This document shows positions 1 through 35,508 of a DNA stretch of 35,508 nt, piece by piece. The notes under the pieces were generated by a model that was not told where the DNA came from, did no database searches, and saw nothing but the letters and a program-made list of their open reading frames with translations. The position numbers and the translations under genes are program-made. How positions within the stretch are numbered: position 1 is the stretch's first letter; every line of letters begins with the position of its first letter. Origin of the DNA: a virus. The DNA lies in the IMG/VR virus record IMGVR_UViG_3300018432_000031, positions 1 through 35,508 of that record. One strand, given 5' to 3'.

Positions 1-15
1 CAGAAGGAGGAAACG

Positions 16-315
16 ATGAACACGTTGCTCATGGATCATCAGTTGGAGGCCCGGACCGCGGAAATCGAGGTCCCGAAGATGGTTCTCCCCGATGACCTGG
101 TCCTCGGACCGATGTCGATGGAGGGGGAGCAGTCCTGTATCAACTGCCGGAAGGAGGTCGATTTCTACCTTCCCTGCGGCTGCCACCGTTGCCCGCGGCA
201 CGGTTGGACGTCGATCCTGACGGCGGGCCACAACAGCGGTTTCGCCGGCGAGGGTGTCTGGTGGGTCGACTACAAGTGCGGTTGCGGTGACATCGAGGAA
301 GGGGAGTATTTCTGA
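16..315 (+). CDS. Small Cys/His-rich protein, probably zinc-binding
   Basis: Encodes 99 residues. A strong ribosome binding site (AGAAGGAGG, positions 2-10) sits 5 nt before the ATG. Cysteines cluster as CINC (about residues 41-44), CGCHRC (54-59) and CGCG near the C-terminus, a pattern typical of small zinc-ribbon proteins. No family is recognised. The stop overlaps the start of the next gene (TGATG), so the two are probably translationally coupled. It opens the visible operon 16-841. Any promoter lies outside the window. Zinc binding is inferred from cysteine spacing only. Confidence 0.8.
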   Translation: MNTLLMDHQLEARTAEIEVPKMVLPDDLVLGPMSMEGEQSCINCRKEVDFYLPCGCHRCPRHGWTSILTAGHNSGFAGEGVWWVDYKCGCGDIEEGEYF

Positions 316-470
316 TGGACGACCAGACGATGGATCTCGCCGGCGCCGTGGCCGAACTCGAACAGTTCGCGCTGGGGCTCATCGAATCGTTGGAGGCTCA
401 CGAACCCGTCTCCCGTGAGGAAGCCGCCCGACTCCGGGCCCGGCTCGCGCAGCTGGCGGCGGTGAACTGA
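315..470 (+). CDS. Small helical protein of unknown function (51 aa)
   Basis: An ATG at 315 shares bases with the upstream stop, and the TGA at 468-470 shares its last base with the next ATG, so the frame fills the gap between its neighbours exactly. The product starts MDDQTMDLAGAVAEL and is rich in Ala, Leu, Glu and Arg, suggesting two short helices. It has no recognisable domain. The precise overlap at both ends and the third-position GC bias are the main evidence that it is real. Confidence 0.65.
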   Translation: MDDQTMDLAGAVAELEQFALGLIESLEAHEPVSREEAARLRARLAQLAAVN

Positions 471-841
471 TGCACCACTCGCAGCGGTTCGAGGCCAACC
501 TCCAGGTCTGGGTGGCCGAGGAGGTCACGAAGTACGTGGCCACTCACTCGCATCTCCGCACCGTGGTCGACGCCGCCTCCGCTCACGACGACCGTCTCGA
601 CGACTTCACGGGGTGGCTGATCCGCCGCTACCGTCCCGACCTGCTGGACGCCCAGCTGCAGACGCCGGCGGCCCGTCTCGAGCAGTCGTACACCGACCAG
701 ACGATGGACCAGGCCCACCGGATCCGCGCGCTCTCCGAACTCGCGACCGAGCTCCTCGACGCCCTCGAAACCGTCCCCGGACAGCCGGAAGGGGTGGTAG
801 CCGCGTACAGGAAACAGATCCGGACCCTGGCAGACCGCTAG
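470..841 (+). CDS. Helical hypothetical protein (123 aa)
   Basis: The start overlaps the preceding stop by one base. The 123-residue product is charged and predicted mostly helical (for example residues 90-123, with many Leu/Ala/Glu), has no membrane segment and no cysteines. No family is recognised. It is the last gene of the leftmost operon: a GC-rich hairpin follows within 20 nt and 770 bases without a convincing gene lie beyond. Confidence 0.75.
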   Translation: MHHSQRFEANLQVWVAEEVTKYVATHSHLRTVVDAASAHDDRLDDFTGWLIRRYRPDLLDAQLQTPAARLEQSYTDQTMDQAHRIRALSELATELLDALETVPGQPEGVVAAYRKQIRTLADR

Positions 842-859
842 ACCCCGGTAAGACGACCC

Positions 860-886
860 GATCCCCGCTGCAGCCCGGCGGGGATC
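860..886 (+). terminator. Hairpin terminator candidate after the first operon
   Basis: A perfect 9-bp stem (GATCCCCGC at 860-868, GCGGGGATC at 878-886) encloses a 9-nt loop and begins 19 nt after the stop at 841. There is no U-tract, so it is a GC-rich hairpin of the type common in actinobacteria rather than a classical intrinsic terminator. Its placement at the end of an operon supports the call. Confidence 0.55.
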
Positions 887-967
887 AGTCGCGTCCAGAC
901 CCAAACGACCCGCCTCACGAACCGACGGTCACACGTCTCACCGAACCGATGAAAGGGCCACTCGACG

Positions 968-996
968 ATGTCTACACTCGGCCGGTTTGTAGACAT
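968..996. promoter_or_regulatory. 9-bp inverted repeat ATGTCTACA / TGTAGACAT, candidate operator
   Basis: ATGTCTACA (968-976) and its exact reverse complement TGTAGACAT (988-996) are separated by 11 nt containing the palindrome CGGCCG. The right half with its flank (GGTTTGTAGACAT, 984-996) recurs exactly at 7959-7971, at the start of a ribbon-helix-helix-like gene. A repressor or activator site is inferred. No gene or promoter was identified directly at this copy. Confidence 0.5.
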
Positions 997-1002
997 TGGC
1001 TG

Positions 1003-1247
1003 TTGGTGGCTCGTGGCTGGTCGGCTGGACGTCGTGGTGGTCGGGTGGTGGCGCAGCTGGAGGCAGTGGAGGTGGTGGTGGCAGTGGTGGAGGCCAGGTG
1101 CTTGAGCGGTCTGGTCGGCCGAATGGTGGTCGGTGGCTGGTGGCTTGTCCGGAGGCTGTCGGTGGCAGCGGTCGTGGTGGTGGTGGAGGGCGCTTGAGGG
1201 CTGGCGCTGTCCGAGTGGTGGTTGGAGGCTGGTTGCCACGCGCTTGA
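1003..1247 (+). repeat. GTGG/GGTGG low-complexity tract
   Basis: The plus strand is built of short words such as GTGG, GGTGG, GGAGG and GGCTGG, with very few A residues. All three plus frames read as Trp/Gly/Val-rich peptides without domains, so no gene is called. Related words continue at 1480-1535, through the gene at 1616-2035, and at 2115-2445. The rest of 887-1413 holds the inverted repeat at 968-996, a short hairpin at 1356-1370 and nothing else recognisable. Confidence 0.7.
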
Positions 1248-1355
1248 CACCGCTAGACATCCGAGTGGTCCCCCGAGGTCGGTAGGTCGCGTCGAGGTGA
1301 CGCCATGAGGCGTAGGGCTCTCGCCTGGTGGCTGTGGGGTTCCGTTTCATGGACT

Positions 1356-1370
1356 TTCCGACTTTCGGAA
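1356..1370. repeat. Short perfect hairpin
   Basis: TTCCGA (1356-1361) and TCGGAA (1365-1370) form a perfect 6-bp inverted repeat with a 3-nt loop, about 45 nt before the -35 box of the cassette promoter. It could be a protein site or insulate the cassette from upstream transcription. Function is unknown. Confidence 0.4.
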
Positions 1371-1413
1371 TTCCCTTTCTGATTCTCATTATGTGGCTGG
1401 TAGCGGCAAACTC

Positions 1414-1441
1414 TTTACAATCGGCGGCTGTTTATTAAGAT
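1414..1441 (+). promoter_or_regulatory. Sigma-70-type promoter of the 1616 cassette
   Basis: TTTACA (1414-1419) matches the -35 consensus at five of six bases. After a 16-nt spacer, TAAGAT (1436-1441) fits a TANNNT -10 box. The -10 lies in a locally AT-rich patch, and the palindrome at 1437-1460 covers it. The gene starts at 1616, giving a leader of roughly 165 nt. Confidence 0.55.
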
Positions 1442-1460
1442 GAAGTTACAACTTCATCTT
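1437..1460. promoter_or_regulatory. 24-bp perfect palindrome over the -10 box, probable operator
   Basis: AAGATGAAGTT (1437-1447) and its exact reverse complement AACTTCATCTT (1450-1460) are separated by only 2 nt. The palindrome overlaps the -10 box and expected transcription start, the classical position for a repressor that blocks RNA polymerase. If transcribed it could instead fold as a stable 5' hairpin. The symmetry is seen directly. The role is inferred from position. Confidence 0.65.
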
Positions 1461-1615
1461 CCCCACCGAACGGAGCCAGTGGAGGCCGTGGTGGTGGTAG
1501 CCGTAAATTGATAACTCAATAGGGAGTGGTGGTAGAACCCATCGGACAATTCTGTCTGGTGGAATTCCGCGGAACATTCCGTTTCGTGGAAAACAACAAT
1601 CGGAAAGGGACAATA

Positions 1616-2035
1616 ATGTCCAAGAATGTCCTGGCAGTGGCGGAAACCAACAACACCGAGCTGGAGGTAACTCCCGAGCTGGAGGAAATCCAGGTGGAGG
1701 GGAATACCCCGGTGGAGGAGGAACTGGTGGAGGCCAACACGGAGGTGGAGGTTGAGGTAAAAATCAACCCGAAGCCGGTTGTCATCCACTGGGATCCGTC
1801 GGTTGATTTCCGGCAGCGCAGTGGCAGAAAGGGTGGCTGGCGGCTCCGCATGGTGGAAACCGGTCAAATCCTCACCACGGCTGAGGTGGATGTGGAACTC
1901 CTTTACAAGGCGGAGGTGGAGGGGACTTCCGTCTGGTGGAAATCCCAAACGGAGTGCATCCTGGTAATGGTTGCCATTAGGGAGGCCAAAACCGGAGTGG
2001 TGTTGGAGTACAACACGTTGAAGAACCTGAAGTAG
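1616..2035 (+). CDS. Acidic Val/Glu-rich protein in a self-contained cassette
   Basis: Encodes 139 residues from the ATG at 1616, preceded by GGAAAGGG (1602-1609). An in-frame upstream start exists at 1526 but lacks a comparable binding site. Residues 1-50 are strongly acidic with alternating Val/Glu (for example VEEELVEANTEVEVEV). The rest is a mixed domain with a WW pair and one Cys. No family is recognised. It is flanked by its own promoter and palindrome and by a strong terminator, and it uses more A/T than its neighbours, so it looks like an independently expressed accessory gene. An acidic DNA-mimic or inhibitor role is possible but unsupported by homology. Confidence 0.8.
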   Translation: MSKNVLAVAETNNTELEVTPELEEIQVEGNTPVEEELVEANTEVEVEVKINPKPVVIHWDPSVDFRQRSGRKGGWRLRMVETGQILTTAEVDVELLYKAEVEGTSVWWKSQTECILVMVAIREAKTGVVLEYNTLKNLK

Positions 2036-2078
2036 AAAAAAAACCAACCCTCGGCTCCGGCCGGGGGTTGGTTTTTTT
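2036..2078 (+). terminator. Strong intrinsic terminator with UNCG-type tetraloop
   Basis: A stem of 18 bp pairs 2037-2054 with 2061-2078, with a single G-T wobble. It begins right after the stop at 2035, carries an A-run on the left and seven T on the right, and is capped by C(TCCG)G, an extra-stable UNCG-type loop. The A-run means it should also stop transcription from the other strand. It closes the cassette at 1414-2035. Confidence 0.93.
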
Positions 2079-2280
2079 CATGCCCAGTTGAGGACGACAA
2101 GGGAGGAAACAAACCTACAGAGTGGTGGTGGTCAGGGTGGTAGCTGACATGCCGGCTAAGACGAGTAGGTAGCACGAGTGGTGGAAGCGAGTGGTAGGGG
2201 CGAGCTGGAGGCACGAGTAGGAAGACGTCTGGAGGAACGCAGCAGGAGGCCTGACCTGGGAAGCCCCTGGGAGGTACCCC

Positions 2281-2400
2281 GTACCGGGGGGTAGGTGGGG
2301 GGTAGGTACACCCACAGGTAGGTACTACCCCAAGGTAGGTAGGTAGGTAGGAGGTAGGTAGGTAGAGGTAGGTACCCATAGGTCCATAGGTAGGTACTCA
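2281..2400 (+). repeat. GGTA tetranucleotide array
   Basis: An imprecise GGTA/GTAG array contains uninterrupted GGTA runs at 2334-2350 and 2353-2365, and CCATAGGT twice in tandem (2376-2391). A small hairpin GGTAC-CCC-GTACC (2273-2285) and G-runs border it on the left. No frame across it looks coding. Iteron, origin, structured RNA or simple slippage are all possible. The remaining bases 2079-2280 and 2401-2700 are gene-free G-rich DNA with no other feature that I can support. Confidence 0.75.
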
Positions 2401-2703
2401 CACGTCATGGGTACGCAGCAGGTAGGCAGTGGTGGTGGTGGGCTTCCAGGGCATACACACCGCATGTCATACCCACCGATGCTCCACAGGCAGCCCCCCG
2501 AGCACCCCGAACACCGAACCAACCACCACGACGCACGCTACGAAGCGAGTAGACGACCAGGCCCCCAAGGTAGCCAGACAGTCAGACGGGTAGCTGGCTG
2601 ACCTCACGACCCGACCCCCCCCCACCCCCGAGCAGAGTGGTGGCTTTGGGTGCCCGTGGTTGTGGAGAGGTTTTTGGTGTCTATTCGAGTGTGCGGGGCC
2701 GGG

Positions 2704-2734
2704 GGACCGTGGTCGGTCCAGGGTGGGATATCCC
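2704..2734. promoter_or_regulatory. Two palindromes upstream of the 2746 promoter
   Basis: GGACCG (2704-2709) pairs with CGGTCC (2714-2719) across 4 nt. GGGATATCCC (2725-2734) is a perfect 10-bp palindrome ending 11 nt before the -35 box. Both could be protein-binding sites, or the first could be a hairpin shielding the promoter. Role inferred from position only. Confidence 0.4.
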
Positions 2735-2745
2735 GCTGCTAACTC

Positions 2746-2773
2746 TTGACATTCGGGAGTACAACACTAGACT
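2746..2773 (+). promoter_or_regulatory. Consensus promoter of the small-gene operon
   Basis: A perfect -35 box TTGACA (2746-2751), 16-nt spacer and -10 box TAGACT (2768-2773, TANNNT type) lie about 40 nt before the first gene of the 2814-6669 operon. This is the best sigma-70 match in the window and probably drives the whole overlapping gene series. Confidence 0.75.
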
Positions 2774-2813
2774 TAACTCATAACCTCCCCGGGCCTATGG
2801 GGAGGCCTGGCAG

Positions 2814-3017
2814 ATGGAGGAAGTCGTGAGCAGTGGTCGGTATTTGGTCTCGTACGAGATCGAGACGGACGCCCGGTCGCATCGGGAGGCGGCCGAGGAC
2901 GTGTGGGAGTGCATCCGGGATCGGGCGGCGGGGTCGCTGATCTTCACGGTGCAGCGGATCAGCTCGGCGGGTCTGGAGCTGGATCCGGTCGAGGTTGACC
3001 TGGAGGTGACCCGGTGA
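2814..3017 (+). CDS. Hypothetical protein, first gene of small-gene operon (67 aa)
   Basis: An ATG at 2814 follows GGGGAGG with normal spacing. An alternative GTG at 2826 is preceded by GGAGGAAG and would remove four residues. The product (core YLVSYEIETDARSHREAAEDVWECIRD) alternates a beta strand and a helix and resembles small alpha/beta phage proteins, but no family is recognised. It overlaps the next gene by 4 nt (GTGA). It lies just downstream of the promoter at 2746. Confidence 0.75.
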   Translation: MEEVVSSGRYLVSYEIETDARSHREAAEDVWECIRDRAAGSLIFTVQRISSAGLELDPVEVDLEVTR

Positions 3018-3328
3018 TCACTCAGACGCACACGGTGATCCAGGTGAGGATCGGTTTGCACACGGATGGTGAGGTGTTCCGGGCGGAGTCGCGGGCTGGG
3101 GTGCCGTTCACGGTGCGGGAGGTCGCGTTCTCTGTGGGGGAGTCGGGGATCCCGATGCAGTTGACGGCGCGGGGGGTGACGGATCGGAACACGCCGACGG
3201 CGCGGATGGTGTCGTCTCACGAGTTGCCTGAGGTGGTCGAGGCTGAGGTTCGGCATGTGTGCCGGGTCCAGTCGCGGCTGGTGCAGGCGCAGCTGGAGGG
3301 TCAGAACGTGCTGGGGGAGGCGTCGTGA
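3014..3328 (+). CDS. Hypothetical protein (104 aa)
   Basis: The GTG start overlaps the previous stop by 4 nt (GTGA), indicating translational coupling. The protein begins MITQTHTVIQVRIGLHTDGEVFRAESRAGVPF, has several predicted beta strands and a helical C-terminus, one Cys, and no membrane segment. No known domain is recognised. It overlaps the next tiny gene in the same GTGA manner. Confidence 0.75.
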   Translation: MITQTHTVIQVRIGLHTDGEVFRAESRAGVPFTVREVAFSVGESGIPMQLTARGVTDRNTPTARMVSSHELPEVVEAEVRHVCRVQSRLVQAQLEGQNVLGEAS

Positions 3329-3414
3329 TCATCGCGGGTGTGTTGGGGGTGGTCGGGGTCTGCATGCTCGGCTGGTACTTCCGGGGTGCGTTGTCGGGGC
3401 GGTGGTCGCGGTGA
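3325..3414 (+). CDS. 29-residue membrane microprotein
   Basis: A GTG start (3325) overlaps the upstream stop, and the TGA (3412-3414) overlaps the next GTG, so the frame is fixed by two 4-nt overlaps. The product begins with a hydrophobic stretch (VIIAGVLGVVGVCMLGWYF) followed by a basic tail (RGALSGRWSR), the layout of a single-pass membrane peptide. Function is unknown. Evidence is position and composition, so it remains tentative. Confidence 0.5.
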   Translation: MIIAGVLGVVGVCMLGWYFRGALSGRWSR

Positions 3415-3587
3415 GGAAGCCGTGCGTCCTCCCCCCGGGCTACTCGAAGGTCCTGGAGCTGGTCGGCGGGAAGTGCAAGGACTGCGTCGGCCACGACCAC
3501 GAGGTGGTCTTCAAGGAGGAGGCGTGGGGTAACCGGTGGACATGCTCCTGCTGTGGTCGGACCTACTACTTCTCGATCGGCGACTGA
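3411..3587 (+). CDS. Small zinc-ribbon protein (58 aa)
   Basis: The GTG at 3411 overlaps the preceding stop. Two Cys pairs, CKDC (about residues 24-27) and CSCC (about 46-49), separated by a short basic/acidic segment, are typical of a zinc ribbon. The C-terminus TYYFSIGD looks like the closing strand. No specific family can be named. The stop overlaps the next start (TGATG). A role in nucleic acid or protein binding is only inferred. Confidence 0.7.
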   Translation: MRKPCVLPPGYSKVLELVGGKCKDCVGHDHEVVFKEEAWGNRWTCSCCGRTYYFSIGD

Positions 3588-3760
3588 TGGATCCGGAGGT
3601 GGAGGCGGGCGCCGAGCTGGGCCGTCTCCTGGACATCTGCGATGAGTCGGCCGGCGGAGACTCCAACGATCGGGAGCTCGAGGATCTGCGGAACGCCCTA
3701 GACTTCGCGGTCGGGCTGCTGGTCGAGCTCGGTGTCGAGATCCCGAGGGAGTCAGCATGA
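3587..3760 (+). CDS. Acidic helical protein (57 aa)
   Basis: The ATG at 3587 shares a base with the previous stop. A longer in-frame start at 3536 would run back through the zinc-ribbon gene and is less likely. The product (MDPEVEAGAELGRLLDICDES...) is acidic and predicted helical throughout, without recognisable domain. It ends with an ATGA overlap with the next gene. Confidence 0.65.
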   Translation: MDPEVEAGAELGRLLDICDESAGGDSNDRELEDLRNALDFAVGLLVELGVEIPRESA

Positions 3761-4002
3761 CCGAGGCGCAGTGGCGGTGGCGGTTCCGGGCCTGGCTGGT
3801 CAAGAAGCTGATGGGGAGGTCGACGGTCATTATGAACACCGAGCTCTCGATCTCCGAACCTGTCGAAGCCCGCGGTCATGCGGTCTTCATCAACGTCGGG
3901 TTCACCGCCGCACCGGACCCGTTGCCGTACGCCATCGAACCCGAGGGCATCATCTGGACGACTGGCGGGGACTGGGATGGTGATGCCCCTGTCAGTGGGT
4001 AG
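3757..4002 (+). CDS. Hypothetical protein (81 aa)
   Basis: The ATG overlaps the upstream stop by 4 nt. The N-terminus is basic and aromatic (WRWRFRAWLVKKLMGR), possibly an amphipathic helix, followed by a beta-rich acidic region. No family is recognised. A 76-nt gap with no clear promoter follows before the next gene. Confidence 0.65.
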   Translation: MTEAQWRWRFRAWLVKKLMGRSTVIMNTELSISEPVEARGHAVFINVGFTAAPDPLPYAIEPEGIIWTTGGDWDGDAPVSG

Positions 4003-4078
4003 GGCTTGACTGAGCACGTAGCACAACCCGGCCGCGGCTTGCGGTTGGTTCTCCTGGCAGAGAGGAAAGGTGGGCGAT

Positions 4079-4312
4079 ATGTCGCTCCAGTTCGACAACA
4101 CGGGCCCCGGACGGTGGAAGGCCCAAGACGAGACCGGCGACTACGAGGTGTCCCTGACCCGGACCGGCACCCATGTCCACATCGTGGTTCATGGGTCGGC
4201 CGGCGACCAGGTCAAGGACCACGATCCGGTGGACTCGATGAGGGCCTTCGACTTGTGTCAGGCCTACTGGGCGGTCCAGCAGCAACGGAGGAGGGCTTCC
4301 CATGGCGGCTGA
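4079..4312 (+). CDS. Hypothetical protein (77 aa)
   Basis: The ATG at 4079 was chosen because AGAGGAAAGG lies 8 nt upstream. A GTG at 4070 in the same frame would be too close to that site. The product (MSLQFDNTGPGRWKAQDETGDYEVSLTRTGTHVHIVVHG) begins with beta strands and ends in a helix, with no known domain. The next gene starts inside it (overlap 11 nt). Confidence 0.7.
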   Translation: MSLQFDNTGPGRWKAQDETGDYEVSLTRTGTHVHIVVHGSAGDQVKDHDPVDSMRAFDLCQAYWAVQQQRRRASHGG

Positions 4313-4859
4313 GGTGTTGGAGTTCGTCCCGGACGGCTCCCGGAAGTGCACGTCGTGCGGTCAGGTGAAGCCGCTCGTCGACTTCCCGCCGGTGGGTGGG
4401 TCGAAGTCGGGGACCCGGACCCGGAAGTGCCGGCGCTGCACCACCGATCAGGCGTACCAGCGGAACCGGGCCAAGCCTGACGTGGTGGAGACGAAGAAGG
4501 TCCGGAACCGGGCGTACCAGCGGACGAAGGCCCGCGGCGTGGAGTGGCTGCAGGCGGAGTTCCCCGATCGGTGGAACGCCTGGTTCACCGAGGAGCTGGC
4601 GGCGGCGAAGGCTGAGGCCGCTCAGATGGAGCCAGGCGCGAAGCTGCTGCCCGGCCCGAAGGCGAAGCATGAGGTGTCCGCCGTCGACCGGATCGCGGAG
4701 ATCTGCTCCGACTGCTCGAAGCATCACGTCGGCGGCCATGCCTGCGACGTCTGCGGGTCGAAGCCCGGGGAGCCGGCGAACACGGTCCCGATGGACAAGT
4801 TCCTCGAGACCGGCGAGATCCGGCTGCAACGAACAAAGGCCACGGTGATCCAGCCATGA
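4302..4859 (+). CDS. Protein with two zinc-finger-like modules (185 aa)
   Basis: A GGAGGAGGG site precedes the ATG. The first module, CTSCGQVKPLVDF...CRRC (about residues 16-46), is a Cys4 ribbon of the kind found next to HNH endonucleases in actinophages. A basic stretch and a helix-rich middle follow. A second module has CSDC (about 136-139) and CDVC (about 149-152). No H-N-H catalytic motif is visible, so it is better called a DNA-binding or zinc-ribbon protein than a nuclease. It overlaps the next gene by 4 nt. Confidence 0.75.
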   Translation: MAAEVLEFVPDGSRKCTSCGQVKPLVDFPPVGGSKSGTRTRKCRRCTTDQAYQRNRAKPDVVETKKVRNRAYQRTKARGVEWLQAEFPDRWNAWFTEELAAAKAEAAQMEPGAKLLPGPKAKHEVSAVDRIAEICSDCSKHHVGGHACDVCGSKPGEPANTVPMDKFLETGEIRLQRTKATVIQP

Positions 4860-4987
4860 GGTTCCTCGACCCCGAGCCGATCCCGATCCGGCATCTCCCG
4901 CCGGTCGGGCAGGGCCTGTACGTCGGCCTCGTCGTCGTCGTAGATGCGTGGCGTCTGCGGCTCCTGGAGGCGGTGGGTCGGCGATGA
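4856..4987 (+). CDS. 43-residue hypothetical protein
   Basis: An ATGA overlap with the upstream stop and another with the downstream start fix this short frame. The product (MRFLDPEPIPIRHLPPVGQGLYVG...) has a central hydrophobic run (LYVGLVVVVDAW) and a basic end (LRLLEAVGRR). It might associate with membranes, but the hydrophobic stretch is short. Function unknown. Confidence 0.5.
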   Translation: MRFLDPEPIPIRHLPPVGQGLYVGLVVVVDAWRLRLLEAVGRR

Positions 4988-5148
4988 CCGAGGTGTGCAC
5001 TGGCTTGTCCGCGTCGTGGTGTCCCATTCACGGCGACTGCACCTGCCCGCGGTTGCCAGTCGACTTCGACTTCGAGTCGCTCGACCATCCGTCGTGCCCG
5101 CTTCACTCGCCGGCTTCGGATCATCCCGCAGAGCCGGAGGGCCGATGA
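4984..5148 (+). CDS. Small Cys/His protein, possibly zinc-binding (54 aa)
   Basis: The ATG overlaps the previous stop (ATGA). The sequence WCPIHGDCTCPR and the later SCPLHSP give a C-x2-H / C-x2-H like pattern (residues about 14-42) consistent with one zinc site. No family is recognised. It ends in another ATGA overlap. Confidence 0.6.
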   Translation: MTEVCTGLSASWCPIHGDCTCPRLPVDFDFESLDHPSCPLHSPASDHPAEPEGR

Positions 5149-5297
5149 AGACCTGGATCGCCGTGTACGTCGGCGCGACGAAGATCTCCGTCCGGACCCC
5201 GGGCGCCCCGGTCTACAGCATGTGGAAGGCGACCGAGCTGCCGGAGGACTCCTGGCGGCTCGGGCTCGGCTGGTACTGCCAGATGGTGCAGCCGTGA
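5145..5297 (+). CDS. 50-residue hypothetical protein
   Basis: The ATG at 5145 overlaps the previous stop. The product (MKTWIAVYVGATKISVRTPGAPVYSMWKATELPEDSWRLGLGWYCQMVQP) looks like a small beta-rich fold with many aromatic residues. It overlaps the following GTG by 4 nt. No known family. Confidence 0.6.
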   Translation: MKTWIAVYVGATKISVRTPGAPVYSMWKATELPEDSWRLGLGWYCQMVQP

Positions 5298-5647
5298 GCG
5301 CCCCACCGAAGGGCCGCTGCACCACCTGCGGGAAGTCGGTCCTGCTGAACTCCGACGACACCCTCTGCGGTCACGACGACGAGACCCGCACCCATTGCGC
5401 CGGCAGCTTCACCCCGAAGGCGCCGAAGATGTGCCCGGCCTGCTCCGACGAGTACCAACGCTGGCTGGACTACCGTCCGCCGGCGACGGTGCCGCTCGTC
5501 CAGATCGGCACACCGACCGCCGCGTTGGTCCGGGACGTCCGCCGTAGCGCGTTCGAGGACCGGCGCCGGCTCATCAAGGCCCAGCAGAATCTGATCGCCC
5601 AAGGGTGCGCCCTGGGAAGGCACGCCCGCACAACCGAGAACGCCTGA
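5294..5647 (+). CDS. Zinc-binding hypothetical protein (117 aa)
   Basis: A GTG at 5294, overlapping the upstream stop, is preferred over the longer in-frame ATG at 5222, which would run through the previous gene. Cysteine pairs CTTC (about residues 9-12), later single Cys residues and CPAC (about 47-50) suggest a zinc ribbon. The C-terminal half is a basic helix (FEDRRRLIKAQQNLIAQG). The function is not recognised. Confidence 0.7.
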   Translation: MSAPPKGRCTTCGKSVLLNSDDTLCGHDDETRTHCAGSFTPKAPKMCPACSDEYQRWLDYRPPATVPLVQIGTPTAALVRDVRRSAFEDRRRLIKAQQNLIAQGCALGRHARTTENA

Positions 5648-5673
5648 CAACCCCTGGCAGAAGGAGAACGAAG

Positions 5674-5937
5674 ATGAAACTCACCGACCATCAGTGGGTG
5701 GTGCTGACCCACCTGGTCTACGCCACCGGCAACCTACTCACCGCCCACATCGCCGATCGGTCGTTGCTCCCGCTCGGCAGCGTGCAGGTTGCTCTGTCCC
5801 AGCTGGAGGCCGCCGGCTACGTCGAGCGGTCCCGGATGGCCAACCGGCTCACCGTCTGGACCGCCACCGACGCCGGCCGGAAAGAATGGGCCGCTTTCCA
5901 GACCCCCAACTACCGAACCGAAGGAGCCTCGGCATGA
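5674..5937 (+). CDS. Winged-helix (MarR-like) DNA-binding protein
   Basis: The ATG at 5674 follows AAGGAGAA. The 87-residue product has the layout of a winged helix-turn-helix: LTDHQWVVLTHLVYATG (helix 1), LLTAHIADRSLLPLGSVQVALSQLEAAGYVERS (helices 2-3, with the recognition helix near VQVALSQLEAAG), then a wing (RLTVWTATDAGRKEW). This resembles single-domain MarR/PadR-type regulators. Target sites are unknown. It ends by overlapping the next ATG. Phage transcription control is inferred. Confidence 0.7.
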   Translation: MKLTDHQWVVLTHLVYATGNLLTAHIADRSLLPLGSVQVALSQLEAAGYVERSRMANRLTVWTATDAGRKEWAAFQTPNYRTEGASA

Positions 5938-6302
5938 AGATCACCGGCAGCCGCATCGAGAACACCCACACCACCGACCCGGCCTGGGTCCGGATCGTCG
6001 TCGTTGGGGAGGAGCCGGAACAGGAGGTGGCGCGGCGGCCGTACCGTCCGTGGCGGGCCTGGCAGCAGATCGTGATGGACGAGCTGCTCGACGACGGCAT
6101 GATCCCGGCCACCATGCAGTGGTCACCCGGCGCCTGCTCCTGCGGCTGCACGCAGGGGTTCCGGCTCGGTGGGATCACCGGGCTGGTCATCACGATGCAG
6201 CTCGACCCGGAGGGCTCGCTGCCGTATCTCGACGACCACCGCTGGGACGTGCAAAGGCGGCTCGCCGACTACCAGCAGCTGAAAGCGGCGGGGCATGCCT
6301 GA
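5934..6302 (+). CDS. Hypothetical protein (122 aa)
   Basis: The ATG overlaps the upstream stop by 4 nt. The product contains a CSCGC cluster in the middle (GACSCGCTQGFRLGG), which might bind metal, and flanking beta/alpha segments. The C-terminus is helical. No family is recognised. It overlaps the next gene by 8 nt. Confidence 0.7.
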   Translation: MKITGSRIENTHTTDPAWVRIVVVGEEPEQEVARRPYRPWRAWQQIVMDELLDDGMIPATMQWSPGACSCGCTQGFRLGGITGLVITMQLDPEGSLPYLDDHRWDVQRRLADYQQLKAAGHA

Positions 6303-6669
6303 GGAGGCCAACGCCTACGACATGGGCTACGAGGCCGGGCACGCCGCCGGCCGGGTCGCGACGATCGAGGGCGAGTTCATCGAGTGGTACTCGTCCATGC
6401 TCGACGACGGGCCCGAGGCGGAGAAGGTGTGCGTCGACGCCAAGTGCGGCCACATCGTCCTCTGGTCGGAGCACCTGAAGGCCGGGCGCCAGCCGGCCGC
6501 GTTTGTCGACCTCGGCCCGGTGCTGCACCTGTGGTCCGGGCAGGGCGCCACGCTCGGGCCCGACCTGGTCGACGAGCTCGCGGCCGCGCTCACCGCGTGG
6601 GCTGCCCGGAAGCGGGCCGGTGTCACGGCCAAGGCCGCAGGTACCGGCCAGGAGGTAGCCGGTCGCTAG
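6295..6669 (+). CDS. Hypothetical protein, last gene of the operon (124 aa)
   Basis: The ATG lies within the end of the previous gene, suggesting coupling. The protein starts MPEEANAYDMGYEAGHAAGRVATIEGEFIEWY, includes one CVDAKC pair, and has a long Ala-rich C-terminal helix. There is no known domain. It is the final gene before the structured intergenic element at 6677-6749. Confidence 0.7.
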   Translation: MPEEANAYDMGYEAGHAAGRVATIEGEFIEWYSSMLDDGPEAEKVCVDAKCGHIVLWSEHLKAGRQPAAFVDLGPVLHLWSGQGATLGPDLVDELAAALTAWAARKRAGVTAKAAGTGQEVAGR

Positions 6670-6676
6670 CGTCACC

Positions 6677-6749
6677 GGTGCACGGCGGAAGCGGACCGGA
6701 CGGCTTCCCACCCGAAAGGGTGCCCGCGTCGCACGCGGGGCCGTGCACC
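6677..6749 (+). other. Perfect four-way junction element (cloverleaf-like)
   Basis: Four perfect stems abut with no unpaired base between them. P1 pairs GGTGCACGGC (6677-6686) with GCCGTGCACC (6740-6749). P2 pairs GGAAGC (6687-6692) with GCTTCC (6703-6708), loop of 10. P3 pairs CACCC (6709-6713) with GGGTG (6718-6722), a GAAA tetraloop. P4 pairs CCCGCGT (6723-6729) with ACGCGGG (6733-6739), loop of 3. This makes 28 Watson-Crick pairs in 73 nt. It is not a tRNA: there is no anticodon loop, T-arm or 7-bp acceptor. It fills the gap between an operon's end and a leaderless promoter. It could act as a terminator, a structured RNA, or a cruciform in DNA. Confidence 0.7.
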
Positions 6750-6758
6750 TTCTGCGCG

Positions 6759-6764
6759 TAGCAT
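6759..6764 (+). promoter_or_regulatory. Leaderless -10 box (TAGCAT) for gene 6772
   Basis: TAGCAT fits TANNNT and is followed by exactly 7 nt and the ATG at 6772, so transcription would start at the start codon. There is no ribosome binding site before this ATG. No clear -35 box is seen. The same arrangement occurs at four other starts in this window. Confidence 0.6.
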
Positions 6765-6771
6765 CCTCGGC

Positions 6772-7110
6772 ATGGCAGGCATGGTGGATGCAGAGACCCC
6801 GAAGCACGGAATGCAGAACGAGACGCCGATCGAGGTGGAGCGGGACACGTATCCCGCCAGCCCGCCGGCGAACCTGCAGTTCATCCCACAGGGTCCCGTT
6901 CCCGTCCCGGCCTACGACGTCGAGGACGAATGCCACGTCGAGCTCGTCATTCGCATCGGTGGTGGCCAGCTGATCCTCCGCCGCGAGTGGCAGAACGAGC
7001 AGGCCTTCCACGACGAGGGGAAGCGGGCCCTCGTCGAGGCGCACAACATGGTCCAGCTGGCCAACGTGTACGTCGACACGCCAGCCGAGGACGTCACCGC
7101 GGGGTCTTGA
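6772..7110 (+). CDS. Hypothetical protein (112 aa)
   Basis: The ATG at 6772 fits a leaderless transcript. A second ATG three codons later is also possible. The N-terminal 45 residues are polar and Pro-rich (probably disordered). A beta-rich and helical core follows (HVELVIRIGGGQLILRREWQ...ALVEAHNMVQLANVYV). No family is recognised. Its 3' end overlaps a probable minus-strand gene by 17 nt. Confidence 0.7.
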   Translation: MAGMVDAETPKHGMQNETPIEVERDTYPASPPANLQFIPQGPVPVPAYDVEDECHVELVIRIGGGQLILRREWQNEQAFHDEGKRALVEAHNMVQLANVYVDTPAEDVTAGS

Positions 7111-7240
7111 CGACCTCGCCGCCGGCGGGCGGCTCGGGCAGGCGGGACTTGCCGCCCTGATCGTCAAGGAACCGACGCAGAGAGGCCTCCAGTGCCGCGC
7201 GGGAGTCCCGCGGGCGGCAGATACGGACCTTGGTGCTCAT
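7094..7240 (-). CDS. Probable small minus-strand gene (48 aa)
   Basis: On the minus strand, an ATG (7238-7240) is preceded by exactly 7 nt and a TACCCT -10 box (7248-7253), matching the leaderless pattern of nearby plus-strand genes. The product MSTKVRICRPRDSRAALEASLRRFLDD... is basic with one predicted helix and an unstructured Pro-rich tail. It runs opposite to its neighbours and overlaps the end of the 6772 gene. No domain is recognised, and it is supported mainly by the promoter. Confidence 0.45.
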   Translation of the reverse strand: MSTKVRICRPRDSRAALEASLRRFLDDQGGKSRLPEPPAGGEVVKTPR

Positions 7241-7247
7241 GTAGTCA

Positions 7248-7253
7248 AGGGTA
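7248..7253 (-). promoter_or_regulatory. Leaderless -10 box (TACCCT, minus strand)
   Basis: Read on the minus strand, TACCCT is followed by TGACTAC and the ATG of the 48-aa gene: TANNNT, 7 nt, start codon. The 7241-7375 gap between divergent genes holds this box and small inverted repeats near 7311-7325, but no clear promoter for the rightward gene. Confidence 0.5.
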
Positions 7254-7375
7254 AATGGTTGGTCTGACACTCGCGACTCGTAACACGGGATCCAGTGACG
7301 CGCTGGGTAGCGTACGGCGTACACGCGATAAGGGACCTGAGCCGCACGACGGCCCGATCTCACAGGAAACCGCCC

Positions 7376-7681
7376 ATGGCAGACAGCTCCGATGAGGGGG
7401 CCACGATCAATGTCAGGACAACGAAGCAGTTCCGGGAGGAAGTCGACCGCGCGGCCGCGGACCTCGGGATGAACCGCTCCGCGTACGTCATCCACCAGCT
7501 GCAGAACGCGGTCAGTCGGCAGCCACCGGGCCGCCAGGTCCAGGTGGAGCGGCCACGCCGGCTGGGCATGTCGATCGCTCCGTCGCTGTGCTCACACCCG
7601 ATGCAGCTGCGGTCTGAGCCTGCCGAGGACGGCACATCGCGGTGCATGGCCTGCAACGCCGAGGTACGTCGGGTCCCGTGA
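7376..7681 (+). CDS. Ribbon-helix-helix protein with C-terminal zinc-like tail
   Basis: The ATG at 7376 follows AGGAAA (7364-7369). An upstream in-frame ATG at 7295 lacks one. The 101-residue product has the Arc/CopG layout: beta strand ATINVRTT, helix KQFREEVDRAAADLG, turn MNRS, helix AYVIHQLQNAV (about residues 9-43). Such proteins dimerise and bind operator DNA. The C-terminal part ends with C-x6-H and CMAC, perhaps a metal site. A regulator role is inferred. It overlaps the next gene by GTGA. Confidence 0.75.
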   Translation: MADSSDEGATINVRTTKQFREEVDRAAADLGMNRSAYVIHQLQNAVSRQPPGRQVQVERPRRLGMSIAPSLCSHPMQLRSEPAEDGTSRCMACNAEVRRVP

Positions 7682-7890
7682 AGGCGCCCCAGCAGTGCCC
7701 CGAATGTGGGGTGTCGCTGCGGGACAAGACGGTCCCGTTGAAGTTCCGCAAGTACAAGAAGCAGTTCACCCGCGCGCTCGCTGACCTGTCGATCGACCCC
7801 GACGGATGGGACTCCACCGATCCCGCGGAGCGGAAGAAGCGGCTGTGGATCTGCCCCGACTGCGACCACCACTGGGCCATGGCCCCCTGA
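7678..7890 (+). CDS. Zinc-ribbon protein (70 aa)
   Basis: The GTG at 7678 overlaps the previous stop. CPEC (residues 7-10) near the N-terminus and CPDC (about 60-63) near the C-terminus bracket a basic helical middle (LKFRKYKKQFTRALADL), consistent with a Cys4 zinc ribbon. No specific family. It is co-transcribed with the upstream ribbon-helix-helix gene. Confidence 0.7.
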   Translation: MKAPQQCPECGVSLRDKTVPLKFRKYKKQFTRALADLSIDPDGWDSTDPAERKKRLWICPDCDHHWAMAP

Positions 7891-7940
7891 GACGTTGTAA
7901 GTGGTTGTAGGTGCCGGAACACTCTCCGCCCCCCAAGAAA

Positions 7941-8024
7941 TGTCGTATACAAATGCTAGGTTTGTAGACATGGCAGATGAGGAGAAGCGGAGTCGTGAGG
8001 TCGTCATCTCGTTTCGTGTCTACA
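7941..8024. promoter_or_regulatory. Leaderless promoter with TGTAGACA boxes
   Basis: TAGGTT (7957-7962) is followed by 7 nt and the ATG at 7970, fitting a leaderless start. TGTAGACA (7963-7970) overlaps the start codon, and its inverse TGTCTACA lies at 8017-8024 inside the gene. A looser half-site, TGTC-GTA-TACAAA, lies at 7941-7953. GGTTTGTAGACAT (7959-7971) is identical to 984-996. Autoregulation by the ribbon-helix-helix-like product is a reasonable inference. Confidence 0.55.
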
Positions 8025-8203
8025 GGGCGGCCGCGGAGAAGGTGGATGCCGTGTCCGATCCGGTCGCGCAGCGGTTCGGGCCCAAGAGGCGACCGAAGAC
8101 CAGCATCGTCGCCCGCCATCTCCTGGCGGAAGCGATGAAGGACCCGGACCTGGTCACGAGGGTGTCCCACCAGCTGGTCTCCGAGGAGTACAACCGTGGT
8201 TAG
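7970..8203 (+). CDS. Ribbon-helix-helix-like regulator (77 aa)
   Basis: The ATG at 7970 is chosen over a longer frame from 7901 because it fits the leaderless promoter and gives MADEEKRSREVVISFRVYR, a typical start. A strand (VVISFRVYR), helix (AAAEKVDAVSDPVAQRF), basic loop (GPKRRPKTS) and second helix (IVARHLLAEAMKD) match a ribbon-helix-helix fold with an enlarged loop. DNA binding is expected from the fold. Repeated TGTAGACA boxes at its own start suggest self-regulation. Confidence 0.7.
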   Translation: MADEEKRSREVVISFRVYRAAAEKVDAVSDPVAQRFGPKRRPKTSIVARHLLAEAMKDPDLVTRVSHQLVSEEYNRG

Positions 8204-8336
8204 CCGCTGGATCGACTTCTTCATCGCCGGCGCAATCACCGCGATCCTCACGTTCCTGCTGCTGACCATGACCGGCGCGTACGAGCTGATGTTCCTCGGC
8301 ATCCAGATCACGATGCGCGGGTTGCTTCATGGGTGA
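8196..8336 (+). CDS. Small membrane protein (46 aa)
   Basis: The GTG at 8196 follows GAGGAG with good spacing and overlaps the preceding stop. One clear hydrophobic segment (FFIAGAITAILTFLLLTM, about residues 7-25) makes this a single-pass membrane protein with a short amphipathic tail. Function unknown. Immunity or superinfection exclusion is possible but unsupported. It overlaps the next gene by 8 nt. Confidence 0.6.
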   Translation: MVSRWIDFFIAGAITAILTFLLLTMTGAYELMFLGIQITMRGLLHG

Positions 8337-8949
8337 GCCGGTCCGGCTCGGCGAGGTCGTCAGTCGAGGCGAGATCCTCGCCGGCCAGCGGTACGCCGTC
8401 TCCCGCGTCGTCCGGCCGCCGCTGCGTCAGGAGGAGGAGGTGGCGCAGGTGCTGCCGCTCGACGAGCACCAGCCGGGCACGGTGGCTGTCTTTGTGATGG
8501 TGTTCCCGTACCTGCCGCCGTCCAAGAACCAGTACGACGGCTGGGAGCACGGCTGGAAGTCCAGCGCGAAGCGGAAGTGGATCCGCGCCGTCGTCGACGA
8601 GTGCAAGCGGCAGAACCTGCCGAAGGGTGTCCCGACGATCGGCCTCTCCGCCCGGCTGACGTTCCCCGGCCGCGGCTACTCCCGGGACCCGCAGAACTAT
8701 GCGTCGACGCTGTGGAACTTCGTGCCCGACGCGCTCGAGGACAAGCAGCACGGAACGTACAAGACCGGCACCGGCGACAACGTCGTGGTGCATCCGCTGC
8801 GCGGCTACGGGCTGATCCCCGACGACCGGCAGGGCCGGATCCAGTTCGGGCCGAACCTCGGCATCCAGTTCGCGTTCGACGAGCGGAAAGCCATCCCGAA
8901 GGACCGCCGGAAGCGGACCCGGATCCAGATCGCAGTGAGGATGCCGTGA
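8329..8949 (+). CDS. RusA-like Holliday junction resolvase
   Basis: The 206-residue product has PYLPPSKNQ (about 60-68), RDPQNYASTLWNFVPDAL (about 119-136) and GLIPDDRQGRI (about 161-171). RusA-family enzymes share a PPSxN start, an acidic D-x-x-N...DAL stretch and a DD pair, where Asp residues bind the catalytic metal. They cut four-way DNA junctions during recombination or packaging. The first 50 residues are extra, and a later GTG at 8449 preceded by AGGAGGAGG might be the real start. A four-way junction sequence lies 1.6 kb upstream. Confidence 0.65.
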   Translation: MGEPVRLGEVVSRGEILAGQRYAVSRVVRPPLRQEEEVAQVLPLDEHQPGTVAVFVMVFPYLPPSKNQYDGWEHGWKSSAKRKWIRAVVDECKRQNLPKGVPTIGLSARLTFPGRGYSRDPQNYASTLWNFVPDALEDKQHGTYKTGTGDNVVVHPLRGYGLIPDDRQGRIQFGPNLGIQFAFDERKAIPKDRRKRTRIQIAVRMP

Positions 8950-9275
8950 TCGTCGTCAAGATCTACCTGCCGCTCGAGGAGATCGCCACCCGGTCCTCCC
9001 AGAACACGGCTGGTCCGTGGTGGATGATCCTGAACGAGCGGCTCAAGGCCGCGGAGACCAACGCCTGGCCACTGCTGGAGCAGATGCTCGACGTGCGGAA
9101 TGCCGACTGGCGTGACTACCACTGGCAGCGTGAGCGGGTCCGTGAGGATGGGCCGATTGAGCGGGTGTTCTGCCAGATCCGGTCAATGGCCCCCGACATC
9201 GAGCCAGACGACCAGGTCGACGCCACCACGTTGATGATCGAGAACTTGCGCGAACTGAAGCAGGGGCCGACGTGA
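8946..9275 (+). CDS. Hypothetical protein (109 aa)
   Basis: The GTG at 8946 overlaps the previous stop (GTGA). The product (MIVVKIYLPLEEIATRSSQNTAGPWWMILNERLKAAETNAW...) is mixed alpha/beta with no cysteine cluster and no membrane segment. No family is recognised. It overlaps the next gene by 4 nt. Confidence 0.7.
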   Translation: MIVVKIYLPLEEIATRSSQNTAGPWWMILNERLKAAETNAWPLLEQMLDVRNADWRDYHWQRERVREDGPIERVFCQIRSMAPDIEPDDQVDATTLMIENLRELKQGPT

Positions 9276-9607
9276 TTCGCGTGGAGTTGCTGGTCCCCTT
9301 CAAGGACTACGGCAAGGTCGGGTCCCGCTACGCACTGGAGTCGTCAGGGATCCTCGACACGCTCCACAAGCAGCTGGACTCGCTGAACCCGCAGTGGCGT
9401 GACTTCCCCCACGAGACCGGCGTCGTGCAGTCCGTGAAGACGTCGGACACGCTGGTCACGATGGCCGTCGAATGCGACGCGACCGGTCCCGCTCTGACCT
9501 CGTCCCTGACCGAGGAGGGCATGATGCTCCAGATCACCGCCGACAGGCCTGAGCAGTACCGATTCCACCAGCCGCAACTGAACACCGGAGAAGGAGAAGT
9601 CCTATGA
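9272..9607 (+). CDS. Hypothetical protein (111 aa)
   Basis: The GTG at 9272 overlaps the preceding stop. The sequence begins MIRVELLVPFKDYGKVGSRYALESSG and is predicted mostly beta with a few helices. No domain is recognised. It ends with an ATGA overlap with the next small gene. Confidence 0.7.
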   Translation: MIRVELLVPFKDYGKVGSRYALESSGILDTLHKQLDSLNPQWRDFPHETGVVQSVKTSDTLVTMAVECDATGPALTSSLTEEGMMLQITADRPEQYRFHQPQLNTGEGEVL

Positions 9608-9825
9608 GACTCTGCGACGGCGGCTGCGGCCGGGAGCGTCAGATCGACTACTACTGCCTGGAGTGCCTGGCCAGCATCCCGCCACCACTGCTGGCGGCGA
9701 TGATCCACCACGAGACTGAGTTGCGGGTCCACACGCCGACGACTCAGCTGATCGTCAACTACGCCGCGGCCCGTGCGGTGACGATGCGGTACCTCCGCGG
9801 GTGGTACCGGACACCCGCAGCCTGA
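9604..9825 (+). CDS. Small N-terminal zinc-ribbon protein (73 aa)
   Basis: The ATG overlaps the upstream stop and has GGAGAAGGAG upstream. CDGGC (residues 4-8) and CLEC (about 18-21) form a likely Cys4 site at the N-terminus. A helical region follows (LIVNYAAARAVTMRYLRGWY). No family is recognised. It is the last gene before the terminase. Confidence 0.65.
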   Translation: MRLCDGGCGRERQIDYYCLECLASIPPPLLAAMIHHETELRVHTPTTQLIVNYAAARAVTMRYLRGWYRTPAA

Positions 9826-9854
9826 CCCGACCTGGCGGGTCGCCGTCCTAGGCT
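9824..9854 (+). promoter_or_regulatory. Inverted repeat and leaderless -10 box before the terminase gene
   Basis: GACCCG (9824-9829) and CGGGTC (9836-9841) form a 6-bp inverted repeat with a 6-nt spacer, starting on the last base of the upstream gene's stop region. TAGGCT (9849-9854) then precedes the ATG at 9862 by exactly 7 nt. The repeat could terminate the upstream operon or be an operator near the -35 position. The -10 call rests on the repeated TANNNT-7-start pattern. Confidence 0.55.
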
Positions 9855-9861
9855 GCCCCCC

Positions 9862-10830
9862 ATGGTCGATCGGCAGCTGGGATGGGTGACGTTCGAGGAC
9901 CCCGACGACCCGTCGATCCCGCAGTTGCCGATCCGGGCGATCAACACCCGGACGTCGCTGTGGCCTGAGCGGTGGCCGGCGATCGCGCTGCAGACGTGCA
10001 TCGACGCCGTGGAGGCGTCCCCGCCGGACGAGCGGTCGATGGTGAAGTTCAACCTCCCCTGCCATACGTGCACGGAGGCGTCGCGGTGTCTGAACGCGAA
10101 GGCGAAGGAGCTCGGCCCGCTGCTGTACGACCGGGAGATCCTGACCACCCCGCGGTCCAGCGAGTCGACGCTGTTCCCCCGCGAGCTGTTCACGCCGATG
10201 CTGAACCGGTCCCTGTCGTTCCAGCGGTCCTACTGGAAGCCCGAAGGCCAGGAGCACCGGATCGCGGTGGCGCAGGCCTGGGACCTGGCGTGGTCGGAGC
10301 GGATCGGCGGGGACTACCTGGTCAACATGACCGCGGCCGTCGACACGACGACGGGGAAGTCGCAGCTGCTGCAGATCGAGCGGTGGCAGCGGAAGACGTT
10401 CGACGAGCAGTGCCGGCTGATCGAGATGAAGTGGCGGCAGTACCGCGCCGACCTGGTCGTGGTCGAGGGCGACGCGGCGCAGAAGGTGTGGTCGCAGCAC
10501 CTGGCGTCGTCGACGAACGTTCCCGTGCTGCCGCACACTGCCGGCGACAAGCGGAACCTGGCCACCGGTGTCCCGTCTCTGCTGATCCGGTTCCAGAACA
10601 AGAAGTGGGAGTTCCCGGCCGCGCCCGGTGGGTGGCAGGCCGAGGAGATGGACAACATGCTGGTCGAGTTCGAGTCGTTCGGCTGGGAGGACGGGAAGCT
10701 GCAGGGTGTCGGTGAGCACGACGACACCGTGATGTGCTTCTGGCATCTCGACTGGGCGATCAACTCGATGCTGATCCGCGCCGTGCCGCTGGAGTCGCAT
10801 GTCGGCGTCCAGTCCGGCCGCTACAACTAG
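9862..10830 (+). CDS. Terminase large subunit, nuclease domain only
   Basis: The 322-residue product matches the part of large terminases after the ATPase: a linker with SLWPERWPAIAL, a Cys cluster CHTCTEASRC (about 67-76), and ELGPLLYDREILTTPRSSESTLFP. An RNase H-like nuclease follows with AWDLAWS (Asp about 139), VVVEGDA and GEHDDTVM near the C-terminus supplying the acidic metal ligands. It cuts concatemers during packaging. The ATPase motor (Walker A and B) is absent, and no other gene in the window has it. The start is fixed by the leaderless promoter. Confidence 0.8.
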   Translation: MVDRQLGWVTFEDPDDPSIPQLPIRAINTRTSLWPERWPAIALQTCIDAVEASPPDERSMVKFNLPCHTCTEASRCLNAKAKELGPLLYDREILTTPRSSESTLFPRELFTPMLNRSLSFQRSYWKPEGQEHRIAVAQAWDLAWSERIGGDYLVNMTAAVDTTTGKSQLLQIERWQRKTFDEQCRLIEMKWRQYRADLVVVEGDAAQKVWSQHLASSTNVPVLPHTAGDKRNLATGVPSLLIRFQNKKWEFPAAPGGWQAEEMDNMLVEFESFGWEDGKLQGVGEHDDTVMCFWHLDWAINSMLIRAVPLESHVGVQSGRYN

Positions 10831-10838
10831 GAGGTCGG

Positions 10839-12629
10839 ATGGCCGTCTCAGTGTTCTCCGCCGGGCCTCGGCCGACGCAGCCGTCGGCGTACGCCGCGCC
10901 TGGCCGGCCCGTGTCCCGGGCCCGGCAGCTGGAGGCCGACGAGGAGTTGCGGAACGCGATCATCGCCCGCAACTGGCGGTACTACGAGGGCACGCAGTAC
11001 GACCAGGACAACGCTGACGCCGCGAAGGCGCTGAACCTGCAGCCGGACCAGCGGATGCCGGAGCATCAGCGGCTCCACGCCTACTCGACGCAGATCGCCG
11101 AATGCCTCGACTTCGTCGCCAACCAGATCACCGACGGGTTCGCGTTCATCGCCAACGCAGAGGCGGTGCAGAAGATCATCGAGGCCACGATCACCGCCAC
11201 CGACCAGCTCGGCACCGGTGAGGGTGAGGACCTGTCGTTCGACGATCTCGTCATCGCCGGCGGCCTGGCCGGGGACGTGCCGTACGAGGTGATGTGGGAC
11301 CCGATCGAGGAGACGACGTACCTCGAGTTCTGGCCGGCGGAGCAGGTGATCTTCGACGTTCCCAAGGGCAAGTGGGTGGAGAAGGTCACCCGGAAGCAGG
11401 TCATCATCGTCGAGACGTTCGACGGGCAGACCGTCGTGGAGCGGGAGGTGCGGGAGCGGACCGAGTACGAGCTCGTCACCCGCATCCACTCCTCCGAGGT
11501 GGGGCCGGTCGACTTCGAGGACCCCGAGGTGGACACGCCGTACCTGCTGGGTGACCTCGAGTCGCACATGGAATGCCGCAAGCAGGTGTTCTGGGACGAC
11601 AACGAGGAGCCCGAGTCGACGGAGTGGCTGGGGCTGCCGATGATCCCGTGGGGTCTGCTCCGGATCGACAAGAAGGGCCTCACCGGGTTCCGCGGCGACC
11701 CCATTGTCACCCGGAAGGCGATCGACAACGCCGACCGGTACAACGCCAACGAGCAGCACGCCTACCTGATCGCCCGCTACAACAGCCACGGCAACATCGC
11801 TGTCGTCGGTGACCAGGCGTTCCTGAAGCTGGAGATCGAGCCGTCGGTCTCCAAGGACGTCGCCGACGTCCTCCGCTTCCCCGGCGGCACCAACGTCATC
11901 CCGATCACCCTGCCGACGGACCCGCAGATGATCGAGCACACGAAGGGTGTGACGTCGGACGCCATCTACGCCTCGTTCGGTCTGACCCGGGTGGAGCCGG
12001 ACACCCTGACCGGGCTCGGCGGCATCAGTGGGTACGCCCTGGAGATCCTGAACCGGAAGTCCGACGGCACGTTCCGCCGGATCCGGCGCACCCTGCGCGC
12101 GGATTGCCGCACGATGTGGAACATGGCCCTCGACGTCACCGCATACCGGCAGGGCGCCACCCTCACGATCCCCGAGCTGGCCGACACGTTCGAGGACGAC
12201 CACGACCGGGAGGTCCCGCCGGCGCTGCTGCAGCCGGTCAACTTCTGGGAGATCGACCCCGCAACGGTGTTCTCCGACCGCAAGATCGAAGTCCGGATGG
12301 GGTCGGGCTACATCGTCGACCACGTCATGGTGAGGGATGACTTCGTCGCCGGTCTCATCTCGCAGGAGGAGGCGCTGAGGATGATCGGCCGCTCCGACCC
12401 GGAGATCGAGAAGATCCTCGGTGAGCAGGAGGCGAAGAAGCAGGTTGAGTTCGACCGGCAGAAGGAGACCCTCGAGTTGCAGGCTCAGAACCAGCTGCAG
12501 CTGGCGGAGGTCAACGCGCAGTCGCGGCAGGAGGAGATCAAGACCGCGGCCGCCGTCGCCCCGAAGCCGCCGCCGAAGGCGTCACCCGTGAAGGCTGGGT
12601 CAACCACCGGCTCCACTCAGCGCAAGTAG
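10839..12629 (+). CDS. Portal protein
   Basis: Preceded by AGGAGG. The ATG at 10839 gives 596 residues. Position directly after the terminase, size, and the alternating wing/stem/crown pattern (N-terminal RARQLEADEELRNAIIARNWRYYEG; central GLTGFRGDPIVTRKAIDNADRY; C-terminal coiled coil QVEFDRQKETLELQAQNQLQLAEVNAQ followed by a Pro/Lys tail) fit a dodecameric siphovirus portal. It forms the vertex channel for DNA entry and binds the terminase. The last 30 nt overlap the minus-strand nuclease gene. Confidence 0.82.
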   Translation: MAVSVFSAGPRPTQPSAYAAPGRPVSRARQLEADEELRNAIIARNWRYYEGTQYDQDNADAAKALNLQPDQRMPEHQRLHAYSTQIAECLDFVANQITDGFAFIANAEAVQKIIEATITATDQLGTGEGEDLSFDDLVIAGGLAGDVPYEVMWDPIEETTYLEFWPAEQVIFDVPKGKWVEKVTRKQVIIVETFDGQTVVEREVRERTEYELVTRIHSSEVGPVDFEDPEVDTPYLLGDLESHMECRKQVFWDDNEEPESTEWLGLPMIPWGLLRIDKKGLTGFRGDPIVTRKAIDNADRYNANEQHAYLIARYNSHGNIAVVGDQAFLKLEIEPSVSKDVADVLRFPGGTNVIPITLPTDPQMIEHTKGVTSDAIYASFGLTRVEPDTLTGLGGISGYALEILNRKSDGTFRRIRRTLRADCRTMWNMALDVTAYRQGATLTIPELADTFEDDHDREVPPALLQPVNFWEIDPATVFSDRKIEVRMGSGYIVDHVMVRDDFVAGLISQEEALRMIGRSDPEIEKILGEQEAKKQVEFDRQKETLELQAQNQLQLAEVNAQSRQEEIKTAAAVAPKPPPKASPVKAGSTTGSTQRK

Positions 12630-13058
12630 CGGCAGGTTCCGGAACGGGTCGTAGACGTGGTGCCAGCGGATCGGCCACACGGTGGCGAGGTGCGCGTCGA
12701 CCAGCACCTGCCCGAGTGAGGTGGCTACGTCGCCGATCTCGTGCCACACCTGGACGAGCTCGCGGCCGAATGAGTCCTCCGGGTCGTCGGGGTCGACGCG
12801 GCACCACAGGTCCCCGGGCCCGGTGATGAACTCGCGGGCCAGGGCCAGGGCCATTGTCGCCCGCTGCTTCTCCCCCGCCGAGGTGTAGAGCCCACACGCT
12901 CCGCACTTGCCGCGGGACGTCTCCGGCGTGTCGTAGCCGTACATCCTGGCGACCGTCTCGCGGAGGAGGTCGTGCGCGATCCGGACGGTCCACTCGTAGG
13001 TGTCGCCGTCGCGGGTCCGGCCGACGGAGGCCACCTGGTAGGTGAACGGGAGAGTCAC
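12600..13058 (-). CDS. Staphylococcal-nuclease-like (thermonuclease) protein
   Basis: Minus-strand gene of 152 residues from the GTG at 13058, chosen because TACGGT lies exactly 7 nt upstream. An in-frame start at 13097 would be longer. The SNase motifs are all visible: DGDT (residues 17-20), RMYGYDTPE (38-46; Arg, Asp, Thr and Glu match the catalytic and calcium-binding residues) and DSFGRELV (Arg99) followed by LGQVLVDAHLATVW. It should cleave DNA or RNA using calcium. No signal peptide is seen. It is the only clear opposite-strand gene in the structural region, with its own promoter, and overlaps the portal end by 30 nt. Confidence 0.8.
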   Translation of the reverse strand: MTLPFTYQVASVGRTRDGDTYEWTVRIAHDLLRETVARMYGYDTPETSRGKCGACGLYTSAGEKQRATMALALAREFITGPGDLWCRVDPDDPEDSFGRELVQVWHEIGDVATSLGQVLVDAHLATVWPIRWHHVYDPFRNLPLLALSGAGG

Positions 13059-13065
13059 GGCACTG

Positions 13066-13071
13066 ACCGTA
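13066..13071 (-). promoter_or_regulatory. Leaderless -10 box (TACGGT, minus strand) of the nuclease gene
   Basis: Read on the minus strand, TACGGT is followed by CAGTGCC and the GTG start of the nuclease gene. The 9-bp inverted repeat at 13099-13127 lies about 28-56 nt further upstream, where a regulator could bind. Confidence 0.55.
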
Positions 13072-13098
13072 TGGCCGGAGGCCGTAACACGCGACATC

Positions 13099-13127
13099 GC
13101 GACACGCCGTCATCTGTTGCGTGTCGC
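13099..13127. promoter_or_regulatory. 9-bp inverted repeat upstream of the nuclease gene
   Basis: GCGACACGC (13099-13107) and GCGTGTCGC (13119-13127) are exact reverse complements separated by 11 nt. An extra GCGACA lies at 13091-13096. The 9-11-9 geometry equals that of the repeat at 968-996, though the sequence differs. It lies between the nuclease promoter and the scaffold gene and may be an operator or a hairpin. The rest of 13128-13232 shows no clear promoter. Confidence 0.5.
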
Positions 13128-13232
13128 TGGGCAGGATTGCGCGCATTGGACTACGGGGCAGCCCCCGCCGGGACGCACGACGGACCGGAACCGTGAGGCG
13201 CTGAACCGTCCGGGACTACAGAAAGAAGCAAC

Positions 13233-14057
13233 ATGCCTTCAGCACGCAGTCTTGCCCCGATCATCGGCTACGACGGCCGGGGAAGACCGATCCGGGCGAT
13301 CATGGGCGGCTCTCAGCCAGTCGTCGATCCGAACGGACAGCAGGGCCAACAGCAGCAGACAGGACAGCAGCCGGACGATCTCGGCGATCTGATCGGTGAT
13401 CCACCCCCGGACCAGGCAGGGACGGGTGAGGTTCCCGGAGATGGCCAGGGCGTCGCTCTGCAGCCCGAGCAGCTGACGGCAATCGTGCAGCAGGTGACGA
13501 CAGCAGTGCAGGGGTCGTTCCAGTCGGAGATGGACCGCAGGATCAACCAGATCGTGCAGCGGGGCCGCGTGCCAGCAGGCCAGCAGCCGCCGCAGCAAGG
13601 CCAGCAGCAGCAGGACACCCCGCCGCCCGCCTCCACGGGGTCGGCGGACGAGCGAGACGCTCGGTCGGCCTACCGCGAAGCCTGGTCCGATCTCGGGATG
13701 CGGCTCGCCCCGGAGGAGCGGCAGTGGGTGAACGCGGCACTCCCGGGTCTGATCCGGAACTCGCTCGCAGCCACAGGTGACCCGGACTCAGCCGGCACCC
13801 AGGTCGCGGAGCAGGTCCAGACGCAGGTGCGGTCGCTGCGGAAGTACTACCAGGACGCGACCGTCCGGGCGCTCGACCAGCGCGGCGCACTCGACCGGTC
13901 GAGGTTGAAGGGCCAGGTCAACTCGCCCCACCAGAACGGCGGGGGCGGCGGGCAGACCAGCCAGGCAACCGCGCAGTACCAGCAGGGCGCAGAGGCGGCG
14001 AACCGTCTCCTTCAGCAACGAGGACTGCTTCCGCAGACCACCGGCCAGACCTCATAG
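13233..14057 (+). CDS. Capsid scaffolding protein (probable)
   Basis: The ATG at 13233 follows AGAAAGAAG. The 274-residue product has a conserved-looking N-terminus (SLAPIIGYDGRGRPIRAIMGGS), long Gln/Pro/Gly-rich disordered segments, a helical middle (EQLTAIVQQVTTAVQGSFQSEMDRRINQIVQRG) and a C-terminal helix/Gln-rich tail. Low complexity, Gln richness and position between portal and capsid genes fit a scaffold that is lost from mature particles. No sequence motif proves it. Confidence 0.65.
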   Translation: MPSARSLAPIIGYDGRGRPIRAIMGGSQPVVDPNGQQGQQQQTGQQPDDLGDLIGDPPPDQAGTGEVPGDGQGVALQPEQLTAIVQQVTTAVQGSFQSEMDRRINQIVQRGRVPAGQQPPQQGQQQQDTPPPASTGSADERDARSAYREAWSDLGMRLAPEERQWVNAALPGLIRNSLAATGDPDSAGTQVAEQVQTQVRSLRKYYQDATVRALDQRGALDRSRLKGQVNSPHQNGGGGGQTSQATAQYQQGAEAANRLLQQRGLLPQTTGQTS

Positions 14058-14071
14058 GAAGTGAGTAGCAG

Positions 14072-14812
14072 ATGAGCACCCTCCCCACGGACTACCCGGG
14101 CAGCGGTGGATGGCGGGCCGGGCTCTACCGGGACCGGACCAAGCTGTACCCCGACATCCCGTTCCTGGCGGCGGAGAAGTACACCGTCAAGCCGTCCGGT
14201 TGCACGTTCCGCAAGGCCGCGTCGACCCCGGCCGCGGCCGAGGTGCAGTCGCTGGCATCGTCGGGTGCGTCGGCCGGAACCTTCACCCTCGCGTTCGAGG
14301 GCTCCACCACGACCCCGCTGGCCTTCAACGCCACCGCGGCCGCCGTGCAGGCGGCGCTGCAGGCGCTGCCGACCGTCGGGGTGGGCGGCATCACCGCCGC
14401 AGGTGGCCCGGCCAACACGACCGCGATCACGCTCACGTTCGCCGGCACCCTCGCCACGCGGGACCAGCCGCTGCTCGTGCTCGACAAGACCGGGCTCACC
14501 GGGGGCGGTGCGGCGGTCGTCACCGAGACCACGCGCGGCGCCATCGCCGGCGTGTCGCAGATCAAGAAGGGGACGTTCTGCATCCCCGACCTGACCAACG
14601 TCGGCTACTACAAGCCGTGGGTGACCGGCGACGCGATCGACGACAACGCCAACGGCATCTCCGGCTACCTGATGGAGTCCATCAACGTCGCCGACGGTGA
14701 CGTCACCGAAGGCATCCTCATCCAGGGCGTGGTCCGGAAGTTCCGTGTCACCCCGTCCCCCGTCCCGGCCGCGATCACCACCGCGTGCGCCGGCCGGATC
14801 ATCCACGTCTGA
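14072..14812 (+). CDS. Head decoration-like protein with an Ig-like insert domain
   Basis: Encodes 246 residues. The flanks (LYRDRTKLYPDIPFLAAEKYTV...; TFCIPDLTNVGYYKPWVTGDAID) resemble capsid decoration or stabilising proteins, placed just before the capsid gene. Residues about 57-160 (EVQSLASSGASAGTFTLAF...TPLAFNATAAAVQAALQALPTVG...) form an adhesive beta-sandwich module seen in many phage and bacterial surface proteins. The same module occurs in the tail tube gene at 23218. It probably decorates the capsid exterior. Confidence 0.7.
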   Translation: MSTLPTDYPGSGGWRAGLYRDRTKLYPDIPFLAAEKYTVKPSGCTFRKAASTPAAAEVQSLASSGASAGTFTLAFEGSTTTPLAFNATAAAVQAALQALPTVGVGGITAAGGPANTTAITLTFAGTLATRDQPLLVLDKTGLTGGGAAVVTETTRGAIAGVSQIKKGTFCIPDLTNVGYYKPWVTGDAIDDNANGISGYLMESINVADGDVTEGILIQGVVRKFRVTPSPVPAAITTACAGRIIHV

Positions 14813-14851
14813 CCACCAGCACTCGAGTAGCGCTGAGAAGGAGAAACCGTC

Positions 14852-15967
14852 ATGGCTTTGTGGGAGCTCGACGCATTCAAGCCGCCGGCCTTCCTCGGGT
14901 TCGTGCGTCAGGCCTACGAGGTCGTGCCGCAGGAGTACCAGGGGTCGACGTGGCTGCCGAACCAGGTCGTCGATGACCTGGCGTTCGAGTATCTGCTCGG
15001 CGCGAACAAGCGTCAGGCGATGGCCACCGTGCTGTCGTTCGACGCTGAGGCCCCGCTGCTGCAGCGCGGCGGGTCCGGCGAGCGGGTCGTCGGCGAGCTG
15101 CCCCCGATCAAGCGGAAGACGCGGATCGGGGAGAAGGAGATCATCCGCTTCACCAACCCGCGGTTCGGCACCAACGACGTCGGCCGCGCGATCGACCAGG
15201 TGTACTCCGACACCCTGGACCTGATCGCGTCCGTCCAGTCCCGGGTGGAGTGGATGGCCACCCAGGTCATGTCGGAGGACCTCCTGGTCTACGACGAGGA
15301 CGGGATCAAGTTCGCCTTCGACTACGGCATCAACGGCGACTTCCAGTGGAACATCCCGGCGAAGCTCGACAACCACGCCCGTTGGGGTGGCGGCGCGACG
15401 AACAACGCGCTGTCGTTCCTCGGCGGGTCGTGGAACAACCCGGCCAGCGCGACGTACATCTCGGACCTGCAGCAGATCTGCGACCTGGTCCAGCGGACCA
15501 CCGGGCAGCGGCCGACGGACATGTGGCTGTCGCTGAAGGCCAGGAACTACCTGATCAACAGCACCGAGATCAAGGGCCTGGTCCGTGGCACCGCCGCGGG
15601 CACGACCACGATCCAGCTGACGCCGGGTGAGGTGCAGTCGGTGTTCGACCTGTACAACCTGCCGACGCTCCACACCAACGACGTCATCGTGACCCGCGAG
15701 AACCGGGACGGCAGCCTCACCGACGTCCGGACGATGGCGGAGAACAAGGCGTTCCTGACGCAGGGTCGCCCCGTGGGCAACTTCCTGCACGGCCCGACCG
15801 CAGAGTCCCGGGTCCTCGGCGGAACCTCCCTGTCCGCCGCCGGCCCCGGGGTGTGGGCCAACACCTACGCGACCGACGAGCCTCCGGCGCAGTGGACGAA
15901 GGTCGCCGCCGTGGCGTTCCCGACCGCTCCGGAGATGAACCGCGTCGCGCAGCTGACCCTGTGGTGA
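14852..15967 (+). CDS. Major capsid protein (lambda gpE-like family)
   Basis: The ATG follows GAGAAGGAG. The 371-residue product has features of the phage capsid E family (HK97 fold): an N-terminal region with LPNQVVDDLAFEYLLGANKRQAMATVLSFDAEAPLLQRGG, a spine helix region DVGRAIDQVYSDTLDLIASVQSRVEWMATQVM (about 110-143), and a C-terminal domain with GPGVWANTYATDEPPAQWTKVAAVAFPTAPEMNRVAQLTLW. It forms the icosahedral shell. The stop overlaps the ATG of a 25-aa frame. Confidence 0.85.
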   Translation: MALWELDAFKPPAFLGFVRQAYEVVPQEYQGSTWLPNQVVDDLAFEYLLGANKRQAMATVLSFDAEAPLLQRGGSGERVVGELPPIKRKTRIGEKEIIRFTNPRFGTNDVGRAIDQVYSDTLDLIASVQSRVEWMATQVMSEDLLVYDEDGIKFAFDYGINGDFQWNIPAKLDNHARWGGGATNNALSFLGGSWNNPASATYISDLQQICDLVQRTTGQRPTDMWLSLKARNYLINSTEIKGLVRGTAAGTTTIQLTPGEVQSVFDLYNLPTLHTNDVIVTRENRDGSLTDVRTMAENKAFLTQGRPVGNFLHGPTAESRVLGGTSLSAAGPGVWANTYATDEPPAQWTKVAAVAFPTAPEMNRVAQLTLW

Positions 15968-16044
15968 TGATCCTGGTCGGCGTCGTGAGTCCACCCTCGC
16001 GGCGCCGGCCGGCACCCTTCCGGATCGACGAGGAGCGCCGATGA
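15967..16044 (+). CDS. 25-residue coupling peptide
   Basis: The ATG at 15967 shares its A with the capsid stop, and the TGA at 16042-16044 overlaps the next ATG, so the tiny frame bridges two genes exactly. The product MILVGVVSPPSRRRPAPFRIDEERR is basic and Pro-rich. It may be a real micro-protein or only a device that carries ribosomes from capsid to the next gene. A GAGGAG site within it serves the downstream start. Confidence 0.4.
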   Translation: MILVGVVSPPSRRRPAPFRIDEERR

Positions 16045-16841
16045 GCGACGAGCAGATCACCAAGAAGCGCGTCACGATGACGAACTACATCGTCACGCGC
16101 AGCGAGGACGGCTCGACCTCGGTCAGTGAGCAGTCCGCCACCGACTACGTCCGGGAGGACTTCCTCGACGCCTACGTCGCCGACGCGCAGACCAGGTGGC
16201 AGCACGTCGACGTGGCCGACGGCTACGACGCCGGACCGGCCGGCTACCACGGCCAGACGTACGTCCCCGACGCCCTGGACCATCCGCTGTCGGGGCAGAC
16301 GTTCGCCGCCGACTACCCGCAGGGCCAGGAGCCGGGCGAGGTCATCGACGTCGACCCGGTGGAGGACGCCGCCATCGAGGCGCAGGCCTCCGACCCGGAG
16401 CGGCCGGAAGGCGGCGGCGCGGGGATCCCGTCGACGTTCCTCACGATCCAGCTGGCGATCGCGCTCTGGTTCGCCACCATGCTCGGCGCCATCGCGATCC
16501 TGGCGCAGCGGAACGCCCTGGCCACCGCCTACGGCACCGCCGCTCCGTTCGGCACGCTGTTCACCGCCGACCCGGGCACCAGCGGCACGGTCACCGGTGA
16601 GGTGTCGGGAGGCTCGCCGGCGTTCGCCCGGAAATCCATGGCGTGGGGTGCCGCCGCCGCTTCGGCGATCACCGGCGTCCCTGTGTTCGATGTCCCGTCG
16701 GGCACGACCGTCACCTTCTTCGGTGTCACCGTGTCAGGCACTCTGGCCACGGCTGACCTCCGCGACAAGGTGGCCGTCACCAGCCAGGCGTTCGCTTCCC
16801 AGGGGACCTACACGGTCACCGCGACCTACACGCAGAGCTGA
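16041..16841 (+). CDS. Virion protein with membrane-like segment and tail-fibre-type domain
   Basis: GAGGAG precedes the ATG. Of 266 residues, about 1-125 are acidic and probably flexible. Residues about 131-156 (STFLTIQLAIALWFATMLGAIAILA) are strongly hydrophobic. Residues about 160-266 (ALATAYGTAAPFGTLFTADPGTSGTVTGEVSGGSPAFARKSMAWG...SQGTYTVTATYTQS) match a beta-rich domain common in actinophage minor tail and fibre proteins. It opens a run of appendage genes. Its attachment point on the particle is not clear. Confidence 0.6.
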   Translation: MSDEQITKKRVTMTNYIVTRSEDGSTSVSEQSATDYVREDFLDAYVADAQTRWQHVDVADGYDAGPAGYHGQTYVPDALDHPLSGQTFAADYPQGQEPGEVIDVDPVEDAAIEAQASDPERPEGGGAGIPSTFLTIQLAIALWFATMLGAIAILAQRNALATAYGTAAPFGTLFTADPGTSGTVTGEVSGGSPAFARKSMAWGAAAASAITGVPVFDVPSGTTVTFFGVTVSGTLATADLRDKVAVTSQAFASQGTYTVTATYTQS

Positions 16842-16844
16842 CCC

Positions 16845-18479
16845 ATGGCCGGCCCCAACCTGCCGGTCAACGTCGACGCCACGTACGCCGACTCCGGGAC
16901 CGACACGACCGTCAAGCTGCACCAGCAGCACCACGACGCCATCCACGACATCGTCAACAAGATCGACACCGCGGTCGGCACCGCCGTCACCGGTGACGTA
17001 CTGACCTGGAACGGGACCGTCTACGGGCCGGAAGCCCCGGACACCGGCGGTGGGGGTGGCGGGGTCACCGAGGACACCGAGGTCATGTTCTCGACCCTGT
17101 CCGGCGCCGACGACGACGCGAAGCTGGCCTCGTTCATGGCCGCCGAGTCGGGGTCTGCGTACGCGCAGGGCCGGTGTGTTGTCCTCGACGAGCAGCGCGA
17201 CTACAACTTCGGCGATCAGCAGGAGGTGTACAACGGGTTCGCCATCCGCGGCCTGATCAAGTCCCAGGACATCCGCTCCAACGGCACGAGCTCGGCGCCG
17301 TACGCGCAGCGGGTCCGTCTGCAGATGACCGGTGGTTGGTTCACGCTCCCCGCCGGCAGCACCTACAACGTGTCGATCTCCAACATGTCGATCGACGGCA
17401 ACACCGGCAACCGCCTGCTGGACGGTCGCGCCGACAACATCCTGTGGACATCGGTGTTCCGCGACATCGCGATCCAGGACTCGTCCGGTGTGTTCGGCAC
17501 CGCCGCCCAGCCGGTAAGGGTCACCGCTCCGTGTCTGGACGGCTTCTGGTATGTCGCCTCGCAGCAGGCGCGGCCATTCAACTTCGCCGGGTCGGACTTC
17601 TACTTCAACCCGTCGATGATGCTGCTCGACACCGACCCCGGGCTGCTGGCCGACTCCGAGTACATGTTCGGCGCCGTGAACCTCGGGAACGCGTGGGTCA
17701 ACAACATCTACTGCACCGCGGAGGGCCAGGCCGCTCTGCTGGTCTCCGGCAGTGCCACCAACGACGTGTCGAAGTGGTTCCAGGACCTGGTCCTGGAGGG
17801 TCGGAACAACACCGCCTACTCGCCCGGCTGCCTGGTCCGCTGGACCGGCTCGCAGGGACAGATCACGAAGACCCGGTTCGCGCACGCGATGGCGAACCCG
17901 ACCCTGTCCGGCCGGTCGCCGACCGACGCCGGCGTCATCCACATGACTGCCGGCAACGCAACCATCACCGACTGCACCTACGACCGTCAGTCGACCGTCG
18001 CCGAGACCGTCCCGTTCGTCTACGCCAACGGCGCGTCGTCGACGGTGCGGGTCGAGCGGATCACCCCGGTCGGTGACGTGTGGACCGGCAAGCCCGTCGT
18101 CCAGGTCGTCAGCGGCGCCACCGCCTATGTCGACGACTCCGTCGACGTGGTGGCGGATGCGACGTCGAAGGTCATCTCGCCCGGCCGGTTCCTCGAGCAG
18201 AACAAGCAGACCGGCACCGCGTACACCCTGGTCACCCTCGACGCCGGCAAGGTGCTGGAGATGAACAACGCCTCAGCTGGCGTGGTTACCTTCCCCGTCC
18301 TGCCGGAAGGGCAGACCGGCCGGATCCGTCGCTACGGCGCCGGCGCGGTCACGTTCGCCGCCTCCGGCACCACCCTCCGGGTCCGTGGCGGCCTGACCGG
18401 CATCAACGGCCAGTACGGCGAAGTGACGTACACGTACCGGACGACGACTGAAGTTGTGATTGCAGGGGACCTGGTCTGA
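16845..18479 (+). CDS. Beta-helix appendage protein (tail spike/fibre-like)
   Basis: Encodes 544 residues. The N-terminus (residues 1-65) is a short alpha region ending in a Gly-rich linker, likely the anchoring part. Residues about 90-440 show the regular short-strand repeats of a right-handed beta-helix (for example VSISNMSIDGNTGNRLLDGRADNILWTSVFRDIAIQDSSG). The C-terminal 100 residues form a beta-sandwich-like cap (AYTLVTLDAGKVLEMNN...). Such proteins bind or degrade surface polysaccharide. Its position among head genes is unusual. Substrate unknown. Confidence 0.65.
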   Translation: MAGPNLPVNVDATYADSGTDTTVKLHQQHHDAIHDIVNKIDTAVGTAVTGDVLTWNGTVYGPEAPDTGGGGGGVTEDTEVMFSTLSGADDDAKLASFMAAESGSAYAQGRCVVLDEQRDYNFGDQQEVYNGFAIRGLIKSQDIRSNGTSSAPYAQRVRLQMTGGWFTLPAGSTYNVSISNMSIDGNTGNRLLDGRADNILWTSVFRDIAIQDSSGVFGTAAQPVRVTAPCLDGFWYVASQQARPFNFAGSDFYFNPSMMLLDTDPGLLADSEYMFGAVNLGNAWVNNIYCTAEGQAALLVSGSATNDVSKWFQDLVLEGRNNTAYSPGCLVRWTGSQGQITKTRFAHAMANPTLSGRSPTDAGVIHMTAGNATITDCTYDRQSTVAETVPFVYANGASSTVRVERITPVGDVWTGKPVVQVVSGATAYVDDSVDVVADATSKVISPGRFLEQNKQTGTAYTLVTLDAGKVLEMNNASAGVVTFPVLPEGQTGRIRRYGAGAVTFAASGTTLRVRGGLTGINGQYGEVTYTYRTTTEVVIAGDLV

Positions 18480-18703
18480 TGGCCCAGTTCGCGGTGTTCT
18501 TCGTCCAGGCCGTCCCCCCGGTGGGGACGACCGCGCACGCGCAGGTCTACCGCGGTGACCACGCCGACGCACCCGCAGCCGTGCAGGCCGCGGCCACCGT
18601 GTTCGACCTGTCCCACAACGTCAAGGTGTGGGTCACGCCGGTCGCGCAGCTGACCGCGTACCGCGTTGAGGTGACAGCCAACCGCAACGTCGTGCTGGAG
18701 TAG
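18479..18703 (+). CDS. Small hypothetical virion-region protein (74 aa)
   Basis: The ATG shares a base with the previous stop. The product (MAQFAVFFVQAVPPVGTTAHAQVYRGDHADAPAAVQAAATVFDLSHN...) resembles a small beta-strand protein with a central helix. No family is recognised. It sits between two appendage genes and could be a connecting or chaperone subunit, which is inference only. Confidence 0.6.
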   Translation: MAQFAVFFVQAVPPVGTTAHAQVYRGDHADAPAAVQAAATVFDLSHNVKVWVTPVAQLTAYRVEVTANRNVVLE

Positions 18704-18705
18704 CC

Positions 18706-19341
18706 ATGCCCGACGCGAAGGTCTCCGCGCTGACCGCCCTCGTCACCCCGACGTCGACCGACGAGCTCTACGTCAATGCTGGCTTGGTGTCGAAGAAGAT
18801 GACCCTTCAGCAGATGAAGGACTACGTCGACCAGAACCGTCGCAACGCCTCCGTCGCCAACCAGACCGGGTTCGCCACCGAGACATACTTGACCGGCTCC
18901 GATGTGGCCATGCCGGACGTCGCCAAGCATCAGGCGAAGATGGAGTACCGGTGCCTGTTCAACGTGGCGAAGACAGCGGCCGGCACGGCGACTCCCCTGA
19001 TCCGGGTCCGGTTCGGTGCTGCCGGCACGACTGCTGACACGCAGCTGCTTCTGTTCACCTTCGGTGCTGGCACCGCGGCCGCCGATGAGGGTCAGTTCGA
19101 GATCGCGTGCACCTTCCGGTCGGTCGGGTCCGGCACGTCGGCGGTTCTGGCCGGGATCTGCACTCTGACGTCGAACCTCACCACCACCGGCCTGTCGAAT
19201 GCGATCAAGTCGAGGAACGCGGTGTCGGCCGGTTTCAACTCGACCCTGGCCAGCGCGAAGATCGGCGTCACCGTCAACGGCGGCACCTCCGCCGCTTGGA
19301 CCGTGAACATCGTCCAGGCTGACCTGCTGAACCTGGTGTAG
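18706..19341 (+). CDS. Appendage/fibre-tip-like protein (211 aa)
   Basis: The N-terminus (MPDAKVSALTALVTPTSTDELYVNAGLVSKKMTLQQMKDYVDQNR) is the phage head-fibre/tail-fibre anchor pattern that begins KVSxLxxLxxxxxxDxLyv. Residues about 60-211 form a Gly/Thr/Ala-rich beta domain resembling a jelly roll. It was probably exchanged as a module with the neighbouring fibre genes. Receptor binding is inferred from position and composition. Confidence 0.6.
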   Translation: MPDAKVSALTALVTPTSTDELYVNAGLVSKKMTLQQMKDYVDQNRRNASVANQTGFATETYLTGSDVAMPDVAKHQAKMEYRCLFNVAKTAAGTATPLIRVRFGAAGTTADTQLLLFTFGAGTAAADEGQFEIACTFRSVGSGTSAVLAGICTLTSNLTTTGLSNAIKSRNAVSAGFNSTLASAKIGVTVNGGTSAAWTVNIVQADLLNLV

Positions 19342-19343
19342 CC

Positions 19344-22061
19344 ATGGCCACCCTCGTCCAGGAGGCCAATGTCGCTGTAGGTCCCGGCGCGAACAACGTC
19401 ACCGCCACCCTGGCCGCGGCGACGACACCCGGGAACCTGCTGATCCTCGCGGTCGGCTGCGACAAGCAGGGCACCTACACGGTGTCCGACAACTTCCCCA
19501 ACCAGCCTGTTGCACTGACCGGTCTGTCGACGTCGCTGCACGTCTTCTGGAAGGTCGCCGACGGCACAGAGCAGTCAGTGGTCGCGACCCGCAACGCCAA
19601 CTCCGCCTCCGGCGACAACGTCTGGTACGCCGAGTACTCCGACACCGGCCCCAGCGCATGGGAGTTGGTGGCATCCTCAACCGCCAACGGTGGTGAGACT
19701 GATGTCGCGTCCCTGTCGACCGGCTCGACGGGCATCATCCCCGGCGACGGCTTCGTCCAGGGCTTCGCGTTCGCCTCCAACGACTCCCACAACGGCGGCA
19801 CCGCGTCCTGGACGAACTCGTACGTCGCGATCCGGAACACGCAGCTGGGAGCGACCGGCGCGGGTGGTTTGTGGGTCTCCGGTCGGACCGTGTCCACCGG
19901 TGTCTCGACGTCGACCACCCCGACGATCTCGTCCGGCGTCGACCAGATGCACGCCGCCGTCCTGGTGTTCGCGCAGCCCGCCTCGGTCATCGCCGACGGG
20001 TACATCCTCCAGGAAGACGACACCTCCAAGATCCTGCTCGAGGACGGCACCGGGGCACTCGTCGGCGAGGCGTACGAGCCGCCGACCGGCCAGAACGAGG
20101 TCGGAACCGCGACTCTCACCGGCTCCGGTTCGCTGTCGACCGCCGGCGTTCCCGCGATCGGCCGGACCGTCGCCCTGTCCGGATCCGGCACCCTCGCCGC
20201 CGCTGGCGCCCCTGCAGCTGCCGGTGCAGCGGGTCTGTCCGGCTCCGGAACGCTGGCCACGACGCAGACGCCTCGTCCGGCTCAGACGGTCGCTCTCAGC
20301 GGCGCGGGGACGCTGTCGACGACCGGCGTCACCGGGTACCGCGGCACGGCCACTCTCAGCGGCTCCGGGACCCTGGCCACCGCAGGCCAGCCCGGAGTGT
20401 CCCAGACTGCCAACCTCTCAGGTACTGGGGCCCTCAACACCACGCCATCACCGGCTATAGCCCGAGTAACAGCCCTATCGGGATCGGGCCAACTGTCTAC
20501 AACCGGGGCCCTGTCCACCGGAGTACAGGCCACGCTAGCCGGATCCGGATCTCTCGCAGCTGGAGGAGCACCGGTCGCTGCCACGTCGGCCGCGCTGTCC
20601 GGCGCCGGCAGCCTGTCCACCACCGCGGCCCTGGCCGTCTCCGCCGTCGCGGCGCTCACCGGTGTTGGGCAGCTGGCCACCCTCGGCGGTACCGGCGGCT
20701 ACTCCACCGGCTACACCGCCGGCTACGGCTCGCCGACGTTCCTGGCCACCGCGACGCTGTCCGGTTCCGGCGCTCTGACGGTTGTCGGGAAGCCCGGCCT
20801 CCCTGGCGTCGCCGCCCTGTCGGGTTCGGGCACGATCACCGTCGGTGGGAAGCCCGGTCCTGCAGCTGCCGTGGCGCTGTCCGGCGCTGGCACGCTGACC
20901 ACGACTCAGACGCCCCGCCCCACCGGTGCGGCGGCTCTGAGCGGTACTGGCACGCTGACGTCGGCGCAGACGCCCCGGCCTGCCCCTGCGGCTGCCCTCA
21001 CCGGGTCCGGCACGCTGGCCACCGCCGCCGTCCTCACCGTGGCAGGCACCGCGACGCTGTCGGGAGCCGGCACGCTGGTCGCCTTCGCCGCCGGGCAGAC
21101 GTTCGCTGACTTCAGCGGGTCCGGCACCCTGACCGCCGCTGGCGCGCTGGCCGTATCGCGGACCGCGATACTGTCCGGCTCGGGCACGCTGACTGCGGCC
21201 GCAGTTCCCGCTCTGGTCGCCGGAGCCGCCCTGTCCGGGTCCGGGCTGCTGACCGCTGCCGGTGTAGCCCGCTACTCAGTAGCGGCCGCTCTGTCCGGGT
21301 CCGGGCTCCTGGAGGTGGCGAGCAAGCTCGGAGCAACCTCGGGCGCCGCGTTGTCCGGAATCGGTGTCCTGACCGCCACCGCAGGGAACATCGGCACCGT
21401 CACGCTGGAGGGGTCGGGCACCCTGCTCGTCGCCTGGTACGTCCGCCTCGTCCAGGGTGGCGGGTTCGCCGGCGACGGTGACCTGTACGCCGAAGGTGTG
21501 GCGTACGAGCGGCCGCGGCCGCAGCCTGGGCCCGGCGCCAGGTGGCAGGTGGGTGGGGAGCCGCAGATCAGCCTCGGCGGCGGGACGCTGGTCCTCGACG
21601 GACCCGGCAGCCTGCGGGTCGGCGCCGAACGGACACCCGAGGTGGTCACCGTGATACAAGGTGACTCGCTGGCCAACCAACTGCAGAGCTCGCTGTTGGA
21701 CGATGACGTGGCGGGACCAACGGTGGAGGAGGTGCGGAGCGTGGCGCAGGACCAGCTGCTGTACGACTTCACCATCCGCAACCGGGTCCCGAACGGCACC
21801 GACGACGACGGCAACCCGAAGTACTCGTGGGTCGACTCGTTCTCCGGGCTCGCGCTGGAGTACGAGATGCGGACCGAGGTCAACGACCGCACCGGAACCT
21901 CCGTCGTTCGCTGCTGGGTCGTGATGAACAACGTCGGCAACGTCCCCATCGAGGAGAAGGCGGTCGCCGTCGACACCACCAACGGTGTCGTGTGGCGGAT
22001 CCTGTGGAACTCCGACCTACCCGGGCAGTCGCGGCTCCACCTGGAGCGTCTCGATGCCTAG
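19344..22061 (+). CDS. Long appendage protein with about 24 SGSGTL repeats
   Basis: 905 residues in three parts. Residues about 1-215 form a beta jelly-roll-like module (VAVGPGANNVTATLAAATTPGNLLILAVG...). Residues about 255-762 contain about 24 tandem repeats near 21 residues long, each with LSGSGTL or a close variant followed by a Pro/Ala/Thr-rich spacer. One GGYSTGYTAGYG stretch breaks the array. The last 140 residues (VIQGDSLANQLQSSLLDDDVAG...) are acidic and unlike the repeats and may attach it to the head-tail region. It is probably an extended fibre. Function inferred from architecture. Confidence 0.7.
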   Translation: MATLVQEANVAVGPGANNVTATLAAATTPGNLLILAVGCDKQGTYTVSDNFPNQPVALTGLSTSLHVFWKVADGTEQSVVATRNANSASGDNVWYAEYSDTGPSAWELVASSTANGGETDVASLSTGSTGIIPGDGFVQGFAFASNDSHNGGTASWTNSYVAIRNTQLGATGAGGLWVSGRTVSTGVSTSTTPTISSGVDQMHAAVLVFAQPASVIADGYILQEDDTSKILLEDGTGALVGEAYEPPTGQNEVGTATLTGSGSLSTAGVPAIGRTVALSGSGTLAAAGAPAAAGAAGLSGSGTLATTQTPRPAQTVALSGAGTLSTTGVTGYRGTATLSGSGTLATAGQPGVSQTANLSGTGALNTTPSPAIARVTALSGSGQLSTTGALSTGVQATLAGSGSLAAGGAPVAATSAALSGAGSLSTTAALAVSAVAALTGVGQLATLGGTGGYSTGYTAGYGSPTFLATATLSGSGALTVVGKPGLPGVAALSGSGTITVGGKPGPAAAVALSGAGTLTTTQTPRPTGAAALSGTGTLTSAQTPRPAPAAALTGSGTLATAAVLTVAGTATLSGAGTLVAFAAGQTFADFSGSGTLTAAGALAVSRTAILSGSGTLTAAAVPALVAGAALSGSGLLTAAGVARYSVAAALSGSGLLEVASKLGATSGAALSGIGVLTATAGNIGTVTLEGSGTLLVAWYVRLVQGGGFAGDGDLYAEGVAYERPRPQPGPGARWQVGGEPQISLGGGTLVLDGPGSLRVGAERTPEVVTVIQGDSLANQLQSSLLDDDVAGPTVEEVRSVAQDQLLYDFTIRNRVPNGTDDDGNPKYSWVDSFSGLALEYEMRTEVNDRTGTSVVRCWVVMNNVGNVPIEEKAVAVDTTNGVVWRILWNSDLPGQSRLHLERLDA
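20107..21630 (+). repeat. Coding tandem repeat array (about 63-bp units)
   Basis: About 24 diverged copies of a unit encoding x-LSGSGTL-x-(A/T/P-rich) lie within the 905-aa gene. Spacing is near 21 codons with some shorter and longer copies. Copies around 20395-20570 use clearly different synonymous codons (CTA, TCA, GTA, GGA) from the others. Confidence 0.75.
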
Positions 22062-22428
22062 AGTCATCATCCCGAAGACGTTCGACGCCTGGATCGCCGG
22101 CGCCATGGCCACGACCGGCCGGAAGATCAGCAGCAAGGCGCAGTGGGAGGAAGCGGGGGAGCGGTTCTTCGACTACACGCAGCTGTTCGTCCACGTCTTC
22201 AAGGGCCCGCTGAAGGAGTCCGGCCGGTTCGCGCTCAACGCCACCGGCAACCAGACCACCGTCGCCATCACGTACGGCAACGCCAACGTCCGCTACGCGC
22301 AGACCGAGATCGACCGCGGCCCCGAGCACGACTTCATGGGTCGCGCGTGGGAGGCGTCGCAGCGTGGGTTCGAGGAGACGTTCGCCGGCACATGGGACCG
22401 GGTCGTCGAGTCATGGCAGGTGATCTGA
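22054..22428 (+). CDS. Tail completion protein, HK97 gp10-like
   Basis: The ATG at 22054 overlaps the previous stop by 8 nt. A longer frame from 21985 would lie within the upstream gene. The 124-residue product has the HK97-gp10-type layout: N-terminal helices (TFDAWIAGAMATTGRKISSKAQWEEAGERFFDY), then SGRFALNATGNQTTVAITYGNANVRYAQTEIDRGPEHDFMGRAWEAS and a C-terminal helix. Such proteins join head and tail. The position before the tail terminator supports this. Confidence 0.65.
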   Translation: MPRVIIPKTFDAWIAGAMATTGRKISSKAQWEEAGERFFDYTQLFVHVFKGPLKESGRFALNATGNQTTVAITYGNANVRYAQTEIDRGPEHDFMGRAWEASQRGFEETFAGTWDRVVESWQVI

Positions 22429-22913
22429 TGGAGCTGCTGCCCGCCGTGCGCCGCTACCTGCTGTCCAGCAACACCGTCGTCTCCCTCGTCTCGGACCGGG
22501 TGTGGAAATGGGATGAGGACGGGTCCGTCGAGGGCACCGGCCAGCGGGCGATCGTCCTCAACCAGGGCCCCGGCTGGGCCGGGCCCGACCCCGTCCAGTC
22601 GTCGGAGTTCCCGACGCTGCAGGTCGACGCGATCGCCGACCACGACCGCGGCCCGGGCGGGGAGATCGACACCCGGAACGGCGAGGACAAGGCAATGGGC
22701 CTGATCAGAGCCGTGATCCCGCTTTTCAGGTATCCGGCAATGCGGGGTGAGTGGATCGGCGCGTTCGGCTCCCACGCGGGGCTGCTGGTGATCTCGTCGC
22801 AGCTGTGGGCGCACCCCCGGTTCATCCGTGGCGCCGACGCGCATCCGCCGAACGCCGGCGAGACCGTCCGCTGCCGGATTGTGTTCGCGCTGAACGTGGC
22901 CCCGCATGGCTGA
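22428..22913 (+). CDS. Tail terminator-like protein (161 aa)
   Basis: The ATG shares a base with the previous stop. The product starts MELLPAVRRYLLSSNTVVSLVSDRVWKW, a common beginning of minor tail or tail terminator proteins (lambda gpU type), and continues with a mixed alpha/beta fold. Gene order (gp10-like, this gene, tail tube) supports the call. It would cap the tail tube and set the joining surface to the head. Confidence 0.65.
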   Translation: MELLPAVRRYLLSSNTVVSLVSDRVWKWDEDGSVEGTGQRAIVLNQGPGWAGPDPVQSSEFPTLQVDAIADHDRGPGGEIDTRNGEDKAMGLIRAVIPLFRYPAMRGEWIGAFGSHAGLLVISSQLWAHPRFIRGADAHPPNAGETVRCRIVFALNVAPHG

Positions 22914-23124
22914 GGTCCGTTGCCCCGTCGATCCCCGGCGGTTGTTCTTCAAGCTGATCGACGGTGCGCTCGAGGTCGCCTGCCCGAACTGCCGCAGCGA
23001 GGAGCGGAAGCGGGATCCGGGTGTGATCCTGGTCCTCCACCGCTACGACGCCACCTCCGGTGAAGCCCTGGACACGTTGGTCCTCTCACCTGTCTCACAC
23101 GGCGCGCGGCGCGTCGGTCGTTGA
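22906..23124 (+). CDS. Com-like zinc-binding protein (72 aa)
   Basis: The ATG overlaps the preceding gene by 8 nt. The sequence VRCPVDPRRLFFKLIDGALEVACPNCR (about residues 4-30) resembles the Mu Com family, RC-x2-C...LLFK...I-x-C-P-x-C. The second cysteine of the first pair is replaced by Asp (C6, D9, C26, C29), which could still bind zinc. Mu Com is an RNA-binding translational activator. A similar role here is only a suggestion. Confidence 0.55.
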   Translation: MAEVRCPVDPRRLFFKLIDGALEVACPNCRSEERKRDPGVILVLHRYDATSGEALDTLVLSPVSHGARRVGR

Positions 23125-23182
23125 CACGATCCCGGCTGACAGCATCAGTCTCGTCGCGAGCCCCCGGAGGGCCCTTCTCGTA

Positions 23183-23197
23183 GACCCCCGCGGGGTC
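23183..23197 (+). promoter_or_regulatory. GC hairpin before the tail tube gene
   Basis: GACCCC (23183-23188) and GGGGTC (23192-23197) make a 6-bp stem with a 3-nt loop, ending 5 nt before AAGGAG (23203-23208). The 93-nt gap has no clear promoter. The hairpin could attenuate readthrough or stabilise the very abundant tail tube message. Confidence 0.35.
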
Positions 23198-23217
23198 CAT
23201 CGAAGGAGTTTGAGTTG

Positions 23218-24117
23218 ATGCCGAGCAAGGTAGTTGAGGGCTTTTCCCTCTCACACGCCCAGATCCTCGATGGATCGTCCACGTTCCTCGCCGCGCTCGC
23301 CGCGTCTGTCGCTGAGGACTACGACATCTACGGTGTCAACGACGCCTCCCTCGACCCCGACTCCGACAACTACGAGAACCAGGGCGACGACGCCACCCTG
23401 TCCCGGTGGGGCTGGCTGAACTTCGCGTCGATCGGCGTCCAGGCCGGGTACCTGTCGTTCCCGCTGATCTCCCGCCTCACCGGCCGCCCGATCACCACGT
23501 CGACCACGTCGACGACGTCCGAGGTCCAGACCCTCGCCTCGTCCGGCGCGTCGGCGGGCACGTTCACCCTGTCGTTCCGCGGCGCGACCACGGCCCCGAT
23601 CGCCTTCAACGCGACCAACGCCGTCGTCCAGTCCGCGCTGCAGGGCCTGTCGACCATCGGCGCCAACAACGTGACCGTCACCGGCGGCCCGGCGAACACC
23701 ACGGCGCTCGTGATGACGTTCGCCCTGGACCTGGCCAACCAGGCGCTCGAGCTGGTCGGGTTCGACAAGACCGGCCTCACCGGCGCCGGCGTCGGGACCG
23801 TCACCCGCACCACCGCAGGCATCGACGGCAACGTGTCGTTCGCGACGGACCTGTGGCACGAGGACTCCTTCAACGTCGCCGCCCGGCCGATGATCGTGGT
23901 CATGCCGTCGAAGGACAAGAACGGTGTCCCCCGCCGCCTCGTGATCGGGCTCTACAAGGTGTCGTTCGACCCGATGACGTTCGACGGCCCCGCCTACAAG
24001 GACGGCCTGAAGGTCAACTACGGCGGCACCGCTCTGATGTCGACGACCGACGAGGTAGGAGCCACCCACGCCGACGGCAAGAAGCGCGTCGGCCGACTGC
24101 TCAGTGTCTGGGCATAA
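23218..24117 (+). CDS. Major tail (tube) protein with Ig-like insert
   Basis: The ATG at 23218 is 9 nt after AAGGAG. A TTG one codon earlier is less likely. Of 299 residues, the N-terminal part (MPSKVVEGFSLSHAQILDGSSTFLAALA...) and C-terminal part (RRLVIGLYKVSFDPMTFDGPAYKDGLKVNYGGTALMSTTDEVG) fit siphovirus tube proteins. Residues about 100-204 are the same beta-sandwich module as in the decoration gene 14072 (EVQTLASSGASAGTFTLSF...APIAFNATNAVVQSALQGL). It assembles as rings forming the tail tube, with the module displayed outside. Position just before the frameshifted chaperones confirms the call. Confidence 0.82.
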   Translation: MPSKVVEGFSLSHAQILDGSSTFLAALAASVAEDYDIYGVNDASLDPDSDNYENQGDDATLSRWGWLNFASIGVQAGYLSFPLISRLTGRPITTSTTSTTSEVQTLASSGASAGTFTLSFRGATTAPIAFNATNAVVQSALQGLSTIGANNVTVTGGPANTTALVMTFALDLANQALELVGFDKTGLTGAGVGTVTRTTAGIDGNVSFATDLWHEDSFNVAARPMIVVMPSKDKNGVPRRLVIGLYKVSFDPMTFDGPAYKDGLKVNYGGTALMSTTDEVGATHADGKKRVGRLLSVWA

Positions 24118-24132
24118 CCCGAGAGGAGCCGC

Positions 24133-24678
24133 ATGACGGCCTCACCGCAGGAACTGCTACAAGCCACCGTCGACGCCTCGCTGGACGAGGCTGACGTGGA
24201 GATGGCCCCGGTCGAGAAGGACCTGGAGACGATCTTCCCCGAGGCGACCACGCTCACCGTCGGCGGGTTCCCGGCCCGGGTCCGGCGCTTCAAGACCCGC
24301 GAGGTGCTGCTGCTGGTCCGCATCGTCACCGTCGGGTTCGGCGAGGGCATCACGTCGCTCGACTTCAGCACCGACGACGCCGACCAGCTGAAGGCCGACA
24401 TCCTGGCCGTCATCACGCTGGCGCTGCCGAACGCGATCGACGAGACCATCGCGCTCCTGACGACCATCGTCGAGCCCGAGGTGGAGGCCAACGAGGGCGC
24501 CGTGCGGGCTGCCATGGTCAACCCCGAGCTCGACGTCATGGTCGACGTCGTCGACATCGTGATGGACCAGGAGATGGAGGACTGGCTCGGACTGGTGGGA
24601 AAAGTACGGAGGATGGCCGCGCGGCAGGCCGCGCTGATGGAGAAGACGAGGAAGAAGGGGCCGAAAGCGGGTGGATGA
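24133..24678 (+). CDS. Tail assembly chaperone, short form (gpG-like)
   Basis: GAGAGGAG precedes the ATG. The 181-residue product (acidic, helical; ends with MAARQAALMEKTRKKGPKAGG) lies between tail tube and tape measure, the invariant site of tail chaperones. It contains a GGGAAAA slippery site at codons 155-157. Known members bind the tape measure protein and help assemble the tube around it. They are not in the final tail. Confidence 0.82.
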   Translation: MTASPQELLQATVDASLDEADVEMAPVEKDLETIFPEATTLTVGGFPARVRRFKTREVLLLVRIVTVGFGEGITSLDFSTDDADQLKADILAVITLALPNAIDETIALLTTIVEPEVEANEGAVRAAMVNPELDVMVDVVDIVMDQEMEDWLGLVGKVRRMAARQAALMEKTRKKGPKAGG

Positions 24679-25058
24679 GGCGACCGTTCGCACGGACTTT
24701 CGACCTGATCTCATCCGAGTACGGGTGGACCGACGACCAGATCCTGGATGTGACCCTTGGTCGGCTCCGGCAGATCCGGGACGTGCTGTTCGAGCGTCGG
24801 GCGGAGGAACGGGACCAGCAGATCGACCTCGTCGAGGCGCAGACGCGGCAGCTGGCGGCGTCGATCTTCTCGGCCGCCGGTAGCAGGAAGGGCGCAGACG
24901 CAGCATCCCGGATCACGCTGTTCGACCGGGCGAAGAAGGCAGTGAAGCGGTGGGCGTCGACCGAGCAGGTGCAGGGCAGGTTCGGGAAGGCAGCATTCGA
25001 CTGGGCTGAGGTGGAGCGGCTCGCCGAGGAGATCCGGCGGGAGAAGCAGAGTGGTTGA
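24133..25058 (+). CDS. Tail assembly chaperone, frameshifted fusion (gpGT-like)
   Basis: Join 24133-24603 with 24603-25058 by a -1 slip at GGGAAAA, giving a fusion of about 308 residues: 157 from the short form, then 151 from the second frame. The second part (MRRPFARTFDLISSEYGWTDDQILDVTLGRLRQIRDVLFERR...) starts with the ssDNA-like T-domain layout typical of the extension that contacts the tail tube. An internal ATG at 24675 (ATGA overlap) might also allow separate synthesis of 127 residues, but the fusion is the conserved strategy. Confidence 0.8.
24597..24603 (+). promoter_or_regulatory. -1 ribosomal frameshift site GGGAAAA
   Basis: GGGAAAA is read as G GGA AAA in the frame of the 24133 gene, the canonical X XXY YYZ arrangement. 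Shifting back one base leads into an open frame (STEDGRAAGRADGEDEEEGAES...) that continues without a stop to 25058. The second chaperone frame (24675) is in exactly this -1 register. Confidence 0.85.
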
Positions 25059-28000
25059 CCAGACAGCCGTCTTCCGGGCGGTAGCCGACTTCGGTTCCGT
25101 GGTGCGCGAGTCCAAGAAAATGGGCTCGGCGATGTACCAGGCCCGGCAGCAGGTCAACCAGTTCAACACGTCGGGCGCCGCGACGGCGAAGGCCTACCAG
25201 CGCGGCATGCAGAAGGCGTCCGCGGCTATGGTCTCCGCCGGCACCACGGCCACCATCGGGCTCTCGATCCCGATCGCCGCCGTCGGGCGGACCGCGATCC
25301 GGACCTTCGCCGAGTTCGAGATGTCCATCGCCAAGGCAGGCTCCAAGACCAACGCCACGGCGAAGGAAATGGAGGCGATGCGGGACATCAGCCTCCAGAT
25401 GGGCAACACGACGAAGTTCACCGCCCGCGAGTCGGCGGAGGCCCTGGACTTCCTGGCCGCGGCGGGCTTCAACGCACGGGAGGCTGTCGACGCCCTGCCC
25501 GGCGTGGTTCTGGCGGCGCAGGCCGCGAACGAGTCGCTCGGGCTGACGACGCAGGTCGTGGCGAAGTCGATGAACGCCTTCGGCCTGGCCGCGAAGGACT
25601 CCGTCCACGTTGCCGACGTCTTGTCGCAGGCCGCGAACATGACGACCCTCGACATGCAGGCCCTGAAGGAGGGCATGGGTCAGGTCGGTGAGATCGGGCC
25701 CCGCTTCAACCAGTCGCTCGAGGACACGGTCGCCATGCTCGGCCGGCTCCACGACCAGGGCGTCCCCGCCGCCTCCGCCGGTACCGCGATCCGGCAGGCG
25801 CTGACGTCGCTGGCCACGCCGACCCTGAAGGCGTCGAACCTCATCGAGGACCTCGGCATCAAGACCCGCGACGCCAACGGGCAGATGCTGCCGCTGCCGG
25901 ATCTGCTGAACAACGTCCGGAAGGGCATCGTCGGCAACACCGACACCTACAAGCGGTACTCGCAGACCATCGGCATGTCCGACAAGCAGCTGCAGGCGTG
26001 GGCCAAGAGCAACAACCTCCCGATCCACCAGGCGCGGGAGATCCAGAAGGCCGTCTCCGGTGGCGCGGGCGCGTTCCAGGACTTCACCCTGAAGGCGCTG
26101 TTCGGGGTGGAGGGTGCGAAGGCGTTCGCGCTGGGCATGTCGAACAACAAGCCCGTCATCCTGAGCGCGCAGAAGGACACCGAGAAGCTGACCCTGCTGC
26201 AGCGTGGCCTGGCCCGGACCCTCGGCGAGGACGGCGCGGCCGCGTGGATCCGGGCCCGGACCGTCGCCGGGCAGTTCACCGCCAAGGGAGGCGACGCGGT
26301 CCGGGCCATGTCCGCGATCAGCCTCGCCTCCGACGGGGTGGCGAAGACCATCGGTGAGGCGTTCTCGAGGACCACGCTGCAGAAGGTCGACAACCTCCGC
26401 GGCGCCGTGGAGACCTTCGCGATCACCATCATCAGCAAGGCAGCACCGACCATCAACTCCGTCGTCGACTCGATGAAGGAATGGGTCACCGGGCTGACCG
26501 AGGCCGCCGACGCCCACCCCGGCATCGCGAAGGCTGTCGTAGCCCTCGCGGCCGCGGTCGCTGTCCTCGGCCCCGCCATGCTCGTCGGTGGCGCGTTCCT
26601 CGCCGTCGTGGCCCAGTTCCGGCCGGTGTTCACCCTGGCCTCTGCCGCTATCGGCTTCATGGACAAGAAGGTCCAGCAGTTCGGCAACACCGCTGTCGGC
26701 TCCAACTCCAAGGTCCAGGGCCTGGTCGGCGGCGTGGGCCGGTTCGCGAACTTCATGGGCGGACCGTGGGGCATCGCCATCGGGCTCGGTGTCGCACTGC
26801 TCGCCGGGAGGGAGCTGAAGCAGAAGCAGGCCGCGGCGGGGACGAAGTCGTTCACCGACTCCCTGACCTTTCAGAAGGGCGCGCTCGACATCAACTCCCA
26901 GGAGCTGATCGCGAACCGCCTCGCTAAGGACGGCACCCTCGACGCCGCCCGCAAGGCCGGGATCGCGGAGAAGGAGTTCGTTGCCGCCATCCTGGCCGGT
27001 GGCGGGGCCCGCCAGCGGATGATCAAGCAGCTGCAGGCGATCGCCGATGCCAACACGACGTCGACCTACACCGGCTACGGCACGACGAAGGTGATGAACT
27101 CGACCGGCAAGGCCGCCGCCGAGGCTGCGAAGACGCTGAGGACGATGGGCGGCTCCCTCGACGCCTCCGCCCGCGCGTCCCGGCTGGCGGGGTCGGCGCT
27201 CGGCCAGCAGAACATCTTCGAGAAGCAGCTGCAGTCGGAGTCGATCAAGCTGAAGGGGCTCCAGCTGAACCTGGCCGACGCGCAGCGCCGGCTGAAGGAG
27301 GAGACCAACAAGGTCATCGACGCCTTCACCGTGCTGAAGGGCGGCACGATCTCGTCGGAGCGGGCGTCGATCCGGTACAAGGAGGCCCTGGCCGGGATCA
27401 CCCGCTCCGCGAAGGAGAACGGGAAGTCGCTGTCGGAGAACACGACGAAGGGCCGCGCGAACCGGACCGCGTTCCTGGATGCCGTCGACGCGATCAACGA
27501 GAAGATCACCGCCGACTTCCAGGCCACCGCGAAGACGAAAGGCCTGACGAAGGCCACCGACGGCGCGAACAAGTCCCTGAAGACCGCGAAGGCCGACCTC
27601 CGCGCGCAGGCCAAGGCGGCAGGGTTCTCCAAGTCGGAGACCGACAAGATGATCCGCGAGATGCTGAAGACTCCCAAGGAGCTGAAGACCTCGGTCAAGA
27701 CCCCCGGCCTGACCGACGCGCGGCGGGACGTCAAGGACTTCGACAAGGCGATCGAGAACACCAAGGGCAAGACGATCGGCATCAAGGCCGAGCTCGCGAT
27801 CAACACCAGCAAGGGCGTCACCGACTGGAACAAGGCGCTGACGAAGAAGTACGGCAAGTCGGCCCGCCTCATCGCCGCCCGTGAGGGTGGTGGGATCTCC
27901 GGGCCCGGCACCGCCACCTCCGACTCGATCCCGATGCTCGCCTCCGACGGCGAGCACATGTGGACGGCGAAGGAGACCGAGGCCGCTGGCGGGCACAAGG

Positions 28001-29013
28001 GCGTCGCGATGCTCCGGGCCGCGGTCCTGAAGATGGGCAACCCGCTCCGCCGCCGCCGTGGTGGCGCGATCAACAACGGCCCCGGGAACAAGAACGGCCG
28101 GCTCAACAAGGGCAACGCGAAGCTGGCGGCGCTGATGGGTGAGTTCTCCGCGCCCGGCTTCAAGGGAGCGGTCACCAAGCACGGCGCGTTCGGCCGCCTC
28201 GACGACCTGTACGCCAGCAAGGCCCTGGCCGGGAACAACCAGCGCGCCGCGACGTACTTCGCCGACATCGGCAAGCTGATGAAGGACTCCCAGACCCGGT
28301 CCGCGGCCGCGAAGAAGGCAGCCGACGCAGCGAAGGCGGCGTCGATGGCCGGTGGCAACGGCGGCTACACCGGGCCCGTCGGGTCGGGTGGTGCCGGGAT
28401 CCGGAAGATCGCCCGCTCGTACAACCCGTCGTACATCGCCGCCCACCGTGACCCGCAGGGCGGTCCCGCGTTCGACATCGGCTCCTCCGGTGCGAAGAAC
28501 AGCAACATCGCCAACGCGCTCCGCTCCAACCACGGGAAGCTGGGGCTCCGGTACGTCATCTCGAGGATGCGGATCGCGTCCGGGAAGGGCGGCTGGGGGT
28601 GGCGGCGGTACTCGCCGATCGCCTCGACTGGCGACTTCCGGCACGTCAACCACGTCCACGTCTCGTACCGGAAGGGCACCCGGGCTGCGCAGGGCGGCTG
28701 GGCCATGACCGGTGAGCAGGGCCCCGAGCTGACCCGGATGAAGACCGGGACGCAGGTGCTGCCGTACCGGAAGACGATGGAGTTGCTGTCGCAGATCGAA
28801 CGCGCGCAGGTCAACATCCCCGGCGTCCTGTCGGGTGCGATGGGTGGCGGGTCCAGGCCGATCGAGGCCGCCGAGGTCATCCGGAACGAGCACAACGAGT
28901 TCGTGATGCCGATCTACTACCCGAAGAAGGACGAGCTGCCGACGAGGGCCGCGCAGCAGCAGCTGGTCAACGTCGCGCAGCGGCGCGTAGCAACGAGGAG
29001 GACCCGTGGGTAA
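25051..29013 (+). CDS. Tape measure protein with M15-like peptidase region
   Basis: GTG start, 8-nt overlap with the chaperone frame, 1320 residues. The N-terminal 400 residues match the TP901-type tape measure core (AEFEMSIAKAGSKTNATAKEMEAMRDISLQMGNTTKFTARESAEALDFLAAAGFNAREAVDALPGVVLAA...). Hydrophobic stretches lie near 490-520 and 570-585, probably for membrane insertion. Long helical Lys/Ala-rich segments follow. Near the C-terminus, HRDPQGGPAFDIG (H1132, D1142) and HVNHVHVSY (H1201, H1203) form a zinc-peptidase-like motif of the M15/D-Ala-D-Ala type, probably to open peptidoglycan. About 1.5 Angstrom per residue implies a tail near 200 nm. Confidence 0.87.
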   Translation: MVDQTAVFRAVADFGSVVRESKKMGSAMYQARQQVNQFNTSGAATAKAYQRGMQKASAAMVSAGTTATIGLSIPIAAVGRTAIRTFAEFEMSIAKAGSKTNATAKEMEAMRDISLQMGNTTKFTARESAEALDFLAAAGFNAREAVDALPGVVLAAQAANESLGLTTQVVAKSMNAFGLAAKDSVHVADVLSQAANMTTLDMQALKEGMGQVGEIGPRFNQSLEDTVAMLGRLHDQGVPAASAGTAIRQALTSLATPTLKASNLIEDLGIKTRDANGQMLPLPDLLNNVRKGIVGNTDTYKRYSQTIGMSDKQLQAWAKSNNLPIHQAREIQKAVSGGAGAFQDFTLKALFGVEGAKAFALGMSNNKPVILSAQKDTEKLTLLQRGLARTLGEDGAAAWIRARTVAGQFTAKGGDAVRAMSAISLASDGVAKTIGEAFSRTTLQKVDNLRGAVETFAITIISKAAPTINSVVDSMKEWVTGLTEAADAHPGIAKAVVALAAAVAVLGPAMLVGGAFLAVVAQFRPVFTLASAAIGFMDKKVQQFGNTAVGSNSKVQGLVGGVGRFANFMGGPWGIAIGLGVALLAGRELKQKQAAAGTKSFTDSLTFQKGALDINSQELIANRLAKDGTLDAARKAGIAEKEFVAAILAGGGARQRMIKQLQAIADANTTSTYTGYGTTKVMNSTGKAAAEAAKTLRTMGGSLDASARASRLAGSALGQQNIFEKQLQSESIKLKGLQLNLADAQRRLKEETNKVIDAFTVLKGGTISSERASIRYKEALAGITRSAKENGKSLSENTTKGRANRTAFLDAVDAINEKITADFQATAKTKGLTKATDGANKSLKTAKADLRAQAKAAGFSKSETDKMIREMLKTPKELKTSVKTPGLTDARRDVKDFDKAIENTKGKTIGIKAELAINTSKGVTDWNKALTKKYGKSARLIAAREGGGISGPGTATSDSIPMLASDGEHMWTAKETEAAGGHKGVAMLRAAVLKMGNPLRRRRGGAINNGPGNKNGRLNKGNAKLAALMGEFSAPGFKGAVTKHGAFGRLDDLYASKALAGNNQRAATYFADIGKLMKDSQTRSAAAKKAADAAKAASMAGGNGGYTGPVGSGGAGIRKIARSYNPSYIAAHRDPQGGPAFDIGSSGAKNSNIANALRSNHGKLGLRYVISRMRIASGKGGWGWRRYSPIASTGDFRHVNHVHVSYRKGTRAAQGGWAMTGEQGPELTRMKTGTQVLPYRKTMELLSQIERAQVNIPGVLSGAMGGGSRPIEAAEVIRNEHNEFVMPIYYPKKDELPTRAAQQQLVNVAQRRVATRRTRG

Positions 29014-32000
29014 GTGGGTTGCGGACGGCGTCGACCTGTCGACGTACGCCACCAACATCAGCAACCGTGCCGCGGGCTGGGCGGTCCCCGGCCGGCGCGG
29101 CGCCAACGTCGAGCTGCCGAACCAGCACGGTGCCCGGCATGTGCGGAACAAGGTGTACGAGCAGGGGTCGCTGTCGCTGTCAATGTGGGCGGTCGGCTGC
29201 CTGACCGACGGGACGTTCCCGGAGACCCCGTCCCGCGCGGAGGTGTGCCGGGAGAACCTGGAGCGGCTGATCCACGTCCTCACCAAGCCCGGCGGTGGGC
29301 TGGTCGACCTGCAGCGGATCGAGTCGCCCGGCTTCGGCGCAGTCAACAAGATGCCGAACCCCGGCTCGGAGGGCTTCACGTCCGGGCCGGTGCTGTACCG
29401 CAACGAGGTGGTCAACCCGCGCGGACAGGTCGTGTCGGCGCAGCCGATGCACATGAACATGCACCCGAACCCGAACCTCGTCACCAAGAGCGCGTTCCAG
29501 GTCACCGGCGAGAACCTGGTCATGGACCCGACGTCGAAGGCGTACCGGTCCGCGACGCCCCTGGCGCTGGAGACGAACTACTTCTGGCCGTCGGCGATGG
29601 AGTTCACGACCGTCGGCGCTGCCGCTGGCGCCCCGTTCGTGGCGACGTCGGCCGCGAACACCTACCAGACGGTGAGCTCCGGCGAACCGGGCACGAAGGG
29701 GCTACGGACGCTCCTGACGGCGAACCTCGCCGCCGGCGTCGTGTTCCTGTCGAGGACCAGGACGATCGGGCCGACGTCGGGCCAGCGGACGTTCTACCGG
29801 TGCCGGATCCGCCGCGGCACCGTCACGTCCACCGGGCTGACCGTTGAGGTGCGGGTGACGTGGCGGGACAACGCGAACGCGATCCTCGGGACGCCGATGG
29901 CATGGCAGTCGCACGCCCTGGCCAACGCCGGCGTCTGGAACACGCTGCACGTACCGACGGCCAGCATCGGTGTCGCGCCGACCGGCGCCACCGGCGTCAT
30001 CGTCGAGTTCCGCACCGGCACCGGCTCCTGGGTCATCGGCGAAGGCCTGTACACCGACGGCCACTTCGTCGGGAAGGTGCCGAACCTCGACTCCACCACC
30101 CCTGTCCCGTACGCCCTCGACGGCGTCGACGAGTGGGGGGTCCAGGCCACCGCCGATGCGTCCAACAGCGACTGGCTCGTCGGGAAGGTCGATCCCCGGT
30201 GGACCGTCGAGCCGAAGACGTCGGCCTACCATGCGTTCGCGGTCACCCCGCACAACACCGCCACCGGTGTCTCGTTGGTGCTGATCGCCTCCGCCGATGT
30301 GGCGTCCGGGACGCAGTCGTTCACCCTGGAATGCGCCGAGCCGACGCCGGGCACCCAGTACATGATGCAGTTCGGGTGGCGGTCCATCGTCGGCACCACC
30401 TCCACCGTCCAGCTGCTGTACTCCAGCGACGGCGGGGCCACGAAGACACCGGCCAGTGCCGCGGTGTCGTGTGTGGGTCAGTCCGCGACGTCGACGGCTG
30501 CACAGGGTGACTGGCTGAACGCCGGCAACTACCTCGGCCTGGCGGCGTCCACCGTCATCCCGTCGTCGTCGTCGGACCGGTTCTACATCCGGGTCACGAT
30601 CCCCGTCCGGCGGAGCGGGGCGCCGACGTTCCTGATCTACAACATGGGCGTGAACAGCCAGCTTGGAGGCGCGGCCGGCGACAACGGCGCGACCGTGAAC
30701 TCGCAGTACGCCTGGTCGGGGACGCCGCGTTTCTCCAAGACCAACTACCTGAAGCAGATCCCGCTCGGGATGACGGCGACGTCGCCGTGGATCGACGGCA
30801 CCTCCAACGGCCTGAACGGCATCCACACCGCCGAGTCGCAGTGGATCGGATCCGGCGACGGGGGCCTGTACCTCGAAGACATCCCCGTGGACGAGCACAG
30901 CATCGCCGACGGAATGTTCTTCTCCTGCCAGGGCTGGTCCCCGTCGTCGGGGTCCTCGCCGGCGGCAGGGACCTTGTTCCCGCCCGCACCGGCCACCGTG
31001 CGGTGGGTGGTCGAGGCGTACGACGCCACCGACGCGCTGCTGCAGACCTACACCGGAGCGAACGCCACCCCCGCCATCGCCGTGACCAGCCCGCCCACGC
31101 TCGTCGAGCTGTCGATCCCGTTCCTGCCGGCGGCGACGTCATACGTCCGCGCCCGGGTGGGGATGGTCTCACCGACCGCCGGGCAGCGGTTCTGGGGTCA
31201 GAGGTTCATGGTCAACAACCGGGCGTTCCGGCCCGGCTACGCCGTCGGCGGAGGCGCCACCAACCACCTGTGGGAAGGTGCCGCCAACGCATCCCGGACG
31301 AAGGTGATGGGCACCTACCCGACCGGCTGGCGGGCCTACCGCGGCGTCCCCACCCCGGCGTCGGCCGCCGGCGCCGGGATCTACCTGCGTTCGACGTGGA
31401 AGGACGAGCTCGCCACCGAGGTCCCCGCGTCGATCGAGGCGGCCGGGTTGGTGAACGTGGGCTGCATGGCAGCGACGGACTTCGACTGCGGCGTCTACGC
31501 CCAAGCGGTCAGCAACGGCACGGTGACCGACGAGCGGTTCATGGGCAGCCTGCTCGGGCTGCTGCCGTCGAACCTGACGCAGATGCAGAAGCTGCAGTGC
31601 GTGCTCGAGTCGCCTGGCGACCTGACCCATGTCCGGATCGTGCTCCGACGCTGGACCGGTGACTGGGGCACAGGGACCGACCGCTACGGCCGCATCGACG
31701 ACATCTACGTCATCCGCAACGCCGACGCGCTCATCCCGCGCCTGAACGGGAACCGGATGCTGAACACCGACTACGTCCGCGGCACCGCCGGCTGGTCGAC
31801 CGCCTCCAACGAAGTCGCTGTGGACACGGCCAGCATCGCGATCCGGACCACGATCGGCCTCAGCCTGCGGACCACCGGCAAGCGGAGCCTGTTCAACCTG
31901 GGCCGGATCCCGGTCGTGGCGGGGGACTCCGTGTTCGCCTGGGCCAAGGTGCAGGCGACCCACCCGCACGAGCTGTGGGTCAACTTCTGGACCAACGGCA

Positions 32001-33436
32001 TGTCGCTGGTTCAGGCGGTCAAGGTCGACGACACGACCTCGACCGGCATCACGATCGAGTCCGGGACCGCGGTCGTACCGGCCACGGCCGTCTGGGCGAC
32101 CCTGCAGACCAGGTTCACCACGTTCACCGGTGCTGAGGTGCTGGACCTGTTCGGAATGTACGGCGTCCAGGTGGTGGCGAACCGGGACTACCTGCCGACG
32201 ATCGACCCGCTTCGGTGGCGGTACGTCGACGGGTCGACAGGTGCGGACTCGCTGGGCCGGGCCGCCCGGTGGGAAGGTACGGCGGACCTGTCCCGGACTG
32301 AGGTGCTGCCGCAGATCCCGATCGGCTGGATGACACCGGGGATGCTCGCCTCCTCGGATCCGTCCGTCCGGCCGCCCGGATCGGTCGGCCTGGTCGTCGT
32401 CGTGCCCGGCGGTGCGTCGTTCGACACGTCCGCGGTCGCCGGCTACACCGGCGGCTACTTCTCCGGGTTCGAGGAGACTGCCGCCCCGCCGACCACCGAG
32501 TACGCCAGGTACGCCACCGTCCCGGTCGCCCGGGACGGGACCTGGCTGTCCGCACAGGTCGCGCTGGCCCGGACGCAGGTGTCGTCCCGGTTCGTGGTGA
32601 GCCTGGTCGGCTACGACGACGAGACCGGCAGCAACCCTGTCGTGATCAGGACCACCGAGCTGGCCGAGCTGACCGGCATCGTGAAGTGGCAGGACGTCGA
32701 GGCGACCGCCGCGTACTACGGGCTCAGGGTCGACTACATCGAGGACGAGACCAACAACGGCATCGCCGGCTACATCGACAACATCCTGCTGATGGACAAC
32801 GCCGACCCGATCGGGAACGAGTACCCCGGCTACTTCGACGGATCCCGCTCGTCGGCGTCGTGGAACGGCACCGCGAACGACTCCCCGTCCACGTTCTACG
32901 GCGGCGCGCGCCGCGCCTACGGCGAGGTGCTCGACCCGATCACGCCGTCGTCGATGGCTGCCGGCACCCGCGCCGAGCTCGAGGTCACGTACAAGATCCC
33001 CGCCACGTTCTGGCAGGACCTGGCCACCACCACGATGACGTTCGAGACGTCGACGGGAACGACCACGTTCGACCTGGACGACTTCGCCGAGATGACCGCG
33101 CCCCTGGAGGACTCCAAGATCAGCATCGCGCTGACCGAGGGGACGGCGACGCTGACGTCGATCCGGCTGACCGATGTGGCGTCCGGTGCCTGGCTCGCGA
33201 TCGCCAACCCGGCACCGTCGGCGGTCCCGATCATCATCGACGCCGGCGACTTCTCCGTCGTGCGCGCCCCGACGAACCTGATCCGGTCCGTCACCAAGGG
33301 CGGACCGGCTCGGTTCTTCACCCTGAACGCGCCCGGCTACAACCTGCCGCCCCAGCTGCGGGTCCAGCTGGTCGGCGCGTTCACCGGCGTCATCCGCATC
33401 AACGTGACCGGCACCCGGAAGTACCAGATCGCATGA
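29006..33436 (+). CDS. Giant distal tail (Dit-like) protein with inserted beta modules
   Basis: GTG start, 1476 residues. The N-terminus (about 1-140: DGVDLSTYATNISNRAAGWAVPGRRGANVELPNQHGARHVRNKVYEQGSLSLSMWAVG) is the Dit start that forms the baseplate hub ring. The C-terminus (about 1300-1476) returns to Dit-like beta structure (AGTRAELEVTYKIPATFWQDL...). Between lie about 1100 residues of Gly/Thr/Ser-rich beta modules with recurring W-x-G-T motifs (near residues 568, 754, 1087, 1284), probably carbohydrate-binding. It is about five times larger than a minimal Dit. Overlap with the tape measure is 8 nt. Confidence 0.75.
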   Translation: MGKWVADGVDLSTYATNISNRAAGWAVPGRRGANVELPNQHGARHVRNKVYEQGSLSLSMWAVGCLTDGTFPETPSRAEVCRENLERLIHVLTKPGGGLVDLQRIESPGFGAVNKMPNPGSEGFTSGPVLYRNEVVNPRGQVVSAQPMHMNMHPNPNLVTKSAFQVTGENLVMDPTSKAYRSATPLALETNYFWPSAMEFTTVGAAAGAPFVATSAANTYQTVSSGEPGTKGLRTLLTANLAAGVVFLSRTRTIGPTSGQRTFYRCRIRRGTVTSTGLTVEVRVTWRDNANAILGTPMAWQSHALANAGVWNTLHVPTASIGVAPTGATGVIVEFRTGTGSWVIGEGLYTDGHFVGKVPNLDSTTPVPYALDGVDEWGVQATADASNSDWLVGKVDPRWTVEPKTSAYHAFAVTPHNTATGVSLVLIASADVASGTQSFTLECAEPTPGTQYMMQFGWRSIVGTTSTVQLLYSSDGGATKTPASAAVSCVGQSATSTAAQGDWLNAGNYLGLAASTVIPSSSSDRFYIRVTIPVRRSGAPTFLIYNMGVNSQLGGAAGDNGATVNSQYAWSGTPRFSKTNYLKQIPLGMTATSPWIDGTSNGLNGIHTAESQWIGSGDGGLYLEDIPVDEHSIADGMFFSCQGWSPSSGSSPAAGTLFPPAPATVRWVVEAYDATDALLQTYTGANATPAIAVTSPPTLVELSIPFLPAATSYVRARVGMVSPTAGQRFWGQRFMVNNRAFRPGYAVGGGATNHLWEGAANASRTKVMGTYPTGWRAYRGVPTPASAAGAGIYLRSTWKDELATEVPASIEAAGLVNVGCMAATDFDCGVYAQAVSNGTVTDERFMGSLLGLLPSNLTQMQKLQCVLESPGDLTHVRIVLRRWTGDWGTGTDRYGRIDDIYVIRNADALIPRLNGNRMLNTDYVRGTAGWSTASNEVAVDTASIAIRTTIGLSLRTTGKRSLFNLGRIPVVAGDSVFAWAKVQATHPHELWVNFWTNGMSLVQAVKVDDTTSTGITIESGTAVVPATAVWATLQTRFTTFTGAEVLDLFGMYGVQVVANRDYLPTIDPLRWRYVDGSTGADSLGRAARWEGTADLSRTEVLPQIPIGWMTPGMLASSDPSVRPPGSVGLVVVVPGGASFDTSAVAGYTGGYFSGFEETAAPPTTEYARYATVPVARDGTWLSAQVALARTQVSSRFVVSLVGYDDETGSNPVVIRTTELAELTGIVKWQDVEATAAYYGLRVDYIEDETNNGIAGYIDNILLMDNADPIGNEYPGYFDGSRSSASWNGTANDSPSTFYGGARRAYGEVLDPITPSSMAAGTRAELEVTYKIPATFWQDLATTTMTFETSTGTTTFDLDDFAEMTAPLEDSKISIALTEGTATLTSIRLTDVASGAWLAIANPAPSAVPIIIDAGDFSVVRAPTNLIRSVTKGGPARFFTLNAPGYNLPPQLRVQLVGAFTGVIRINVTGTRKYQIA

Positions 33437-34557
33437 GCCGCGCCGAGCTCCGCCTGTGGGACAAGACCGCGAAGCAGCACGCCGACTTCCTGCCCGACTG
33501 GTCCGACCTGGCCGTGACCGTGTCCCGCCGCGGCGATGGTTCGTTGACGTTCTCCTACCCCGACGACGGCATCAACGCCGAGCAGCTGACGCCGGTGTCG
33601 GTGATCGCGCTGACGCTGGACGGGGTGGAGCCGGCGAACTGCTCGTTCGTCTACAGCGGCCGCTCCGGGAACCACCTGACCGCCGACTCGGAACTGACGT
33701 CGTACACGTACCGCGCCCTGCCGGACACGCTGCGGAAGGCCGGGTTCTGGCCGCCGGCGCAGGAGCAGACGAGGACGTGGACCGACCGCACCGCCGGCTG
33801 GATCGCGTGGGACTGCATGACCGCCGCCATCACCCGCGGCGCCCTGTCGTGGTGGGGCTACAACGGTGTCCTGTTCACCGTCTCCGTCGACTCCGAGGGG
33901 CAGCCATGGCCCGACCTCATCGACGTCGAGCTGCAGTACGAGGGCAAGTCGGTGAAGGACGTGTGGGACTGGCTGGCCGACTACCACTACATGGAGTACG
34001 GCTCGACGGGGCTGAAGCTGGACGCCTACGCCAAGTTCATCCGCGGCGCCGACAAGACCGGCGGCACGAACCCGATCGTGCTGTTCGAGGGCGACCAGGT
34101 ATCGGATGCGCCCTATGACGCCACGATGGACGACTTCGTCACCCACCTCTGCATCGTCGGCGACCACGCCACCGTCGACGGCAACGTCCAGTACGTGTAC
34201 CGCAACACCGCCGTCGCCAGCATGGGCCGCCAGGAGAAGATGCTCCGGGTCACCGGAGTCAAGAACGCGACCACGCTCGGGAACATCGGCATGAATCACC
34301 TGGCCGCGTACAACACCGAACGGATCTCCCGGACCTACGCTGTCGACCCCGGCGACTGGCGGCCGCTGATCGACTTCAAGGTCGCCGACAACGTCGTGTT
34401 CCAGACCGGTTCGACGCAGCGGGCGGAGAAGGTCCAGATCATCTCGGGGATCTGGGACAACAACGAGTCGGTGAAGTGGTTGGTCACCGTCAACGACTTC
34501 CTGGACGACAGGGAGACCAAACTCGACGCTCTCCTGACCCGCTTGGCGGGCTTCTAG
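33433..34557 (+). CDS. Tail-associated baseplate hub protein (Tal-like)
   Basis: The ATG at 33433 overlaps the previous stop (ATGA). A longer frame from 32686 would lie inside the Dit gene. The 374-residue product begins MSRAELRLWDKTAKQHADFLPDWSDLAVTVSRRGDGSLTFSYP and has the lambda gpJ/T4 gp27-like layout of a hub ring, ending WLVTVNDFLDDRETKLDALLTRLAGF. It closes the tail tube below Dit and would open on DNA ejection. No fused lysin or receptor-binding domain is visible. Confidence 0.75.
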   Translation: MSRAELRLWDKTAKQHADFLPDWSDLAVTVSRRGDGSLTFSYPDDGINAEQLTPVSVIALTLDGVEPANCSFVYSGRSGNHLTADSELTSYTYRALPDTLRKAGFWPPAQEQTRTWTDRTAGWIAWDCMTAAITRGALSWWGYNGVLFTVSVDSEGQPWPDLIDVELQYEGKSVKDVWDWLADYHYMEYGSTGLKLDAYAKFIRGADKTGGTNPIVLFEGDQVSDAPYDATMDDFVTHLCIVGDHATVDGNVQYVYRNTAVASMGRQEKMLRVTGVKNATTLGNIGMNHLAAYNTERISRTYAVDPGDWRPLIDFKVADNVVFQTGSTQRAEKVQIISGIWDNNESVKWLVTVNDFLDDRETKLDALLTRLAGF

Positions 34558-34659
34558 GCGTCGTACAGCCGGGGCTGGATCAGTCCAGATCCCGTACCGA
34601 AGGCGGCAAGGATGTTCCATGTGCCCTGGGCTTGGGCGAACCGATGGAGAGGGATCGCC

Positions 34660-35163
34660 GTGGCACCGCACCGCCTGACCCGTCCCTCCCTGAAGGACCG
34701 CACCGACGGACGGCAAGGGTGGCGGTGGGCCATCATCCGCCACACCCCGACCGTGTTCATCGAGTACCTGCTCGAGGTGGCCCTGGCGGTCACGTCGGCG
34801 CTGGTCCTCATCGGCTACGCCTCCGGCTTCGTGTCCAACACCGCCGCGATCCAGCTGATCCCGCCGTGGGTCCGGCACCTGTACCTCATCACCCTCGGCG
34901 TCGGCTGCCTCACAGTGCTGTGGGGCTTCATCCGGGAGGCGTGGGGGACGTGGCTCGCCACCGGCGTCCGGATGCTCGCGCTCGCCTACTTCATCTACGC
35001 GGCCGCGGTCGCCGGCGAGCTCGGCTTCGCCCGGGCCTGGCAGCCGATCCTGACATCCATCCTGATCGGCCTCATCGCCATCTGGCGTGCGTTCCTGCTC
35101 CGCTCCACGTTCGAGCTGGAGTACGAGATCGTCAAGCGCCGCACCGACTCGGAGGTCACCTAG
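34660..35163 (+). CDS. Four-helix membrane protein, holin candidate
   Basis: The GTG at 34660 is preferred because GGAGAGGG (34646-34653) lies 6 nt upstream. An ATG at 34612 has no proper site. The 167-residue product has four hydrophobic segments (about TVFIEYLLEVALAVTSALVLIG, LYLITLGVGCLTVLWGF, MLALAYFIYAAAVAGELGF, ILTSILIGLIAIWRAFLL) with a charged C-terminus. Placement after Tal fits a holin or other lysis membrane protein. No endolysin gene is visible before the window ends. Confidence 0.6.
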   Translation: MAPHRLTRPSLKDRTDGRQGWRWAIIRHTPTVFIEYLLEVALAVTSALVLIGYASGFVSNTAAIQLIPPWVRHLYLITLGVGCLTVLWGFIREAWGTWLATGVRMLALAYFIYAAAVAGELGFARAWQPILTSILIGLIAIWRAFLLRSTFELEYEIVKRRTDSEVT

Positions 35164-35508
35164 TGCCGCCGCTCCCCGCAGGCCTGCCGTGGTGGGCGTA
35201 CATCATCATCGTCCTGATCTTCACCGGCAGCCTGAACTACGTCCGCGACGCCGCGAAGGCCATCACCCGCTGGCGTGCCCGGAACACCGCCGTAGGCCGG
35301 GTCGCGGAGGAAGCGAACCGGAACGTCCGCGAGGCCGGCCAGTCTGTCGTCGTCGTCGCCAAGTCCCGCGACGAGCTGGAGGCCGACAACGAACGGCTCC
35401 GGAACCTGCTCCGTGAGTCCGACGCGCGTTACACGGCACTGCTGGGTGAACGATCTGCGGAGCGCCAGGAGTGGAGAGTGGAACGTGGCGACCTCAGGGG
35501 CGAGATCC
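35163..35508 (+). CDS. Membrane-anchored coiled-coil protein, incomplete at window end
   Basis: The GTG at 35163 shares its G with the upstream stop. GGAGGT (35151-35156) precedes it by 6 nt. The frame is open to the last base (about 115 codons). An N-terminal membrane segment (PWWAYIIIVLIFTGSLNYV) is followed by a charged helix with heptad-like spacing (VAEEANRNVREAGQ...ELEADNERLRNLLRESDARYTALLGERSAERQEW). A holin partner or spanin-like protein is possible. The C-terminus is missing, so the function stays open. Confidence 0.65.
   Translation, partial: MPPLPAGLPWWAYIIIVLIFTGSLNYVRDAAKAITRWRARNTAVGRVAEEANRNVREAGQSVVVVAKSRDELEADNERLRNLLRESDARYTALLGERSAERQEWRVERGDLRGEI

What the first reader, a model, noticed from the sequence alone, without database searches (positions are those of the whole stretch)
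6677..6749. Perfect four-way junction in an intergenic gap
Four uninterrupted stems (10, 6, 5 and 7 bp; 28 Watson-Crick pairs) abut with no unpaired base at the junction and fill 73 of the 102 nt between two genes. P3 carries a GAAA tetraloop. It lacks every tRNA landmark. It could be a multi-hairpin terminator, a structured RNA made at the end of the operon, or a cruciform in supercoiled DNA. A RusA-like junction resolvase is encoded 1.6 kb downstream, so the idea that the phage carries a programmed substrate is testable. The stems are seen directly. The role is inference.
Basis: partly seen in the sequence, partly recalled or inferred. Interest (0 to 1): 0.8.

Follow-up and report, generated by a model that had tools for sequence, protein, structure and literature searches.

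The report
Cloverleaf-shaped terminator between two phage operons
A 73-letter stretch between two genes of an uncultured bacterial virus is built to fold into a very stable four-armed knot that sits just before a second gene's start signal; it is most likely an unusually elaborate transcription stop signal, not a target for DNA-cutting enzymes.

Summary
Window 6677-6749 folds into a four-way junction of perfect stems (10, 6, 5 and 7 bp) with no unpaired base at the junction. MFE is -51.4 kcal/mol, z about -5 to -7. None of 779 whole-window shuffles held more than 21 such pairs, against 28 here. It is the most extreme structure in the window.

The new evidence is its setting. Directly downstream lies a leaderless-promoter signature, TAGCAT-N7-ATG (6759-6774). 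Only three of 317 plus-strand ATGs have TANNNT-N7, and all three are gene starts. In two related Arthrobacter phages the gap before the terminase-nuclease gene holds a canonical U-tailed terminator; in one of them the same TAG-N7-ATG promoter follows it. The junction thus occupies the terminator position of a terminator-promoter module. Its tail (TTCTGCGCGT, 4 U in 10) and 3'UTR length (about 84 nt) resemble those measured for Streptomyces terminators.

The RusA idea is not supported. Every relative whose contig reaches that region carries RusA beside the terminase, and none carries the junction. No sequence homologue, Rfam match, tRNA or covariation was found, so conservation is untested.

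Best reading: a multibranched, weak-U intrinsic terminator or 3'-end insulator, confidence about 0.6. Function is inferred.

The parts
6295..6669 (+). upstream gene, 124 aa, unknown function, last gene of the upstream operon; stop codon 8 nt before the structure
   Evidence: ORF list; no Pfam/PHROG match at significance; no homologue in viral contigs or phages
6677..6686 (+). P1, 5' strand of the closing stem (GGTGCACGGC)
6687..6708 (+). P2 hairpin, 6 bp, 10-nt loop GGACCGGACG
6709..6722 (+). P3 hairpin, 5 bp, GAAA tetraloop (GNRA on the + strand)
6723..6739 (+). P4 hairpin, 7 bp, CGC triloop
6740..6749 (+). P1, 3' strand of the closing stem (GCCGTGCACC)
6750..6759 (+). weak U tail TTCTGCGCGT (4 U in 10 nt), proposed 3' end of the upstream transcript at about 6753
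   Evidence: composition counted; comparison with Streptomyces Term-seq terminators in PMC12207403; inference
6759..6764 (+). TAGCAT, -10 element (TANNNT) of a leaderless promoter, 7 nt before the ATG
6772..7110 (+). downstream gene, 112 aa, unknown function, no Shine-Dalgarno, predicted leaderless

Best explanation
The element is an intrinsic-type transcription terminator, or 3'-end insulator, of unusual multibranched form. It closes the operon ending at 6669 and shields the leaderless promoter of the next gene (6772). As polymerase crosses the gap the RNA folds P2, P3 and P4 in turn. The last ten nucleotides then zip P1 shut, adding about 17 kcal/mol beside a short U-containing tail (UUCU), so the polymerase stops or the 3' end is protected from exonucleases. 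A few nucleotides on, a new transcript starts at the ATG at 6772. Shown: the structure, its significance and the promoter signature with its positional specificity. Inferred: termination, the 3' end and the leaderless start.
For: The structure is far outside chance. It lies between a stop codon and TAGCAT-N7-ATG. On the + strand only ATGs 6772, 7970 and 9862 (terminase nuclease) have TANNNT-N7, all gene starts, and on the - strand only 7240, also a gene start. The same TAGGCT-N7-ATG precedes the terminase-nuclease gene of DanielleIgnace, and TAGGAT-N7-ATG precedes the gene after the terminase in L008 and L010. In DanielleIgnace a long hairpin followed by TTTT sits directly upstream of that promoter; Kitkat has an equivalent terminator in the same gap. 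Streptomyces Term-seq terminators have 3-4 U in the first 10 nt, a termination point about 4 nt after the stem and a 66-76 nt 3'UTR (PMC12207403); here 4 U, UUCU, and about 84 nt if the end is at 6753. TANNNT is the -10 element and 22% of mRNAs are leaderless in S. avermitilis (PMC8780764). Prefix folding shows P2, P3 and P4 forming before P1.
Against: The U tract is weak, and this same phage has a canonical terminator with a 7-T run at 2036-2079, so it can use strong U tracts. Mycobacterial polymerase reportedly needs a U tract in vitro (title of Czyz 2014, cited in PMC12288462; the paper itself was not readable). A four-way junction is a needlessly complex shape for a terminator, and no relative shows one. 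A gene start with the same promoter signature at 7970 has no strong hairpin upstream. No transcript data exist and the host is unknown.
Confidence: 0.6

Rival explanations
1. A stable structured RNA in its own right: an sRNA or processed 3'UTR fragment released from the upstream transcript, working through the P2 loop or by resisting exonucleases.
For: Strong fold on the + strand, GNRA tetraloop on the transcribed strand, no competing structure.
Against: No sequence or structural homologue and no dedicated promoter recognised between the upstream stop and the structure. Perfect Watson-Crick stems without G-U or internal loops are unlike most functional ncRNAs (established knowledge).
Confidence: 0.15
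2. A cis-regulatory leader of the gene at 6772 within a polycistronic mRNA, for example blocking or insulating its translation.
For: It ends 22 nt before the ATG at 6772.
Against: The gene has no Shine-Dalgarno and carries a leaderless-promoter signature that would leave the structure out of its mRNA. There is no alternative fold to switch to.
Confidence: 0.1
3. A DNA-level element: a binding, packaging (cos/pac) or recombination site in which the P1 inverted repeat is what matters.
For: Both strands fold equally well because no pair is G-U. An inverted repeat closed by the same GTGCACGGC/GCCGTGCAC, often followed by TTCTG, is conserved in Streptomyces phage-plasmids, in several upstream of terminase genes.
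Against: The phage-plasmid element was fetched by that repeat, its interior differs, and only TTCTG is independent similarity. The window element is not next to a terminase gene, and the half-site is not enriched in the window.
Confidence: 0.08
4. A programmed Holliday-junction substrate (cruciform) for the phage RusA-like or endonuclease VII-like enzyme.
For: RusA-like gene at 8329-8949 and an endonuclease VII-like gene at 4302-4859.
Against: RusA sits beside the terminase in relatives that lack the junction, which points to a packaging or recombination role. DNA parameters give only -32 kcal/mol for the strand, and extrusion of an inverted repeat with a 53-nt GC-rich spacer is unfavourable (established knowledge).
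Confidence: 0.03
5. A small inserted element (MITE-like, or a diversity-generating-retroelement target hairpin) with no current regulatory role.
For: 10-bp perfect terminal inverted repeats; GAAA loop as in DGR hairpins (PMC3240598).
Against: Single copy in the window, no template/variable repeat pair, no target-site duplication seen at the edges, stem too short for a DGR hairpin (7-10 bp expected, 5 bp here).
Confidence: 0.04

Closest known systems
Weak-U (Streptomyces-type or 'I-shaped') intrinsic terminators of GC-rich actinobacteria
   Same: Very stable GC-rich structure soon after a stop codon, 4 U in the next 10 nt, about 84-nt 3'UTR, upstream of a new promoter.
   Different: A 73-nt four-way junction instead of one hairpin; longer than the 59-nt stem-loop limit used in the Term-seq annotation pipeline quoted in PMC12207403.
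Canonical terminators in the terminase-nuclease gap of Arthrobacter phages DanielleIgnace and Kitkat
   Same: Same type of gap in related phages; in DanielleIgnace followed by the same TAG-N7-ATG promoter.
   Different: Single (DanielleIgnace) or lightly extended (Kitkat) hairpins with TTTT tails, at a different gene boundary, no sequence similarity.
GTGCACGGC-closed element in Streptomyces phage-plasmids (pSAM1 type)
   Same: Same closing-stem sequence and, offset by one base, TTCTG after it.
   Different: Conserved interior CGGCGCGGGGAC absent here; different fold, gene context and flanks; homology not shown.
tRNA cloverleaf
   Same: 73 nt, four helices.
   Different: No linkers, 10-bp closing stem, 4-nt and 3-nt loops, no CCA end; rejected by ARAGORN and Rfam.
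DGR target-site hairpin/cruciform
   Same: GC-rich stem with a GRNA loop after a gene end.
   Different: 5-bp stem within a larger junction; no VR/TR repeats in the window.

Membership tests
Intrinsic (Rho-independent) terminator | Stable GC-rich RNA structure shortly after a stop codon | tested here: met
   MFE -51.4, starts 8 nt after the stop at 6669
Intrinsic (Rho-independent) terminator | U-rich tract immediately after the stem | tested here: inconclusive
   4 U in 10 nt: below the canonical 7-9, within the 3-4 reported for Streptomyces
Intrinsic (Rho-independent) terminator | Single stem-loop | tested here: not met
   Three hairpins enclosed by P1; hence described as working like a terminator and filed as a variant only
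Intrinsic (Rho-independent) terminator | Stops transcription, giving an RNA 3' end | not testable with these tools
   Needs 3'-end mapping or a reporter
Leaderless promoter (downstream partner) | TANNNT about 7 nt upstream of an ATG without Shine-Dalgarno | tested here: met
   TAGCAT-N7-ATG 6772; only 3 of 317 + strand ATGs, all gene starts
tRNA or tmRNA | Cloverleaf with linkers, 7-bp acceptor, 7-nt anticodon and T loops | tested here: not met
   ARAGORN none; Rfam none to E 10
Any of 4227 Rfam families | Covariance-model match | tested here: not met
Conserved structured RNA | Compensatory changes across homologues | tested here: inconclusive
   No homologue found in the viral, phage or plasmid collections searched or in relatives, so nothing to align
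RusA substrate / DNA cruciform | Junction co-occurs with the resolvase and is cut by it | tested here: not met
   Co-occurrence not met: relatives with RusA lack the junction; cleavage itself not testable
DGR target hairpin | 7-10 bp stem with GRNA loop downstream of a VR that has a TR copy | tested here: not met
   5-bp stem; no repeat pair in the window

The most novel reading that the evidence does not exclude
The junction is not a mere stop signal but a phage-encoded compact four-way-junction RNA or DNA element of an undescribed class (exonuclease-resistant RNA 3' end, or packaging/recombination signal), perhaps sharing ancestry with the GTGCACGGC-closed element of Streptomyces phage-plasmids.
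Probability: 0.1. Interest if true: 0.55.

Novelty: new variant of a known kind. Interest (0 to 1): 0.33.

Why it matters
If it terminates, it shows that GC-rich phages can replace the U tract with a compact multibranched fold. Single-hairpin terminator finders would miss such signals: the window's terminator-pattern scan did not list it. It would also be a ready-made compact insulator for GC-rich hosts and a test case for how junction folding acts on polymerase. The leaderless-promoter signature next to it gives a simple way to mark transcript starts in this poorly known phage group.

Tried and rejected
tRNA or tmRNA (ARAGORN) and any Rfam family at gathering score or E 10: none.

Sequence homologues of the element: blastn in phages (chance-level pieces only) and plasmids (none); exact P1 repeat in viral contigs (none).

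Homologues of the two flanking proteins in viral contigs and phages: none, so no gap-to-gap comparison was possible.

Relatives through portal, RusA, terminase nuclease and capsid: found, but none has a comparable junction.

Prophage relatives in bacterial genomes through the terminase: only one distant hit (27%).

Relaxed P1 repeat: 39 contigs, no perfect four-way junction. It did reveal a conserved element in Streptomyces phage-plasmids; a link to the window element is not established.

DGR hairpin, suggested by the GAAA loop: rejected.

P1 as a repeated protein-binding half-site: 9 near matches against 8.2 expected.

Literature on branched, cloverleaf or cruciform terminators: no paper found under those names.

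Full report
OBSERVATION. The finding is accurate to the base. Window 6677-6749 reads as four perfect stems: P1 10 bp, P2 6 bp with a 10-nt loop, P3 5 bp with a GAAA loop, P4 7 bp with a CGC loop. They abut without any linker. MFE is -51.4 kcal/mol on the + strand (z -5.1, 0 of 200 shuffles) and -49.1 on the - strand. All designed pairs but one have probability above 0.96 (the loop-closing pair of P4 is 0.81). An exact search for zero-linker four-way junctions finds one in the window, with 28 pairs; 779 dinucleotide shuffles of the whole 35.5 kb gave at most 21 pairs. Scanned in 75-nt windows it is the strongest fold of the window, z -7.3. In 915 kb of related contigs, unrelated actinophages and other viral contigs the best comparable junction had 19 pairs. 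It is real, and very unlikely to be chance.

SETTING. The window is an IMG/VR record of 35.5 kb, likely a fragment, 67.6% GC. Its terminase-nuclease, RusA-like, portal and capsid genes place it near Arthrobacter phages KellEzio/Kitkat (Kelleziovirus) and DanielleIgnace at 40-60% protein identity, and near IMG/VR contigs L008, L010, L011 and L013 (terminase 55-64%). The two genes flanking the junction (6295-6669 and 6772-7110) have no detectable relatives.

THE PROMOTER NEXT DOOR. Between the structure and the next gene lies TAGCAT, then seven bases, then ATG (6759-6774). The gene has no Shine-Dalgarno sequence. Among 317 plus-strand ATGs, TANNNT exactly seven bases upstream occurs at 6772, 7970 and 9862 only, and all three are gene starts. 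On the minus strand the only ATG case, 7240, begins a small gene as well. The binomial chance of three or more such gene starts among about 45 is of order 1e-5 (1e-4 if three spacings are allowed), though the pattern was chosen after seeing the first case. The same signature, TAGGCT-N7-ATG, precedes the terminase-nuclease gene of DanielleIgnace, and TAGGAT-N7-ATG precedes the gene after the terminase in L008 and L010. TANNNT is the measured -10 element of Streptomyces avermitilis, where 22% of mRNAs are leaderless (PMC8780764). I infer that a leaderless transcript starts at 6772.

WHAT THE STRUCTURE THEN DOES. In DanielleIgnace the gap in front of the terminase-nuclease gene contains a long hairpin with TTTT followed by the leaderless-type promoter. 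In Kitkat the same gap contains a stem with TTTT. The window's junction occupies the terminator position of such a terminator-promoter gap. Its tail is poor in U: TTCTGCGCGT, 4 of 10. Measured Streptomyces terminators have just 3-4 U in those ten bases, end about 4 nt after the stem, and have 3'UTRs of 66-76 nt (PMC12207403); here the predicted 3'UTR is about 84 nt. Folding of nested prefixes shows P2, P3 and P4 forming first and P1 closing last, with about 17 kcal/mol gained over the final nine nucleotides. That behaviour suits either termination or protection of the 3' end. The phage also owns a textbook terminator at 2036-2079, so the branched form is not its only type.

RIVALS. A free structured RNA cannot be excluded, but no promoter or homologue supports it. 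A leader for the gene at 6772 is unlikely if the transcript is leaderless. The RusA idea fails the simplest test: RusA sits beside the terminase in relatives that have no junction. An endonuclease VII-like gene at 4302-4859 adds a second junction enzyme nearby, but both families are common in phages. A DNA packaging or binding site remains a minor possibility. A search for the P1 repeat uncovered a conserved inverted-repeat element in Streptomyces phage-plasmids, in several upstream of terminase genes. It shares the closing-stem sequence that was used to find it, and the bases TTCTG after it (offset by one), but not its interior or fold. I do not claim homology.

LIMITS. No transcript data are available and the host is unknown. 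The terminator reading rests on position, stability and analogy. I put it at 0.6.

VERDICT. A real, highly significant four-way-junction fold. Most likely an unusual, multibranched weak-U terminator or insulator between two operons: a new variant of a known kind, of moderate interest.

Noticed in passing
L029 (reverse) 4417-4486, L032 4958-5024, L042 4274-4351, L049 1166-1222, L051 1298-1368, L065 (reverse) 11317-11372; plasmid loci L070-L077: Conserved unannotated element in Streptomyces phage-plasmids (pSAM1 type, 87-94 kb), in several of them upstream of the terminase genes: GCACGGCCC...CGGCGCGGGGAC...GGGCCGTGCAC TTCTGATGGTG...GGGTTTGTC. The closing stem shows compensatory changes by eye (L072, L075). 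No Rfam match in the six viral contigs. Candidate packaging site or structured RNA.
   Followed up: partly
window 6759-6774, 7957-7972, 9849-9864 (+) and 7240 (-): TANNNT-N7-ATG leaderless-promoter signature, almost exclusive to gene starts and shared by related phages.
   Followed up: yes
window 2036-2079: Textbook terminator: A8 run, GC-rich core, T7 run; symmetric, so probably bidirectional.
   Followed up: partly
window 9862-10830: Terminase large subunit present only as the nuclease domain; the separate ATPase gene of KellEzio has no clear counterpart in this contig (best tblastn E 0.04), so it lies outside the fragment or is too diverged.
   Followed up: partly
window 4302-4859: Endonuclease VII-like gene (PHROG 1035, E 4e-9): a second junction-resolving enzyme family near the RusA-like gene.
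   Followed up: no
window 7240-7094 (-); L010 5575-5384 (-), L008 1938 (-): Small minus-strand gene (motif RAALExSLRxFL) next to a ribbon-helix-helix-like gene, present in L008 and L010 too; possible unannotated control module.
   Followed up: partly
window 7943-7969: Inverted repeat TACAAA...TTTGTA overlapping the -10 element of the gene at 7970, a likely operator.
   Followed up: no
window 19344-22061: 905-aa predicted protein with many copies of an ALSGSGTL-type repeat in the structural gene region.
   Followed up: no
L003 3566-3640, 4621-4695, 6751-6825: Contig sharing the RusA-like gene carries three very long hairpins (about 17-19 bp), one just after RusA.
   Followed up: no
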